From assembly GCA_947589745.1 (NCBI GenBank), contig CANQCS010000012.1, positions 1-53,177 on the forward strand: 53,177 bases of DNA, written 5' to 3'. The position numbers and the translations under genes were made by a program. The notes beneath the pieces are model-generated. The model did no database searches. It saw nothing but the letters and a program-made list of their open reading frames with translations, and was not told the DNA's origin. Below, piece after piece: positions 1-53,177 of the stretch (positions are counted from its first letter, which is position 1; each line of letters starts with the position of its first letter). The stretch is from an uncultured Oscillospiraceae bacterium (GTDB taxonomy: Bacteria; Bacillota; Clostridia; Oscillospirales; Oscillospiraceae).

Positions 1-27
1 TATGGTATCCCGACGAGGGTGATAAAA

Positions 28-1044
28 ATGTACAGATACACAGAAGAAGACAGAGCGATCATATCCGCGGCGCGCAAAGCAAATAAGGATAAACGTGCGT
101 AAAAGCGGCTGCACGCAATAGAACTGCGGGCATCGGGAAAAAGCGTAGCGGAAGTGGCAAAAGCAACAGGTTTCCATCCGGCCTATATCTCGCAGCTGTC
201 GGCAAAATACCACAAAGGCGGGATCGAGGCGATAGCAGGAACCACTATGGCGGGAATCACAAGAATATGGACCGTGCGGCAGAAGCCGCATGATTGGAGC
301 CGTATCGGGAGAAGGCACAGCAAGGTCAGATCGTGGAAGTATCAGAGATAAAGGCAGAATACGTGAAATCGGTGGGGCACAGGATAGGGGGAAGCCAGAT
401 CTACTGCGTGCTGAAACGGCATAACTGGCGGAAAGTCATGCCACGGAGCAAACATCCGCAGAAAGCGGATGAGGAGGCGATCGAAGCCTCAAAAAAATGA
501 ACGCTCGGGTAAAAGAACTGCAGTTCTCCACGGGAAAGAGGGTGCGGCTGATGTTTCAGGACGAGGTTGGATTTGGGCGGATCAACAAGCCCAGGTATTG
601 CTGGTGTGAGAAAGAGGTCCGGCCTGTCGTTCCCTGCCATCACATAAGAGAATACAGGTACGCCTACGGCGCTGTGGAGCCTGTTACAGGAGAGAGCTGC
701 TGCCGTACTGCAATACGATCTGCATGAATGTGTTTTTAGAAGAACTCTCCAAGCAATATCCAGCTGATACGATCCTGCTGTGTTGTGACGGCGCAGCTTG
801 GCCCAAATCCAGGGAGTTAGTCGTTCCTGAAAATATCGTTCTATTCTTCCTGCCGCCATACACGCCGGAGATGAATCCCATCGAACAGATTTGGGAGGAA
901 GTGCGCAAGCGCGGTTTCAAAAATAAAGCCTTTGCCTCTCTGTCAAAAGTCATCGACCGCCTTTGCGATACCATCTGCTCCCTATCCGCTGACGTGATTT
1001 CCAGCATTACAGGCAGAGAGTGGATTGTTAAATGTTTTAATTAG
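28..1044 (+). pseudogene. IS630-family transposase, decayed
   Basis: The pieces together read as one DDE transposase of about 340 residues. An ATG at 28 opens a helix-turn-helix N-terminus (KSVAEVAKATGFHPAYISQL), interrupted by an in-frame TAA at 100-102. The reading then moves through other frames near 290, 500 and 725. The catalytic signature is still legible across the fragments: D in MFQDEVGFG, D in LLCCDGAAWP, and E in the typical IS630 block YTPEMNPIEQIWEEVRKRG. One programmed frameshift would be normal in this family, but a nonsense codon plus several shifts means the copy is dead. I could not define its terminal inverted repeats. It marks the left edge of the accessory island. Confidence 0.88.
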
Positions 1045-1161
1045 TGTTTAGTATGAGACGGTACCTGAGCGGCCGATGTTCCAGGGCAGTTTCCAGGACA
1101 GGCGCTGCATCATCTCGATATCGAGGGTTCTGAATCGGTAAGTATTATCGAGGGCCATTAG

Positions 1162-1198
1162 ACAAAAGAGACCCGCCAGGAATCGATCCTGACGGGTC
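1162..1198 (-). terminator. Hairpin terminator after vapB remnant
   Basis: An inverted repeat GACCCGcCAGGA/TCCTGACGGGTC surrounds a short loop. On the minus strand it is followed by a TCTCTTTT tract. It lies about 55 bases beyond the vapB stop codon, as expected for a rho-independent terminator of that gene. Confidence 0.6.
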
Positions 1199-1253
1199 AA
1201 CCAGCAGATAGTTTAGACTTATAGGTCGGTGACCACGAATAGGGTCATACCAT

Positions 1254-1485
1254 TCATTCAAAGTGTTTTTCCGTTGAATCCCCTTGCTGCCTTCCATCTT
1301 CAAAGATGTCATCCATGAAACTGTCCGGGCCATCAAGAAAAGTCTGACGGAGACTTTCCTTGGGAACCAAAAGGACCGCATCCCCCAGTTGCTGAACATA
1401 GACTTCATCTGAATTGAAACGATACTTTTTGGGGTATGCGGATGGCCTGACTCCTCCCGTTCTCAAATACCTTCGCGGGTTCCAT
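1254..1485 (-). pseudogene. VapB/AbrB-type antitoxin, frameshifted orphan
   Basis: VapB antitoxins bind DNA through a swapped-hairpin AbrB fold and neutralise a VapC RNase. Minus-strand reading from ATG 1485 (preceded by TAGGAGGTGG) gives MEPAKVFENGRSQAIRIP, the classic VapB N-terminus. The family sequence continues as KKYRFNSDEVYVQQLGDAV and DSFMDDIFEDGR, but one frame away. The break lies at a CCCC/AAAAA homopolymer near 1429-1435; removing one C restores a single ~76-residue protein. No vapC lies downstream, so the antitoxin is an orphan. The extra base could be a real mutation or an assembly error. Identification as VapB-like is by motif only. Confidence 0.72.
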
Positions 1486-1540
1486 TTAGACCACCTCCTA
1501 CAATAAAGATACCGGTGAAAGGCACGGCAGCCAGCCGTGT

Positions 1541-1656
1541 CTTTTGTCGACTGATACTTTTTCTTGAAAGAAAAAGTATCAAAAAGAACTTTAATATCGC
1601 TCTCAAAGCGTTGCGATATCTACATTTCCCACACGGTAACGATATATACTTCTAAT
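1541..1656 (-). repeat. ~105-bp AT-rich hairpin repeat, copy 1
   Basis: On the minus strand this reads ATTAGAAGTATATATCGTTA, then GCAACGCTTTGAGAGCG, AAAGTTCTTTTTGATAC and a perfect hairpin TACTTTTTCTTTCAAGAAAAAGTA. Near-identical text recurs at 48684-48791 and a diverged form at 28065-28168. All three sit outside conserved coding sequence. Confidence 0.8.
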
Positions 1657-1859
1657 GGGAGAATAGTATCAAAGCTGAAGCTGTAGAATGGGAGAGAAAT
1701 AGCAATGGAAGTTTTTCGGTATCCCATGATCATTGATTTGGTGTTTACCGTTGATTTTGGCTTTGGCATATAGGTAAGGTAGAGGTTTCTGGCATCAACT
1801 TCAAGGATAAAAACGGCATCAAGTCCTCTTTTGGTCCAGTTCTTTCTTTTCCAGGTCAT
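1620..1859 (-). CDS. Possible out-of-frame tail of the preceding gene
   Basis: This minus-strand frame overlaps the 3' end of the 187-aa gene by about 40 bases. It reads on as a plausible protein (GLDAVFILEVDARNLYLTYM, then a lysine-rich and a hydrophobic stretch) before running into the AT-rich repeat, where it ends with LEVYIVTVWEM. The upstream gene stops at DQKRT just where this frame gives TKRGLDAVF, so a single-base frameshift in the last gene of the cluster is one explanation. A separate overlapping gene or chance openness are the others. I do not recognise the family. Confidence 0.3.
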   Translation of the reverse strand: MTWKRKNWTKRGLDAVFILEVDARNLYLTYMPKPKSTVNTKSMIMGYRKTSIAISLPFYSFSFDTILPLEVYIVTVWEM

Positions 1860-2382
1860 TGATAATTACACTGAGAGGAGTTGTTCCCTCGGCCTGCAGA
1901 GGAATTTCAAAATAGGGGAATGTGTATAGGTGTTTTTGCTTTTGACGAGGATCCGCCGCTATGGGAAATTGCTTGGCGTATCTTCCCCGAAGTTCAGTCC
2001 CGTTGATGTACCATCGGGATACCCCGGTTTTTTCTGAAGGTGGAAGTACCCTTGACAGGCTCTCCAGGAGTTCATTGAGGTGTTTCCATTCCCATCCTCT
2101 TTTCAGGTCAGGGAATGCAACTTTTTCAAGGACCCTGTCACTGCACAACAAGATACGGAACTGGTCGCGCTCTGTGTTCATTTGATAAACGTCGATGATA
2201 CGCTCCCACAGTCTGGGGCCCCAATCAAGCGACGTATCTCCATCCAGTTGTATCTCTGTCCACGGTTCTTTGGCCTCATCCTGCGACCCCTTGACTGCAT
2301 CTTGCCAACACCCATGGGCCCGGTCCCTCTCATCTACAAATAAGACAAGGAAAAGATGGCGTCCGACTGCATCAACGGTCAT
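1819..2382 (-). CDS. Unknown 187-aa protein, last gene of HerA cluster
   Basis: I do not recognise a family. The start is placed at MTVDAVGRHLF, with GGGGGA upstream, so it overlaps the end of the preceding gene by about 11 bases; this implies translational coupling and a shared transcript. The N-terminus (HLFLVLFVDERDRAHGCWQD) looks like a beta-strand core. The rest is mixed and charged with several tryptophans (LDWGPRLWERIIDVY, DLKRGWEWKHLNELLES). There is no signal peptide or membrane segment, so it is probably cytoplasmic. Its C-terminus may be frameshifted into the frame that runs on to 1620. Confidence 0.7.
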   Translation of the reverse strand: MTVDAVGRHLFLVLFVDERDRAHGCWQDAVKGSQDEAKEPWTEIQLDGDTSLDWGPRLWERIIDVYQMNTERDQFRILLCSDRVLEKVAFPDLKRGWEWKHLNELLESLSRVLPPSEKTGVSRWYINGTELRGRYAKQFPIAADPRQKQKHLYTFPYFEIPLQAEGTTPLSVIINDLEKKELDQKRT

Positions 2383-3088
2383 TTTGCTTAGTCCCCCATA
2401 TCTCCTGGTAGGCCCTTTCAGCCTGCTTGACGCGAGGAACGGCATCCTTCACGGAGTCCGCCTCCCCAATTTGAACTATGTAGGTCTTCAAAGTGTTATT
2501 GACCGTACTCAGTTCGCTACTACCACTGGAGAGCTTCCCACGGAGGAAGGCATCGATGCTACTGCCATTGGTAATCCCGTTTTCCTTCATGGAGTCTATC
2601 AGGAACTTGGCATTCTCTGGCTTACCGTTTGTCAGATAGACGGCAGAGCGCCAGAATTCTGGCTTCAATTCCATATGGTTTCTCTCTTCCATATCCCTGA
2701 CATAGAGGCCGGTACCCACGATGGCATATTTTGTCCGATCTTCCTCGTTCAGCGCATTCAGTTTTTCCCGGTCAATCTTGATATCCTGACGCAGATGTTC
2801 GATGTATGCCTCTGTAGAAGCAAAATCATCAGGCTTACGATTCCCCTTTTCCACGTCTATCTCCGCCTTCATCCCTATTTCTTCCGGCGTTTCTTCCTCC
2901 GGCTTATCGCAAAATGATTCCGCAATGCTACTTACGATCGATATCACTGCGCGGCAGATCCCCACACCAAAACCAAGTACACCTTCAGCAAAACTTCTGA
3001 TGCCACTCATGACAGCGCCGCCAATAGCGGAGCAGACTGACCCTACAGTACTGATAAATCCGCCGATAGCGCTAAAAAGTCCAAACAT
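2372..3088 (-). CDS. Protein with glycine-rich hydrophobic N-terminus, cluster partner
   Basis: The start at 3088 (MFGLFSAIGGFIST) has GGGAGG seven bases upstream; an open codon run to 3106 is upstream of that site. Residues 1 to ~62 are glycine-, alanine- and isoleucine-rich with repeated small-residue spacing (SAIGGAVMSGIRSFAEGVLG), like a glycine-zipper or membrane-inserting segment. The remaining ~175 residues are soluble, charged and probably helical (EAYIEHLRQDIKIDREKLNA). It lies 50 bases after the HerA-like gene and overlaps the next gene. I infer that it could be a membrane-acting component of the cluster, but no family match was recognised. Confidence 0.72.
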   Translation of the reverse strand: MFGLFSAIGGFISTVGSVCSAIGGAVMSGIRSFAEGVLGFGVGICRAVISIVSSIAESFCDKPEEETPEEIGMKAEIDVEKGNRKPDDFASTEAYIEHLRQDIKIDREKLNALNEEDRTKYAIVGTGLYVRDMEERNHMELKPEFWRSAVYLTNGKPENAKFLIDSMKENGITNGSSIDAFLRGKLSSGSSELSTVNNTLKTYIVQIGEADSVKDAVPRVKQAERAYQEIWGTKQNDR

Positions 3089-3137
3089 GATGATACCTCC
3101 CAACACAAAATTATTCTATTTATTAAGACATTTCTTT

Positions 3138-6100
3138 TCAGTGCAATTGGAAATATTCGTCGTTATCGATGAGGTCCAGTGCCTCCCGCCCCTGCGGGTA
3201 AGCCATGATATATTGTAACAGTGTTTCTCGCATACCGTTCTCCCGTTCGGTCCCAAGCAGTTCTGCCAGTCCTGGTCTGCTCATAATGAGCCAGTCTACC
3301 ATATCCTTCGGCTGGAAAACATTCCATTCCAACATGTCTGCCAGACGCTTGGCACGATGTTCGTCCCACTTGGGATGGAGTATCCTGCGGAGCATATCGG
3401 TGGTAATAAAACGAAGGACGTACTCACGCCGCTCCACCGGCCAACCGGCGATATCCGCAGTGGGACGTAGCAGTATGGGGCGGCGGCACTCCGTATAGTA
3501 GTAGCGAAATGCCCGTTCTCTCAGGACGGTATCCTTCAGGGGAGCCTCGGATGTGTCTGTATCCTTATCAATCTGTATTTGTACGGCTTGTCCGATCCCA
3601 TCCGCAAACAGCACCGCCCTTCCGGTGGCGAGATTGGAGAGGAAATCCTTCTGCTCTTTACTCAGTGCCATGGTACTGCCGATAGTATCCTTGTCATCCT
3701 GGGCAAAAATGCGATGGACGATTTTGGTATTGGTGTTTTTCAGCACATCTTCCGCCATCTTGTTGGGGATCTGGTCCGCGATGATCAGGCACTCCCCGTA
3801 TCTGCGGATCTCCGCCAGCATATCGGAAAAGGTCTCCACACCGTGCTTCTTGTTCAGGCTGTCCCCGGGAGTGAAACGGCTGAGCAGACGATGGGCCTCC
3901 TCCACCAGCAGGATATGGGCGTGCTGGCGTCCCTCCCTCAGATAGCGCTCTCGGACGGCTTCGATAAAGGCGGTGAGGATGAACCCCATGACCAACGATT
4001 TTTCGCTGCCACTTTTGATTCCTTCCAACTCAAAGACTACCTTTTTGTCCAGAAGGGCATCCCAATCTATGGACCGGACAGCATCCAGCATATCCCCCTT
4101 GGCCCCCAACACCAGACTCTGGAGACGCGCCTTTATGGAGCCGATATACTCATCCTTCAAGCGTGCGTCAAATCCCTGCTCTACGACAACATCCTCAATC
4201 ACATCCAGCAAGTCGCTGAGCCGTGGGAATGCGCTGGCATTGGGGGCGAAGGGGTCGGAGCACCTGTCGTTTTCCCCAGTCTGAATATCCCATCCATATT
4301 TTTCATAACAAGCGTAAAGCGCACGTTCAATAAGCTGTGGAATCGCTGCCTCCATATCAAAGGCGGCCTCGATACTGGCCTTGAGCATATCCACATGGGA
4401 GGAGATGCTCTCCTTGGGTTGGAATTCCAACGGATTCATCCGAAATGGCGCTACATTTTCGTCTCCCAGAGTGAAGACCAGTAGATCTTCGCAGGCTGTG
4501 TTGTTTTTTATGATCCGGTACTCCGTCTTTGCCGGTTCGATCACAAGGAATGGATGCCCGCTTTGGACCAGGAGTTTCTGACAGGTAGTGGTTTTGCCAC
4601 TGCCGGTGACACCGGAAACAAAGATGTGCTTGTCCAAGGTCTGCTTGTCCAGATAGACAGGAATATTGATGATCCGGCCGTTCTGTACCATACGTCCCAA
4701 CCGCAGACGATCCTTCTCCTCAGGAATCTTACAGTTGAAACCGAACTCCACCTCCGCCCGCAGACGGAGGCCAGCCACCTCCTTGCGGGGCAGGCCCGCG
4801 ATCATAGCGAGCTCATTGGTGGTGATCCAGTTCCCGATAGGGAAGTCATCGGTAGCGGATACCGGTTGAGAGAGAAACGCTCTGGCAGTTAGTTGCTCCC
4901 TGTCGATGGGTGAAGTGAATCTGCCACTGGGCATCTGTAGTTGATAGGCAGCGTTCAACTGCTCCCCATTCCCCTTAAGAGGGAGTTTCGGTGCCTTCAG
5001 CGAAAAAGTGCGCAAGGGCACGCGGCTGCCCTGCTTTCCGGAATAGAGGGACAGCACGGTATTCTCCAGCTTTACCAAGGCACTGGGACTTTTCGTCATA
5101 GCGTAAAAGGCGGACGTGAAAAGCCCTTTGCCCTTTCCGTAATCCAGACGGGGTAGGATTGCTTCGTCGCAGTACTTGAGCCATTCCTGTACGCAGCGGT
5201 CAGTATATTCTGTGTTAAGGGACCAGGAATGCCCCTCGTTGCTGCCACTTTGCTGGCTGGTACTCTCGGAAGACCCCTCTGAGCGGCCGCTTCCAGTCTG
5301 TTCTGTAGCATTGTTCGTGGTCGTATGGGACTCACTGCTACTTGAGCTTCCACTGCCAGTCGTTTTTCCGTGAGGGCTTTGGGTAGATACTTGGGTCCCT
5401 TTAGCAGTGGATTTGGACTGGTTCTCAGAATATCCTTTGTTCGTACCAGATGTTTTGGTGGTCCCCTGATTGGTCCCAGAGGACAGGCTCTCCTGACGGG
5501 TCAAGGTCTGATAGGGACTTAGGGCGTTGTATGCCTCATAGATGGTGCTCTCGATGTCCTCAATCTCCTTCTGTCGCAGAGCTTTCGCAATAACAAGGAG
5601 CACGAACTCCTCGCCCTGCATCACATCCACCAAACGATCAACGCTCTGGAAACGCTCGTCATCCTTGATGCTGCCGGCGACGCCCTCGACACGGGACACA
5701 TACCGCATCTTCCGGAGCCTCTCCAAAACAGGATCCTTCTCCGCTGCTGTGAGTTTGACCACCTCGCTGCCCCGAAAGTTGCCCTCCAGACTGGCTTTCA
5801 GAACGCTTTCGCCGATCTCAGGAATGGACAGCTCACTGTCCAGTGCGGTGGAATGATCACGGGAAAGACCGTAGTAGAACCGGACCCCATTCCTGTCGCC
5901 CTGAAGGAGATAGATGAAGTTTATCCCAGGGATCCTGGCGGCGCTGAGGACATTTTCCAGAGCCTCCTTCCACGGTGCCTCCTCCTCATAGGTGACCTCA
6001 TCTACCCGGAACAAAATGGAATCCTGCGCCTCCAGAGTCCGTGCAAAAGTCAGCTTGAGTTCCTGAGGAGCGCAGTTTGTCAGATAGATCTCCTCAGCTT

Positions 6101-6167
6101 TCGCCAAAAAAGGCAGCATTGGCGGCGGTCCTGGCAATTTCTTTTTTATCTCCATATAATCTGCCAT
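3138..6167 (-). CDS. HerA/DUF87-like P-loop ATPase with Ser/Thr/Gly-rich insert
   Basis: This 1009-aa protein starts at MADYMEIKKK with GGAGGAACG upstream. Residues 1-220 are a mixed domain (INFIYLLQGDRNGVRFYYGL). Residues ~224-315 are an extreme low-complexity Ser/Thr/Gly/Gln/Asn stretch. The ATPase follows: Walker A GVTGSGKTTT at ~519-528, Walker B HILLVEEAHRLL at ~751, a sensor-like IADQIPNKM at ~796, and NTNTKIVHRI at ~811 as in HerA/VirB4 motors. The C-terminal ~140 residues are helical. HerA/DUF87 enzymes are hexameric motors, often paired with nucleases in repair or phage defence. No nuclease is adjacent here; the neighbours are an Hsp70-like protein and unknown proteins. Confidence 0.88.
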   Translation of the reverse strand: MADYMEIKKKLPGPPPMLPFLAKAEEIYLTNCAPQELKLTFARTLEAQDSILFRVDEVTYEEEAPWKEALENVLSAARIPGINFIYLLQGDRNGVRFYYGLSRDHSTALDSELSIPEIGESVLKASLEGNFRGSEVVKLTAAEKDPVLERLRKMRYVSRVEGVAGSIKDDERFQSVDRLVDVMQGEEFVLLVIAKALRQKEIEDIESTIYEAYNALSPYQTLTRQESLSSGTNQGTTKTSGTNKGYSENQSKSTAKGTQVSTQSPHGKTTGSGSSSSSESHTTTNNATEQTGSGRSEGSSESTSQQSGSNEGHSWSLNTEYTDRCVQEWLKYCDEAILPRLDYGKGKGLFTSAFYAMTKSPSALVKLENTVLSLYSGKQGSRVPLRTFSLKAPKLPLKGNGEQLNAAYQLQMPSGRFTSPIDREQLTARAFLSQPVSATDDFPIGNWITTNELAMIAGLPRKEVAGLRLRAEVEFGFNCKIPEEKDRLRLGRMVQNGRIINIPVYLDKQTLDKHIFVSGVTGSGKTTTCQKLLVQSGHPFLVIEPAKTEYRIIKNNTACEDLLVFTLGDENVAPFRMNPLEFQPKESISSHVDMLKASIEAAFDMEAAIPQLIERALYACYEKYGWDIQTGENDRCSDPFAPNASAFPRLSDLLDVIEDVVVEQGFDARLKDEYIGSIKARLQSLVLGAKGDMLDAVRSIDWDALLDKKVVFELEGIKSGSEKSLVMGFILTAFIEAVRERYLREGRQHAHILLVEEAHRLLSRFTPGDSLNKKHGVETFSDMLAEIRRYGECLIIADQIPNKMAEDVLKNTNTKIVHRIFAQDDKDTIGSTMALSKEQKDFLSNLATGRAVLFADGIGQAVQIQIDKDTDTSEAPLKDTVLRERAFRYYYTECRRPILLRPTADIAGWPVERREYVLRFITTDMLRRILHPKWDEHRAKRLADMLEWNVFQPKDMVDWLIMSRPGLAELLGTERENGMRETLLQYIMAYPQGREALDLIDNDEYFQLH

Positions 6168-6189
6168 TTATCGTTCCTCCCAAATATCC

Positions 6190-7761
6190 TTAGTCCAGTT
6201 TAACCCGTTCAGGACCAAACTTATAATTTCCAGCGTCCGCGTCTTCTTTACTGGCTGCGACTACGTATTCCAATTCACTGGGCGAAACCGCCCGAAGGAA
6301 GATGCTCCAGTCCTCGTTGACTGCGTTGTCAGGGAGCTGCCTGCCGCAGACCTTTGTCTCCGTCATGGGAAGCATCACTCGCCTGCCAGCTGTGGGAGAG
6401 GTGGTGTAGTAAAATTCAAAATCCGCTACACCGGCGTCGTAATATTCATGCCACTGTCCGTAAGGGGTGTCCCGTGTGATCAGTGCTTGGAAGTGACCCT
6501 CGTATTCACGGTCCTCTTCACCAATCCAGAATTTGAATTTGATCTCCTCATTGCTTGCCTTTTCAGAGACAACTTTGATCGTCCCGCCCTCGCGGCATTG
6601 TACCAGGCCGATAGCCACGCCTGTCTTACCGGTGGGACGGCCCAGTTGGTCGCCATCACGCCAGCAGTTTCGTGCTTTCATCTTTTCACAGGCTTCCTCC
6701 GTCCCAAGGGGAGGATACAATTCAAAGTATTCTTGTTCTGCGGCCTGGTCTTCCCCTCGTTTTTGATACTCCTGCCGGATGGAGTCTGTGAGCTGGCGGA
6801 GGCCGGCATCAAACTCCTCCCGAAGGATAGCCGACTTGCTGGAATTGCCAGCCAGGAAGATGTGGAACCGCTCCACCTGCTGATTTTCCAACAGCTTGTT
6901 GCGGAACACACTGCGCAACGCGTCGATAAAGCTGTCAACGCCCTTTCGGATGCGTTTGCGGAGCAGTTCTTCCATCTCCTCCATATCGATCCGCAGCTCC
7001 GCCGTGGTCTCTTCTCCGCGGCTAGTGAACAGGCGCAGGCGGATGACGCCGCGCTCATAATTTTTCTCGTATCCTCTCGTGCGCTCCCACAGAGGACGCA
7101 GAGCCTCCATGAGCTGCCTCGTGTTGGTACGCGCCTGCTGAGAATCAGAGAGGATCCGCTCACTGCCCGGGAACTCCTCCTCTTCTTCCGGCAGGGTAAA
7201 GGGCGCATCGAACTTGCGCATGATCTCCAGGTTGTTCCGAAAGCTCTCAAAGGCCATGAGTTCCAGCAGATTTTCACCTCCCAGGCGCCGGTCGCCGCCA
7301 TCGCCGAAATGAGTGATGACATAGGTGTACCGGCGCTCTTTGGCAGAGGCCTTCCGCCACACACCAAAGTCAAAATCCGTGGTGCCGCCCCCAAAGTCGA
7401 AAATGCCGAAGTAGACGTTCTCTCCCTCCCGCGGTTTGAAGCCGTACTCCTGGAGCGCGCAGACCGCATAAGCCGCGGGCTCGCCCGCCCCCTGTTTGAC
7501 AGAGAATTTCGAGAAGACAGCCTCGTCGTTGCGCACCGCCGGCGGCAGGGACTTGGCAAGTCCCTTGCGGAAGCTGTTCAGAATGCGCTGCCGGATATTC
7601 AGATCGTAGGTCACGGGGAAAGACAGAAGATACTTCAGATAGATCCGCCCCGAAAAGATCTGGTTGATATACAGGCCGATGTAGTAGGCATAGATCTCGA
7701 TAGGATCGAAGTCGCCCTCCTTCAACTGGGAATACATAGGCAGAGTCAGATCCTGTCCCAT
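6190..7761 (-). CDS. Hsp70-like ATPase, 5'-truncated
   Basis: The 523 residues carry an Hsp70/ASKHA nucleotide-binding domain: phosphate-2 loop FGIFDFGGGTTDFDF at ~118-132, adenosine loop IFLAGNSSKSA, and GKTGVAIGLV near the end of the domain. A ~130-residue C-terminus is unlike DnaK's substrate-binding domain. The phosphate-1 strand (the DLGTTNS-type motif), which should lie ~75 residues before the visible start, is absent. In frame, only seven codons (NVTIRDK) precede the ATG before a TGA, there is no ribosome binding site, and the upstream DNA reads as something else. The gene has probably been cut by a deletion or insertion near 7785 and is likely non-functional. It ends 22 bases before the HerA-like gene. 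Confidence 0.8.
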   Translation of the reverse strand: MGQDLTLPMYSQLKEGDFDPIEIYAYYIGLYINQIFSGRIYLKYLLSFPVTYDLNIRQRILNSFRKGLAKSLPPAVRNDEAVFSKFSVKQGAGEPAAYAVCALQEYGFKPREGENVYFGIFDFGGGTTDFDFGVWRKASAKERRYTYVITHFGDGGDRRLGGENLLELMAFESFRNNLEIMRKFDAPFTLPEEEEEFPGSERILSDSQQARTNTRQLMEALRPLWERTRGYEKNYERGVIRLRLFTSRGEETTAELRIDMEEMEELLRKRIRKGVDSFIDALRSVFRNKLLENQQVERFHIFLAGNSSKSAILREEFDAGLRQLTDSIRQEYQKRGEDQAAEQEYFELYPPLGTEEACEKMKARNCWRDGDQLGRPTGKTGVAIGLVQCREGGTIKVVSEKASNEEIKFKFWIGEEDREYEGHFQALITRDTPYGQWHEYYDAGVADFEFYYTTSPTAGRRVMLPMTETKVCGRQLPDNAVNEDWSIFLRAVSPSELEYVVAASKEDADAGNYKFGPERVKLD

Positions 7762-7838
7762 TTTATCCCGGATGGTGACGTTTCAATAAGAGGATAGTAA
7801 TTTTTTACCAAGATGGCAGCCCTTCCAATTTTCGGTGA

Positions 7839-8042
7839 GCTGCTTCACACGAACTCAACTCCACGAAACAGCCGCCGGACGTTCCCGCGCTCCAGTTGGG
7901 TGTGGCACCGCCAAGCGCCGTTCTTCTCCGCCGCCTTCTGCTGCCGGCCTGCTCCAACCACAGCCGTAACGAGCTCATTGGCACTCTTCTGTCCTACGCT
8001 CTGGACCATTGTGTGGTGGAGGAGAAGAAAGAGCCCTGGTAG
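7839..8042 (+). other. Unassigned coding-like remnant (plus strand)
   Basis: This open frame of 67 codons has no start codon and begins straight after a TGA. It reads like a protein C-terminus (RNELIGTLLSYALDHCVVEE, then KKEPW and stop). It occupies the place where the missing 5' end of the Hsp70-like gene should be. I do not recognise it; it may be a fragment of whatever replaced that end. Confidence 0.3.
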
Positions 8043-8048
8043 TCTTCA

Positions 8049-8077
8049 GATGCCCTCCGGCTCTGCCGGAGGGCATC
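8049..8077. terminator. GC-rich hairpin after the small gene pair
   Basis: The perfect inverted repeat GATGCCCTCCGGC/GCCGGAGGGCATC has a 3-base loop and lies 9 bases beyond the 3' end of the 75-aa gene at 8086. No clear T-run follows on the minus strand, but it probably separates the small gene pair from the Hsp70/HerA genes. Confidence 0.55.
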
Positions 8078-8085
8078 CCCTGGTA

Positions 8086-8313
8086 TCACTTCCTGTACAT
8101 CTCCTCCAGACCGTCCAGCACACGCTGGACCTGGCTGCTGTCGAACTCCGGGTTGTGGTCCACGAGCCGCCGGACAGTGGCCACGAGCTCCAGGCCCTTC
8201 CCATAATCCTTCCTGTCCCAAATCGTCCCGGTCTCCTCCATCAGGTCCATAATGTACATCATAATCGCCAATTTGACCAGATCCTCGTCGATCTCCACGG
8301 ATTGCATGTTCAT
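8086..8313 (-). CDS. Small 75-aa protein, paralogue 2 of a tandem pair
   Basis: The start MNMQSVEIDE follows an AAGGAGG site. It is clearly paralogous to the gene just upstream. The two share MN..SV at the start, Y.M.LM.E in the first helix, the block DY.+G..LV.T.+R++D..P, and a terminal EE.Y. The protein is probably all-helical, acidic and cytoplasmic, with no signal or membrane segment. I recognise no family. The pair shares a promoter at ~8604 that resembles those of the WYL and GTPase genes. It may be a small regulatory or scaffold protein of this locus. Confidence 0.75.
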   Translation of the reverse strand: MNMQSVEIDEDLVKLAIMMYIMDLMEETGTIWDRKDYGKGLELVATVRRLVDHNPEFDSSQVQRVLDGLEEMYRK

Positions 8314-8343
8314 TCTCTGCGCCTCCTTATTCGTCCAACGCCG

Positions 8344-8571
8344 TCAGTTCCCGTATTTCTCCTCCATGTTTTTGATAAAATGCCGGACGTTCTCGTTCTC
8401 CAGGGCCGGGGTGCTGTCAATGATCCGTTTGAGGGTCTTCACCAGCGTCCTTCCTCTTTCGTAGTCCTCCTTGTCCGAGAGCGCCTTGATTTCATTCATC
8501 AGGCGCATGACATATAGAATGACCCCGCTTCTCACCTGATACTCGCTGTTCTTCACAGATATGATGTTCAT
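8344..8571 (-). CDS. Small 75-aa protein, paralogue 1 of a tandem pair
   Basis: The start MNIISVKNSE follows AGAAGGAGGT. Its length is identical to that of its downstream paralogue, with the same helical pattern (YVMRLMNEIKALSDKEDYER, then VKTLKRIIDSTP). The genes are 30 bases apart and must be cotranscribed. A tandem duplication kept at equal length but only about one-third identical suggests that each copy has a distinct role, possibly as a heterodimer. The function is unknown. Confidence 0.75.
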   Translation of the reverse strand: MNIISVKNSEYQVRSGVILYVMRLMNEIKALSDKEDYERGRTLVKTLKRIIDSTPALENENVRHFIKNMEEKYGN

Positions 8572-8603
8572 TCAGTGATACCTCCTTCTGTTGATCAGAT
8601 GGT

Positions 8604-8650
8604 ATTATACCGCAGGACATTGACAGAATGTGACGCATTGAAAATTTGTA
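8604..8650 (-). promoter_or_regulatory. Promoter of the small gene pair with GTCAC boxes
   Basis: On the minus strand, TATAAT (8604-8609) is preceded by CCTGCGG and, 17 bases up, by a poor -35. The spacer begins CTGTC, and GTCACATT lies just upstream. The CTGTC-spacer-GCGGTATA arrangement matches the GTPase promoter. A weak -35 with nearby repeated boxes suggests an activator. Confidence 0.55.
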
Positions 8651-8682
8651 ACGGTCTTGTAATGTGCCGGGCAAGAGAGAAG

Positions 8683-8711
8683 CCGGGCCACTCCGATAGA
8701 GTGGTCCGGCA
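8683..8711 (-). terminator. Terminator of the WYL regulator gene
   Basis: The inverted repeat GCCGGGCCACTC/GAGTGGTCCGGC lies 10 bases beyond the WYL stop codon and is followed on the minus strand by TTCTCTCTT. Confidence 0.65.
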
Positions 8712-8720
8712 TATTCTGTC

Positions 8721-9698
8721 TTATGTTTCATTCTCACTATACTGACGGAGCATCCCCTCCAAGTCCCTACGGACTTCCTCCACGTAGGATGCCGGTGACA
8801 CGACGCGCACCCAAGGGCCCTGGCTGTAGAGCCACATCTTGATCCCGTCGCCGTAGACCTCCGCTTCCAGCAGGTACTTGCCTTTCTCCTGCCGCAGGAT
8901 GCGGGACGCGGGCAGCCGGTCCAGCACCGCCTGCACCGACGGCCCGGTGTACTCGAACCGGATGGTCCGGAGCTCCCCGGGGAACATGAACTGGCTCCGC
9001 TCCCGCAGCAGCCCCTCGTCGAACTGTTCCTCCGGCCTCAGAGTGAAGGTGGTCCGGTGCTCGATGATCTGCTTGATCCGGTCCACCCGGTAGTAGGTGG
9101 GGCGCCGGGTCTCGTCCCCGTCCCGGTAGGCGATGAGGTAGAAGTAATACTCCGAGAACATCAGGGACAGGGGCTGCACCCGCCGCTCGTTGTAGGTCCG
9201 GTCCGAGCGGTAGTAGTGGATGGTGACCTCCTGCCGCCGGGAGATGACGTCCGCCAGCTTCCACAGGGTGTCCTGGAGGCTGTCGCAGTCGTGCTTCACC
9301 TCGTGGTACCGGGCCAGCTCCTTGTCCAGGAGCTTGTCCAGGATAGGCCGGTCCCGCCGGGTGGTGAGGCGCTTGAGCTTCTCCACCAGGGCGAAGGCCT
9401 CCTCCCTGTCCAGGGCCCGGGTGTCCATCAGCATTTTCACCAGCACGAACAGCTCCTGGTTGGTCAGCACCTCGTCCATGCTGAGGCGGTAGGCCTTCTC
9501 CTGGTAGTCATATTCCAGCTCCGTGTGGCCCACCAGCTCCCGGTGGTCGGCGCAGAAGGCCTTCAAATCGCTGAGGTCCCGGCTGACGCTGCGCTTGGAG
9601 ACGCCGTACTCTTCCGCCAGCTTCTGGGCGGACAGCGCCTCGCCACGCAGTCCCCGGAAGAACAGCTCCAGCAGCCGGTCCTGCTTTGAATACTCCAT
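8721..9698 (-). CDS. WYL-domain transcriptional regulator (DeoR/YafY type)
   Basis: This 325-aa protein starts at MEYSKQDRLLELFFRGLRGE; the open frame extends upstream through promoter DNA, so the later ATG was chosen. Residues ~20-60 are a winged helix-turn-helix (LAEEYGVSKRSVSRDLSDLK). A middle linker is followed by the WYL domain (~145-235), with VTIHYYRSDRTYNERRVQPL, SEYYFYLIAY and YYRVDRI. A C-terminal WCX extension ends the protein. WYL proteins sense nucleic-acid or nucleotide ligands and often control defence loci. The gene has its own promoter and lies between the GTPase and the small gene pair, whose promoters resemble its own, so it is the obvious candidate regulator. Confidence 0.9.
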   Translation of the reverse strand: MEYSKQDRLLELFFRGLRGEALSAQKLAEEYGVSKRSVSRDLSDLKAFCADHRELVGHTELEYDYQEKAYRLSMDEVLTNQELFVLVKMLMDTRALDREEAFALVEKLKRLTTRRDRPILDKLLDKELARYHEVKHDCDSLQDTLWKLADVISRRQEVTIHYYRSDRTYNERRVQPLSLMFSEYYFYLIAYRDGDETRRPTYYRVDRIKQIIEHRTTFTLRPEEQFDEGLLRERSQFMFPGELRTIRFEYTGPSVQAVLDRLPASRILRQEKGKYLLEAEVYGDGIKMWLYSQGPWVRVVSPASYVEEVRRDLEGMLRQYSENET

Positions 9699-9729
9699 TT
9701 TTTCACGGCCTTTCCTGTCAGATGTTTCC

Positions 9730-9758
9730 AGTATACCGCGATCTCCCGGTCCTTGCAA
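9730..9758 (-). promoter_or_regulatory. Sigma-A-type promoter of WYL gene
   Basis: On the minus strand TTGCAA (9753-9758), 17 bases and TATACT (9730-9735) match the housekeeping consensus. The spacer ends CGCGG as at the GTPase promoter. A GTGACAAAT element lies just upstream. Confidence 0.7.
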
Positions 9759-9776
9759 GTGCCGTTCCGCCATTTG

Positions 9777-10817
9777 TCACGAAAGCAGCGTGTCCAGCAC
9801 GCCTACCACCAGTCCGAAGGTGCCGCCGATGACCTTGCCCACCAGCCAGCCGGGGACACCCAGCACCTCCTGGCCCAGCTCCGCCGCCTCGTCGGCCCAC
9901 ACGGACATCTCCAGGCCGATGTCGGAAAAGATGCTCCGCTTGTAGTCCGCCTTGCCGTCGTCGTCCTCCCAGGCGTCCTCGTCCCGGTTCAGGTTGTCCA
10001 CCACCGCCAGCCGCTTGTCCGCCGGGATGCTGCGGACGATGTGGTAGAGGAGCTTGGCCAGGTTGTAGGGCCGCTGCTGGTCCTGCCCCTCCTCCTTGAA
10101 TCCGGCGCAGTAGCACACCGGGCACACCTCCGCGCCGGTCTCCTCCTTCACCCGCTGGGCGATGGAGCGGACCTTCTCCTCCAGAAAGGCAGAGAGGACT
10201 GCGTCCGGCTCGTTCTTCTCATAGTCCCAGTGGCGCCCGCCTCGCATGGCGATATCCGCCTGGTTGATGGCCACCAGGATGCGGGAGGTGTCGCCGTCCA
10301 GGGCGGGGAGGATCACCTGGCTGATGAGGCGGTAGGGGGTGCCCAGGTCCTTGGCGGAGGCGTCCAGGATCACCAGCACCAGGTCGATGAGGGGACGGCC
10401 CTCGCCGTCGGTCTCCCGGAGCTTGTCCGCGATCTCCCGGATGTGGCGCTCGTCGGCCTCGCCGCCATCCCCCAGACCCGGCGTGTCCCACAGCACCAGG
10501 TTGCCCAGAGCGTACTCCTGGATCTCGTCGGTCTCCGGGTCCACCCCGGCCCCCACCTGGGCGGCCTCCACGTACTCCGGCTCGCCGCCGGCCACCCGGC
10601 CCGCCGCCACTCGGTCGGCGTTGAAGAGGGCGTTGATGGTGGAGCTCTTGCCCGCGCCGGTGGGGCCCACCACCATGAGATTGGTCCTGGTGGTGCTCAG
10701 GCGGTAGACCTTCTTGAGGAACTTGGTCTTCTCCTCGTCCGGCAGGTCTGCCGAGAGCACCTCCTTCTCCAGCAGGTCGTAGATGCTGTCCATCTTGGTA
10801 TCGACATGGTCTGTCAT
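9777..10817 (-). CDS. Era/YfjP-like GTPase
   Basis: This 346-aa P-loop GTPase starts at MTDHVDTKMD after AAAAAGGAGAG. G1 is VVGPTGAGKSS at ~49-59, G3 is WDTPGLGDGG, and G4 is the non-standard NQAD in place of NKxD. A cysteine pair CPVCYCAG falls in the later G-domain. The C-terminus is glycine-rich and hydrophobic (GVPGWLVGKVIGGTFGLVVG), suggesting membrane contact as in DUF697-type GTPases. YfjP/Era-like GTPases of this kind are common in stress and phage-conflict loci. It is cotranscribed with nothing on its 3' side except possibly WYL, which has its own promoter. Confidence 0.85.
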   Translation of the reverse strand: MTDHVDTKMDSIYDLLEKEVLSADLPDEEKTKFLKKVYRLSTTRTNLMVVGPTGAGKSSTINALFNADRVAAGRVAGGEPEYVEAAQVGAGVDPETDEIQEYALGNLVLWDTPGLGDGGEADERHIREIADKLRETDGEGRPLIDLVLVILDASAKDLGTPYRLISQVILPALDGDTSRILVAINQADIAMRGGRHWDYEKNEPDAVLSAFLEEKVRSIAQRVKEETGAEVCPVCYCAGFKEEGQDQQRPYNLAKLLYHIVRSIPADKRLAVVDNLNRDEDAWEDDDGKADYKRSIFSDIGLEMSVWADEAAELGQEVLGVPGWLVGKVIGGTFGLVVGVLDTLLS

Positions 10818-10848
10818 GGTATCTCTCCTTTTTGTAGAATGTGAGGAA

Positions 10849-10900
10849 AGTATACCGCGGCGGCGCGACAGCTGGGTGTCACAGTAAAAAAGAAAGTGAC
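10849..10900 (-). promoter_or_regulatory. GTPase promoter with TGTCAC/GTGACA inverted repeat
   Basis: The -10 TATACT (10849-10854) is preceded by CGCGG. The -35 region is poor, but a TGTCAC...GTGACA inverted repeat (10877-10900) lies immediately upstream, with a further GACA...TGTC pair across the -35. This looks like an activator or repressor binding site. Confidence 0.55.
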
Positions 10901-10942
10901 ATAATTTGCACGGAAGCGGGGCATCCTGCCGCCCCTATAGAA

Positions 10943-10974
10943 ATACCCCAGCCGGCACAAGCCGGCCGGGGTAT
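10943..10974 (-). terminator. Terminator of the DUF6985-like gene
   Basis: The strong inverted repeat ATACCCCAGCCGGC/GCCGGCCGGGGTAT with a 4-base loop lies 16 bases beyond the stop of the gene at 10991. Confidence 0.65.
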
Positions 10975-10990
10975 TCGAGTCCTGGAAAAC

Positions 10991-11434
10991 TTATAGAAAA
11001 TCGTCCTGGCTGCCGATAGCAAATGTTGGGGCCAGTTCAACGGCAAGGCCATGTTCTCTGTCCCAACTGCATTCCATCAGGAGCAAGGTGGTACCATCCT
11101 GTTGGAACAACAAAGTCGTAGGGTGAACGACTTGGCTGACGTCCTCTGCGGAGAAGAGCATCCGCGCACCCGGCCACGTTGCCGCCAGTGCCTCGCAGTT
11201 CTGGTCAACATAGGCGATGATCTCCTCGGTGGTCCTTTGATTTAACATCTCCCGGTTTTGGGAAAACCAGAGATAGCTTTCCCGCTGCCGATCTGTAATC
11301 AGCTTGCCGGAATATGCTTTCGCGGCAACAGTGACCGGCCATACACGGCCAAATAAAGAAAGAGACTCTTTTTTATACCACCGGTGCTGATAGGACATTT
11401 CTCCAAAAACAGGATCATGACACACTGATTCCAT
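10991..11434 (-). CDS. DUF6985-like protein, candidate toxin immunity protein
   Basis: This 147-aa protein starts at MESVCHDPVFG, with AAAGGATAC upstream and 20 bases after the toxin fragment's stop. The pattern (FGEMSYQHRWYKKESLSLFG, then WPVTVAAKAYSG and a later run of strands) resembles DUF6985-type proteins found beside polymorphic toxins. It is cytoplasmic, with no membrane segment. Its position directly after an HNH toxin domain supports an immunity role, since toxin-immunity pairs are normally adjacent in this order. The family call is from memory of the pattern and is moderately secure; the role is inferred. Confidence 0.6.
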   Translation of the reverse strand: MESVCHDPVFGEMSYQHRWYKKESLSLFGRVWPVTVAAKAYSGKLITDRQRESYLWFSQNREMLNQRTTEEIIAYVDQNCEALAATWPGARMLFSAEDVSQVVHPTTLLFQQDGTTLLLMECSWDREHGLAVELAPTFAIGSQDDFL

Positions 11435-11454
11435 ACAAAATGTATCCTTTCTTA

Positions 11455-11780
11455 TCAATTGGATGAATCCGGATGACGTGCCTTAAATTCCGATATGCCT
11501 CCGGAGTGGGATATGTTGCCGTGGATCTCGCGAGGCACTTTCAGCATGGTGGAACAGTCGGGGCATTCATGCCAGGTATACCGGTTTTCGTGCCGCCACT
11601 GTGCCACCTCCTCCGGAGTGCATCCCCGCTGTGCCGCCAGTTTCTCATCCGCCTGATCAAAATTGCTGTCCCGCTCGGAGGAAAAATCGTCGATCTGGAC
11701 ACTTCCCCTTGCGATCTCTGTAAAATCGGGGTATCCGCCAGAAAAGCTGACCTTCTGGAGGGTATCCGCAGCATCACGGC
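11455..11780 (-). pseudogene. Polymorphic-toxin C-terminal HNH nuclease domain, orphan
   Basis: About 105 residues carry the hallmarks of an HNH/Endo VII toxin tip: the pretoxin phrase KVSFSGGYPDFTEIARGSV, then QWRHENRYTWHECPDCSTML, and KVPREIHGNISHSGGISEFK with the catalytic histidines. Such domains sit at the C-terminus of secreted LXG/WXG, CDI or T6SS proteins. Here the delivery part is missing: upstream of ~11775 the minus frame runs antisense through a serine recombinase remnant. The toxin is therefore a tail without a launcher, although its candidate immunity gene is intact. Confidence 0.72.
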
Positions 11781-12275
11781 TTATATGAGGAATCATGAGG
11801 ACGAATTCGTGCGGATGGTCACGAAGAAGTCTCAAGAGGAACTGAGCCGCAGCCTGCGGGACAGCAAGCGTGAACTGGAGCAGGCACAGGCCGTATCCGC
11901 AAGCTGGACGAGATCATCCAACGGCTCTATGAGGACAACATCGCGAGGAAGATCACCGACGAACGGTTCAGCCGGATGAGCGTCAGCTATGAGGAGGAAC
12001 AGCACACGCTGGAGAGCCGCGTGACTGAATTGAAAGCCCTGATCGCGTCGGAGAAAGAACGTAGCGTCAATGTGGACAGCTTTCTCGCCATTGTGCGAAA
12101 GTACACGGACATCCAAGAACTGACCGCCGAGATCATCCGCGAGTTCGTGGAGAAGGTCTATGTCTACCAGGCCGAGCGCGTAGCAGGCTACAAAATCCAG
12201 CGCATCCGCATCGTGTGGAACTGTATCGGAGAGTTCTACCCGCCAGCCACAAAAGGGCAAGAAAAAACGGCATAG
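11770..12275 (+). pseudogene. Large serine recombinase, C-terminal remnant (DUF4368)
   Basis: The sequence ITAYMRNHEDEFVRMVTKKS joins, after a one-base shift near 11890, to ARKITDERFSRMSVSYEEEQ, ELTAEIIREFVEKVYVYQAE and a typical IRIVWNCIGEF tail. This is the C-terminal region of TnpX-like serine recombinases of integrative elements. The N-terminal catalytic and recombinase domains are absent, so this is a scar left by a lost element. The 5' junction cuts directly into the toxin gene on the opposite strand. Confidence 0.82.
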
Positions 12276-12372
12276 CCGCATTTCACGACTATGCCGAATT
12301 TTCCAGAGATCATAAATCCCTTAGTTGTACCGCCTTTGCAGGCTTGGCTTTTTATACTCTTTTTCATCCCTC

Positions 12373-12555
12373 TCAAAATTTTTCATTTTGGGGCTTGACT
12401 TTTGTTTGCAGGACTTCACATATCACCGATACCAGCCCTATGAACAAAATATCTACCAGCTTATGCCGTAAATTTCCCCACTGCCTCCGCGTATCTGTTA
12501 CTTTCCCCAGTTTTTCAATGATTCTTTCCATGTCAACGTTCACCTCTGTTGACAT
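12373..12555 (-). pseudogene. ISAs1-family transposase, N-terminal fragment
   Basis: The 60-residue frame MSTEVNVDMERIIEKLG...TDTRRQWGNLRHKL followed by VDILFIGLVSVIC matches the N-terminal transposase-associated domain of ISAs1 elements. After ~46 residues it leaves the family sequence and soon stops. The catalytic domain is gone. Confidence 0.72.
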
Positions 12556-12589
12556 AATAGCATGCTCGCTATGTAAAAGTAAATGCTGT

Positions 12590-12815
12590 CGCCGTGTGGG
12601 GGCCTCCGGTCCCCATCGGGTCTGGTGCGCACCCCCGATGGGTGCTCCCCTGGCCTACTTTTCCCCCACGGGAAAAGTAGGCAAAAGCGTGCTCAAGAAA
12701 ACCGAGGTTTTCTTGAGAATCCTTCCTCATTTTTTATTTGTTTTGCGCTCGCCCTGTAGCTGGTTTTGTCTAAACCGCACCGGGTCCCGTGTAGCTGGGC
12801 GAAGCGGCTGTTTCA
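12590..12815 (+). repeat. Mosaic GC-rich dispersed repeat, copy A left half
   Basis: This half contains the ordered modules GGTCTGGTGCGCACCCCCGA, a hairpin TTTTCCCCCACGGGAAAAGT, GCTCAAGAAAACC/GGTTTTCTTGAGAAT, TTTTGCGCTCGCCCT, and ACCGGGTCCCGTGTAGC followed by GCGAAGCGGCTGTTTCA. The same order recurs at 27425 and 50270, and inverted at 24100. It is interrupted at 12815 by an IS element; the remainder resumes at 13767. Confidence 0.8.
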
Positions 12816-13766
12816 ATGCGAATCAAGGCAAGAAAACAAGGGAAAAGAGAGCGGCGGCGATACGGCCAAAGACATGGAGCAACAGGCCGGAAAGGGAACG
12901 GACCGAAGAAGCAGATTGGATATTGGTGAGGCGGTCAAGCCAGTTGAAAAAGCACTCGATAGGCTGGCGGAGAGAGCTGACAAAAGAAGAAGCAGCGTCG
13001 CCAGAGATGAGGACGTCATCCTTTCTTCTTTTGCGCGGAGCAAGGAGCTGTATGGTATGCTCCTTTTCCAGAGTTTCGGCCCAGGCGGCATCCAGGTAAG
13101 CCTTGTCAGCCTGCAGAGTTCCCTGTCTCAAAGGGAGATGATCCTGGAAGATTGTTTTGCGGCAGGAAGGTCATGCTGCGCGGCGCCAGAGACCATCAGG
13201 GACAGCGGAAGTGGCAGCTGACCCGGCCTGCGGGCCACAACAGCATGAAGTTTTAAGCCATAATACCACTCTTTACGAGAAGAATTATAGCTTTTCTCGC
13301 ACAATTCATGGGCGACCTTTGCACGACCGGAGCGGGGACCCTTGGCAAGGATGATGGGACAGGAGTCCACGATGTATTCCCAATGCCCGTGCAGATGTAC
13401 TCCAATGACATCCAGCCAATGCTCCGCTAACGCCTGAAACGCTGGCGCCAGTCTGTTCAGCCGGTCAGAAAACGCCTGATAACTGGGCAGCTTCGGGAAC
13501 CACTCCAGTAAATGATCCCGCGTATAGTGATAGATCGTCTTCTGCTCGAATCTCCGCTGGCTGATGCCCCATAGGTAGACCGTGATACACTCCTCATCGC
13601 TAAATTGGGGACGGAAATTGTTGCTTTGACGTTGCATTATTTCTTTGATCGTGCTACTATTGTCGCAGACAGCGCAATAGAGCGTTATGAGTTTTGTTTG
13701 CCACACTCTTACATTCTCTGCTCTTTTGCGCTGTTTTTCTACCCACTTTTAACGCTTGATTCGCAT
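12816..13766 (-). mobile_element. IS982-like insertion sequence with intact ends and TSD
   Basis: The element is 951 bp. Its ends are inverted repeats ATGCGAATCAAG (12816-12827) and CTTGATTCGCAT (13755-13766). It is flanked on both sides by TTTCA (12811-12815 and 13767-13771), a 5-bp target-site duplication. Removing the element and one TTTCA restores GGCTGTTTCAGTATGT, exactly as in the uninterrupted repeat copy at 50490-50505. This fixes the boundaries. Confidence 0.88.
12823..13706 (-). pseudogene. IS982-like transposase, one frameshift
   Basis: The first part (from 13706) carries RPQFSDEECITVYLWGISQR, the first catalytic D in YIVDSCPIILAKG, and KSYNSSRKEWYYGLKLHAVV. The second part carries D in GTLQADKAYLDAAW and E in RQPIECFFNWLDRLT, an IS982/IS4-type DDE set. 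The two are one base out of frame near 13150; one extra A would join them. The stop codon falls inside the terminal inverted repeat. The clean ends and TSD suggest a fairly recent insertion, so the shift may be a late mutation or programmed. Confidence 0.8.
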
Positions 13767-14015
13767 TTTCAGTATGTTCCCAAGGAGATCCTGCTGCGGC
13801 GCAAGTTTCGCCGCTTGGGGCGGCGAAACCGGATCATTGGGTGCGCTGGTCGTTTTTACGTTGTCCGACTGCGTGCTGCTCCGTTCCACTACGCACAGGA
13901 CAGATTTCCGTTTACGGCCCGATACGAAACGTTCATCAATTGCGTAGTGGAACGGAGCAACCGGCAGTAAGAATACGGAAAAACAAACCAGCACCTCCGA
14001 TGAATGCTTTCCCTG
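13767..14015 (+). repeat. Mosaic dispersed repeat, copy A right half
   Basis: The repeat resumes with CAGTATGTTCCCAAGGAGAT, then the palindromic core GTTTCGCCGCTTGGGGCGGC, TTGGGTGCGCTGGTCG, and the long-range inverted pair CTCCGTTCCACTACGCA ... TGCGTAGTGGAACGGAG. It ends in CCGGCAGTAAGAATACGG and ACCTCCGATGAATGCTTTCC. Confidence 0.8.
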
Positions 14016-14039
14016 TCCACTAGTTCAACCATCCATTTG

Positions 14040-14230
14040 CCCTTAACGTCATCCCCGGGGATTCTTAAGGGGCCCCAGCCCCTTAAGCAATTTTTTGGTT
14101 ACTTTTTGTTTGCACAAAAAGTAACCCAGGGTGCGCAGTGGAACTGCGACACGATAAAAAGGTGGTAGGGGCCGGAGGCCCCTACAGATCGGCACCCGGG
14201 GGCTGTGCCCCCGCACCCCCTCTAGAGGCG
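14040..14230. repeat. String of intergenic hairpins
   Basis: Successive hairpins read CTTAAGGGGC/GCCCCTTAAG, GGTTACTTTTTG/CAAAAAGTAACC, GTGCGCAGTGGAACTGCG, TAGGGGCCGGAGGCCCCTA and GGGGGCTGTGCCCCC. The same modules in the same order occur at 24366-24490, with relatives at 50740-50890. No gene is visible here. Confidence 0.7.
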
Positions 14231-14306
14231 CAATTTTTGCCTATCAAAAATTTCATGTTTTTTCTGTGCATTTTGCATAAAATCCACAATTGCAATTTGA
14301 TTTCAT

Positions 14307-14335
14307 TTGACAATGACTCTTCCAGTGGTTATGAT
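14307..14335 (+). promoter_or_regulatory. Consensus promoter of the corrinoid operon
   Basis: TTGACA (14307-14312), a 17-base spacer and TATGAT (14330-14335) form an almost ideal housekeeping promoter. A small AGCCTG/CAGGCT hairpin lies in the short leader before the AGAGGAGGT ribosome binding site. Confidence 0.85.
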
Positions 14336-14386
14336 AAATAAAGAAGCCTGCCGTTTCCACAGGCTGATCGAAGAGGAGGTATCATC

Positions 14387-15376
14387 ATGCTTACCAAGCG
14401 TCAAAACTTGCTGGAGACCATCCGGGGCGGCCATCCCGACCGGTTCGTCAACCAGTACGAGGCCCTCAACATCCAGCTTGGCACGCCCTACGCCATGAAC
14501 AATCCCCGTCCCCAATACGGAGAGCTGAACGTGGTCAACGCCTGGGGCGTCACCAGCTCCTGGCCCATCGGCACCCCCGGCGCCTTCCCTGTCCACACCC
14601 CCGACAAGATCGTCATCAAGGACATCGAGAACTGGCGGGACTACCTGAAGGTCCCCAACGTGGTCTATCCCCCCGAGGCCTGGGCCCCCTTCATCGCTGA
14701 GGCGGAGAAGGTGGACCGGAACGAGCAGTTCGTCACCACCTTCATCGCCCCCGGCGTCTTCGAGCAGTGCCACTACCTGCTGGAGATCCAGAACTGCCTC
14801 ATCGCCTTCTATGAGTACCCCGACGAGATGCACGAGCTCATCGACGCCATCACCGACTTCGAGCTGGCCTATGCCGCCGAGATCTGCAAGTACATCAAGC
14901 CCGACGCCCTCTTCCACCACGACGACTGGGGCAGCCAGACATCCACGTTCCTCTCCCCCGCCATGTTCCGGGAGTTCATCAAGCCCGCCTACATGAAGAT
15001 CTACAAGTTCTACAAGGACCACGGCGTCCAGCTCATCATCCACCACTCCGACTCCTACGCCGCCACCCTGGTGCCCGACATGATCGACATGGGCATCGAC
15101 ATCTGGCAGGGCGTCATGACCAGCAATAACATCCCCGAGCTCATCAAGCAGTACGGCGGCAAGATCTCCTTCATGGGCGGCATCGACAGCGCTAGCATCG
15201 ACTACGAGGGCTGGACCCGCGAGAAGGTCAAGGCTGAGGTGGAGCGGGCCTGCGCCGAGTGCGGCACCAAGTACTTCATCCCCGGCGCCTCCCAGGGCCT
15301 GGCCATGAGCACCTTCCCCGGCGTCTACGAGGCCACCAGCGAGGAGATCGACGCCATCAGCAAAAAGTATTTCTAA
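14387..15376 (+). CDS. URO-D/MtaA-family cobalamin-dependent methyltransferase
   Basis: This 329-aa protein has the uroporphyrinogen-decarboxylase-like TIM barrel of MtaA/MtbA-type methyltransferases. The start MLTKRQNLLETIRGG follows AGAGGAGGT. The region around IIHHSDSYAATLVPDMIDMG carries the histidine/acid cluster that replaces true decarboxylase chemistry in this family, and CAECGTKYFIPGASQG supplies cysteines near the C-terminus. In an operon with a pterin methyltransferase and a corrinoid protein, it most likely moves a methyl group between a methylated substrate and the corrinoid. The substrate cannot be read from sequence. Haem synthesis is ruled out by context. Confidence 0.85.
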   Translation: MLTKRQNLLETIRGGHPDRFVNQYEALNIQLGTPYAMNNPRPQYGELNVVNAWGVTSSWPIGTPGAFPVHTPDKIVIKDIENWRDYLKVPNVVYPPEAWAPFIAEAEKVDRNEQFVTTFIAPGVFEQCHYLLEIQNCLIAFYEYPDEMHELIDAITDFELAYAAEICKYIKPDALFHHDDWGSQTSTFLSPAMFREFIKPAYMKIYKFYKDHGVQLIIHHSDSYAATLVPDMIDMGIDIWQGVMTSNNIPELIKQYGGKISFMGGIDSASIDYEGWTREKVKAEVERACAECGTKYFIPGASQGLAMSTFPGVYEATSEEIDAISKKYF

Positions 15377-15417
15377 GATCCGTTTTCAAATCTGAACGCA
15401 CGTAAGGAGACTGACCC

Positions 15418-16227
15418 ATGATCATTATAGGCGAAAAGATCAACGGCTCCATCCCGGCCGTGGCGGCGGCCATCGCCGCCCGGGACGCGGACTTCATCAA
15501 GGCCCGGGCCGTGGCCCAGGCCAACGCCGGCGCGTCCTTCATCGACTGCTGCGCCTCCGTGCCCGAGGCCCAGGAGGTGGAGACCCTCCACTGGATGATC
15601 GACTGCATCCAGTCCGTTACCGACCTGCCCATCTCCGTGGACAGCCCCAGCGCCGCGGTGCTGGCCCAGGCCTATAAGTTCTGCAACAAGCCCGGCCTCT
15701 TCAACTCCGTCTCCGGCGAGGGCAACAAGATCGACACCATCTTCCCCATCCTGCGGGACAATCCCGGCTGGGAGGTCATCGCCCTCCTGAGCGACGACAC
15801 CGGCATCCCCAAGAACGCCGCCGACCGGCTGAAGGTCTTTGACAAGATCATGGCCAAGGCCAAGGAGTACGGCATCTCCCCCAGTCGCATCCACATCGAC
15901 CCCCTGGTGGAGATGCTCTGCACCAGCGAGAACGGCATCGAAACCAACACCACCGTCATCTCCACGGTGCGGGAGCGGTATCCCTCCATCCATATTGTGG
16001 CCGCCGTCAGCAATATCTCCTTCAACCTGCCGGTGCGGAAGATGATCAACCTGGGCTTCACGGTCCTGGCCATGAACGCGGGCCTGGACAGCGCCATCCT
16101 GGACCCCACCAACCGGGATATGATGGGCCTCATCTATGCCACCGAGGCATTGCTGGGGCAGGACGACTACTGCATGGAGTACATCAGCGCCTACCGCGAG
16201 GGCCTGTTCGGGCCCGTCAAGCAGTAA
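15418..16227 (+). CDS. Methyltetrahydrofolate:corrinoid methyltransferase
   Basis: This 269-aa pterin-binding TIM barrel is like AcsE/MtvA. It begins MIIIGEKINGSIPAV, with the canonical GEKIN motif, has DLPISVDSPSAAVLAQAY at the pterin site and NSVSGEGNKID in the following strand, and ends with NLPVRKMINLGFTVLAMNAG. It passes a methyl group between the corrinoid protein and tetrahydrofolate. It lies 41 bases after the URO-D-type gene. With the next three genes it makes a complete methyl-transfer and reactivation set. Confidence 0.9.
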   Translation: MIIIGEKINGSIPAVAAAIAARDADFIKARAVAQANAGASFIDCCASVPEAQEVETLHWMIDCIQSVTDLPISVDSPSAAVLAQAYKFCNKPGLFNSVSGEGNKIDTIFPILRDNPGWEVIALLSDDTGIPKNAADRLKVFDKIMAKAKEYGISPSRIHIDPLVEMLCTSENGIETNTTVISTVRERYPSIHIVAAVSNISFNLPVRKMINLGFTVLAMNAGLDSAILDPTNRDMMGLIYATEALLGQDDYCMEYISAYREGLFGPVKQ

Positions 16228-16318
16228 TCCCAAAAAGGTCTTGCGGCTCCGGCGTCCCCCACACGCCCGGCCGCGCATGAAAACGCGTTAAATTAAAATT
16301 ATAAAAGGAGTTTCCATT

Positions 16319-16951
16319 ATGAGCAAGATCGAAGAAGTCTATAAGCTGGTATCCATCGGCAAGGCCAAGCTGGTGCCCGCCGCCGTCCAGGGCGCCCTGG
16401 ACGAGGGCAGCGAGCCCACTGCCATCCTCAACACCATGATCGACGCCATGGGCGAGGTGGGCGAGAAGTTCAAGCGCAATGAGATCTTCGTGCCCGAGAT
16501 GCTGGTAGCCGCCCGTGCTATGAAGAAGGGCGTGGACGTGCTGAAGCCCCACCTGACCACCGGCACCGCCGGGGCCAACGGCAAGGTCATCATCGGCACT
16601 GTGGCCGGCGACCTCCACGACATCGGCAAGAACCTGGTGGCCATGATGATCGAGTCCGCGGGGTTCGAGGTCATCGACCTGGGCGTGGACGTGCCCAAGG
16701 AGAAGTTCGTGGAGGCCTATCAGGCCAATCCCGGCGTGAAGATCATCGCCTGCTCGGCCCTGCTGACCACCACCATGCCCGCGCTGAAGGACACTGTGGC
16801 GTATCTGAACGCCCAGGACTTCCGCAAGGACATCAAGGTGATGGTGGGCGGCGCGCCCATCACCCAGGCCTTTGCCGACGAGATCGGCGCGGACGCCTAC
16901 ACCACCGACGCCGCCTCCGCCGCCCAGAAGGCCAAGGAGCTCGTGGCGTAA
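16319..16951 (+). CDS. Corrinoid (B12-binding) methyl-carrier protein
   Basis: This 210-aa protein of the MtaC/MtbC type has an N-terminal helical cap (residues ~1-85) and a Rossmann B12 domain with the lower-axial-ligand motif GDLHDIGKNLVAMM (DxHxxG) at ~100, followed by ACSALLTTTMPALKD and VGGAPIT. The cobalt of the bound corrinoid shuttles the methyl group between the two methyltransferases encoded upstream. The start follows AAAAGGAGTTTCC. A strong hairpin follows the stop, so the next gene may be expressed at a lower level. Confidence 0.93.
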   Translation: MSKIEEVYKLVSIGKAKLVPAAVQGALDEGSEPTAILNTMIDAMGEVGEKFKRNEIFVPEMLVAARAMKKGVDVLKPHLTTGTAGANGKVIIGTVAGDLHDIGKNLVAMMIESAGFEVIDLGVDVPKEKFVEAYQANPGVKIIACSALLTTTMPALKDTVAYLNAQDFRKDIKVMVGGAPITQAFADEIGADAYTTDAASAAQKAKELVA

Positions 16952-16980
16952 GCGCAAGTACATCATCACAAAACCCAGGA

Positions 16981-17003
16981 GGGCTGCCGCACAGCGGCAG
17001 CCC
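16981..17003 (+). terminator. Hairpin after the corrinoid protein gene
   Basis: The perfect inverted repeat GGGCTGCCGC/GCGGCAGCCC is followed by TCTTAT. It is 20 bases before the activator gene and probably works as a partial terminator or an mRNA 3'-end stabiliser within the operon. Confidence 0.65.
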
Positions 17004-17023
17004 TCTTATCGGAGGATCGGACC

Positions 17024-18493
17024 ATGGAACAGGTCAATGTGACATTTCTGCCCGGCGGCGTCACGGTCCAGGTGGAGAGGGGCACGACGCTCCTGGAGGC
17101 GGCCATCCGGGCCGGGCTTCACCCCGACGCCCCCTGCGCGGGGCGTGGGACCTGCGGCAAGTGCAGGGTCCGGGCGGAGGGCCGGGAGGTGCTGGCCTGC
17201 CAAACGGCGGCGGACCGGGACATGACCGTGACCCTGCCGGAGGCCCGGCGGGAGCGCATCCTCACCGCCGGCGTCACCGCCCAGGCGGAGCCCGACGGGC
17301 GGCACCGCTATGTGCTGGCCTTTGATATCGGCACCACCACGGTGGTGGCCTATCTCCTGGACGGCATCACCGGCAAGGCGCTCTCCCAGGCCAGCGCCCT
17401 GAACCCCCAGACCCAGTTCGGCGCGGACGTGATCTCCCGCATCCAGCTGGTGATGGAGCAGGGACCCGATACGCTCTCCTCCTGCATCCGGGAGGGCCTG
17501 GCGGCGCTGACGCGGGAGGCGGCCCAAAGGGCCGGGATCGGCCCGGAGGACATCACCCTGGCCGCCGTGGTGGGCAACACCGCCATGCACCACCTGATGC
17601 TGGGCATCGACCCCGCGCCCCTGACCACGCCGCCCTATATGCCCCGGGTGTTCGAGGCCCTGGAGCTGCCCGCCGCCAGGCTGCTGCCCATCGCGGCGGA
17701 GGGCACGGTCCGGGTGCTGCCCAACATCGCCGGGTTCGTAGGCGCGGACACGGTGGGCTGTATGCTGGCTACCCGGTTCGACCGGCTGGAGGACCTGACG
17801 CTGATGATCGACATCGGCACCAACGGCGAGATCGTCCTGGGGGACCGGCGCCGCCGTCTGGCCTGCTCCACCGCCGCCGGGCCCGCCTTTGAGGGGGCCA
17901 GGATCTCCTGCGGGATGCGGGGGGCCGTGGGCGCGGTGGACCGGGTCTGGCTGGAGGACGGCCAGGTCCGCTGGCACGTCATCGGCGGCAGGGAGGCCGT
18001 GGGACTCTGCGGCTCCGGGCTGCTGGACCTGACGGCGGCGCTGCTGGACAGCGGCGTCCTGGACGAGACCGGGCGGATGCTCTGCGGCAGCGCGTACCGG
18101 CTGGGGGACACCGGCGTGGTCCTGACCCAGAAGGACGTCCGGGAGGTGCAGCTGGCCAAGGCCGCCATCCGGGCGGGCATCGAGCTGATGACGGAGAAGC
18201 TGGGCGCGGCGGTGAACAGCATCCGCAGCGTCTATCTGGCCGGGGCCTTCGGGAATTTCCTGGACCCGGTGTCCGCCTGCCGCATCGGGATGCTGCCGCC
18301 GGTGCTGCTGGACCGGGTCCGGGGCATCGGCAACGCCGCCGGGGAGGGTGCCAAGCTGGCCGCCCTCAGCGGGGCGGAGTTCGACTACAGCAAGCGCCTG
18401 GCGGCGGAGACGGAATTTCTGGAGCTGGCGTCCCTGCCCCAGTTCCAGGACTGCTACGTGGACTGCCTGGGCTTTGAGGAGGAAGAGGAATGA
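17024..18493 (+). CDS. RACo-like ATP-dependent activator of corrinoid proteins (DUF4445)
   Basis: This 489-aa protein has an N-terminal 2Fe-2S ferredoxin domain (CAGRGTCGKCRV, with a further C in LACQTAAD) and a C-terminal ASKHA ATPase domain: VLAFDIGTTTVVAYLL at ~93, VVGNTAMHHL, and LMIDIGTNGEIVL at ~262. It reduces inactive Co(II) corrinoid back to Co(I) using ATP. Its location next to the carrier protein shows that the operon relies on redox-sensitive methyl transfer. It overlaps the next gene by 4 bases (ATGA). Confidence 0.92.
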   Translation: MEQVNVTFLPGGVTVQVERGTTLLEAAIRAGLHPDAPCAGRGTCGKCRVRAEGREVLACQTAADRDMTVTLPEARRERILTAGVTAQAEPDGRHRYVLAFDIGTTTVVAYLLDGITGKALSQASALNPQTQFGADVISRIQLVMEQGPDTLSSCIREGLAALTREAAQRAGIGPEDITLAAVVGNTAMHHLMLGIDPAPLTTPPYMPRVFEALELPAARLLPIAAEGTVRVLPNIAGFVGADTVGCMLATRFDRLEDLTLMIDIGTNGEIVLGDRRRRLACSTAAGPAFEGARISCGMRGAVGAVDRVWLEDGQVRWHVIGGREAVGLCGSGLLDLTAALLDSGVLDETGRMLCGSAYRLGDTGVVLTQKDVREVQLAKAAIRAGIELMTEKLGAAVNSIRSVYLAGAFGNFLDPVSACRIGMLPPVLLDRVRGIGNAAGEGAKLAALSGAEFDYSKRLAAETEFLELASLPQFQDCYVDCLGFEEEEE

Positions 18494-19029
18494 CGGATAT
18501 GGAAACTATCCTCCGCATGGCGGAGGAGGCCGGCTTCACCTACGCCGCGCCCCTGGACCCGGCCACCATCGAGCTGAAGGACGAGGTCCGGGCCATGTGC
18601 GCGTCGGGCAGCTGCGGACAGTACGGCAAGCGCTGGAGCTGCCCGCCGGGCTGCGGGGAGCTCAGCGAGTGCGCCGCCAAGATCGCCGGGTACCGCACCG
18701 GCATCCTGGTCCAGAGCGTGGGGGAGCTGGAGGACTCCATGGACGTGGAGGCCATGATGGAGACGGAGTCGGACCACAAGGCCCACTTCCAGGACCTCTA
18801 TGCCGATCTGCGGAAGAGGTACCCCCATATGCTGGCGCTGGGGGCGGGGTGCTGCACCCAGTGCGCCGCTTGCTCCTACCCGGACGCCCCCTGCCGGTTC
18901 CCGGACAGGATGGTGTCCTCTATGGAGGCCTACGGGATGCTGGTGCTGGAGGTGTGCCAGAAGAACGGCATGGCCTACTACTACGGCTCCAACACCATCG
19001 CCTATACCAGCTGTTTCCTGCTGGAGTGA
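18490..19029 (+). CDS. DUF2284 metal-binding protein
   Basis: This 179-aa cytoplasmic protein is translationally coupled to the activator gene. Two cysteine clusters define it: CASGSCGQYGKRWSCPPGCG near residue 37 and CCTQCAACSYPDAPCRFP near 122. This is the pattern of DUF2284 predicted Fe-S proteins. Members recur beside corrinoid methyltransferase genes in acetogens and methylotrophic Clostridia. An electron-transfer role for corrinoid reduction is plausible but unproven. Confidence 0.85.
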   Translation: MTDMETILRMAEEAGFTYAAPLDPATIELKDEVRAMCASGSCGQYGKRWSCPPGCGELSECAAKIAGYRTGILVQSVGELEDSMDVEAMMETESDHKAHFQDLYADLRKRYPHMLALGAGCCTQCAACSYPDAPCRFPDRMVSSMEAYGMLVLEVCQKNGMAYYYGSNTIAYTSCFLLE

Positions 19030-19063
19030 CTTGGCGCGGAAAAACAGGCGAGAATACCAAAAG

Positions 19064-19089
19064 GGCTGGTTCGCCTGAGCCAGCTTTTT
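19064..19089 (+). terminator. Terminator of the corrinoid operon
   Basis: GGCTGG/GCCAGC with a 9-base loop is followed by TTTTT, a standard intrinsic terminator that ends the five-gene operon. Confidence 0.75.
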
Positions 19090-19163
19090 GGGAGAGCAGC
19101 GACCGGCGGGGTCCCTCTGCTTTTCATGCCTCCCGGGCATAGGCCAATATTTCCTATAAGCAT

Positions 19164-19192
19164 TTGATATTTTGGCCTCCGCGCCTTATACT
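19164..19192 (+). promoter_or_regulatory. Promoter of the aldo/keto reductase gene
   Basis: TTGATA (19164-19169), 17 bases, TATACT (19187-19192). The gene therefore has its own transcript, separate from the corrinoid operon. Confidence 0.75.
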
Positions 19193-19232
19193 GAGGACAC
19201 AGCAACGATTACTTGAAACCAGGAGGACAGAT

Positions 19233-20327
19233 ATGGACTATCGGATCAACAGGCGCACCGGAGACAAGATCAGTGTGCTGGGCCTGGGGGCTAGCTCTGT
19301 GGCCCAGGGCGGGCAGAGCGAGGGCGTGGAGACCCTGCGGCTGGCGTTCGACCGCGGCGTCAACTACTTCGACCTGGCCGCCGGTGAGGCGGCGGGCTTC
19401 CCGCTCTACGGCGAGGCCCTGGCGGACGTGCGGAGCCAGGTGCTCTACCAGATGCACTTCGGCGCGGACTACACCAGCGGCAAGTACGGCTGGACCACCA
19501 AGCTCAGCGATGTGCAGCGGTCCGTGGAGTGGCAGCTGCAGCAGGCCCGGACGGACTACATCGACTACGGCTTCATCCACTGCCTGGATGAGCTGTCGGA
19601 CTGGGAGCAGTACGTGGGGAACGGGGTGCTGGACTACCTCCAGGACATGAAGCGGCAGGGCGTGGTGAAGCACGTCGGCCTCTCCTCCCACACCCCGGAG
19701 CTGGTGAACAAGGCCCTGGACACCGGGATGGTGGACATGGTCATGTTCAGCATCAACCCCGCCTATGACTTCCAACAGGGCGAGTACGCCAACGGCACCA
19801 CCGACGCGCGCTCCGCCCTGTACCGCCGCTGCGAGGCGGAGGGCGTGGGGATCTCGGTGATGAAGGCTTTCGCCGGTGGGCAGCTGCTGGACGCGAAGCG
19901 GTCCCCCTTCCGGCAGGCGCTGACGGAGTATCAGTGCCTCCAGTACGCCCTGGACAAGCCGGGAGTTCTGACGGTCCTGCCCGGCGTCCGGGGAAAGGCG
20001 GACCTGGAGCGGCTGCTGGGGTTCCTGGACGCCCCGGAGGCAGAGCGGGACTACTCCGCCATCAACGCTTTCATGCCTGCCGACGCGGAGGGCAAATGCG
20101 TCTATTGCAGCCACTGTCAGCCCTGCCCGGCGGGCCTGGACGTGGCGCTCATCAACAAGTACTACGACCTGGCCCGCGTGGGGGACACCCTGGCCGCCGG
20201 ACACTACCGGAAGCTGGAGAAGAAAGCCTCCGACTGCGTGGGCTGCGGCCACTGCGACGGGCGCTGCCCCTTCCATGTGGACCAGAGCGGGCGGATGCGG
20301 GAGATCGCCGGGTATTTCGGGGAGTGA
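19233..20327 (+). CDS. Aldo/keto reductase with C-terminal 4Fe-4S ferredoxin domain
   Basis: This 364-aa protein starts at MDYRINRRTG after CCAGGAGGACAG; the frame is open further upstream, but only across the promoter. The AKR barrel is seen in DKISVLGLGASSV, FDLAAGEA, DYGFIHCLDE and VKHVGLSSHTPELV. From ~290 the protein switches to a ferredoxin-like tail with CVYCSHCQPCPAG and CVGCGHCDGRCPF. This fused class is common in anaerobes and reduces sugar-type carbonyls or enoates using cluster-derived electrons. The neighbouring GH115 enzyme makes a uronic acid derivative a possible substrate. Confidence 0.88.
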   Translation: MDYRINRRTGDKISVLGLGASSVAQGGQSEGVETLRLAFDRGVNYFDLAAGEAAGFPLYGEALADVRSQVLYQMHFGADYTSGKYGWTTKLSDVQRSVEWQLQQARTDYIDYGFIHCLDELSDWEQYVGNGVLDYLQDMKRQGVVKHVGLSSHTPELVNKALDTGMVDMVMFSINPAYDFQQGEYANGTTDARSALYRRCEAEGVGISVMKAFAGGQLLDAKRSPFRQALTEYQCLQYALDKPGVLTVLPGVRGKADLERLLGFLDAPEAERDYSAINAFMPADAEGKCVYCSHCQPCPAGLDVALINKYYDLARVGDTLAAGHYRKLEKKASDCVGCGHCDGRCPFHVDQSGRMREIAGYFGE

Positions 20328-20373
20328 TTTTTCCCAGGAAAAATCAGTGTTCAGCGATCCGTCAATTTGAAAA

Positions 20374-20406
20374 TGTGCTGCCGGTCAGACCGGCAGCACA
20401 TTTTTT
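20374..20406 (+). terminator. Terminator after aldo/keto reductase
   Basis: TGTGCTGCCGGT/ACCGGCAGCACA with a minimal loop is followed by TTTTTT, a very strong intrinsic terminator. Confidence 0.85.
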
Positions 20407-20536
20407 GACCGCTGGACGGCCAGGAGCCACCCAGCGCAGTGAAAAATTTTTTCATAAAAAACGATTTTTGGGTAGAAAATCCCGCAGGACCTGTTATAAT
20501 AGGAACACTTCACTTTTCGCAAGGAGACACCGGACC

Positions 20537-23500
20537 ATGTGCAACGCACGACCCACACATATCATCGCATCGCGGGGACAGGAGACCCGCATCTATTTAC
20601 AGCCGGACATGCCCCCGGCGGTGAAGCTGGCCGCCGATAACTTCCGAAAGGACCTCATGCGCATATGCGGCTGCCGGGCGGTCTTCTGTGACCGGCCCGG
20701 GGACGCGGGCATCCTGGTGGGGATGCTGGACCGGGACGGCTGGCTGGAGGCCCTGTCCAATTGCGGGGAGCTCCCCGTGAGCGAGCTTTTGGATGGCGAG
20801 GGGCGGCTGCGGTGGGAGGCGTATCTCCACGGCTTCCTCGCAGACGGGCGGCTGGTCATCGCCGGGAACGGCCGGCGGGGCGTCATCTACGGCCTCTACG
20901 ACCTGTCCCGGCGGTTCGGCGTGTCGCCCTGGTACGATCTGGCCGACGTGCCTATTCGGGAGAGCGACACGATCTCCCTGCCCGGGGACTACCAAAAGAC
21001 GGACTGGCCCGCGGTCCGGTACCGGGGCATCTTCCTCAACGACGAGGAGGAGCTGTGCGCCTGGGCCAGGGCCCACACCCCCGACGGCACCATCGGTCCC
21101 GCCGCCTACCGGCGCATCTTTGAGATGATCCTGCGGCTGAAGGGCAACTACATCTGGCCCGCCATGCACGTCAACGCCTTCAACGCGGACCCGGAGAACG
21201 GGCGGCTGGCCGACGCGATGGGCGTGGTGGTGGGCACGTCCCACTGTGACATGCTGCTGCGCAGCAACCAGAACGAGTGGGGCCCCTGGGTCCGGCGGAA
21301 GGGCTATGAGGGCCTGCGCTACGACTGGTCCATCCCCAGCGAGAACCGGGAGCGGCTGCGGGAGTACTGGCGGGAGAGCGTGGAGCAGAACCGGGACTAC
21401 GAGGTCACCTGGACCGTGGGGATGCGGGGCATCCACGACTCCGGTTTCCTCACCAGTGAGATCGACAGGAACGAATCCCTCAGCGAGGCGGAGAAGGTAC
21501 AGGCCCGGGTCCGCCTGCTGGAGGACGTGATCCGGGACCAGAGAAAAATTCTCCGGGAGGCCCTGGGGGAGGGGCGAGAGGCCCTCCAGGTCTTTGTGCC
21601 CTACAAGGAGGTCCTGCCCCTCTACGACGCGGGGCTGCGGCTGCCGGAGGACGTGACGGTGATGTGGACCAACGACAACTTCGGCCACATCCGCCGCTTT
21701 CCCGGCCAGGAGGAGAAGCGCCGGGCCGGGGGGAACGCCCTCTACTTCCACTCCTCCTACTGGTCCCCGCCGCCCCTGAGCTATCTCTTCATCAGCAGCA
21801 CCCCCCTGGCCCAGACGGGCAACGAGCTGAAAAAGGCCTGGGCCGAGGGCATCCGCCGAATCTGGGTGGACAACGTGGGGGCCCTGAAGCCCCTGGAGCA
21901 GGACATGGAGTTCTTCCTCCAGTACGGCTGGGACGCGGACCGGCCGGAGGCCCCGGTCCACCATATCCGCACATACCTGACCGCCTGGTTCGACGGACAG
22001 TTCCCCGGCGGCGTCGGGGCGGAGTGCGCGGACATCTACCAGCAGTACGCCCAGATCACCAACACCTGCAAGGTGGAGCATCTGTACCGGGACGCCTTCT
22101 CCCAGACCACCTACGGCGACGAGGCCGGGCGGCGGCTCTGGAAGCTCAAGGCCCTGTACGACCGGGTGCGGGCCGTCCAGGACGGCCTGCCGGGGCCGTA
22201 CCGGGACGCCTTCTTCCAGCTGCTGGGCATGAAGGTCTGCGCCTCCTTCTATCTCAACAGCGCTTTCTACTACGCCGACCGGAGCCGCCTGTGCTTCCGG
22301 CAGGGCAAGATGCAGAGCGCGGACCGCTATCTGGACCTGTCCCGGCGGATGATGGGCCGCAAGCGGCAGATGCTCCACTTCTACAACAAGACCATGGCGG
22401 ACGCCAAGTGGGACGGCATCCTGACCCCGGAGGCCTTCCCGCCCCCGGCCTCCTGCCTGTACACCGACGCCAAGCCTGCCCTCTGCATCGGCGAGCCGGA
22501 GCTGGGCGTGGTGGTGTGGGGCGAGGAGGGGGAGAGCGCCTGCCCCACCCTGACCTTCGACGCCGCCGGGGAGCGGTGCAAGTGGTTCGAGCTGTTCAAC
22601 AGGGGCCGGGGGACCATCCGCTACGCCATCGACAACGGCTGCGCCACCTGGCTGGCGCTGTCCCGGACGGAGGGCAGCTTCGACGGCGAGGTACGCATCC
22701 TGGCCGTCAGGACCGGCGCCCCGGAGCCGGGGACGATCACCGTCCGCGACCTGGACGCCGGCCGGTCCGTCCCCATCCGGGTGGAGCCGGGGCGGGACGG
22801 CTGGCTGACCTTCTCCGCCGAGAACTATGACCGCGTGACCGGCCCGGAGGGAGGCTGGACCCTGATCGACGGCCTGGACCGAATGTCCGGCGGCTGCATG
22901 GAGTCCGCAGGGGGAGAGGCGGCCCTGGAGTACGGCTTCACCAGCGGGGCCCCGGGCCCCGTCACCGTGGAGCTGACCCGCTATCTGACCCTGTCGGCCA
23001 GGGGCCGCATCCGCGTCCACGTCTCCCTGGACGGCGTCCGCCGCACTGTGGAGAGCCGGGCCACCGACGAGTGGCGGGGCGGCTGGGAGCAGGCCGTCCG
23101 GGACAACGGCGAGAAGCTGCGCTGCACCTTCCCGGACGTGCCCGCCGGGCCCCACACCCTGGCCCTGGCCGCGCCGGACCCCTATGTGACCCTGGGCCGC
23201 ATCACGCTCTACTTCGGGGATGAGAGCGCCGTCCGCCCCTGTCACCTGGGACCGGAGCCCTTTGGCGGGGACCGGGACGAGTCCCTGCCCCTCTTCGACG
23301 GGGCGGAGCTGGACCGGGACTGCGACCGGCGCTACGGCATCACCGCCGCCGCTGTGCCGCCGGTGAACGAGATCATCGCCGGACACCGCTACTGGGAGGT
23401 GGACCGGCTCTACCGCGTCAACGACCAGCGGCCCCGCCGCTCCGGGCCACTCCGCTACGGGAGCGACGCCGACGGCGGGAAGAGCGTCACGGACCAGTTC

Positions 23501-24043
23501 GGCAGCGGCGTTCTCCGGGAGCGGGACGGGAGGCTCTGTATCGAGGCGGAGTACGCCCTGGAAAACAGCGCCGACGCCTGGCTGGCCCCTGACAAGACGG
23601 GGATCGCCTGGACCCACCTGAACGCCGAGACAGACGGCGGGACCGGCCTCGCCATGTATGTGGAGGAACCGCGCCTGACCTGGGGACCGGGGGAGGGCCC
23701 CGCTATGCACTACCGGGTCCGGGTGGAGCACGCCGGGCGGTACTATGTCTGGCTGCTGGTCCGTCTGGACGACGGGCACAGCGACAGCTGTCAGATCGGC
23801 GTGGACGGCACCCTCCAACCCCTGGAGGCCCAGTACGGCCAGGGCAAACTCTTCACGTTCAGCACCCAGTGCCTCTGGTTCTGGACGCTGCTCACCGAGA
23901 CGGAGCTGAGCCGGGGAGAGCACACCCTGGAAATTTACGCCGTCAAGTCCGGCCTGCGGATCGACCGAATCTACCTGACCCAAGGGCAAGAGGACCCGCC
24001 GGACGACGAGACGTGGACAGCCAGCGAACGGATACAGGATTAA
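20537..24043 (+). CDS. Glycoside hydrolase family 115 alpha-glucuronidase
   Basis: This 1168-aa protein starts at MCNARPTHIIASRG, with AAGGAGAC upstream and a TATAAT box at 20495. The open frame continues upstream into the reductase gene and is spurious there. Signature regions of GH115 are clear: GVIYGLYDLSRRFGVSPWYD (~115), RYRGIFLNDEEELCAWARAH (~155), LKGNYIWPAMHVNAF (~200), WTVGMRGIHDSGFL and VTVMWTNDNFGHIRRFPG. The C-terminal beta domain includes LCIEAEYALENSADAW (~1000). GH115 enzymes cleave alpha-1,2-(4-O-methyl)glucuronic acid from glucuronoxylan. There is no signal peptide, so it acts in the cytoplasm on imported oligosaccharides. Confidence 0.92.
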   Translation: MCNARPTHIIASRGQETRIYLQPDMPPAVKLAADNFRKDLMRICGCRAVFCDRPGDAGILVGMLDRDGWLEALSNCGELPVSELLDGEGRLRWEAYLHGFLADGRLVIAGNGRRGVIYGLYDLSRRFGVSPWYDLADVPIRESDTISLPGDYQKTDWPAVRYRGIFLNDEEELCAWARAHTPDGTIGPAAYRRIFEMILRLKGNYIWPAMHVNAFNADPENGRLADAMGVVVGTSHCDMLLRSNQNEWGPWVRRKGYEGLRYDWSIPSENRERLREYWRESVEQNRDYEVTWTVGMRGIHDSGFLTSEIDRNESLSEAEKVQARVRLLEDVIRDQRKILREALGEGREALQVFVPYKEVLPLYDAGLRLPEDVTVMWTNDNFGHIRRFPGQEEKRRAGGNALYFHSSYWSPPPLSYLFISSTPLAQTGNELKKAWAEGIRRIWVDNVGALKPLEQDMEFFLQYGWDADRPEAPVHHIRTYLTAWFDGQFPGGVGAECADIYQQYAQITNTCKVEHLYRDAFSQTTYGDEAGRRLWKLKALYDRVRAVQDGLPGPYRDAFFQLLGMKVCASFYLNSAFYYADRSRLCFRQGKMQSADRYLDLSRRMMGRKRQMLHFYNKTMADAKWDGILTPEAFPPPASCLYTDAKPALCIGEPELGVVVWGEEGESACPTLTFDAAGERCKWFELFNRGRGTIRYAIDNGCATWLALSRTEGSFDGEVRILAVRTGAPEPGTITVRDLDAGRSVPIRVEPGRDGWLTFSAENYDRVTGPEGGWTLIDGLDRMSGGCMESAGGEAALEYGFTSGAPGPVTVELTRYLTLSARGRIRVHVSLDGVRRTVESRATDEWRGGWEQAVRDNGEKLRCTFPDVPAGPHTLALAAPDPYVTLGRITLYFGDESAVRPCHLGPEPFGGDRDESLPLFDGAELDRDCDRRYGITAAAVPPVNEIIAGHRYWEVDRLYRVNDQRPRRSGPLRYGSDADGGKSVTDQFGSGVLRERDGRLCIEAEYALENSADAWLAPDKTGIAWTHLNAETDGGTGLAMYVEEPRLTWGPGEGPAMHYRVRVEHAGRYYVWLLVRLDDGHSDSCQIGVDGTLQPLEAQYGQGKLFTFSTQCLWFWTLLTETELSRGEHTLEIYAVKSGLRIDRIYLTQGQEDPPDDETWTASERIQD

Positions 24044-24044
24044 C

Positions 24045-24090
24045 GAATCGCCCGGACCATTTTGATCCGGGCGATTCCTATTGATTTTTC
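24045..24090 (+). terminator. Terminator after GH115 gene
   Basis: GAATCGCCCGGA/TCCGGGCGATTC with a 9-base loop lies just past the stop codon and is followed by TATTGATTTTTC. Confidence 0.8.
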
Positions 24091-24099
24091 AGGCCGCCC

Positions 24100-24365
24100 T
24101 CTCCATCGCGCCACTGTTAAAGCAAACCGACAAGAAGCATCCAACAGTTGCGTAGTGGAACGGAGCAGACAGCAGTAAGACTAAGGAAAACCGACCAGCG
24201 CACCCAATGTCCGGTTTCGCCGCCCCAAGCGGCGAAACTTGCGCCGCAGCAGGATCTCCTTGGGGACATACTCCCCACAGCCGCTTCGCCCCATACACGG
24301 GACCCGGCCCGGTTTAGACAAAACCAGCCACAGGGGGAGCGCAAAACAAATCAAAAATTGAAGGG
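24100..24365 (-). repeat. Mosaic dispersed repeat, copy B (inverted)
   Basis: Read on the minus strand it follows copies A and D: GGTTTTGTCTAAACCGGGCC, CGTGTATGGGGCGAAGCGGC, TGTCCCCAAGGAGATCCTGC, GTTTCGCCGCTTGGGGCGGC and TTGGGTGCGCTGGTCG, with half of the CCGTTCCACTACGCAA palindrome at its end. It fills the gap between the GH115 and methyltransferase genes. Confidence 0.8.
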
Positions 24366-24490
24366 GGTCCAGCCCCACGGGCTGGCGCCTTTTTGGTTAC
24401 TTTTTGTGCGCACAAAAAGTAACCCAGGGTGCGCAGCGGAGCTGCGAATCGAAAAAGGGCGGTAGGGGCCGGAGGCCCCTAAGAAAATTT
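24366..24490. repeat. String of intergenic hairpins, second set
   Basis: CAGCCCCACGGGCTG, GGTTACTTTTTGTG/CACAAAAAGTAACC, GTGCGCAGCGGAGCTGCG and TAGGGGCCGGAGGCCCCTA occur in the same order as at 14090-14200. Confidence 0.7.
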
Positions 24491-24518
24491 TTGGAAAAGG
24501 AAGACAGGAATTGAAGCC

Positions 24519-24566
24519 TTGCACTCTCCCCAAGCCTGTGATATGCTGGAGCATATCAGCTTGGGG
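24519..24566 (+). promoter_or_regulatory. Methyltransferase promoter overlapped by a large palindrome
   Basis: The promoter is TTGCAC (24519-24524), a 17-base spacer and TATGCT (24542-24547). The -10 sits inside GATATGCT-GG-AGCATATC, itself nested in CCCCAAGC ... GCTTGGGG, giving a 39-base near-palindrome from 24528 to 24566. The right arm abuts the ribosome binding site. It is a strong candidate operator. Confidence 0.65.
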
Positions 24567-24576
24567 AGGGCTTCTT

Positions 24577-25251
24577 ATGGAAAATTATGATCAGGTCCGG
24601 GCGGACTTCAACGCAATTGCCCAGCTGCCGGAGGGGACTGGATGGAACCACAACAACTGCTACTTCCCCTATCTGCTGAAATTTGTTCCTCCGCATACCT
24701 GCACCTGCCTGGAGATCGGCTGCGGCCAGGGGAAACTGTGTGCGCTGCTAGCGGAGCAGGCGGAGCAGGTCATCGGCGTGGACCTGGCGGAGAAGATGAT
24801 CGAGTACGCCCAGACCCACCATAGCGGCGCGAACATCACCTACCGCTGCGGCAATATCTTGGACATGAATTTTCCAGACGCCTCCCTGGACCTCATCATC
24901 ACCACCGCCACCGCCCACCATTTGCCAGCCGAGTGGCTGCCGTCCTTTGCCAGGGCGAAGCTGGCCCCGGGCGGGAGGCTCATCGTTCTGGACCTGGTCA
25001 ATGCGGAGACGGTACCCGAAAAGCTCCTGTGGTCCTTCGCGGTGGTCCCGAATCTCCTGATGAACCTCGTCAAAAACGGAAGTTTTCCCCACTCGGACCC
25101 CCGCAGCCGGGCGCTGTGGGCGGCCCACGGGGAACACGACACCTACATGACCGCCTCCCAGGTCAAGGCCCTGGCCGCCAGGTATCTCCCCGGCACCATC
25201 GTCCGGCGGAAGCTGTTCTGGCGGTACGCCCTCTTTTGGACAAAGCCATAA
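24577..25251 (+). CDS. Class I SAM-dependent methyltransferase
   Basis: This 224-aa protein starts at MENYDQVRADFNAIAQ after GGGGAGGG; an earlier in-frame start lies inside the palindrome and is unlikely. SAM motif I is CTCLEIGCGQGKLCALLAE (~44-62), an acidic residue ends strand 2 in VIGVDLAEKM, and motif IV is DLIITTATAHHLP. The C-terminal third is hydrophobic and may bind a small lipophilic substrate. The family is generic (UbiE/Methyltransf_11-like) and the substrate is unknown. The gene stands alone between a repeat and a terminator shared with glnN. Confidence 0.85.
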   Translation: MENYDQVRADFNAIAQLPEGTGWNHNNCYFPYLLKFVPPHTCTCLEIGCGQGKLCALLAEQAEQVIGVDLAEKMIEYAQTHHSGANITYRCGNILDMNFPDASLDLIITTATAHHLPAEWLPSFARAKLAPGGRLIVLDLVNAETVPEKLLWSFAVVPNLLMNLVKNGSFPHSDPRSRALWAAHGEHDTYMTASQVKALAARYLPGTIVRRKLFWRYALFWTKP

Positions 25252-25254
25252 AAA

Positions 25255-25281
25255 AGCCCCCGGTCCAGCGGACCGGGGGCT
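25255..25281. terminator. Bidirectional terminator between methyltransferase and glnN
   Basis: AGCCCCCGGTCC/GGACCGGGGGCT with a 3-base loop and A/T tracts on both sides serves the two convergent genes. Confidence 0.85.
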
Positions 25282-25293
25282 TTGCGATGCAAT

Positions 25294-27390
25294 TTATTTG
25301 ATGGAGAACAGCAGATCGGTATAGGACGGGATGGGCCAGTAGTCGGAGGACACCAGGGTCTCCAGCATATCCACGCTGGCGCGGAGCTCCTGCATGGCGG
25401 CGAAGACGGTGTAGCGGTAGTAGTGGGCGGCCTCGTAGGCGTCCTTGCCCGGGTCGCCGGCCAGCAGCTCCTCCAGGCGGGAGTTCTGCACGGCCACCTG
25501 GTCCAGCAGGGCGCTGATCCGCTTGAGCAGGGAGGTCTCGGCGGTGCAGGGCAGCTCGGACACCACGGCCTTCTTGGAGGCGATGGTCCCGGCCAGGTCG
25601 CCGGAGTACTCGGACACGGCGGGGAAGATCTTCTTGCGCACCATGTCGATCATGGTCCGGGCCTCGATGCCGATGACCTCGCAGTAGTTCTCCAGGTGGA
25701 TCTCGTTGCGGGCCGTGGCCTCCTCCTCGGTGAACACGCCGTGCTTCTTGAAGAGGGCGATGTGCTTGGGCTGGAGGTAGGTCTTGAGGGCGTCGGCGGT
25801 GCACTTCAGGTTGCTGAGGCCACGGCGCTCGGCCTCCTCCACCCAGGCGTCCTCATAGCCGTTGCCGTTGAAGATGATGCGCTGGTGGGCCTTGAGGGTG
25901 TCGCGGATCAGGTCGTGGAGGGCGGACTGGAAGTCCGCGGCCCCCTCCAGGGCGTCGGCGAACTGGCTCAGCTCCTCGGCCATGATGGTGTTCAGGGCGA
26001 TGTTGGGGCCGGAGATGGACTGGCTGGAGCCCAGCATCCGGAACTCGAACTTGTTGCCGGTGAAGGCCAGGGGGGAGGTGCGGTTCCGGTCGGTGTTGTC
26101 CTGGGGGATGTGGGGCAGGGAGTCCACGCCGATGGACAGGTTCTTCTTGCCGTGGCCCACGTACTCGGTGCCCTGGATGATGGAGTCCACCACGGCGGTG
26201 AGCTCGTCGCCCAGGAAGATGGAGATGATGGCCGGGGGGGCCTCCTGGGCGCCCAGGCGGTGGTCGTTGCCGGGAGTGGCCACGGAGCAGCGCAGCAGCT
26301 CCTGGTACTCGTCCACGCCCTTGATGAAGGCGGCCAGGAACAGCAGGAACCGGGCGTTCTGGCTGGGGGTGGAGCCGGGCTTGAACAGGTTCACGCCGGT
26401 GTCGGTGCTGATGGACCAGTTGTCGTGCTTGCCGGAGCCGTTGACGCCGGCGAAGGGCTTCTCGTGGAGCAGGCAGACCATGTTGTGGCGGCCGGCCACC
26501 TTCTTCATGATCTCCATGGTCAGCTGGTTGTGGTCACCGGCGGTGTTGGCGTCGGCGTAGATGGGGGCCAGCTCGTGCTGGGCGGGGGCCACCTCGTTGT
26601 GCTTGGTCTTGGCCAGGATGCCCAGCTTCCACAGCTCCTCGTCCAGCTCCTTCATGTAGGCGGCGATGCGGGGCTTGATGGTGCCGAAGTAGTGGTCCTC
26701 CAGCTCCTGGCCCTTGGGGGGCTTGGCGCCAAAGAGGGTGCGGCCGGTGAGGATCAGGTCCTCCCGCTGGTTATAGACGTCCTTGTCGATCAGGAAATAC
26801 TCCTGCTCAGGGCCCACCTGGGCGACCACCTTCTTCACGTCGGTGTCGCCGAAGAGCCGCAGCACGCGGATGGCCTGACGGCTGAGCTCGTTCATGGAGC
26901 GCAGCAGGGGGGTCTTCTTGTCCAGGGCCTGGCCGCCGTAGGAGCAGAACACGGTGGGGATGCAGAGGCTGCCGTCCTTGATGAAGGCGAAGGCGGTGGG
27001 GTCCCAGGCGGTGTAGCCACGGGCCTCGAAGGTGGCGCGGAGGCCGCCGGAGGGGAAGGAGGAGGCGTCGGGCTCGCCCCGGACCAGCTCCTTGCCGGAG
27101 AACTGCATCAGCACCCGGCTGCCGTCCACGGGGGCGATGAAGCTGTCGTGCTTCTCGGCGGTGACGCCGGTCATGGGCTGGAACCAGTGGGTGAAGTGGG
27201 TGGCGCCCTTCTCGATGGCCCAGTCCTTCATGGCCGCGGCCATCTCGTGGGCGGTCTCCAGCTCCAGGGAGGTGCCGTCGGTCACGCACTTCTTCCACGC
27301 CTGGTAGCAGGTGTTGGACAGGCGCTGACGCATGACTTCCTCATTGAATACCATGCTGCCGAAGAGTTCGGTCACTTTCTTGTCGCTCAT
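25294..27390 (-). CDS. glnN: Glutamine synthetase type III
   Basis: This 698-aa protein makes glutamine from glutamate, ammonia and ATP in the cytoplasm. It is of the long GSIII class (about 700 residues), not the ~450-residue GlnA. The start MSDKKVTELFGSMVFNEEVM follows GAAAGGAGC; the upstream open frame runs into a repeat and is not coding. Class landmarks include RATFEARGYTAWDPTAFAFI, GPEQEYFLIDKDVYNQRED, HNEVAPAQHELAPIYADANT, LLHEKPFAGVNGSGKHDNWS and APPAIISIFLGDELTAVVDS. A mosaic repeat begins about 35 bases upstream of the ATG, so the promoter must lie in or beyond repeat DNA; none was obvious. Confidence 0.95.
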   Translation of the reverse strand: MSDKKVTELFGSMVFNEEVMRQRLSNTCYQAWKKCVTDGTSLELETAHEMAAAMKDWAIEKGATHFTHWFQPMTGVTAEKHDSFIAPVDGSRVLMQFSGKELVRGEPDASSFPSGGLRATFEARGYTAWDPTAFAFIKDGSLCIPTVFCSYGGQALDKKTPLLRSMNELSRQAIRVLRLFGDTDVKKVVAQVGPEQEYFLIDKDVYNQREDLILTGRTLFGAKPPKGQELEDHYFGTIKPRIAAYMKELDEELWKLGILAKTKHNEVAPAQHELAPIYADANTAGDHNQLTMEIMKKVAGRHNMVCLLHEKPFAGVNGSGKHDNWSISTDTGVNLFKPGSTPSQNARFLLFLAAFIKGVDEYQELLRCSVATPGNDHRLGAQEAPPAIISIFLGDELTAVVDSIIQGTEYVGHGKKNLSIGVDSLPHIPQDNTDRNRTSPLAFTGNKFEFRMLGSSQSISGPNIALNTIMAEELSQFADALEGAADFQSALHDLIRDTLKAHQRIIFNGNGYEDAWVEEAERRGLSNLKCTADALKTYLQPKHIALFKKHGVFTEEEATARNEIHLENYCEVIGIEARTMIDMVRKKIFPAVSEYSGDLAGTIASKKAVVSELPCTAETSLLKRISALLDQVAVQNSRLEELLAGDPGKDAYEAAHYYRYTVFAAMQELRASVDMLETLVSSDYWPIPSYTDLLFSIK

Positions 27391-27424
27391 AATCGAATTG
27401 CTCCTTTCGCCGCTGGGCGGCAGA

Positions 27425-27665
27425 TATTTATTTCTGGTCTGGTGCGTGGGGGCTCCGCCCCCACCGGACTTGATTCGCCCCCAGGCGGGGCGGCCCCCTG
27501 GGTTACTTTTCCCTTGCAGGAAAAGTAACCAAAAGTGCATTTAAGAAAACCAGGGTTTTCTTAAAAATCTTTCCTCATTCTTTTATTTTGTTTTGCGCTC
27601 GCCCTTTGGCTGGTTTGGTCTGGACCGCGCCGGGTCCCGTGTATGGGGCGAAGCGGCTGTGGATA
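27425..27665 (+). repeat. Mosaic dispersed repeat, copy C (truncated)
   Basis: GTGGGGGCTCCGCCCCCACC, GGGTTACTTTTCCCTTGCAG with its complement, AAGAAAACCAGGGTTTTCTT, TTTTGCGCTCGCCCTTTGGC and CGCCGGGTCCCGTGTATGG occur in the same order as in copies A and D. It breaks off after GGGGCGAAGCGGCTGT, so the palindromic right half is missing. The next ~100 bases hold a GGCCGGCC/GGCCGGCC hairpin at about 27700-27720 and no gene. Confidence 0.8.
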
Positions 27666-27771
27666 GGACGGTTGTACGGGAGAGTGATGCGCTGGGGCAA
27701 GGCCGGCCGGTGGCCGGCCCGGCCTGCCCTGCGCTGTACGGTCCCGCTATACAACATCACACGATTTGATG

Positions 27772-28029
27772 TTACACGTGGAAGCGGAACAGCTGGTAGA
27801 CCTGGGTGATGACCGCGTTCTCGTTGGGGCCGTCGATGGTCACCTTGACCTCGTCGCCCCGCTTCGCGCCGAGGCGCAGGAGCTTGAACCGCTGGGCGGC
27901 TTTCACCGTCTTCTCTCCCTTGGTCACTGTGATGGCGTCGCTCTTGGTGGCCTTGGCCAGACGGGCCAGCAGGCCCGAGCTCCGGACGCCGAATCCTTTG
28001 TGTTGGATCTGATAGGTAAACTGTAGGAT
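27772..28029 (-). CDS. HPr-like protein without active-site His; apparent ATC start
   Basis: The minus strand encodes 85 residues with the HPr fold pattern: FTYQIQHKGFGVRSSGLLAR (strand 1, loop, helix 1), SDAITVTKGEKTVKAAQRFK, LLRLGAKRGDEVKVTIDGPN and VITQVYQLFRFHV. In true HPr the loop is G-[IL]-H-A-R-P; here it is GFGVRSSG, so the phosphorylated histidine is gone, and the Ser46 position is not recognisable. There is no ATG, GTG, TTG or CTG between the upstream stop and this sequence. An ideal AGGAGG stands eight bases before an ATC codon. Either ATC initiates, or a start codon has mutated. A non-PTS regulatory role is possible. Confidence 0.65.
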   Translation of the reverse strand: MLQFTYQIQHKGFGVRSSGLLARLAKATKSDAITVTKGEKTVKAAQRFKLLRLGAKRGDEVKVTIDGPNENAVITQVYQLFRFHV

Positions 28030-28064
28030 AAAAAGGACCTCCTTAGTCCTGGAATAACACTCAA

Positions 28065-28168
28065 TACCGCTCTAAAGAATCGCTGTCACTGTGCGGGAAT
28101 CGGGGATAGCAGCGCCTTGAGAGCGAAAGTAAAGTTCTTTTTGATTCTTTCTCTTTTAAGGAAAGGAA
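28065..28168 (+). repeat. AT-rich hairpin repeat, copy 2 (diverged)
   Basis: GTCACTGTGCGGGAATC, GCGCCTTGAGAGCGAA, AAAGTTCTTTTTGATTC and a hairpin CTTTCTCTTTTAAGGAAAG end flush with the asnB stop codon. It is the same unit as at 1541 and 48684, with more changes. Confidence 0.7.
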
Positions 28169-29752
28169 TCAGATGCCAGACGCGCCGTAGTTGCTGAGGA
28201 CTCGGGCGCTGGGGTCGTCTACGTCGCACCCCTCCCACGCCTTGTTGGGCATCCAGAAGTCCACCACCATCTCCGCCTGGCCGGGATAATATTTCTCGAA
28301 GATCTCCCGGTACAGCAGGGACTCCTTGGTGAAGGGCTTGGCGTGGTAGCTGTACTTCTCCGCGATGGACTGCCAGCCGTCCCCGTAGGTCCGGTCTGCG
28401 TAGGCCTTCAGGTCGTCCACCAAGCTGTGGCCCACCGCGTCGGAGAAGGCGGCCTTCTCCCGCTGGAGGATGGACTGGGGCAGGTAGTCGCCCTCGAAGG
28501 CGTGGCGCAGCAGGTACTTGCCCTTGCCGTACACGTTCATCTTCTTGGCCGGGTCCACGCTCATGACGTACTTCACGAACTCCAGGTCACCGAAGGGGAC
28601 CCGGGCCTCCAGGCTGTTGGTGGAGATGCACCGGTCCGCACGGAGCACGTCGTACATGTGGAGCTCCCGGATGCGCTTCTCGCTCTCCTTCTGGAACTCC
28701 TCCGGGGACGGGGCGAAGTCGGTGTACTTGTAGCCGAAGAGCTCGTCGCTGATCTCCCCGGTCAGCAGCACCCGGATGTTGCTCTGCTGGTGGATGGCCT
28801 TGCAGATGAGGTACATGCCCATGCTGGCCCGGATGGTGGTGATATCGAAAGTGCCCAGGGCGTAGATGACTTCCTCCAGGGCGTCCAGCACATCCTGCTC
28901 AGTGATATAGATCTCATGGTGGTGGCTGCCGATGTGGTCGGCCACCTGTTTGGCATATTTCAAGTCGATGGCGTCGGTGCTCATGCCCACGGCGTAGGTC
29001 TCGATGGGCCTGTTCAGCAGCTTGGCCGCGATGGCGCACACCAGGGAGCTGTCCAGCCCGCCGGAGAGCAGGAACCCTACCGGCACATCCGAGTCCAGAC
29101 GCTTCTCCACGCCCAGGATCAGCTTCTCATGGATGTTGGCGCACACCGTCTCCAGGTCGTCGTGGCACACCTCATCCACCTTGGCGATGTCGCAGTAGCA
29201 GATGAACTTCCCGTCCTGGTAGTAGTGTCCCGGAGGGAAGGGCATGATCTGGCCGGTCAGGCCCAGCAGGCACTTGGGCTCGCTGGCGAAGAGAATGTGG
29301 CCGCTGGCGCTGTAGCCGTAGTACAGGGGCCGGATGCCGATGGGGTCCCGGGCGGCGATGAAGCTGTCCGTGGGCGCGTCGTAGAGCACCAGGGCGAACT
29401 CCGCGTCCAGCTCCCCGAACATCCGGGTGCCGTGCTCCCGCCAGAGTGGCAGCAGCAGCTCGCAGTCGGAGCCGCTGACGAATCTGTGTCCCGCGGCCTC
29501 CATCTCCCGCTTCAGCTTGCGGAAGCCGTAGAGCTCGCCGTTGCACACCACGGCGCTGCCGTCGGGGGCCACGAAGGGCTGCATCCCCTCGGGCTCCAGG
29601 CCCATGATGGCCAGGCGGTGGAACAGCAGCGCCCCGGAGGGGACCTCCAGAGCCCGGGTGTCGTCGGGACCGCGGGACTTGGTGGCGGCGAAATGCTGGA
29701 GCAGTTGGTCCAAGGTCAGATCCTTGGCCGTATAACCCATGATGGAACACAT
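28169..29752 (-). CDS. asnB: Asparagine synthase (glutamine-hydrolysing)
   Basis: This 527-aa protein starts at MCSIMGYTAKD, which puts the nucleophile Cys at position 2 as the glutaminase domain requires; two codons upstream is a weaker GTG. The N-terminal Ntn domain has SRGPDD, FHRLAIMG and NGELYGFRKL. The ATP-pyrophosphatase domain has VGFLLSGGLDSSLVCAIAAK at ~227 and LLTGEISDELFGYKY. It makes asparagine from aspartate, glutamine and ATP. A T-box leader lies directly upstream, so expression rises when tRNA-Asn is uncharged. Its glutamine supplier, glnN, is the next major gene downstream. Confidence 0.95.
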   Translation of the reverse strand: MCSIMGYTAKDLTLDQLLQHFAATKSRGPDDTRALEVPSGALLFHRLAIMGLEPEGMQPFVAPDGSAVVCNGELYGFRKLKREMEAAGHRFVSGSDCELLLPLWREHGTRMFGELDAEFALVLYDAPTDSFIAARDPIGIRPLYYGYSASGHILFASEPKCLLGLTGQIMPFPPGHYYQDGKFICYCDIAKVDEVCHDDLETVCANIHEKLILGVEKRLDSDVPVGFLLSGGLDSSLVCAIAAKLLNRPIETYAVGMSTDAIDLKYAKQVADHIGSHHHEIYITEQDVLDALEEVIYALGTFDITTIRASMGMYLICKAIHQQSNIRVLLTGEISDELFGYKYTDFAPSPEEFQKESEKRIRELHMYDVLRADRCISTNSLEARVPFGDLEFVKYVMSVDPAKKMNVYGKGKYLLRHAFEGDYLPQSILQREKAAFSDAVGHSLVDDLKAYADRTYGDGWQSIAEKYSYHAKPFTKESLLYREIFEKYYPGQAEMVVDFWMPNKAWEGCDVDDPSARVLSNYGASGI

Positions 29753-29779
29753 AAAAAGCACCTCCGAATGAACCGGCGT

Positions 29780-30043
29780 CTCTAAAAATAAATTTTAGGA
29801 CGAATCGCCGGGATCCGTGGTGCCACCTAATTTGCCGCAAGTACGGCCACTTCAGCTCTGACAAGCCTGACAGCTGTAACGGGCTGGTCCCGTCTTCCCT
29901 ACTGAGCGCTGCGCCGTTCGGGTCGAGGCTACGGAGTGTTATTCACTAGGCGGCTGCCACGGGGTTTCCACTGTCCCCCGCTCACTGCGGGCGCTTTTCC
30001 TGGCTACTTCTCTCCATCATCGCCGTTAGCTCTCTTGAAATAT
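29780..30043 (-). ncRNA. T-box riboswitch leader of asnB
   Basis: On the minus strand the leader contains the stem I block GATGATGGAGAGAAGTAG, a specifier region GTGAATAACACTCC with the Asn codon AAC, and the defining T-box sequence TTAGGTGGCACCACGGA near 29825-29845. A final T-rich hairpin (CTAAAA...TTTTTAG) lies before the asnB ribosome binding site. Uncharged tRNA-Asn would stabilise the antiterminator. The specifier assignment is read from sequence and fits the downstream gene. Confidence 0.88.
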
Positions 30044-30049
30044 GAGCGC

Positions 30050-30078
30050 AGTTTACCCCTCTCCGCCCGGAATGTCAA
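30050..30078 (-). promoter_or_regulatory. Promoter of the T-box/asnB transcript
   Basis: On the minus strand TTGACA (30073-30078), 17 bases and TAAACT (30050-30055) place the start of the T-box RNA near 30043. Confidence 0.8.
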
Positions 30079-30368
30079 GCAAAAGTTTTTTTGATTTTGC
30101 CTGAAAATTTGTTTGATTTCCGCGCTGCGAGCTTGTTTGTCCCCTTCTTGCGGACATTTGGCGGTTTTGTTGGGCTGTAAGCCGCGGGCAGATGCTTTGT
30201 CTGCATAAAAAAATCGGAGGACGGGTCCGCAATTTTGTCGGATGCACCGATTTTTGCGGCCCGCCCTCGCGGCCCCGGATTTTTCTTGCAAGAAAAGCCG
30301 GAAAAAGAACGTTTTCTCTCCGTTTCCGGGCCGGTCCCCGGCCTGGAAGCCGCTTTCAGGGAAAAGGA

Positions 30369-30977
30369 TCAGATGCGCTCAAAATCCTCCGCCCCGTGCT
30401 TGCACCAGGGGCAGACAAAGTCGGGCGGCAGTTCCTCGCCCTCGTAGACATAGCCGCACACCTTGCAGCGCCAGCCGGTCTTCTTCTGCTCCTGGGGCTT
30501 GGGCTGGGGCTTGACCTTAGCGTGGTAGTCGGCGTAGGTCAGGGAGGCCAGCTGGGAGAGGACCTCCGCCTCGGTCATGTCCGCGATAAACAGGGTGTGG
30601 GTGCCCTTGTCGATGGCGTCGGTGATCTTACCGGCCAGCAGGGCGTTGGCGTACTTGGTGAGATACAGCAGGCCGCTCTCCGTCCGCGCCACGTCGGGGA
30701 AATCCGCGAACTTGTCCGCGTCCCTGCCGCTCTGGAGGCCGAACCGCTGGAAGACGGAGAAGGGCGCGTCCTCCGACAGCACCGAGGCGGCGAACTGGCC
30801 GGTGCGGAGGATCATGTCGTGGGTCAGGTTGCTCTTGTTCACCGCCATGGCCAGGCGGTTGGGGGAGCTGGTGATCTGGGTGAGGGTGTTGATGATGCAG
30901 GCATTGTCCCTGCCGTCCTCTTGGGCGGAGAGCACAAAGAGGCCGTAGCTGAGCTTGAACAGAGCTTTGGTGTCCAT
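30369..30977 (-). CDS. High-molecular-weight rubredoxin (flavin reductase-rubredoxin fusion)
   Basis: This 202-aa protein has a flavin-reductase-like FMN-binding barrel (residues ~1-150; LSYGLFVLSAQEDGRDNACI and NRLAMAVNKSNLTHDMI) joined through a Pro/Lys/Gln-rich linker to a C-terminal rubredoxin with CKVCGYVYEGEELPPDFVCP and CKHG. The arrangement matches Hrb of Moorella, which passes electrons from NADH to a flavodiiron protein that removes NO or oxygen. It is separated from the rnf genes by ~115 bases and shares their strand, so it may be cotranscribed. No flavodiiron gene is in view. Confidence 0.9.
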   Translation of the reverse strand: MDTKALFKLSYGLFVLSAQEDGRDNACIINTLTQITSSPNRLAMAVNKSNLTHDMILRTGQFAASVLSEDAPFSVFQRFGLQSGRDADKFADFPDVARTESGLLYLTKYANALLAGKITDAIDKGTHTLFIADMTEAEVLSQLASLTYADYHAKVKPQPKPQEQKKTGWRCKVCGYVYEGEELPPDFVCPWCKHGAEDFERI

Positions 30978-31094
30978 AAATAGGTCCTTCCTTTCTGAAA
31001 TTTTGTGGCGGATAGTACAGCCCCCGGAACGTCTCTTTCAGCAGAGGCGTTCCGGGGGTGGAACGCGCTGGTAAAGTCCTTCAGATCCGGGAGA

Positions 31095-31934
31095 TTATTT
31101 TGCGACGACCACGGGGGCCACCTTGCCGTCGTCATGGATGTTGACGATCAGCTTGCGGGGGCACTTGGCCGCGCAGGTGCCGCAGGAGGTGCACTTGGTG
31201 TAGTCGATGGCCGCCAGATTGTCGGTGACGGTGACGGCGCCCACGGGGCAGTTCTTCTCGCACAGCTTGCAGCCGATGCAGGCGGAGGAGCAGTTGCTCT
31301 TGGCCACCGCGCCCTTGTCCTTGTTGGAGCAGGGCACCACCATGTCGGCGGCGTAGGGGATGTCGGTGATGATGTGCCGGGGGCAGGCGGCGGCGCACTG
31401 CATACAGTGGGTGCACTTGTCCCGGTCCACCTCGGCCACACCGTGGCTGTTGATGTGGATGGCGTTGAACTTGCAGGCGCGGACGCAGTTGCCCAGGCCC
31501 AGGCAGCCGAAGCCGCAGTCCAGGTAGCCGTTGCCGGAGACCTTCATGGCGCCCACGCAGTCGTCGATGCCGATGTACCGGTCGAACTTGTGACCGGCCC
31601 GGTCGCCGCCGGAGCAGCGGACAAAGGCCACCTTCCGCTCCGCCGCCTCCACCTTCACGCCCATGATGGCGGCGATATGGCTGACCTGTTCGCCGGAGGC
31701 CACAGAGCAGGCGTTCACCGGGGCCTTGCCGGCCAGGATGGCCGCCGCGCACCCGGCGCAGCCGGGGTAGCCGCAGCCGCCGCAGTTGGCGCCGGGCAGG
31801 GTGCTCTGGATCATCTCCAGGCGGGGGTCGCTCTTGACCTCGAACACCTTGGAGGCCACGGCCAGGATCACGCCGAAAACGGCGCTGAGAATGCCCAGGG
31901 TGAGGACCGCGTAGAGAATATTGGTCGTATTCAT
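31095..31934 (-). CDS. rnfB: Rnf complex subunit RnfB (Fe-S protein)
   Basis: This 279-aa protein has an N-terminal membrane anchor (ILYAVLTLGILSAVFGVILA), the CGGCGYPGCAGCAAAI cluster motif, then several ferredoxin-type motifs (CTHCMQCAAACP, CIGCKLCEKNCP, CTSCGTCAAKCP). RnfB accepts electrons from reduced ferredoxin at the cytoplasmic face and feeds the complex. It is the last gene of rnfCDGEAB, with ~20 bases between it and rnfA. Confidence 0.95.
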   Translation of the reverse strand: MNTTNILYAVLTLGILSAVFGVILAVASKVFEVKSDPRLEMIQSTLPGANCGGCGYPGCAGCAAAILAGKAPVNACSVASGEQVSHIAAIMGVKVEAAERKVAFVRCSGGDRAGHKFDRYIGIDDCVGAMKVSGNGYLDCGFGCLGLGNCVRACKFNAIHINSHGVAEVDRDKCTHCMQCAAACPRHIITDIPYAADMVVPCSNKDKGAVAKSNCSSACIGCKLCEKNCPVGAVTVTDNLAAIDYTKCTSCGTCAAKCPRKLIVNIHDDGKVAPVVVAK

Positions 31935-31953
31935 CGTTGTCGTTTCCTCCTCC

Positions 31954-32547
31954 TTACCAAGGGATGGACAGCCCGCTGAAGCCCATGAAGCACAGGGCCA
32001 TCAGACCGGCGGTGATGAGGGCGATGGGGAAGCCCTCAAAGCACTTGGGGGGCTCGGCGAACTCCAGCCGCTCCCGGATACTGGCAAAGAGCACAATGGC
32101 CAGCAGGAAGCCCATGCCGCCGGTGACGCCGTACACCACGGACTGGATGAAGTTGTAGTTGTTCTGGACGTTCAGCAGCACCACGCCCAGCACCGCGCAG
32201 TTGGTGGTGATGAGGGGCAGGTACACGCCCAGGGCCTCGTACAGGGTGGGGATGGACTTCTTCAGGAACATCTCCACGAACTGCACCAGGGCGGCGATGA
32301 CCAGGATGAAAGCCACGGTCTGCATGTACTCCAGGTCCAGCTTCGTCAGCAGCAGGTTCACCGGGTAGCAGATAGCGGAGGCCAGGCCCATGACGAAGAT
32401 GACCGCGAAGCCCATGCCGGTGGCGGTGTCCATCTTCTTGGACACGCCCATGAAGGGGCAGATGCCCAGGAACTGGATGAAGATAAAGTTGTTGATGAGG
32501 ATCGCGCCCAGCGCGATGTCCAGCAAAGTCGTCAGCTGCATCCTCAC
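31954..32547 (-). CDS. rnfA: Rnf complex membrane subunit RnfA
   Basis: This 197-aa integral membrane protein has about six hydrophobic segments and starts MRMQLTTLLDIALGAILINN. Signature stretches are FLGICPFMGVSKKMDTATGM and LITTNCAVLGVVLLN, where cysteines hold the intramembrane iron-sulfur cluster shared with RnfE. Its start overlaps the end of rnfE by 4 bases. Confidence 0.95.
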   Translation of the reverse strand: MRMQLTTLLDIALGAILINNFIFIQFLGICPFMGVSKKMDTATGMGFAVIFVMGLASAICYPVNLLLTKLDLEYMQTVAFILVIAALVQFVEMFLKKSIPTLYEALGVYLPLITTNCAVLGVVLLNVQNNYNFIQSVVYGVTGGMGFLLAIVLFASIRERLEFAEPPKCFEGFPIALITAGLMALCFMGFSGLSIPW

Positions 32548-33146
32548 TTACCTCCTTTGCCGGTCTTGTTCAGGGCCCACTGCATCAGGGCGATAAGGGC
32601 GCCCAGGACCAGGAAGCCACCCACCGGCAGGATCATCATGGACGCGCCGTACTCGGCGGGGAAGATGGTGATGCCCGCCAGCTTGCCGCTGCCCAGGAGC
32701 TCCCGGACCGCGCTGACGATCAGCAGCACGGCGGTGTAGCCCAGGCCCTGGCAGATGCCGTCCACCGCGGAGGCCAGCACGCCGTTCTTGGAGGCGAAGG
32801 ACTCCGCCCGACCCAGGATGATGCAGTTGACCACGATCAGGGGGATGAACACGCCCAGGCTGGCCGCCAGGTCCTGGAAGTAGGCCTGGAGCAGCAGGTC
32901 CACCATGGTGACGAAACCGGCGATGACCACGATGTAGGCCGCGATGCGGACCTGGTTGGGGATGATCTTCCGCAGCAGGGAGATGAAGATGTTGGACAGG
33001 GTCAGGATGACGATGACCGCCACGCCCATGCCGATGCCGTTGGTGATGGAGGTGGTGATGGCCAGGGTGGAGCACATGCCCAGCAGCTGGACCAGCACCG
33101 GGTTCTGGGTCAGAAGGCCCTCTTTCAGCTGTTTGCCAAAGTTCAT
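32544..33146 (-). CDS. rnfE: Rnf complex membrane subunit RnfE
   Basis: This 200-aa membrane protein is homologous to RnfA and forms the pseudo-symmetric core with it. It starts MNFGKQLKEGLLTQNPVLVQ. The conserved motif LLGMCSTLAITTS is near the N-terminus and PLIVVNCIILGRAESFA in the middle, each supplying a cysteine ligand. It sits in the fixed order G-E-A-B. Confidence 0.95.
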   Translation of the reverse strand: MNFGKQLKEGLLTQNPVLVQLLGMCSTLAITTSITNGIGMGVAVIVILTLSNIFISLLRKIIPNQVRIAAYIVVIAGFVTMVDLLLQAYFQDLAASLGVFIPLIVVNCIILGRAESFASKNGVLASAVDGICQGLGYTAVLLIVSAVRELLGSGKLAGITIFPAEYGASMMILPVGGFLVLGALIALMQWALNKTGKGGK

Positions 33147-33164
33147 AGTATCTCCTCCCTTCTT

Positions 33165-33749
33165 TTAACCCAGCGTCCCGACGGCCGCCAGGGCGGTGTT
33201 GACCCCGGCGGTGACGCCCTTGGAGCTGACGGTGGCGCCGGACACGCCGTCGAAGCGGTTGGTCCCGGCGTTGACGGTGATGTCGCCGCCGTCATGGCTC
33301 ATGCCCACGAAGCGGGCCAGGACAGAGGGGTCGTCCACCACCTTGGTGCCGATGTTGGGGGTCTCGGAGTGGTCGGTGACGGAGACGCCGGTGACCGTCC
33401 CGGTCTCCGCGTCCACGCCCACCAGCATGGTGATCTTGCCCTGGGAGCCGGAGGGGGCCACCTCCACCACGTAGCCGGTGACCGCCCCGCCGGAGACGGC
33501 CTCGTTCATGGACAGCACGCCGTCGGGCAGCTGGTCCATGGGCCGGTACTCGTCCGCCGGCAGGACCTGCTGCATGGCGGCGGCGGTCTTCTCCGCCTGG
33601 GCCTGCTCGATGACGGGCCCGGTGAAGCTGTTCACCACGCCCAGCAGCAGGGCCACCACCAGGCAGATGCCGAAGAGGGTGCCCGCCAGGCGCAGGATGT
33701 ACTTGGGCTCGATCTGGAGCTTCTCCGCTGTCATGTTCTCATTGCTCAT
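33165..33749 (-). CDS. rnfG: Rnf complex flavoprotein subunit RnfG
   Basis: This 194-aa protein starts at MSNENMTAEKL, overlapping rnfD by ATGA; an upstream open extension lies inside rnfD. A single N-terminal membrane helix (YILRLAGTLFGICLVVALLL) is followed by an extracytoplasmic FMN_bind domain with GVSGATVSSKGV, in which the threonine of S-G-A-T carries covalent FMN (family knowledge). Confidence 0.93.
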   Translation of the reverse strand: MSNENMTAEKLQIEPKYILRLAGTLFGICLVVALLLGVVNSFTGPVIEQAQAEKTAAAMQQVLPADEYRPMDQLPDGVLSMNEAVSGGAVTGYVVEVAPSGSQGKITMLVGVDAETGTVTGVSVTDHSETPNIGTKVVDDPSVLARFVGMSHDGGDITVNAGTNRFDGVSGATVSSKGVTAGVNTALAAVGTLG

Positions 33750-34762
33750 TTCGCGGCAGCCTCCTTTTCCTTGGACTTGCCGGCCTTGACCACGCCGAAG
33801 CGGGCAGGCTTGATGTTCCTGTCGATAAGCCACACGGTCAGGTTCATCAGCAGGATGGCGTAGCACACGCCCTCACTGTAGGAGCCGAAGTAGCGGATGA
33901 ACACGGTGATGAGGCCGCAGCCCACGCCGAAGATCGCCTGGCCCCGCTTGCTCACCGGGGAGGTGACGTAGTCGGTGGCCATGAAGAAGGCGCCCAGCAT
34001 CAGTCCGCCGCCCAGCAGGTTGTAGAGCATCCAGGTGACCGGATCGTTGCCCCGGGGGAACAGGAAGGTCAGCACCGCCACGGTGCCGATGTAGCTCACC
34101 GGGATGCACCAGGTGATGACCTTCCGGTACAGCAGGAACAGGCCGCCCAGGATCAGGCACAGGGCGCTCACCTCGCCCATGGAACCGCCGATGAGGCCGA
34201 TGAACATATCCTTCAGGCTGTACTGCTCCATCAGCCCCGCCAGGTTGTTCTCATGGAGCATATACATGGGGGTGGCGCCGGTGGCCACGTCCGCCGCGCC
34301 CCACAGGGGGACGCTGGTCCGGGGGACCGCCCAGGTGGTCATGGCCCCCGCCCAGGAGAGCATGAAAGCACGGGCCGCCAGAGCCGGGTTCAGGAAGTTC
34401 TTGCCAATGCCGCCGAAGAGCTGCTTCACCACCACGATGGCGAAGAAGTCGCCGATGACGAGGATCCAGTAGGGGATGGTCACCGGGCAGACAAAGGCGA
34501 TCAGCATACCGGTGACGGCGGCGCTCAGGTCCCCGACGGTGTTGTTCTTCTTCATGGCCTTCCGGTACAGCCACTCGAAGGCGCAGCAGGCCACCACGGA
34601 CACCGCCGCGTTCACCAGCGCCTTCAGCCCGAAGTTGAACACGCCGAAGGCCAGGGCCGGCAGCAGGGCCAGCATGACCTCGCCCATGAGGTGGGCGGTG
34701 CCGTCCTTGGACCGGATGTGGGGGGAGGAGGAGCCGGTCAGGTTCAGATCTCTGTAATCCAT
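33746..34762 (-). CDS. rnfD: Rnf complex membrane flavoprotein RnfD
   Basis: This 338-aa polytopic membrane protein has about eight to nine hydrophobic segments. SSPHIRSKDGTAHLMGEVML opens the conserved region. ADVATGATPMYMLHE holds the flavinylation threonine. PRGNDPVTWMLYNLLGGGLM and FFMATDYVTSPVSKRGQAIF are RnfD/NqrB signatures. The subunit lies in the ion path of the complex. It is 3 bases from rnfC. Confidence 0.94.
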   Translation of the reverse strand: MDYRDLNLTGSSSPHIRSKDGTAHLMGEVMLALLPALAFGVFNFGLKALVNAAVSVVACCAFEWLYRKAMKKNNTVGDLSAAVTGMLIAFVCPVTIPYWILVIGDFFAIVVVKQLFGGIGKNFLNPALAARAFMLSWAGAMTTWAVPRTSVPLWGAADVATGATPMYMLHENNLAGLMEQYSLKDMFIGLIGGSMGEVSALCLILGGLFLLYRKVITWCIPVSYIGTVAVLTFLFPRGNDPVTWMLYNLLGGGLMLGAFFMATDYVTSPVSKRGQAIFGVGCGLITVFIRYFGSYSEGVCYAILLMNLTVWLIDRNIKPARFGVVKAGKSKEKEAAAK

Positions 34763-34765
34763 CTC

Positions 34766-36136
34766 TCACGCCTCCTTTTTCTCCGCCGCGGCCTTGGCCG
34801 CAGCCTCCGCAGCCGCCTTGGCGGCGGCTCTCGCGTTGTTGATCTTCTGCTTGCCCGCCCGGAAGGTCTGGACCAGGTGGAGCCGTCCGGGGCAGATGTA
34901 GGTGCAGGCGCCGCACTCGATGCAGTCCAGCACGTTGGCCTTCTCCAGCTCCTCCAGCTTCCCGGCCCGCTCATACTGGTACATGAACACGGGCTGCAGG
35001 TGCATGGGGCAGACGCTGATGCACTTGCCGCAGCGGATGCAGGCGGGGTACTCCTCGGTGCGCTCCTCGTCGGCGGCGAAGGCCAGGATGGCGTTGGTGC
35101 CCTTGCCGATGGGGGCCTCCATGTCGTACTGGGCGTGGCCCATCATGGGGCCGCCCATGAGGATTTTGAAAGTCTCCTTCTTCACACCGTCGCAGGCGTC
35201 CAGCAGCTCCCGGATGGGGGTGCCGATGGGACACAGCAGGTTCTTGGGGTTGTTGACGCCGGAGCCGGACACGGTCACCACCCGGTGGGTGACGGGCTTG
35301 CCCAGGTAGACGGCCCGGTAGATGGCGGCGGTGGTGACCACGTTGAACACCGCGCAGCCGATGGCGGCGGGCAGGCCGCCGGGGGGCACCTGCCGGCCGG
35401 TGATGGACTGGCAGAGCTGCTTCTCCGCGCCCTGGGGGTAGCGGGTGTGGAGCACGTCCACCACGGCGGGGGCCTGTTCCTCCTGGACCTTCAGCCGCAG
35501 CAGCTCCGCCGCGTTCTGCTTGTTGGCCTCCACGGCGATATGTACCTTGTCCACGCCGAAGATCTTGGCCAGCAGCTTCACGCCGCCGATGATCTCCTCC
35601 GGGTACTCCAGCATATACCGGTGGTCGCTGGTGATGTAGGGCTCGCACTCGGCGGCGTTGACGATCACCGTGTCCACCTTGCCGATGCCGGAGCTGATCT
35701 TCACGCTGGCGGGGAACGTCGCGCCGCCCATGCCCACGATGCCGGCCTTGCGGATCAGGTCCGTCAGCTGCTCCACGGTGAGGCTGTCCGGGTCCTCCGG
35801 CGGGACCGCCTCGGGGCAGGGGGTGTCGTTGAAGTCGTTCTCGATGACCACGCTCATCACCGGGACCCCGTTGAAGTGGATGCGGGGCTCCACCGCCACC
35901 ACCTTGCCGGACACGCTGGCGTGGATGGGGGCGGAGACAAACGCCGTTGCCTCGCCGACCTGCTGCCCCACGGTCACCAGGTCGCCCTTGGCCACGCAGG
36001 GCTTGCAGGGCGCGCCGATGTGCAGGGACATGGGGATCACCACTTGGGCGGGTGGAGGCAGCTTCTCGATGGGCTTCTTATTGGTGGCGGCCTTCATGTC
36101 GTTGGGATGGATGCCGCCAAAGAAAGCTTGTGCCAT
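34766..36136 (-). CDS. rnfC: Rnf complex subunit RnfC (NADH-binding)
   Basis: This 456-aa protein starts at MAQAFFGGIHPNDMKAATNK after GAGAAGGTGAAG; the open frame upstream crosses the promoter. A biotinyl-like barrel (KPCVAKGDLVTVGQQVGEAT) is followed by the NADH/FMN-binding region (GIVGMGGATFPASVKI, NAAECEPYITSDHRYMLEYP) and two 4Fe-4S motifs (CIRCGKCISVCPMHL and CIECGACTYICPGRL). The lysine/alanine-rich C-terminal tail is of varying length in the family. First gene of rnfCDGEAB. Confidence 0.95.
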   Translation of the reverse strand: MAQAFFGGIHPNDMKAATNKKPIEKLPPPAQVVIPMSLHIGAPCKPCVAKGDLVTVGQQVGEATAFVSAPIHASVSGKVVAVEPRIHFNGVPVMSVVIENDFNDTPCPEAVPPEDPDSLTVEQLTDLIRKAGIVGMGGATFPASVKISSGIGKVDTVIVNAAECEPYITSDHRYMLEYPEEIIGGVKLLAKIFGVDKVHIAVEANKQNAAELLRLKVQEEQAPAVVDVLHTRYPQGAEKQLCQSITGRQVPPGGLPAAIGCAVFNVVTTAAIYRAVYLGKPVTHRVVTVSGSGVNNPKNLLCPIGTPIRELLDACDGVKKETFKILMGGPMMGHAQYDMEAPIGKGTNAILAFAADEERTEEYPACIRCGKCISVCPMHLQPVFMYQYERAGKLEELEKANVLDCIECGACTYICPGRLHLVQTFRAGKQKINNARAAAKAAAEAAAKAAAEKKEA

Positions 36137-36198
36137 GTCTTCACCTTCTCTTCTTCCTTCTCTTTGTTGGGGCCCGAGGCCCTGAAAGTACAAATAAT

Positions 36199-36227
36199 AT
36201 CATACTATCATCTTTTCTATCTGTCCA
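36199..36227 (-). promoter_or_regulatory. Promoter of the rnf operon
   Basis: On the minus strand TGGACA (36222-36227), 17 bases and TATGAT (36199-36204), about 60 bases before the rnfC start. Confidence 0.7.
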
Positions 36228-36325
36228 TAGAATTTTCGGATATTTTTATGTTTTTTTCACAGGATTATTTGGAAAAAACCCCGTTGGATTGTTAACTTTC
36301 TGACAAAATCGTCCCGCTGAACCGC

Positions 36326-36354
36326 TTGCATTCCGCGCGGTGAAGTGCTATGAT
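36326..36354 (+). promoter_or_regulatory. Promoter of the DUF975 gene
   Basis: TTGCAT (36326-36331), 17 bases, TATGAT (36349-36354). Divergent from the rnf promoter. Confidence 0.75.
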
Positions 36355-36408
36355 AAAAGCGAAAACAGGGAAAAAATCCCTGCTACACTGTTTTGGGAGG
36401 GTGGTTTT

Positions 36409-37176
36409 ATGCTCAACCGTATCCAGGTCAAGGCGGAGGCCAAGCAGATCGTCCGCACGGCGCATCTCTCGCCCCTGCTGATCACCGCCATCGTGCTGGT
36501 CGTCAACTTCGTGCTGAGCCGCGTCATCGATCTGGTGGAGCACGGCAGCCTGTTCTACTCCAGCGCCTTTCTCGCCCAGTACTATGAGGCCATCATGAGC
36601 GGCGACCCGGCGGCGCTGGAGCGCCTGCTGTTCAGCGCGGACCCGGCGGGCACCGTGATGTCCGGCTTCTTCTCCATCCTGGTCAGCCTCTTCACCACCG
36701 TGCTCATGGGCGGGTACTACGTCTACTCCATCGGCATCCGCCGGGGCATGGTGATGCCCGCCACGTCCCTGCTGGACGGCCTGGGCCACGCCGGGCGGCT
36801 GATCCTCTGCTACATCATCATGTCGGTGAAGATCGCCCTGTGGTCCATGCTCTTCGTGGTCCCCGGCATCATCGCGGCCTACCGCTACCGCTTCGCCTAT
36901 TATAACCTGCTCACCGACGACAGCCTGACCGCCAATCAGGCCATCAAGCTCAGCTGCGCCCAGACCCGTGGGATGAAGATGGACCTCTTTGTCCTGGACC
37001 TGAGCTTCCTGGGCTGGAACATCGTCTCCGCCCTTACCATGGGCATCCTGGATATCTGGGTGATGCCCTATCAGACCCAGTGCGACCTGGCCTACTTCGA
37101 GGAGGGCCAGCGCCGGGTGGGCCGCCCGCCGTACCAGGATGACGGGTATCAAAATGACGGATATCAGCAGTATTGA
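36409..37176 (+). CDS. DUF975 integral membrane protein
   Basis: This 255-aa protein starts at MLNRIQVKAEAKQIVR after GGGAGGGTGG. Several membrane segments are visible: LLITAIVLVVNFVLSRVIDL, MSGFFSILVSLFTTVLMGGY, LILCYIIMSVKIALWSMLFV and the conserved VVPGIIAAYRYRFAYY. The family motif QAIKLSCAQTRGMKMDLFVL precedes the last helix, and the tail is Tyr/Gln/Asp-rich. DUF975 proteins are widespread in Firmicutes and of unknown function, possibly in membrane or cell-envelope homeostasis. It is monocistronic, with its own promoter and terminator. Confidence 0.85.
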   Translation: MLNRIQVKAEAKQIVRTAHLSPLLITAIVLVVNFVLSRVIDLVEHGSLFYSSAFLAQYYEAIMSGDPAALERLLFSADPAGTVMSGFFSILVSLFTTVLMGGYYVYSIGIRRGMVMPATSLLDGLGHAGRLILCYIIMSVKIALWSMLFVVPGIIAAYRYRFAYYNLLTDDSLTANQAIKLSCAQTRGMKMDLFVLDLSFLGWNIVSALTMGILDIWVMPYQTQCDLAYFEEGQRRVGRPPYQDDGYQNDGYQQY

Positions 37177-37189
37177 CGAAAAACCCAGA

Positions 37190-37225
37190 GAGGGGCCGCC
37201 CGGCGGGGCGGCCCCTCATTTTTGG
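37190..37225 (+). terminator. Terminator of the DUF975 gene
   Basis: AGGGGCCGCCC/GGGGCGGCCCCT with a 3-base loop is followed by CATTTTTGG. Confidence 0.85.
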
Positions 37226-37235
37226 AAAAAACCTC

Positions 37236-37264
37236 TTGTAAATTGGCGGCACATGGAGTAAAAT
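37236..37264 (+). promoter_or_regulatory. Promoter of candidate small RNA
   Basis: TTGTAA (37236-37241), exactly 17 bases and TAAAAT (37259-37264), in a 350-bp gap without a gene. Predicted transcript start near 37271. Confidence 0.6.
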
Positions 37265-37270
37265 CTGATT

Positions 37271-37386
37271 GGAAACATAATAGCGGGCAGGCCGGGGGTG
37301 TTGGCAGCACCCCGCGGCCCTGTACGAGTGGAGTAGTCACTCAGCACAGCAGCTTTCGCTGCACCACGGGGCTATTATACCCTTTT
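37271..37386 (+). ncRNA. Candidate structured small RNA (four-way junction)
   Basis: A perfect closing stem ATAATAGC (37277-37284)/GCTATTAT (37371-37378) encloses three hairpins. The first is long (CAGGCCGGGGGTG/CACCCCGCGGCCCTG, near 37288-37324), the second is GAGTG/CACTC, and the third is GCAGC/GCTGC with a TTTC loop. A T-run (CCCTTTTT) follows the closing stem. With the promoter just upstream this is a self-contained ~115-nt transcription unit. It has none of the conserved motifs I know for SRP RNA, 6S RNA, tmRNA, T-boxes or the common riboswitches. Confidence 0.5.
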
Positions 37387-37457
37387 TCCCCTCTCATTGC
37401 AAGAGAAACAGCGGGAACGAGGGTGTGGTGGCCTGTGCGTTCGCGTTGATTTTTTCA

Positions 37458-37489
37458 GGCGGTGTTGAGTTGAAGAACTCGACACCGCC
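37458..37489. terminator. Hairpin upstream of the BspA-like gene
   Basis: GGCGGTGTTGAGTT/AACTCGACACCGCC with a GAAG loop. No T-run follows, so it may be a leader structure instead of a terminator. Between it and 37386 I see nothing further. Confidence 0.45.
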
Positions 37490-37575
37490 GTTATGTTTCC
37501 CGCAGGGCGCCGTGGGGCGGGGCTTGCCGCCCCCGGCTGCTGAGCGGAAAACTATAAAAAACGGAGGGACACAAA

Positions 37576-40464
37576 GTGAAAAAGTGTACGACTATGCTGT
37601 TGGCCCTGGTGGCGGCGCTGCTCCTGCTGCCGGGCATGGCCCGGGCGGCGGACGCCTCGGGGACCTGCGGCGAGGGCCTGACCTGGACCCTGGAGGGCGG
37701 CGTGCTCAGTATTGAGGGCACGGGGCGCATGGAGAACTACGCCACCGAAGCCTCGCCATGGTACAGCTACCACGCGGAGATCCAGTCCATCCAGATCGGC
37801 GACGGCGTAACCTGCATCGGCGACTGGGCCTTTTACAACTGCAACCAGGCGACCAGCGTCACCATTCCCGAGGGCGTGACTTATATCGGGGAGTCAGCCT
37901 TTGAAAGTTGCCGTGAGTTGACCGGCCTCTCTCTACCGGACAGCCTGAGTAGTGATGAGGACTATTGGTATGGCTACTATGGAATCGGTTATTCCGCTTT
38001 CAAGGACTGCCGGAAGTTGGCCAGCATTGAAATTACCGGTGATATCGGCGGTTCAGCGTTTGTAGACTGCAGCGCTCTGAGCAGTGTTGTGATCAAAGGC
38101 GGTGTAAAGTATATTGAAGACTATGCCTTTCAAGGCTGTGCAAACCTGACCAGTCTCACGATTTCGGAAGGCGTTGTTAATATTGGTAACTATGCCTTTT
38201 CAGGGTGTACCGGCTTGACCACTGTGACCCTTCCGGAAAGTCTGGAGGGGTATGGTCTAGGAAGTTACTTGTTTTCAGGCTGCACCGGCCTGACATCTGT
38301 CAAGATTCCCGAGGGTGTGAATCATATTGGTTCCGGTGCCTTTTATGACTGCGCGAACCTGACTGACGTTTCTCTCTCTGCTAGTTTGACGGAGATAACG
38401 GATTCAATGTTTTCTGGCTGTTCAAATCTAGTCCATATCACGCTTCCCAACGGCCTTTTGAGAATTGATTCTTACGCTTTTTCAGGATGCGGGAATTTAG
38501 TCTCTTTGGAGATTCCCAACAGCGTGACACAAATTGGTAGTTGTGCTTTTGAAAACTGCACCAGCTTAATGAGCGTTAATATTCCCGACCGAATTGCAAC
38601 CATTGAACCTGAAACGTATTCAAATTGCAGCAGTTTGAATACCATTGAGATTCCTGACAGCGTGACAGAAATTAGTGACTTAGCGTTTTCTGGCTGCACC
38701 AACTTGTCCAGCATTGATATTCCCAAAAGTGTAACAAGAATCGGAAGTAACGTATTTTATGGTTGCAGCAGTTTGACGAGCATAAAGATTCCTGACAGTT
38801 TGACTTCCATAGATGAGGTATTTCGTAACTGTACTGGTCTAGCAAGCATCACTATCCCTGACAATGTACTGTCCATGGATGGGGCGTTTTCCGGTTGTAC
38901 GGGCTTAACCAGCATTACTCTCTCAAAGAATTTGACCTCGCTTGGCTCTGAAGAATATGATAATAATTATGGCGATGGAACATTTTATGGTTGTACCAGT
39001 CTGACTGATGTGGTCATTCCGGCAGGGGTTACCAGAATTGGAGATAATACTTTTTCCGATTGCACCAGCCTGACCAACGTGGTTATTCCAGACAGTGTTA
39101 CGCAAATCGGCAATGGTGCCTTTTCTGGCTGCACCAGTCTGGCCAATGTCACTATCCCCGATGGCGTCCCTGAAATTAGTGAGTATACATTTTCCCACTG
39201 TAGCAGCCTTACCAGTATTACTATCCCCAAAAGTGTGACTGCAATCAAGTACGATTCATTCTATTACTGTAATGCTTTGACGGACGTGTATTACTCCGGC
39301 AGCAAGACCCAGTGGCAAGAGATTTCAATTGATAATGACTGGGATAACAACGGGATCCTGTACCGCGCCGCCATTCACTGTTCTGACGGCGACATCATCC
39401 CCGTGCTGGGCGTGTCGCTGCTCCAGAATTCCGTGGACATGACCGTGGGCGAGACCTACCAGCTCCCCGTGGAGATTCAGCCCGCCAATGCCATCAACCA
39501 GAATCTCATCTGGACCAGCGACGCCCCGGAGGTCGCCTCCGTCAGCAGCACCGGCCTTGTCACCGCCCGCGAGAGCGGTTACGCATATATTACTGTTGAG
39601 ACGGAGGAGGGCGGCTTCCGGGACCATTGCAGCATTTATGTCAGCGATATCCCCACCTACTGGGTCACCTTTGACTCCGGCCGGGGATACGGCTATATGT
39701 CCGAGGCCCAGGTTCAGAAGGGCAAAACCTACACGCTGCCCGAGTGTACCTTTACCGCTCCCAATAAGATGGAATTTGACTGCTGGGAGATCGGCGGAAA
39801 GCAGTACCAGCCCGGTGACAGGATCACTGTGACCGATAATGTGACGGTGTCCGCCCTGTGGAAGGACGCTCCGGCCGAGGTGTATACCGTTACTTTCCTC
39901 TCCAACGGCGGCACCGGCACCATGGCCCCCGTGGAGATCGAAGAGGGCAGCCCCTGCACCCTCCCCGCCTGCGCCTTTACCGCTCCCGAGGGCAAAGCCT
40001 TTGACCACTGGGAGATCGACGGCAGGGCCTACGTTCCCGGCAACGCCATTGCGGTCACTGGCAATGTCAGCGTCAGGGCCGTTTGGAAGAAGCTGGACAC
40101 CGCGCCCGTGACCTGCACCGTTACCTTCCTGTCCAACGGCGGCGCCGGCACCATGGCTCCCGTGGAGATCGAGGAGGGCAGCCCCTACACCCTCCCCGCC
40201 TGTGCTTTCACCGCCCCCGAGGGCAAGGCCTTTGACCACTGGGAGATCGGCGGCAGGACCTACCATCCCGGCGACCGGATCTCCGTCACCGGCGATATCA
40301 CCGTCAGGGCGGTGTACGCCGCCGCACAGTCCGGCCCGGCGTTCACCTTTGAATTCGATTTCTCCCAGGTGGATATGACGAGCGGCACGCTCACCATCAA
40401 CATTGTCGTCTATATGAACAATATATACCTCCTGACCATCCCTGTGGTACTCAACCTCGCATAA
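37576..40464 (+). CDS. Secreted BspA-like leucine-rich repeat protein with Big2 and InlB-type repeats
   Basis: This 962-aa protein uses a GTG start after CGGAGGGACAC. A signal peptide (KKCTTMLLALVAALLLLPGM, cut after ARA) leads to about 20 LRR_5 repeats at ~45-590 with the recurring core SGCTNLSSIDIPKSVTRIGS. Residues ~605-690 are a Big2 Ig-like domain (VDMTVGETYQLPVEIQPANA). Three InlB B-repeats follow at ~695-895 (VTFLSNGGTGTMAPVEIEEG). There is no LPXTG motif or final membrane anchor. BspA-like proteins mediate adhesion to host or other bacteria. The repeat stretch (roughly 37900-39350) is visibly AT-richer than both ends of the gene, a sign of mosaic origin. Confidence 0.9.
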   Translation: MKKCTTMLLALVAALLLLPGMARAADASGTCGEGLTWTLEGGVLSIEGTGRMENYATEASPWYSYHAEIQSIQIGDGVTCIGDWAFYNCNQATSVTIPEGVTYIGESAFESCRELTGLSLPDSLSSDEDYWYGYYGIGYSAFKDCRKLASIEITGDIGGSAFVDCSALSSVVIKGGVKYIEDYAFQGCANLTSLTISEGVVNIGNYAFSGCTGLTTVTLPESLEGYGLGSYLFSGCTGLTSVKIPEGVNHIGSGAFYDCANLTDVSLSASLTEITDSMFSGCSNLVHITLPNGLLRIDSYAFSGCGNLVSLEIPNSVTQIGSCAFENCTSLMSVNIPDRIATIEPETYSNCSSLNTIEIPDSVTEISDLAFSGCTNLSSIDIPKSVTRIGSNVFYGCSSLTSIKIPDSLTSIDEVFRNCTGLASITIPDNVLSMDGAFSGCTGLTSITLSKNLTSLGSEEYDNNYGDGTFYGCTSLTDVVIPAGVTRIGDNTFSDCTSLTNVVIPDSVTQIGNGAFSGCTSLANVTIPDGVPEISEYTFSHCSSLTSITIPKSVTAIKYDSFYYCNALTDVYYSGSKTQWQEISIDNDWDNNGILYRAAIHCSDGDIIPVLGVSLLQNSVDMTVGETYQLPVEIQPANAINQNLIWTSDAPEVASVSSTGLVTARESGYAYITVETEEGGFRDHCSIYVSDIPTYWVTFDSGRGYGYMSEAQVQKGKTYTLPECTFTAPNKMEFDCWEIGGKQYQPGDRITVTDNVTVSALWKDAPAEVYTVTFLSNGGTGTMAPVEIEEGSPCTLPACAFTAPEGKAFDHWEIDGRAYVPGNAIAVTGNVSVRAVWKKLDTAPVTCTVTFLSNGGAGTMAPVEIEEGSPYTLPACAFTAPEGKAFDHWEIGGRTYHPGDRISVTGDITVRAVYAAAQSGPAFTFEFDFSQVDMTSGTLTINIVVYMNNIYLLTIPVVLNLA

Positions 40465-40482
40465 CGTGCCTCCCCAGACAGT

Positions 40483-40523
40483 CCCCCGCCGCGGACCGGT
40501 TTCCGCGGCGGGGGTTCTTTTTG
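40483..40523 (+). terminator. Terminator of the BspA-like gene
   Basis: CCCCCGCCGCGGA/TCCGCGGCGGGGG with a short loop is followed by TTCTTTTT. Confidence 0.85.
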
Positions 40524-40655
40524 CGGAACATCGCCCAATTCCGGGTTTCCCGCCCGGCAATGATACGTTGTTCTGATTGAAAAAGGAAACGCAAGGCGTT
40601 GGAATGCCGCATCGGCTCGAATCTGTGAAATTTTTGTAAATATCGTAGAAAATAC

Positions 40656-40684
40656 TTGAAATTTTGAGAAAATTTTAGTATATA
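40656..40684 (+). promoter_or_regulatory. Promoter of the pyrophosphatase gene
   Basis: TTGAAA (40656-40661), 17 bases, TATATA (40679-40684), in a very AT-rich stretch 50 bases before the start codon. Confidence 0.7.
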
Positions 40685-40730
40685 TGATATATGTGGTCTT
40701 TTATCATCATTTGGAAAGGGAGGAATCTAC

Positions 40731-42875
40731 ATGACCGCATGGTACCTTGTGTTGTGTCTCGTCATATTCGGTATCGCCTATGTGTTTTTCAACTATTGGA
40801 AGATCAGGAGGCTGCCGGAGGGGACGGCTGACATGGTGGAGATGGCCGGGATCATCCGCTCCGGCGCCAACACCTTCATGCTGACGGAGTACAAGAGCAT
40901 CTGCCTTGTGCTGGCGGCAGTGGTCGTCCTGTTCACACTGTTCATCGAAAAGACGTCCGGCATCAGCTTCCTGCTGGGCGGCGCCATGAGCTCAGCTGTG
41001 TGTGTGCTGGGCATGAAGAGCGCCACCTACGCCAACGTCCGCACCGCCAACAAGGCCCGTGAGAGCCTGTCCGTGGGGGAGACCGTGAAGGTGGCCCTCT
41101 GCGGCGGCAGCATCTCCGGCCTGGCGGTCCAGAGCTTCGGCATGCTGGGCCTGCTCCTCATCCTGCTGGTGCAGGGCGGGGTGGACCACACCGGCACCAG
41201 CACCGGCCTCATCCCCCTGGGGAATATGTCCTGCAACCCAACGGTGATGCGGATCTCCACCTATTCCCTGGGCTGCTCCATCGTGGCCATGTTCAACCGC
41301 GTGGCAGGGGGCAACTACACCAAGGCCGCCGACATCTCCTCGGATATCCTGGGCAAGATCCGCCACGACCTGCCCGAGGACGACAGCCGCGTGCCCAACA
41401 CCATCGCCGACTTCATCGGCGACAACGTCAACGACATTGCCGGCAACTGCTCCGACCTGCTGGAGAGCTTCGTGGCCACCATGGCCGCCTCCATCATGAT
41501 CGCCGTCACCCTGTATCAGACCCACGGCTCCCTGGACAGCATCACCGACGCCACCTTCAACGCCACCGTCATGTTCCCCATCATCCTGGCGGGCTGCGGC
41601 CTGGTGGGCTGTCTCGTGGGGCTCTGCATCGCCAACTTCAAGAAGATGGGCGACAACCCTGCCCACGAGCTGGACATGTCCACCTGGATCTCCGCGGGCC
41701 TCACCGTCATCCTGGGCGGCGCGGCGTCCTATGTGATCTTCGGCGGGCTGGGCCGGAGCGGGAACCTCTATGAGGACTTCCTGCTGGGCTGGGCCTCCCC
41801 CTGGGTGTCCGCCGTCATGGGCATCCTCTCCGGCGTGGCCATCGGCGCCATCACCGAGTACTACACCAGCACCGACTACAAGCCCACCCGTCAGCTCGCG
41901 GAGATCTGCGAGGAGGGCGAGGCCTTTGTGGTCACCAAGGGCGACGCCATTGGCTCCCGCTCCTGCCTGGCCCCCGTGCTTATCATCGCCGTGGCCCTGC
42001 TGATCTCCGGCAAGGTCTGCGGCACCTACGGCATCGCCATCTCCGCCCTGGGGATGCTGGCCTTCGTGGGCGCCACCGTGTCCATCGACGCCTTCGGCCC
42101 CATCGCCGACAACGCCGGCGGGCTGGCGGAGTCCTGCCACCTGGACCCGGACGTGCGGAAGATCACCGACAAGCTGGACGCCGTGGGCAACACCACCGCC
42201 GCCATCGGCAAGGGGTTTGCCATCGGCTCCGCCGCCTTCGCCACCGTGTCCCTGATCGTGGCCTACGTGGGCAACTACACCCGGATCGGCGCGGAGCTCA
42301 GCCTCAACTTCGCCTCCTTCTACGTGGTGGCCGGCGGCATCCTGGGCGGTGCGCTGGTGGAGTACTTCTCCGCCATGCTCACCGACAACACCATCGACTC
42401 CGCCAAGATCATGGCCGACGAGGGCGACCGGATGATGTCCATTCCCGGCGTGCTGGAGGGGACGGTAAAGCCCGACTACAACAAGATGATCCGCCTGGCG
42501 GCCCAGGAGGCCATCCGCAAGATGGTGCTGCCCTCCGTGCTGGCGCTGCTGATCCCCGTGGTGGGCGGGCTCCTGTTTGGCGTGCAGTTCGTGGGCGGCA
42601 TTCTGGTGGGCGCCACCGTGGTGGCCATTCCCCGGGCCATCTTCATGGGCAACTCCGGCGGCGCTTTCGACAACGCCAAGAAGTACATCGAGGGCGAGAA
42701 CATCAAGGGCCACGGCAAGGGCTCCCCGGCCCACAAGGCCGCCGTCACCGGCGACACCATCGGCGACACCCGCAAGGACGTGGTGGGCGTGGCCCTGGAT
42801 ATCTTCATCAAGCTGATGAGCACCGTGGCCAACACCCTGGCCCCCATCCTGAAGAATATCGCGCTGATCAAGTGA
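40731..42875 (+). CDS. hppA: Membrane-bound ion-pumping pyrophosphatase, divergent type
   Basis: This 714-aa polytopic protein (about 16 helices) starts at MTAWYLVLCLVIFG after AAGGGAGG. It hydrolyses cytoplasmic pyrophosphate and pumps H+ or Na+ outwards. Conserved anchors are present: YTKAAD with a following D four residues on, IGDNVNDIAGNCSDLLES, SIDAFGPIADNAGGLAE, and DNTIDSAKIMADEGDR near the end. GNTTAAIGKG has Ala where K+-independent enzymes have Lys, suggesting K+ dependence. The catalytic loop departs from the usual DVGADLVGKVE (here DISSDILGKIR), and the DNVGDNVGDVAGMGAD region is also altered. The ion cannot be assigned from sequence alone. Confidence 0.92.
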   Translation: MTAWYLVLCLVIFGIAYVFFNYWKIRRLPEGTADMVEMAGIIRSGANTFMLTEYKSICLVLAAVVVLFTLFIEKTSGISFLLGGAMSSAVCVLGMKSATYANVRTANKARESLSVGETVKVALCGGSISGLAVQSFGMLGLLLILLVQGGVDHTGTSTGLIPLGNMSCNPTVMRISTYSLGCSIVAMFNRVAGGNYTKAADISSDILGKIRHDLPEDDSRVPNTIADFIGDNVNDIAGNCSDLLESFVATMAASIMIAVTLYQTHGSLDSITDATFNATVMFPIILAGCGLVGCLVGLCIANFKKMGDNPAHELDMSTWISAGLTVILGGAASYVIFGGLGRSGNLYEDFLLGWASPWVSAVMGILSGVAIGAITEYYTSTDYKPTRQLAEICEEGEAFVVTKGDAIGSRSCLAPVLIIAVALLISGKVCGTYGIAISALGMLAFVGATVSIDAFGPIADNAGGLAESCHLDPDVRKITDKLDAVGNTTAAIGKGFAIGSAAFATVSLIVAYVGNYTRIGAELSLNFASFYVVAGGILGGALVEYFSAMLTDNTIDSAKIMADEGDRMMSIPGVLEGTVKPDYNKMIRLAAQEAIRKMVLPSVLALLIPVVGGLLFGVQFVGGILVGATVVAIPRAIFMGNSGGAFDNAKKYIEGENIKGHGKGSPAHKAAVTGDTIGDTRKDVVGVALDIFIKLMSTVANTLAPILKNIALIK

Positions 42876-42915
42876 TCCTGTTCCGAGGCACCGCAATACC
42901 TGTTTCATTATCACA

Positions 42916-42952
42916 CAGCACCCCTCCGGCCTGTTGCGCCGGAGGGGTGCTG
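42916..42952. terminator. Bidirectional terminator between hppA and rlmI
   Basis: CAGCACCCCTCCGGC/GCCGGAGGGGTGCTG with a 7-base loop lies between convergent genes. Confidence 0.85.
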
Positions 42953-42972
42953 TCATATCTTATCGCATCGTA

Positions 42973-44163
42973 TCATCCTTCGCAGACCTGGAAGATATAG
43001 AATTTCAAATAATAGGAGTCCTCCGCGCCCCAGAGGATGGGGTGGTCCGGGGCCTGGGTGCGGAACTCCACCTGACGGAGGCGCCTGTGGGCGTCCTTAG
43101 CCGCCTGGGCGATGGTCCCGGCGAACAGCTCCGGGCCCATGAAGTGGGAGCAGGAGCAGGTGGCCAGGAAGCCGCCCTCCCGGATCAGCCGCATGGCCCG
43201 CTGGTTGATCTCCCGGTAGCCTCTGGCGGCGTTCTTCACGGAGGCCCGGGATTTGGTGAAGGCCGGCGGGTCCAGGATCACCACGTCGAAGGTCTCCCCC
43301 CGCCGCTCCAGCTCCGGCAGCAGCTCGAACACGTCGGCGCAGAGGAAGTCCACGTTGGAAAGTCCGTTGAGCGCCGCGTTCTCCCTGGCCTGGTCCACCC
43401 CCAGCTGGGAGGCGTCCACGCCGGTGACATGGGTCGCCCCGGCCATGGCGGCGTTGAGGGCGAAGGACCCGGTGTGGGTGAAGCAGTCCAGCACCCTGGC
43501 CCCCCGGCACAGGGGACGGATGGCCAGCCGGTTGTACTTCTGGTCCAGGAAGAACCCGGTCTTCTGCCCCTCGGCCACGTCCACCAGGTAGCGCACGCCG
43601 TTCTCCACGATCTCTACCTTGGTGTCGAAGGGGTCGCTCAAAAAGCCCTTGACCCGCTCCATGCCCTCCTGCTCCCGGACTCTGGCGTCGCTGCGCTCGT
43701 AGATGCCGCGGATTTGAATGCCGTCTTCCGCCAGTACCTCCCGGAGGCACTCCAGGATCGTGCCCTTCCACCGGTCGATGCCCAGGGCCAGGGACTGGAC
43801 CACCAGCACGTCGCTGAACTTGTCCACCACCAGCCCCGGCAGAAAGTCCGCCTCCCCGAAGAGGAGGCGGCAGCTCCCGGTGTCCAACGTCCGCTTCCGG
43901 TACTCCCAGGCCGCCCGCACCCGCGCCAAAAAGAACGCCCGACCGATGACCGCCGCCGGGTCCCGGGTCAGCATCCGCACCGTCAGCTTGGACCGCCGGT
44001 TGAGGAAGCCCTGCCCCAGGGCGTAGCCGTTGTGGGACTCTACCGCCACGATGTCCCCATCGGCGGGGTCCCCGGCGATGAAGGCGATCTCGTTGTCATA
44101 GATCCAGGGCCCGCCGGCGCTCAGCGCCCGGCCCTCGCCTTTTTTCAGTGTCACTGTTGCCAT
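42973..44163 (-). CDS. RlmI-like class I rRNA methyltransferase
   Basis: This 396-aa protein starts at MATVTLKKGEGRALSAG after CAAGGAGAAG; upstream frame openness lies in tadA. An N-terminal PUA domain (GPWIYDNEIAFIAG, GDIVAVESHNGYALGQGFLN) is followed by EEHEA/linker strands and a SAM domain with GQKTGFFLDQKYNRL, RVLDCFTHTGSFALNAAMAG, the NPPF-like motif VVILDPPAFTKS, and CSCSHFM. The family methylates a cytosine (m5C1962 for E. coli RlmI) in 23S rRNA; exact specificity here is inferred. It follows tadA by 35 bases and is probably cotranscribed. Confidence 0.88.
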   Translation of the reverse strand: MATVTLKKGEGRALSAGGPWIYDNEIAFIAGDPADGDIVAVESHNGYALGQGFLNRRSKLTVRMLTRDPAAVIGRAFFLARVRAAWEYRKRTLDTGSCRLLFGEADFLPGLVVDKFSDVLVVQSLALGIDRWKGTILECLREVLAEDGIQIRGIYERSDARVREQEGMERVKGFLSDPFDTKVEIVENGVRYLVDVAEGQKTGFFLDQKYNRLAIRPLCRGARVLDCFTHTGSFALNAAMAGATHVTGVDASQLGVDQARENAALNGLSNVDFLCADVFELLPELERRGETFDVVILDPPAFTKSRASVKNAARGYREINQRAMRLIREGGFLATCSCSHFMGPELFAGTIAQAAKDAHRRLRQVEFRTQAPDHPILWGAEDSYYLKFYIFQVCEG

Positions 44164-44198
44164 AAGGTCTTCTCCTTGCGTTTGATCGCTCCTGGCCG

Positions 44199-44669
44199 TC
44201 AGGGAAGGGGACCGGGCGCGGGGGACGGACCCCGCAGCCCCCGGAAGAACCGGCCCAGGACCTCCCGGCACTCCCGCTCCAGGATGCCGCCCACCAGGGC
44301 GGGGCGGTTAGGAAAGTCCTCCATGTAGAGGTTCACCACCCCGCCGCAGGCGCCCATGCGCTCGTCCCTGGTGCCGTAGTACACCCGGCTGATCCGGGCG
44401 TTGAGGATGGCCCCGGCGCACATGGGGCAGGGCTCCAGGGTGACGTACAGCTCGCAGCCGTCCAGCCGCCAGGACCCCAGTGCCCGGTTGGCCTCCCGGA
44501 TGGCCTCCGTCTCCGCGTGGGACAGGGCGCTTTGTTTCTCCTCCCGGCGGTTGCAGCCCCGGCCCACCACCGCGCCGTCCCGCACGATGACGCAGCCCAC
44601 GGGCACCTCCCCCGCCGCCGCGGCCTCCTCCGCCAGGGCCAGGGCCATGCGCATATATGCCTCGTCCAT
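44199..44669 (-). CDS. tadA: tRNA adenosine(34) deaminase
   Basis: This 156-aa cytoplasmic zinc enzyme converts A34 to inosine in tRNA-Arg(ACG). It starts at MDEAYMRMALALAEEAAAAG; the upstream open frame is not preceded by a usable site. The catalytic motif HAE is in SALSHAETEAIREANRAL and the zinc cysteines are in TLEPCPMCAGAIL. Length and motifs are standard. In Bacillus, tadA lies near dnaX-recR-yaaL-bofA; here it stands divergent and adjacent to yaaL-bofA. Confidence 0.93.
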   Translation of the reverse strand: MDEAYMRMALALAEEAAAAGEVPVGCVIVRDGAVVGRGCNRREEKQSALSHAETEAIREANRALGSWRLDGCELYVTLEPCPMCAGAILNARISRVYYGTRDERMGACGGVVNLYMEDFPNRPALVGGILERECREVLGRFFRGLRGPSPAPGPLP

Positions 44670-44766
44670 CCGGCAAGCTCCTCCGAATAAAATTTGCCTC
44701 CCGGTTATAAAACCCGGAATATCTGTCCAAACTGGGAATACATTGGGAACCAAGGAGGGATCTTCC

Positions 44767-45039
44767 ATGAGACGCATTTCCCCCATCCGCGCCCGGAGCA
44801 CGGACGCGCCCGCCCTGCTGGAATTAAAGACAAGCCTGCAGGAGACCCAGAGCGCCCTGAACCACGCCTACACATCCTTCGACTATGTCAGCGACCCGGA
44901 GCTGACCGAGGCATGCATCTTTGAGATCCGGGCCCTCCAGGCCAAGATGAACTACCTGGTGCGGCAGATCAAGGACATGGAGGCCTGCTCGGCCACCGCC
45001 GTCACAGCCCGCGCGGGCGGGAGGGGCCGATGGATGTAG
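44767..45039 (+). CDS. YaaL-like DUF2508 protein
   Basis: This 90-aa protein starts at MRRISPIRARSTDAP after AAGGAGGGATC. The core ELKTSLQETQSALNHAYTSF, DYVSDPELTEACIFEIRALQ and AKMNYLVRQIKD matches the small helical YaaL/DUF2508 family, which is typically located directly upstream of bofA in spore-formers. Its 3' end overlaps bofA by 10 bases, so the two are coupled. Function unknown. Confidence 0.85.
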   Translation: MRRISPIRARSTDAPALLELKTSLQETQSALNHAYTSFDYVSDPELTEACIFEIRALQAKMNYLVRQIKDMEACSATAVTARAGGRGRWM

Positions 45040-45296
45040 GGGTGGCCGCGCTGCTGGCCCTGGCTGCGGCGGTGGTGCTGACCGCCGCGGCCAAGGCCTA
45101 CGCCGCGCCGGTCAGACTGGTCCTCCGGGCGGGGCTCAATACCCTGCTGGGCCTGGGGGCGCTGGTGGCCGTGAACGCCACCAGCGCGTTCACCGGCCTG
45201 GCCCTGGGGGTGAACCTGTTCAACGCCCTGGTGGTGGGGGTGCTGGGGGTGCCCGGACTGGTCCTCCTGCTGCTGGTCCAGTGGGTATTTACATAG
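45030..45296 (+). CDS. bofA: Sigma-K-processing inhibitor BofA
   Basis: This 88-aa, strongly hydrophobic protein starts at MDVGVAALLALAAAVVLTAA with two membrane segments. The conserved BofA motif region reads LRAGLNTLLGLGALVAVNAT and GVNLFNALVVGVLGVPGLVL. In Bacillus, BofA sits in the outer forespore membrane and holds SpoIVFB inactive until the forespore signal arrives. Its presence is good evidence that this organism sporulates. Confidence 0.92.
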   Translation: MDVGVAALLALAAAVVLTAAAKAYAAPVRLVLRAGLNTLLGLGALVAVNATSAFTGLALGVNLFNALVVGVLGVPGLVLLLLVQWVFT

Positions 45297-45370
45297 GGGC
45301 CTCCGGGAATACGGTTCTGTACCCCCAGTATACCGGGAAGCGGCGGCATTGTCAATCCGCGGGAACAGGA

Positions 45371-45411
45371 GGGAACAGGGCGGTATGCGATCCACATACC
45401 GCCCTGTTCCC
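45371..45411. terminator. Bidirectional terminator between bofA and the aminotransferase
   Basis: GGGAACAGGGCGGTATG/CATACCGCCCTGTTCCC with a 7-base loop, between convergent genes. Confidence 0.85.
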
Positions 45412-45434
45412 TCATGCCGCCGGATGATCAGCGG

Positions 45435-46628
45435 TTATTTGCGATTATTATACGCCGCAATGCCCTTGGCCAGCAGGTCCATGGCCCGCTCCAGGTCCTT
45501 CTGCTTTAGGACGTAGGCGATGCGGATCTCATTGACGCCCTTGCCGGGGGTGGCGTAGAAGGGCTGTCCGGGGGCGAACATGACGGTGTCGCCGTTGTCG
45601 TCGAAGTCGGTGAGCAGCCACTTCTGGAAGGCGTCCGCGTCGTCCACCGGCAGGGCGGCCATCAGATAGAACGCGCCCCGGGGGCACTCGCAGATGACGC
45701 CGGGGATCTCCTTCAGCTTGGCCACCACGGTGTCGCGGCGGAGCTTGTACTCCTCCCGGACGGCGGCAAAGTACTCCGGCCCCACGTCGTACAGGGCGGC
45801 GGAGGCCACCTGGTCCAGGGTGGCCACGCTCAAACGGGCCTGGCAGTACTTCATGGCCTCGGCCATCAGCTCCTTGTTCCGGCTGATGATGCAGCCGATG
45901 CGGGCGCCGCAGGCGGAGAACCGCTTGGACACGGTGTCAATGACGATGACGTTCTCCGGCGCGTCGTCGAACTGGCCCATGGACTGGAGGGGCTCTCCGG
46001 CGTAGACGAACTCCCGGTAGGCCTCGTCGCCGATGATGAACAGGCCGTGCTCCTTGGCGATGTCCACCATCATCCGCATCTCCTCCGGCGTCAGCACGGA
46101 GCCGGTGGGGTTGCCGGGGTTGGTGCAGACGATGGCCCGGGTGTGCTCGTTGATCTCCGCCTCAATCTTGGCCCGGTCGGCGTAGTGGTAGCCGGTCTCC
46201 GGTGTGGTGGGAACCGGGTGGATCTTCGCCCCGCAGGTGGCCACCATGGTGCTGTAGTTGGGATAGAAGGGCTCAGGGATCAGCACCTCGTCGCCGTCGT
46301 CCAGAATGCAATTGAAGACGATCTGGAGGGCCTCGCTGCCGCCGGTGGTGATGAGGATCTCGCTCTCGTCAAAGTGCATATCCAGATTGTCGTAATACTT
46401 CTGGATGGCCTTGATGAGCACGGGCAGGCCGGGGGAGGGCGCGTACTCCAGCACCGGCAGCTGGAAGTCCCGCACGGCCTCGAAATACTGGGGCGGAGTC
46501 TCGATGTCGGGCTGGCCGATATTCAGGTGGTAGATCTTCTTGCCGGCGGCCTCGGCGGCCACGGCGTAGGGGTGGAACTTCCGCATGGGGGAAAGTCCGC
46601 ACTTTTTGACCTTGCTGGAAAATTTCAT
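45435..46628 (-). CDS. PLP-dependent class I/II aminotransferase
   Basis: This 397-aa protein starts at MKFSSKVKKCGLSPMRKFHP; the frame is open for 91 codons upstream through AT-rich DNA and was trimmed. It has the fold-type-I pattern: IYHLNIGQPDIETPPQYFEA, GGSEALQIVFNCILDDGDEV, CTNPGNPTGSVLTPEEM, IIGDEAYREFVYAGE, the PLP lysine in DTVSKRFSACGARIGCI, and an arginine in NEIRIAYVLKQKDLE. It is an aspartate/aromatic or alanine-type aminotransferase; the amino donor cannot be settled from sequence. Monocistronic. Confidence 0.9.
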   Translation of the reverse strand: MKFSSKVKKCGLSPMRKFHPYAVAAEAAGKKIYHLNIGQPDIETPPQYFEAVRDFQLPVLEYAPSPGLPVLIKAIQKYYDNLDMHFDESEILITTGGSEALQIVFNCILDDGDEVLIPEPFYPNYSTMVATCGAKIHPVPTTPETGYHYADRAKIEAEINEHTRAIVCTNPGNPTGSVLTPEEMRMMVDIAKEHGLFIIGDEAYREFVYAGEPLQSMGQFDDAPENVIVIDTVSKRFSACGARIGCIISRNKELMAEAMKYCQARLSVATLDQVASAALYDVGPEYFAAVREEYKLRRDTVVAKLKEIPGVICECPRGAFYLMAALPVDDADAFQKWLLTDFDDNGDTVMFAPGQPFYATPGKGVNEIRIAYVLKQKDLERAMDLLAKGIAAYNNRK

Positions 46629-46884
46629 AGTCGTCTCCTCGTTTCTCAAAATCACACAGCATACAGGTTTTACAGGGAAAATCTTCTCCAGGTTCATTTT
46701 AATATACATATTGCTGAATGTCAAGAACGACCAGCACAAATCAACCACGAAAATGCACAAATCTGCCGCCGTCCCCCTCCGGCGGGCGAAACGCGGGCCG
46801 GGAAAATGAAACGATTTATTTTTGTCTAAAATGACGGAAACCGGGCGGCTCTTTTCATGTATCTGCCAAAATTGAAATTCAGGG

Positions 46885-46913
46885 TTGATTTTTGGGGACA
46901 AAAATAGTAAAGT
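46885..46913 (+). promoter_or_regulatory. Promoter of the ABC ATPase gene
   Basis: TTGATT (46885-46890), 17 bases, TAAAGT (46908-46913). It implies a leader of about 205 nt. Confidence 0.6.
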
Positions 46914-47124
46914 ATTAGCAGCTTGGAGGGGAGGCTCCCTCCGGGTAATATATTATGAGCTGTCTGGCCACTCCACAAAATGGTCAGGCAGACTGACAAG
47001 AAAGGATGTTATCCCGCGTAGGCGTGCGGTGTGGCAGCGTGGAGACCTGTCACAAAGGATTGGCGGCTCTGCTCCGCCCTTCCGAGGTGAGATTCGCGGA
47101 GGCGTTCTCACTAACGCCTGGAGA
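46914..47124 (+). promoter_or_regulatory. Long structured 5' leader of the ABC ATPase mRNA
   Basis: Stems visible in order are GGAGGG/CCCTCC, CTGTCTGGCC/GGTCAGGCAG (~46960-46990), GGCGG/CCGCC (~47061-47080), and AGGCGTT/AACGCCT immediately before GGAGA-ATG. The last hairpin ends one base before the weak Shine-Dalgarno, so it could gate translation. I recognise no known riboswitch. Confidence 0.45.
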
Positions 47125-48327
47125 ATGGCAACTGTAACCCTGAAGAACATCATGAAGATCTACCCCCACAGCAACGACCAGAAGAAGCCCAAGAAGGCCA
47201 AGAAGGGCGAGGCCCCTGTCGAGGAGAAGAAGGTCAATCTGCAGGTCACCGAGCGCGGCGTCGTCGCGGTGCAGCAGTTCAATCTGGACATCGCCGACAA
47301 GGAGTTCATCGTTCTGGTCGGTCCTTCCGGCTGCGGTAAGTCCACCACCCTGCGCATGGTCGCCGGCCTGGAGGAGATCTCCGAGGGTGAGCTGTACATC
47401 GACGGCAAGCTGGTCAACGATGTGGCCCCCAAGGACCGCGATATCGCCATGGTGTTCCAGAGCTACGCCCTGTACCCCCACATGACCGTGTACGACAACA
47501 TCGCATTCTCCCTGAAGCTGAAGAAGACCCCCAAGGATGAGATCGACCGCAAGGTCAAGGAGGCCGCTGAGATCCTGGGCATCACCCAGTATCTGGACCG
47601 CAAGCCCAAGGCTCTGTCCGGCGGCCAGCGCCAGCGTGTCGCCATCGGCCGTGCTATCGTGCGTGAGCCCAAGGTGCTCCTGATGGATGAGCCTCTGTCC
47701 AACCTGGACGCCAAGCTCCGTAACCAGATGCGTGCCGAGATCATCAAGCTGCGTCAGCGCATCCACACCACGTTCATCTATGTTACCCACGACCAGACCG
47801 AGGCCATGACCCTGGGCGACCGTATCGTCATCATGAAGGACGGCTTCATCCAGCAGATCGGCACCCCCCAGGAGGTCTTCGATCACCCCGCCAACCTGTT
47901 CGTCGCCGGCTTCATCGGTATGCCTGTCATGAACTTCTTCGACGCTAAGCTGGAGAAGGACGGCAATGGCTACTATGTCAACGTCTATGGCACCCGCATC
48001 GATCTGCCCGCCGACAAGCAGAACATCCTGAAGGCCAAGAACACCAACCCCCAGAGCATCACTCTGGGCATCCGTCCCGACCACGTCACTCTGGCCAAGC
48101 CCGGCGATCCTCACGCCCTGTCCGCCACTGTGGACGTCACCGAGCTGATGGGCGCCACCATCCACATGCACGTGAACATCAACGGCAAGGATGCCATCGT
48201 CATCCTGCCCACCGTTGACCTGACCAACGAGCAGAAGAACATGAGCTATGGCTCCAAGATCAGCATCTCCTTCGGCGGCAACGTGGTCCACATGTTCAAC
48301 AAGGAGACCGAGAAGACCCTGCTGTAA
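47125..48327 (+). CDS. MalK/MsmK/UgpC-type sugar ABC transporter ATPase
   Basis: This 400-aa cytoplasmic ATPase energises carbohydrate importers. Walker A is VGPSGCGKSTTLRMVAG, the Q-loop is MVFQSYALYPHMTVYDN, the signature is LSGGQRQRVAIGRAIV, Walker B is LLMDEPLSNLDAKLRNQ and the H-loop is YVTHDQTEAM. A C-terminal OB/TOBE domain starts near 270. Residues ~14-45 are a Lys/Glu-rich insertion between the first two strands, absent from standard MalK. No permease or binding-protein gene is nearby, which fits an ATPase shared by several transporters. Codon use is more biased (many CGT, GGT, GTC) than in the neighbours, suggesting high expression. Confidence 0.93.
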   Translation: MATVTLKNIMKIYPHSNDQKKPKKAKKGEAPVEEKKVNLQVTERGVVAVQQFNLDIADKEFIVLVGPSGCGKSTTLRMVAGLEEISEGELYIDGKLVNDVAPKDRDIAMVFQSYALYPHMTVYDNIAFSLKLKKTPKDEIDRKVKEAAEILGITQYLDRKPKALSGGQRQRVAIGRAIVREPKVLLMDEPLSNLDAKLRNQMRAEIIKLRQRIHTTFIYVTHDQTEAMTLGDRIVIMKDGFIQQIGTPQEVFDHPANLFVAGFIGMPVMNFFDAKLEKDGNGYYVNVYGTRIDLPADKQNILKAKNTNPQSITLGIRPDHVTLAKPGDPHALSATVDVTELMGATIHMHVNINGKDAIVILPTVDLTNEQKNMSYGSKISISFGGNVVHMFNKETEKTLL

Positions 48328-48362
48328 GCGCTTCCTCTCCATCCCTGCTGTACACACGGTGA

Positions 48363-48395
48363 AAAAGCCCCCGGGACTTCGGTCCCGGGGGCTTT
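48363..48395 (+). terminator. Terminator of the ABC ATPase gene
   Basis: AAAGCCCCCGGGAC/GTCCCGGGGGCTTT closed by a TTCG tetraloop; it can also serve the convergent cotF gene. Confidence 0.9.
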
Positions 48396-48410
48396 CATGT
48401 CTCCGGCAGG

Positions 48411-48656
48411 TCACTGCCCGCCGAAGCGCTGCTTGACGGTGTTCACCTTGTTCTGCTCCACCTGCTCGGTGGTGTACCAGCCCTTGGCGGTCATCTTGTC
48501 GTAGATGGTGTCCTGCATATGCAGGGACTCGTTGAGGGCGTTGCAGAAGGTCTGGTGTACGCCGGCGGTGCCGGATTCCAGGGTGCCGTGCATAAAGAGG
48601 TCACAGGCGCCCTTTTCCAGCAGGAGGATGTTCTCCATCAGGTTCTTGTCGTCCAT
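48411..48656 (-). CDS. CotF-family spore coat protein
   Basis: This 81-aa protein starts at MDDKNLMENILLLEKGACDL after AAAGGAGCGG. The Coat F pattern is ENILLLEKGACDLFMHGTLE and NALNESLHMQDTIYDKMTAK, ending in the characteristic GWYTTEQVEQNKVNTVKQRF. CotF-like proteins are structural coat components made in the mother cell. It lies 135 bases after a second small coat-type gene, separated by an AT-rich hairpin repeat. Confidence 0.88.
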   Translation of the reverse strand: MDDKNLMENILLLEKGACDLFMHGTLESGTAGVHQTFCNALNESLHMQDTIYDKMTAKGWYTTEQVEQNKVNTVKQRFGGQ

Positions 48657-48683
48657 CGCGGTTCCGCTCCTTTCTTATACTGT

Positions 48684-48791
48684 TTTTCAATTAGAACCAT
48701 ATATCGTTACCGTGCGAGAAATGTTGGGATTGCAACACTTTGGTAGCGGTATTAAAGTTCTTTTTGATACTTTTTCTTTCAAGAAAAAGTA
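48684..48791 (+). repeat. AT-rich hairpin repeat, copy 3
   Basis: CAATTAGAACCATATATCGT, TTGCAACACTTTGGTAGCG, TATTAAAGTTCTTTTTGATA and hairpin TACTTTTTCTTTCAAGAAAAAGTA closely match copy 1. The unit stops exactly at the stop codon of the small coat gene and fills the space before cotF. Confidence 0.8.
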
Positions 48792-48965
48792 TTACAGCAG
48801 GCCGTAGAAGCTCTGGAAAAGCTGCTCATGCTTCTTCTCCATCTGCTCCACACAGTTTCTCAGGTCCTGGTCCTGGATCTGCCGGGCGGCCTCCTGGCAC
48901 TTGCTCCGAAAATATTTCTCGTGGCTCAGAGCGTCCTCCACATACAGAAGTTCCTTTGTGGTCAT
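48792..48965 (-). CDS. Small spore coat-type protein, 57 aa
   Basis: The minus strand from ATG 48965 (GAGGTGAT upstream) reads MTTKELLYVEDALSHEKYF, RSKCQEAARQIQDQDLRNCV, EQMEKKHEQLFQSFYGLL and then TAA. It is an all-helical, charged protein resembling the N-terminal half of CotF-type coat proteins, which are often encoded as small neighbours of a longer CotF gene. It is first in a two-gene minus-strand unit with cotF. The identification rests on composition and location more than on a sharp motif. Confidence 0.7.
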   Translation of the reverse strand: MTTKELLYVEDALSHEKYFRSKCQEAARQIQDQDLRNCVEQMEKKHEQLFQSFYGLL

Positions 48966-49043
48966 TGCTTTTTATCACCTCGCTGATAGTCTGTCCCGCC
49001 GTGGGAAAAATATACGGGACAGGACAGAAATATCACCGGGGAC

Positions 49044-49073
49044 TTGAAGGGCGGCGGACAGCTGTGCTATACT
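49044..49073 (+). promoter_or_regulatory. Promoter of the Gfo/Idh/MocA gene
   Basis: TTGAAG (49044-49049), 18 bases, TATACT (49068-49073). Confidence 0.7.
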
Positions 49074-49143
49074 TTTAGCAACCAAAACTCCGCGGAGGGG
49101 ACCCCGCCGGTCTGCCCTCCGCCAGATCAGGGAGGGGACTGTC

Positions 49144-50265
49144 ATGGAAAAACTGCGGATAGGCATTATCGGATACGGCGGCATCGGCGAAAAACACGCG
49201 GCGTCTATCACCACGGGGAAGGTGCCCCGCATGGAGCTCGCCGCTGTCTGCGCCAGATCACCGGCCCGGCAGGCCGTGTTCCGGGAGGAGCACCCCGGCA
49301 TCCCCGTATTCGACACGGCGGAGGCGCTGTACCGCAGCGGCCTCTGCGATGCCGTCCTGCTGGCCACGCCCCACTACGACCACCCTCCGCAGGCGATAGA
49401 GGCGTTCTCCCACGGCCTCCACGTCCTGACGGAGAAGCCCTCCGGCGTGTCCGTGAAAGACGTGAAGGCACTGAACGAGGTGGCGGCCCGGTCCGGCCGG
49501 GTCTTCGGAATCATGTACAACCAGCGCACCGATCCGGTCTACCAGGCGCTCCGCTCTATGCTGCGGAGCGGCGAGCTGGGGCCGCTCAAGCGGATCACCT
49601 GGATCGTCACCGACTGGTACCGCTCCCAGGCCTACCACGACAGCAGCACCTGGCACTCCACCTGGGCGGGGGACGGCGGCGGCGTGCTGCTCAACCAGAG
49701 CATCCACCAGCTGGACCTGTGGCAGTGGCTCTTCGGGATGCCGGACCGCATCTGGGCCAGGGCCGGGTTCGGCAAGTACCACCGCATCGAGGTGGAGGAC
49801 GACGTGATGGCCTACTTCGAGTACGACAGCGGCGTCACGGGGGAGTACATCACCTCCACCGGGGAGGCTCCCGGCACCAACCGGCTGGAGATCGCCTGCG
49901 ACATGGGCAAGCTGGTGGCGGAGAACGGCCGCCTGCGCTTCTGGCGGAACGAGGTCCCGGAGCGGGTCTTCAACGACACCAACACAATCCCCTTCGGCAA
50001 GCCGGAGTACCGGGAAGAGGACGTACCGGTGGGCCCCTCCGCCGGGGCGGGCCACCCGGGCATTCTCAATAATTTCGCGGACGCGGTGCTGGACGGCGCT
50101 CCGCTGCTGGCCAGAGGGGAGGATGGCATCTTGGCGCTGACCATCTCCAACGCCATCCTGCTCAGCGCCTGGACAGGCGACATGGTGGATGTGGCCGGCT
50201 TCCCGGCCGGCAGGTTTGACAGCCTGCTGAAAGAGAAAATATGGCAGTCTGCCGCGTCCAAATAA
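49144..50265 (+). CDS. Gfo/Idh/MocA-family NAD(P)-dependent oxidoreductase
   Basis: This 373-aa protein starts at MEKLRIGIIGYGGIGEKHAA after GGAGGGGACTG. The N-terminal Rossmann fold carries GYGGIG. The family motif LTEKPSGVSVKDVK at ~97 supplies the catalytic lysine. GGGVLLNQSIHQLDLWQWLF, with its conserved histidine, marks the C-terminal sheet domain. Members oxidise or reduce sugars, inositol or their derivatives; the substrate is not predictable here. It has its own promoter and lies alone between spore-coat genes and a repeat. Confidence 0.9.
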   Translation: MEKLRIGIIGYGGIGEKHAASITTGKVPRMELAAVCARSPARQAVFREEHPGIPVFDTAEALYRSGLCDAVLLATPHYDHPPQAIEAFSHGLHVLTEKPSGVSVKDVKALNEVAARSGRVFGIMYNQRTDPVYQALRSMLRSGELGPLKRITWIVTDWYRSQAYHDSSTWHSTWAGDGGGVLLNQSIHQLDLWQWLFGMPDRIWARAGFGKYHRIEVEDDVMAYFEYDSGVTGEYITSTGEAPGTNRLEIACDMGKLVAENGRLRFWRNEVPERVFNDTNTIPFGKPEYREEDVPVGPSAGAGHPGILNNFADAVLDGAPLLARGEDGILALTISNAILLSAWTGDMVDVAGFPAGRFDSLLKEKIWQSAASK

Positions 50266-50269
50266 CCTA

Positions 50270-50700
50270 TACAGGGGGTGTGGGGGCTCCGCCCCACCGG
50301 GTCTGATCTGCACCCCCGATGGGTGCGCCCCTGGGTTACTTTTCCCCGTGGGAAAAGTAACCAAAAGCACGCTCAAGAAAACCAGGAATGGTTTTCTTGA
50401 GAATCTTTCCTTAATTTTTTGTTTTGCGCTCCACCTTTGGTTCGTTTGGTCTAAACCGCACCGGGCCCCGTGTATGGGGCGAAGCGGCTGTTTCAGTATG
50501 TCCCCAAGAACAGTGAAGCGCTGGTGCAGGGGCTCATTGGGTGCGTTGGTCGGTTTGGCCGTTGACCTACTGCTGATTGCTCCGTTCCACTACGCAATTG
50601 ATAGATTTCCGTATACGGCTCGAAACGAAACATCCATCAATTGCGTAGTGGAACGGAGCAACCGGCAGTAAGAATAAGGTAAAAACAATGAGGCACCCCC
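50270..50700 (+). repeat. Mosaic dispersed repeat, copy D (most complete)
   Basis: All modules are present uninterrupted: GTGGGGGCTCCGCCCCACC, GCACCCCCGATGGGTGC, ACTTTTCCCCGTGGGAAAAG, TCAAGAAAACC/GGTTTTCTTGA, TTTTGCGCTCCACCTTTGG, CCGTGTATGGGGCGAAGCGG, CTGTTTCAGTATGTCCCCAA, and the inverted pair GCTCCGTTCCACTACGCAAT ... ATTGCGTAGTGGAACGGAGC separated by ~45 bases. It is the reference copy for the others. No gene is visible in it. Confidence 0.85.
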
Positions 50701-50739
50701 GATGAAAGCTTTCTCTGGGTCCTACCCAACACCCATCTG

Positions 50740-50890
50740 CCCTTAACCGTCATCCCGAGGGATTCTTAAGGGGGCGAAAGCCCCCTTAAGCGCACTTTTG
50801 GTGACTTTTCCTGCGAGGGAAAAGTCACCAGGGGAAGGCAGGCACCCCCAGGGTGCCTACTAGCCCGGTGGGGGGCGGAGCCCCCCTACC
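50740..50890. repeat. String of intergenic hairpins, third set
   Basis: CTTAAGGGGGC/GCCCCCTTAAG, GGTGACTTTTCC/GGAAAAGTCACC, GGCACCC/GGGTGCC and GGGGGGCGGAGCCCCCC follow one another between repeat copy D and the fakA terminator. Confidence 0.7.
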
Positions 50891-50898
50891 GTTTTGAA

Positions 50899-50927
50899 GA
50901 GCGGCGTGACCGAAGTCACGCCGCTCT
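50899..50927 (-). terminator. Terminator of asp23-fakA
   Basis: AGAGCGGCGTGAC/GTCACGCCGCTCT with a 4-base loop lies 14 bases beyond the fakA stop codon. Confidence 0.75.
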
Positions 50928-50940
50928 GTTCGTTTCCTGC

Positions 50941-52632
50941 TTATTCAATACTGATAATATAGTAGTATACCGGTTGGCCTCCCGGCAGCATGGACAGCTC
51001 CGCCTCCGGGCATTTGCGATTGAATACCGCCTCGGCGGCGTCAGCCTGTTCCTCGGAGACGTCCTCTCCGTAGAACAGGGTCACGAACTCCGCACCCCGT
51101 TCCGCGGCGGCGGCGGCCAGCTTCTCCAGCAGCACGCCGATGTCCCGGTCCGTGGCAAAGAGCTTGCCGTCCAGGAGAGCCAGATAGTCCCCCTCGTTGA
51201 TGGTGAAGCCGTCAAAGTCGCTGTTGCGGGCGGCGTATGTGATCTGCGCGGTGGACACGCCGGTGACGGCCTGGCTCATGGCGGAGAGCAACTCGTCCGG
51301 CCCCAGTTCCGTGTCCACGTTCATCATGGCGGTGACGCCCTGGGGAATGGTGGTGGTGGGCACCACCACCACCTGCTTTGGGGTGAGGCCCTGACACTGC
51401 TGGGCGGCCATGATGATGTTCTTGTTGTTGGGCAGGACAAAGACCACCTCGGCGGGGACCTTGTTCACCTCCTGGAGGATGCTCTCCGTGGAGGGGTTCA
51501 TGGTCTGGCCGCCGGAGATGATGCCGTCGGCCCCCAGGTCCCGGAACACGGCGGCCAGTCCGTCCCCGGCGCAGACGGAGAGGAAGCCGTACTTCTTCTC
51601 CGGCGGGGCGATGGCGGGCTCCTCCGGCTGAGGCTCCCCGGACTCCAGCTCCTCCTCCACCTGCTCCAGGTCGTCCACGCTCTGGGCCTTGCGCCCGGCG
51701 GCCACGTCCTCGGCCTGGGTGCGCATGTTCTCGATCTTGGCCAGCTCCAGGGTGCCGTACTTCTGGGCCTCGGTGAGGGCGGCGCCGGGGATGTTGGTGT
51801 GGACGTGGACCTTGAAAGCCTCGTCGTCCTCACCGATGACCAGGCTGTCGCCGATGCTGTTGAGGTACTTGCGCAGGGGCGTCAGGTTGACCTCCGGGTC
51901 GTCCTTGCGGACGATGAACACGGTGTCAAAGGCGAAGGTGATCTCCTCCACCGAGAAGGCGTTGAAGTCGGCTTTGGCCTGCTTCTGCCGGCCCTCCTCC
52001 TCCAGCTCGGGCATGGGCTCGCCCCGGAGCTCGGAGAGCATCCCCTCCAGGATCACCAGATAGCCCTGGCCGCCGGCGTCCACCACCCCGGCTTTCTTCA
52101 GCACCGGGTTCATGTCCGTGGTCTGGGCCAGCACCTCGTGGCCCACCCGGATGGCCTCGGAGAGGATGTAGTCGAAGTCGCCGTTCTCCTCCGCCGCCTC
52201 CACGGCCCGCTTGGAGGCCAGGCGGGACACGGTGAGGACAGTGCCCTCGGCGGGCTTCATCACCGCGCCGTAGGCGGCGGCCACGCCCTCCTGCATGGCC
52301 CGGGCAAAGAGGGGGCCGTCGGCGGCGGCGTGGCCCTTGAGGCACTTGGAGATGCCCCGGAAGAGCAGGGAGAGGATGACGCCGGAGTTGCCCCGGGCCC
52401 CCCGGAGCAGGGCCCCGGCGGTGATGGAGGCGGCCTGGGCTACGGACTCGGGGGCCCCCTTGCGGAGCTCGTCGGCGGCCGCGCCGATGGTCAGGCTCAT
52501 GTTGGTGCCCGTGTCGCCGTCGGGCACGGGGAAGACGTTCAGATTGTTGATCTGCTGCTTGTGCAGCGTGATAGCGGCGGCGCCGTGGAGCACCATCTGC
52601 TTGAATTGAATACCGTCGATGGTCTGGATCAT
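50941..52632 (-). CDS. FakA/YloV-like DAK2-domain fatty acid kinase
   Basis: This 563-aa protein starts at MIQTIDGIQFKQMVLHGAAA. The N-terminal DhaL/DAK2 domain binds ATP-Mg through NVFPVPDGDTGTNMSLTIGA and GALLRGARGNSGVILSLLFR, and ends with VVDAGGQGYLVILEGML. A central domain with HVHTNIPGAALTEAQKYG is followed by an acidic linker (~320-345) and a C-terminal DUF1949/EDD-like domain. FakA phosphorylates fatty acids held by FakB; no fakB is visible here. The gene is 6 bases from an Asp23 gene, the same order as yloU-yloV in Bacillus. Confidence 0.92.
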   Translation of the reverse strand: MIQTIDGIQFKQMVLHGAAAITLHKQQINNLNVFPVPDGDTGTNMSLTIGAAADELRKGAPESVAQAASITAGALLRGARGNSGVILSLLFRGISKCLKGHAAADGPLFARAMQEGVAAAYGAVMKPAEGTVLTVSRLASKRAVEAAEENGDFDYILSEAIRVGHEVLAQTTDMNPVLKKAGVVDAGGQGYLVILEGMLSELRGEPMPELEEEGRQKQAKADFNAFSVEEITFAFDTVFIVRKDDPEVNLTPLRKYLNSIGDSLVIGEDDEAFKVHVHTNIPGAALTEAQKYGTLELAKIENMRTQAEDVAAGRKAQSVDDLEQVEEELESGEPQPEEPAIAPPEKKYGFLSVCAGDGLAAVFRDLGADGIISGGQTMNPSTESILQEVNKVPAEVVFVLPNNKNIIMAAQQCQGLTPKQVVVVPTTTIPQGVTAMMNVDTELGPDELLSAMSQAVTGVSTAQITYAARNSDFDGFTINEGDYLALLDGKLFATDRDIGVLLEKLAAAAAERGAEFVTLFYGEDVSEEQADAAEAVFNRKCPEAELSMLPGGQPVYYYIISIE

Positions 52633-52638
52633 ACCGGC

Positions 52639-53004
52639 TTATACCCCCTTGGAATTGGACACAACAGAGTCCACGCAGACGTCCACGTTCTTGACGGGGA
52701 TTCCGGTGTACTTGCTCACCTTGTACTGCACCTCGCTCATGATGGAGCGGCAGGCGGCGGTGATATTGATGCCGTGCTCCACAATGATGTGGAGCCGGAT
52801 GGAGACGGAGCCGTCCTCGTTGTAGACGATCTGGACGCCCTTGCTCATGGCCTCCTTGCGGAGACGGTGGACCAGGCCGTCGGTCATGGAGCGGAACGCC
52901 ATGCCCTTGACGCCGAAGCAGTTGGTGGCGGCGTTGCCGGTGATGTTGGCGAACACAGTGTCGCTGATGCTGATGAGGCCCCGTTTTGTTTGCAGCTTTA
53001 TCAT
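52639..53004 (-). CDS. Asp23/Gls24-family protein (YloU-like)
   Basis: This 121-aa protein starts at MIKLQTKRGLISISDTVFAN; AAAGGATG is upstream, and a longer frame with a TTG start crosses the promoter. It has the family core FANITGNAATNCFGVKGMAF, GVQIVYNEDGSVSIRLHIIV and VKNVDVCVDSVV. Asp23 proteins are small cytoplasmic or membrane-peripheral proteins linked to envelope stress. In Clostridia and Bacillus one copy is always paired with the FakA homologue, as here. Confidence 0.92.
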   Translation of the reverse strand: MIKLQTKRGLISISDTVFANITGNAATNCFGVKGMAFRSMTDGLVHRLRKEAMSKGVQIVYNEDGSVSIRLHIIVEHGINITAACRSIMSEVQYKVSKYTGIPVKNVDVCVDSVVSNSKGV

Positions 53005-53055
53005 GGAAAACATCCTTTCACGGAGAATCAAACATGAGTTTACAGATGGATTTTT

Positions 53056-53084
53056 ATTATATACCATTTTTGCCCGGATAACAA
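53056..53084 (-). promoter_or_regulatory. Promoter of asp23-fakA
   Basis: On the minus strand TTGTTA (53079-53084), 17 bases and TATAAT (53056-53061), 50 bases before the asp23 start. Confidence 0.8.
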
Positions 53085-53177
53085 GTCCCAAAACGATCAA
53101 AACCACGGTCAATCAACGAGTTAACATACTATGAACCCAAAGCATTGAGATACCGAAAAAAGTGGTACACTGGGCAA

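Follow-up and report, generated by a model that had tools for sequence, protein, structure and literature searches.

Among the described systems closest to the locus analysed here are the Type III-A CoCoNuTs, for which the pairing of a motor with a small helical protein was already noted in 2024 (PMC11090510). As the available part of that paper describes this extension, a VirB4-like motor with a variable beta-rich insert stands in an operon with a small helical protein, with TerY-like vWA genes and CoCoNuT nucleases on either side. Polymorphic toxin systems of the T7SS/YueA-FtsK class place an FtsK/HerA-superfamily motor beside toxin and immunity genes, according to the sections available of Zhang et al. 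(2012, PMC3482391), and motors of the same superfamily act in Sir2-HerA, DUF4297-HerA and HerA-NurA. An Hsp70 chaperone belongs to the GTPase-centric conflict systems of Kaur et al. (2020, PMC7159879), where it is paired with GTPases/tubulin or GrpE, with no HerA/p244 pair in the portion of that source consulted. Finally, co-occurring gene clusters in H. pylori include a “DnaK homolog, WxG100 family” and a “WXG100 secretion system” (PMC4978471), which in the accessible part of that work are table entries without a mechanism, a HerA or a p244 protein.

The window, the whole stretch of 53,177 nucleotides analysed here, contains four genes (Table 1) whose positions, minus-strand orientation and tight spacing were given correctly in an earlier note. 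They are a damaged copy of a cassette that recurs across several bacterial phyla. The core of this cassette is an ATP-driven motor with a tightly linked, membrane-seeking partner of the p244 family, often but not always joined by a dedicated Hsp70-like protein. The four genes are not a unit by themselves, as had been proposed, since the fullest set consists of a coiled-coil protein, Hsp70, motor, p244 and a protein of ~170 aa. All five genes occur together, for example, in L045 (Natroniella) and L028 (Heliorestis).

Table 1. Features at the locus; the first four rows form the four-gene cluster, and identities refer to genes near related motors.
Feature	Position	Strand	Remarks
Hsp70-like protein, N-terminally truncated, 523 aa	6190..7761	-	NCBIfam PRK11678, weak, E 0.0037
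HerA/VirB4-like motor ATPase, 1009 aa	3138..6167	-	looks intact
p244-family protein, 238 aa	2372..3088 (ATG; a GTG start gives 2372-3106)	-	near-obligate motor partner
187-aa orphan, in the slot of the ~170-aa family	1819..2382 (an upstream ATG gives 208 aa)	-	
Two paralogous 75-aa proteins	8086-8313, 8344-8571	-	between WYL and truncated Hsp70; membership uncertain
WYL-domain transcriptional regulator	8721..9773	-	39% over 299 aa to L102, 34% over 310 aa to L109
P-loop GTPase, LeoA/IRG/septin-like	9777..10817	-	weak: 36% over 86 aa to the GTPase upstream of the L110 motor
DUF6985 protein, classed as immunity-type from its place after the toxin tip	10991..11458	-	Pfam DUF6985 E 2.2e-14
WHH/colicin-DNase-type toxin, C-terminal tip, N-terminal part missing	11455..11835	-	Pfam WHH E 1.1e-13, Colicin-DNase 1.9e-11

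The assignment of the motor to HerA/DUF87 is borne out by Pfam DUF87 (E 3.5e-6) and PADLOC HerA/mad8, and the protein scores 108 bits against NCBIfam NF033849, under the cut-off of 650 for that model. Its nearest folds are VirB4 and DndH-C, with HerA, TrwB and DNA-translocase models such as CedD also matching, and an insert rich in Ser/Thr/Gly/Asn spans about residues 229-322. A VirB4/HerA-like motor with a variable beta-rich insert and a small helical protein share an operon, as in the CoCoNuT extension; the EccE3-like N-terminal domain itself gave no match. From the description in the part of PMC11090510 at hand, we infer that the CoCoNuT pair and the motor/p244 pair belong to the same family. 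The flanks differ, in that Hsp70 and a coiled-coil gene are usual here, and neither TerY-like vWA nor CnuB/C/E/H genes were matched among the eight genes searched at the locus. Unlike the motors of Sir2-HerA, DUF4297-HerA and HerA-NurA, the protein has an insert rich in Ser and an extended N-terminal region, and neither the four genes nor those conserved partners that were scanned include a Sir2, DUF4297, NurA or other nuclease or NADase match.

The gene-neighbourhood search proposed earlier showed that the linkage recurs in unrelated genomes and that the grouping exceeds chance. Of the 79 best-matching motor loci, out of at least 504 motor relatives, 71 have a p244 homologue on the same strand no more than 8 kb away (HMM search; median gap 17 bases). 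Three of the remaining eight loci end at contig borders, and five fall outside this motor clade. In trees that omit motor proteins shorter than 800 aa, one clade holds all p244 rows, with 7 label changes compared to 31.5 in shuffles (labels from a stricter gene call, two contig-end rows being unlabelled). Eight loci contain two p244 genes.

In the p244 family, the N-terminal ~60 residues are hydrophobic and rich in small residues, while the remainder is polar and helical. Hydropathy reaches at least 1.6 in some 19-residue window in 51 of 66 p244 rows, and small-xxx-small pairs number 742 against 542 ± 16 in shuffles, so by both measures the membrane-seeking N-terminus suggested for the window protein holds family-wide. 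The AF2 model of the window protein is all-helical (pLDDT 91, pTM 0.87), with no close PDB match. The two p244 proteins scanned (window and L036) contain no known toxin domain and no Pfam WXG100 match; the best domain matches, PPR (E 0.15) and RelA_SpoT (E 0.023), fall short of the cut-off. The polar part shows conservation, not polymorphism, as would suit an adaptor or a piece of a channel no less than a toxin. The 187-aa protein showed no relationship to the ~170-aa family (clusters 7, 16, 30, 36 and 9), with an hhalign probability below 1% and HMM E-values of 220, then 33 and 2.8. Neither p244 nor the 187/208-aa protein of the window contains a toxin or immunity domain, and six ~170-aa proteins scanned matched no immunity family.

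The earlier identification of an Hsp70-like protein was right in kind, but the gene is broken, its product having 523 aa compared to 855-1054 aa in 43 long homologues. The first ~440 residues are missing; homology begins at about position 7785 with an in-frame TGA just upstream, and the lost part turned up neither in the window nor elsewhere in the 252-contig assembly. The truncation may stem from an assembly error at the junction. The protein retains a DFGGGT motif and lacks the N-terminal GIDFGT-type motif, its ATPase domain being incomplete because the N-terminal part is gone. By regular expression, 29 of the 43 long homologues have both phosphate motifs and all 43 have the central motif. 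The coiled-coil gene is absent from the window. With the N-terminal part of Hsp70 lost and no coiled-coil gene, a regulated function is therefore unlikely here, though the motor and p244 look intact.

An Hsp70-like gene, mostly accompanied by the coiled-coil gene, is located near 40 of the 79 motors, and about half of the loci lack it. This pair is the commonest kind of regulatory neighbour, and the neighbours are exchangeable: dynamin-like GTPases, TerY-P-like kinase/phosphatase/vWA genes and DUF2357 gene sets also occur, PP2C or vWA genes stand beside motor and p244 in 6/79 loci, WYL genes are near 14/79, and the regulatory context switches several times along the motor tree. The pair also precedes other modules. 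In L098 it is upstream of WXG100-like, WHH toxin, SMI1 and FtsK genes, and in L137 and L138 upstream of a DUF4280-AHH toxin, followed in L137 by Imm11; in Pfam, the WXG100 domain of L098 (24.0 vs 27.3 bits), AHH in L137 (22.2 vs 22.3) and both domains of L138 are below the cut-off. The H. pylori clusters, in the table entries available (PMC4978471), likewise tie a DnaK-like gene to WXG100 genes, as in L098.

Of the genomes of 149 relatives, 6 (own included) have the motor and solely the window's own has Hsp70. The motor is present in 19 of the 391 genomes of a class sample, two of the 18 besides the window's own being weak matches (G162, G304) left out of locus retrieval, while Hsp70 and p244 are confined to the window's own genome. 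In the phylum sample, 6 of 398 genomes (own included) contain Hsp70; of the other five, two have motor and p244 adjoining, two have a DUF4280-AHH toxin instead and one has neither. Of 72,556 plasmids, two carry Hsp70, adjoining the motor in one and FtsK in the other, and one carries p244. Few members of this lineage therefore carry the full set, and Hsp70 is not exclusive to this motor. Among the loci compared, no genome but the window's own yielded relatives of the 75-aa paralogues.

Single-sequence scans of viral collections with the window Hsp70 and motor gave no matches. With profiles, eight partial matches to Hsp70 (21-40% identity) and two to the motor (25%) turned up, and phage records gave no Hsp70 match. 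A prophage origin was set aside within these collections, which gave no sign of a phage module. The Atlantibacter motor had no DNA match in E. coli genomes.

The slot behind sister motors often contains a nuclease toxin, followed by immunity genes. Among 30 first genes (29 directly after sister motors, from 29 of 32 loci with a gap below 150 bases, and the window's toxin tip), there were matches to Colicin-DNase (6), WHH (6, largely the same proteins), GH-E (2), LHH, Endonuclea_NS_2 and TNT (1 each); most of the 29 have no recognised toxin domain. The 25 second genes (23 with a gap below 150 bases, L110 with a gap of 248 added by hand, and the window's) matched SMI1/SUKH families (5), DUF6985 (3), SUFU (2) and YezG (1). 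WHH, GH-E, LHH and SUKH, listed for polymorphic toxin systems in the sections available of PMC3482391, thus recur in the sister loci, and both cassette types are placed back to back in L044. The toxin tip in the window shares 64% identity across 99 aa with the gene that immediately follows the motor in L109, and 41% across 101 aa with its counterpart in L092. The DUF6985 protein shares 48% identity across 147 aa with the gene two places behind the L109 motor; the pair is common to the window and L109. The earlier statement that no nuclease is present thus stands for the four genes but not for their surroundings, where the WHH-nuclease toxin tip and the immunity-type gene lie on the same strand. 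A toxin after the motor with adjoining immunity is not seen in the four genes; toxin and immunity-type families are matched by this separate pair. The locus departs from the T7SS/YueA-FtsK class, so far as PMC3482391 could be consulted, in that p244 has neither a toxin domain nor a WXG match and the window genes searched gave no T7SS match.

Since toxin genes adjoin related motors, the cassette most likely deploys a membrane-active toxin. Our preferred reading, to which we give slightly less than an even chance, is that the locus represents, in damaged form, a mobile cassette for toxin deployment (a conflict cassette) with exchangeable regulators. Under this inferred mechanism, p244 would be the cargo or effector, an all-helical protein whose Gly/Ala/Ser-rich N-terminus inserts into a membrane, and the motor would thread or load it through or into that membrane. 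Hsp70 and the coiled-coil protein may restrain cargo or motor until a signal arrives, and the ~170-aa product may serve as immunity protein or chaperone. The slot argument for p244 is by analogy, because the toxin/immunity neighbours belong to sister motors. A broader proposal, which we consider possible and hold with less confidence, is that of an undescribed, phylum-spanning export route, in which a lone VirB4/HerA-like ATPase without a conventional apparatus would deliver p244 as a glycine-zipper-like membrane toxin, gated by a dedicated Hsp70 and coiled-coil protein that would be reused before WXG100/FtsK (T7SS-like) and DUF4280 (PAAR-like) toxin loci as a general toxin safety catch. No VirB6/VirB8/VirB10-type or other secretion-channel genes were identified among the eight window genes or the 25 commonest families of the 100 neighbour genes.

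Less likely, though still deserving weight, is that p244 instead anchors the motor in the membrane, forms a subunit of its channel or acts as a WXG100-like adaptor, the true cargo being encoded elsewhere or being the ~170-aa protein. The near-obligate presence of p244, the conservation of parts of its polar region and the WXG100-like protein in the same neighbourhood as an FtsK motor in L098 are consistent with such a role, whereas the toxins often found directly downstream of sister motors and the loci with two p244 genes are closer to cargo than to a fixed subunit. Somewhat more doubtful is an intracellular anti-phage (abortive infection) function, in which Hsp70 would sense, the motor transmit and p244 permeabilise the host's own membrane. 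The sensor role proposed earlier for Hsp70 stays conjectural, and the window's copy has lost the start of its ATPase domain. WYL, CARF, PglZ and JetD-type models do match among 100 neighbour genes, taken from 179 at 18 selected loci (those above 900 aa, the shortest and 25 of a 125-gene list being omitted), and some neighbours are of kinds known from defence. However, that scan has no genomic background control, the four genes lack a nuclease or NADase effector, and sister cassettes bear toxin/immunity pairs of the polymorphic-toxin kind, which may favour toxin deployment at least as much as phage defence. A DNA-translocating motor for restriction, repair or conjugation (of the HerA-NurA, Sir2-HerA or coupling-protein kind) is very improbable, since despite the HerA, DndH-C, TrwB and CedD matches of the motor domain, no NurA, Sir2, DUF4297 or relaxase was matched in the four genes or conserved partners scanned, and the partner protein is hydrophobic and helical.

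The literature searched, including the available part of PMC11090510, yielded no description of the cassette in its Hsp70 form or of its toxin link. Hsp70-like proteins occur in several bacterial conflict loci, where their job is not established, and the presence of Hsp70 and the coiled-coil protein before three different toxin/effector modules makes the idea of Hsp70 as a toxin safety catch directly testable. The cassette also suggests a possible role for motors that are labelled merely “serine-rich protein” or “DUF87” in databases, and for the small helical partner, which the CoCoNuT paper, as far as its available text goes, does not explain (PMC11090510).

The coordinates and minus strand reported for the four genes in the earlier note were confirmed by sequence in the window. 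The motor is of the VirB4/HerA type and matches DUF87 (Pfam), HerA/mad8 (PADLOC) and the "serine-rich protein" NF033849 (NCBIfam), the last with a score of 108 bits where the cut-off is 650. Its Walker A and Walker B motifs lie at residues 519 and 752, and it retains all 57 columns that are invariant across 39 homologues.

A search of genome contigs with an alignment of four motor sequences yielded at least 595 pattern matches, at least 504 of which were confirmed as motor relatives. The 79 best matches, an uneven sample, were kept, and partner genes were sought in them by profile searches over all ORFs. The recurrent linkage in unrelated genomes that the earlier note proposed as a check was supported: p244, the small partner family, was located within 8 kb and on the same strand as the motor in 71 of the 79 loci, with a gap of at most 60 bases in 61 of these, and Hsp70 in 40. 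The ~170-aa family was present in 35 loci and a coiled-coil protein in 34, of which 33 also contained Hsp70. Among the eight loci lacking p244, three are on contigs that end at or inside the motor gene (L019, L020, L091), and five fall outside the p244 motor clade (L088, L092, L094-L096). By an earlier, stricter gene call, the Hsp70 loci (40) span five phyla and the p244 loci (66) at least eight. A typical gene order is coiled-coil, Hsp70, motor, p244 and ~170 aa, as in L036; many proteobacterial loci instead have Hsp70 and the coiled-coil gene downstream of the motor. Eight loci (L022, L030, L040, L052, L070, L072, L081, L082) contain two p244-family genes each, a pattern that might be expected of cargo arrays.

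Changes of neighbour context were counted on a tree of 85 motors and compared with label shuffles. The Hsp70 context (42 rows) changed 11 times versus 28.7 when shuffled, the dynamin contexts (9 rows) 3 versus 8.7, the DUF2357 contexts (4 rows) 2 versus 4.0, and the TerY-P-like PP2C/vWA contexts (6 rows), which are placed among the Hsp70 rows, 4 versus 5.9. These changes show that the motor and p244 stay paired while their regulatory neighbours are exchanged.

The cassette form is real and recurrent, and apparently undescribed. The nearest published account is that of Type III-A CoCoNuTs (PMC11090510), and no account of the Hsp70-motor-p244 set was found in the open-access passages searched, which included those of that paper and of PMC7159879, PMC3482391, PMC4978471, PMC12839542, PMC10933484 and PMC6759196. 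Nor did any open-access paper found name DUF87 and polymorphic toxins together.

The copy in this genome is damaged. Its Hsp70-like ORF is the C-terminal portion of a larger protein, starting at about residue 440 of the long homologues (855-1054 aa, n=43), and the homology begins a few codons 5' of the ATG at 7761, immediately past an in-frame TGA. Neither a remnant of the N-terminal part nor a coiled-coil gene was found within the window, and the N-terminal part was not found elsewhere in the assembly. The recombinase-like end that adjoins this tip may lie at the boundary of a mobile element in decay. The paired 75-aa proteins had no relatives among the searched loci of other genomes and no family matches above curated cut-offs.

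Features in and around the cassette
Position	Strand	Feature	Basis or remark
154-1044	+	fragments presumably of an IS630-type transposase	3' of cassette
1819-2382	-	187-aa protein	
2372-3088	-	p244-family protein	
3138-6167	-	motor	
6190-7761	-	Hsp70-like protein	
8086-8571	-	two paralogous 75-aa proteins	
8721-9773		WYL regulator	adjoins toxin/immunity pair
9777-10817		GTPase	adjoins toxin/immunity pair
10991-11458	-	DUF6985 immunity-type gene	DUF6985; 48% identical to gene after toxin in L109
11455-11835	-	WHH-nuclease toxin tip, N-terminal part missing	Pfam WHH; L109/L092 relatives
11976-12275	+	presumed serine recombinase C-terminal end	adjoins toxin tip

Motors of the same superfamily occur in 19 of 391 genomes of the class sample, the window's own genome included. 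The sister-motor set combined 12 earlier loci outside the p244 clade with 20 stretches, of which two came from earlier searches and the others from 18 places in 16 of the remaining 18 class-sample genomes. Toxin/immunity pairs follow some of these motors. A Pfam scan of 30 proteins, 29 encoded directly 3' of sister motors plus the window toxin tip, identified Colicin-DNase (6), WHH (6), GH-E (2), LHH (1), Endonuclea_NS_2 (1) and TNT (1), the remainder having other domains or none recognised, while the 25 second genes, including that of the window, contained SMI1/SUKH (5), DUF6985 (3), SUFU (2) and YezG (1). As a loose comparison, 100 genes neighbouring the motor in p244-clade loci were scanned, and none of their 25 commonest families is a toxin or immunity family of this kind. 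A short N-terminal motif, searched as a regular expression, was common to three of the 1645 ORFs, each of the three being encoded behind a sister motor (sites including L112 5724-7366 and L109 7172-7819); their C-termini are dissimilar by eye, which hints at a polymorphic-toxin design, and the motif could possibly be a loading signal for the motor family.

Both kinds of putative cargo are present in the window. Over 99 residues the toxin tip shares 64% identity with the product of the gene directly 3' of the L109 motor, and over 101 residues 41% with that in L092, and WYL/GTPase kinds of gene occur 5' of the motors in L102, L109 and L110. The two cassette types are adjacent on opposite strands in L044 (1532-15213), one with a P-loop protein (GTPase-like by eye), motor, WHH-type toxin and SMI1, the other with coiled-coil, motor, p244, ~170-aa and Hsp70 genes.

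The linkage and gene order are observed, as is the membrane-seeking character of p244. We suggest that the motor would act as a protein translocase with p244 as its cargo, Hsp70 as the gate and the ~170-aa protein as an immunity protein or chaperone. The main rivals are that p244 is itself an anchor or channel, and that the cassette is an intracellular suicide system.

The strongest hint that Hsp70 and the coiled-coil protein guard or prime toxin deployment comes from other toxin loci. Hsp70 was found in six of 398 genomes of the phylum sample, the window's own included; of the other five, two have the motor and p244, two a DUF4280-AHH toxin and one neither. In L137 (6564-15606), the coiled-coil and Hsp70 genes precede one for an AHH toxin with the PAAR-like DUF4280, DUF4280 exceeding its cut-off and AHH at it; next come Imm11, a protein of 730 aa and one that weakly resembles Hcp/TssD (E 0.0024). 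Coiled-coil and Hsp70 genes also precede a DUF4280-AHH toxin in L138 (5947-8336), where both domains score under the cut-off. On a Helicobacter plasmid (L098, 5100-13810), the coiled-coil gene and an Hsp70 in two frames are located upstream of a toxin locus, with a protein of ~213 aa, which has weak similarity to the ~170-aa family, after Hsp70, and then a WXG100-like protein (24.0 bits, under the cut-off of 27.3), a WHH toxin, an SMI1 immunity protein and an FtsK/SpoIIIE motor. The placement of the pair before other toxin modules indicates that it is not bound to the HerA/VirB4-like motor.
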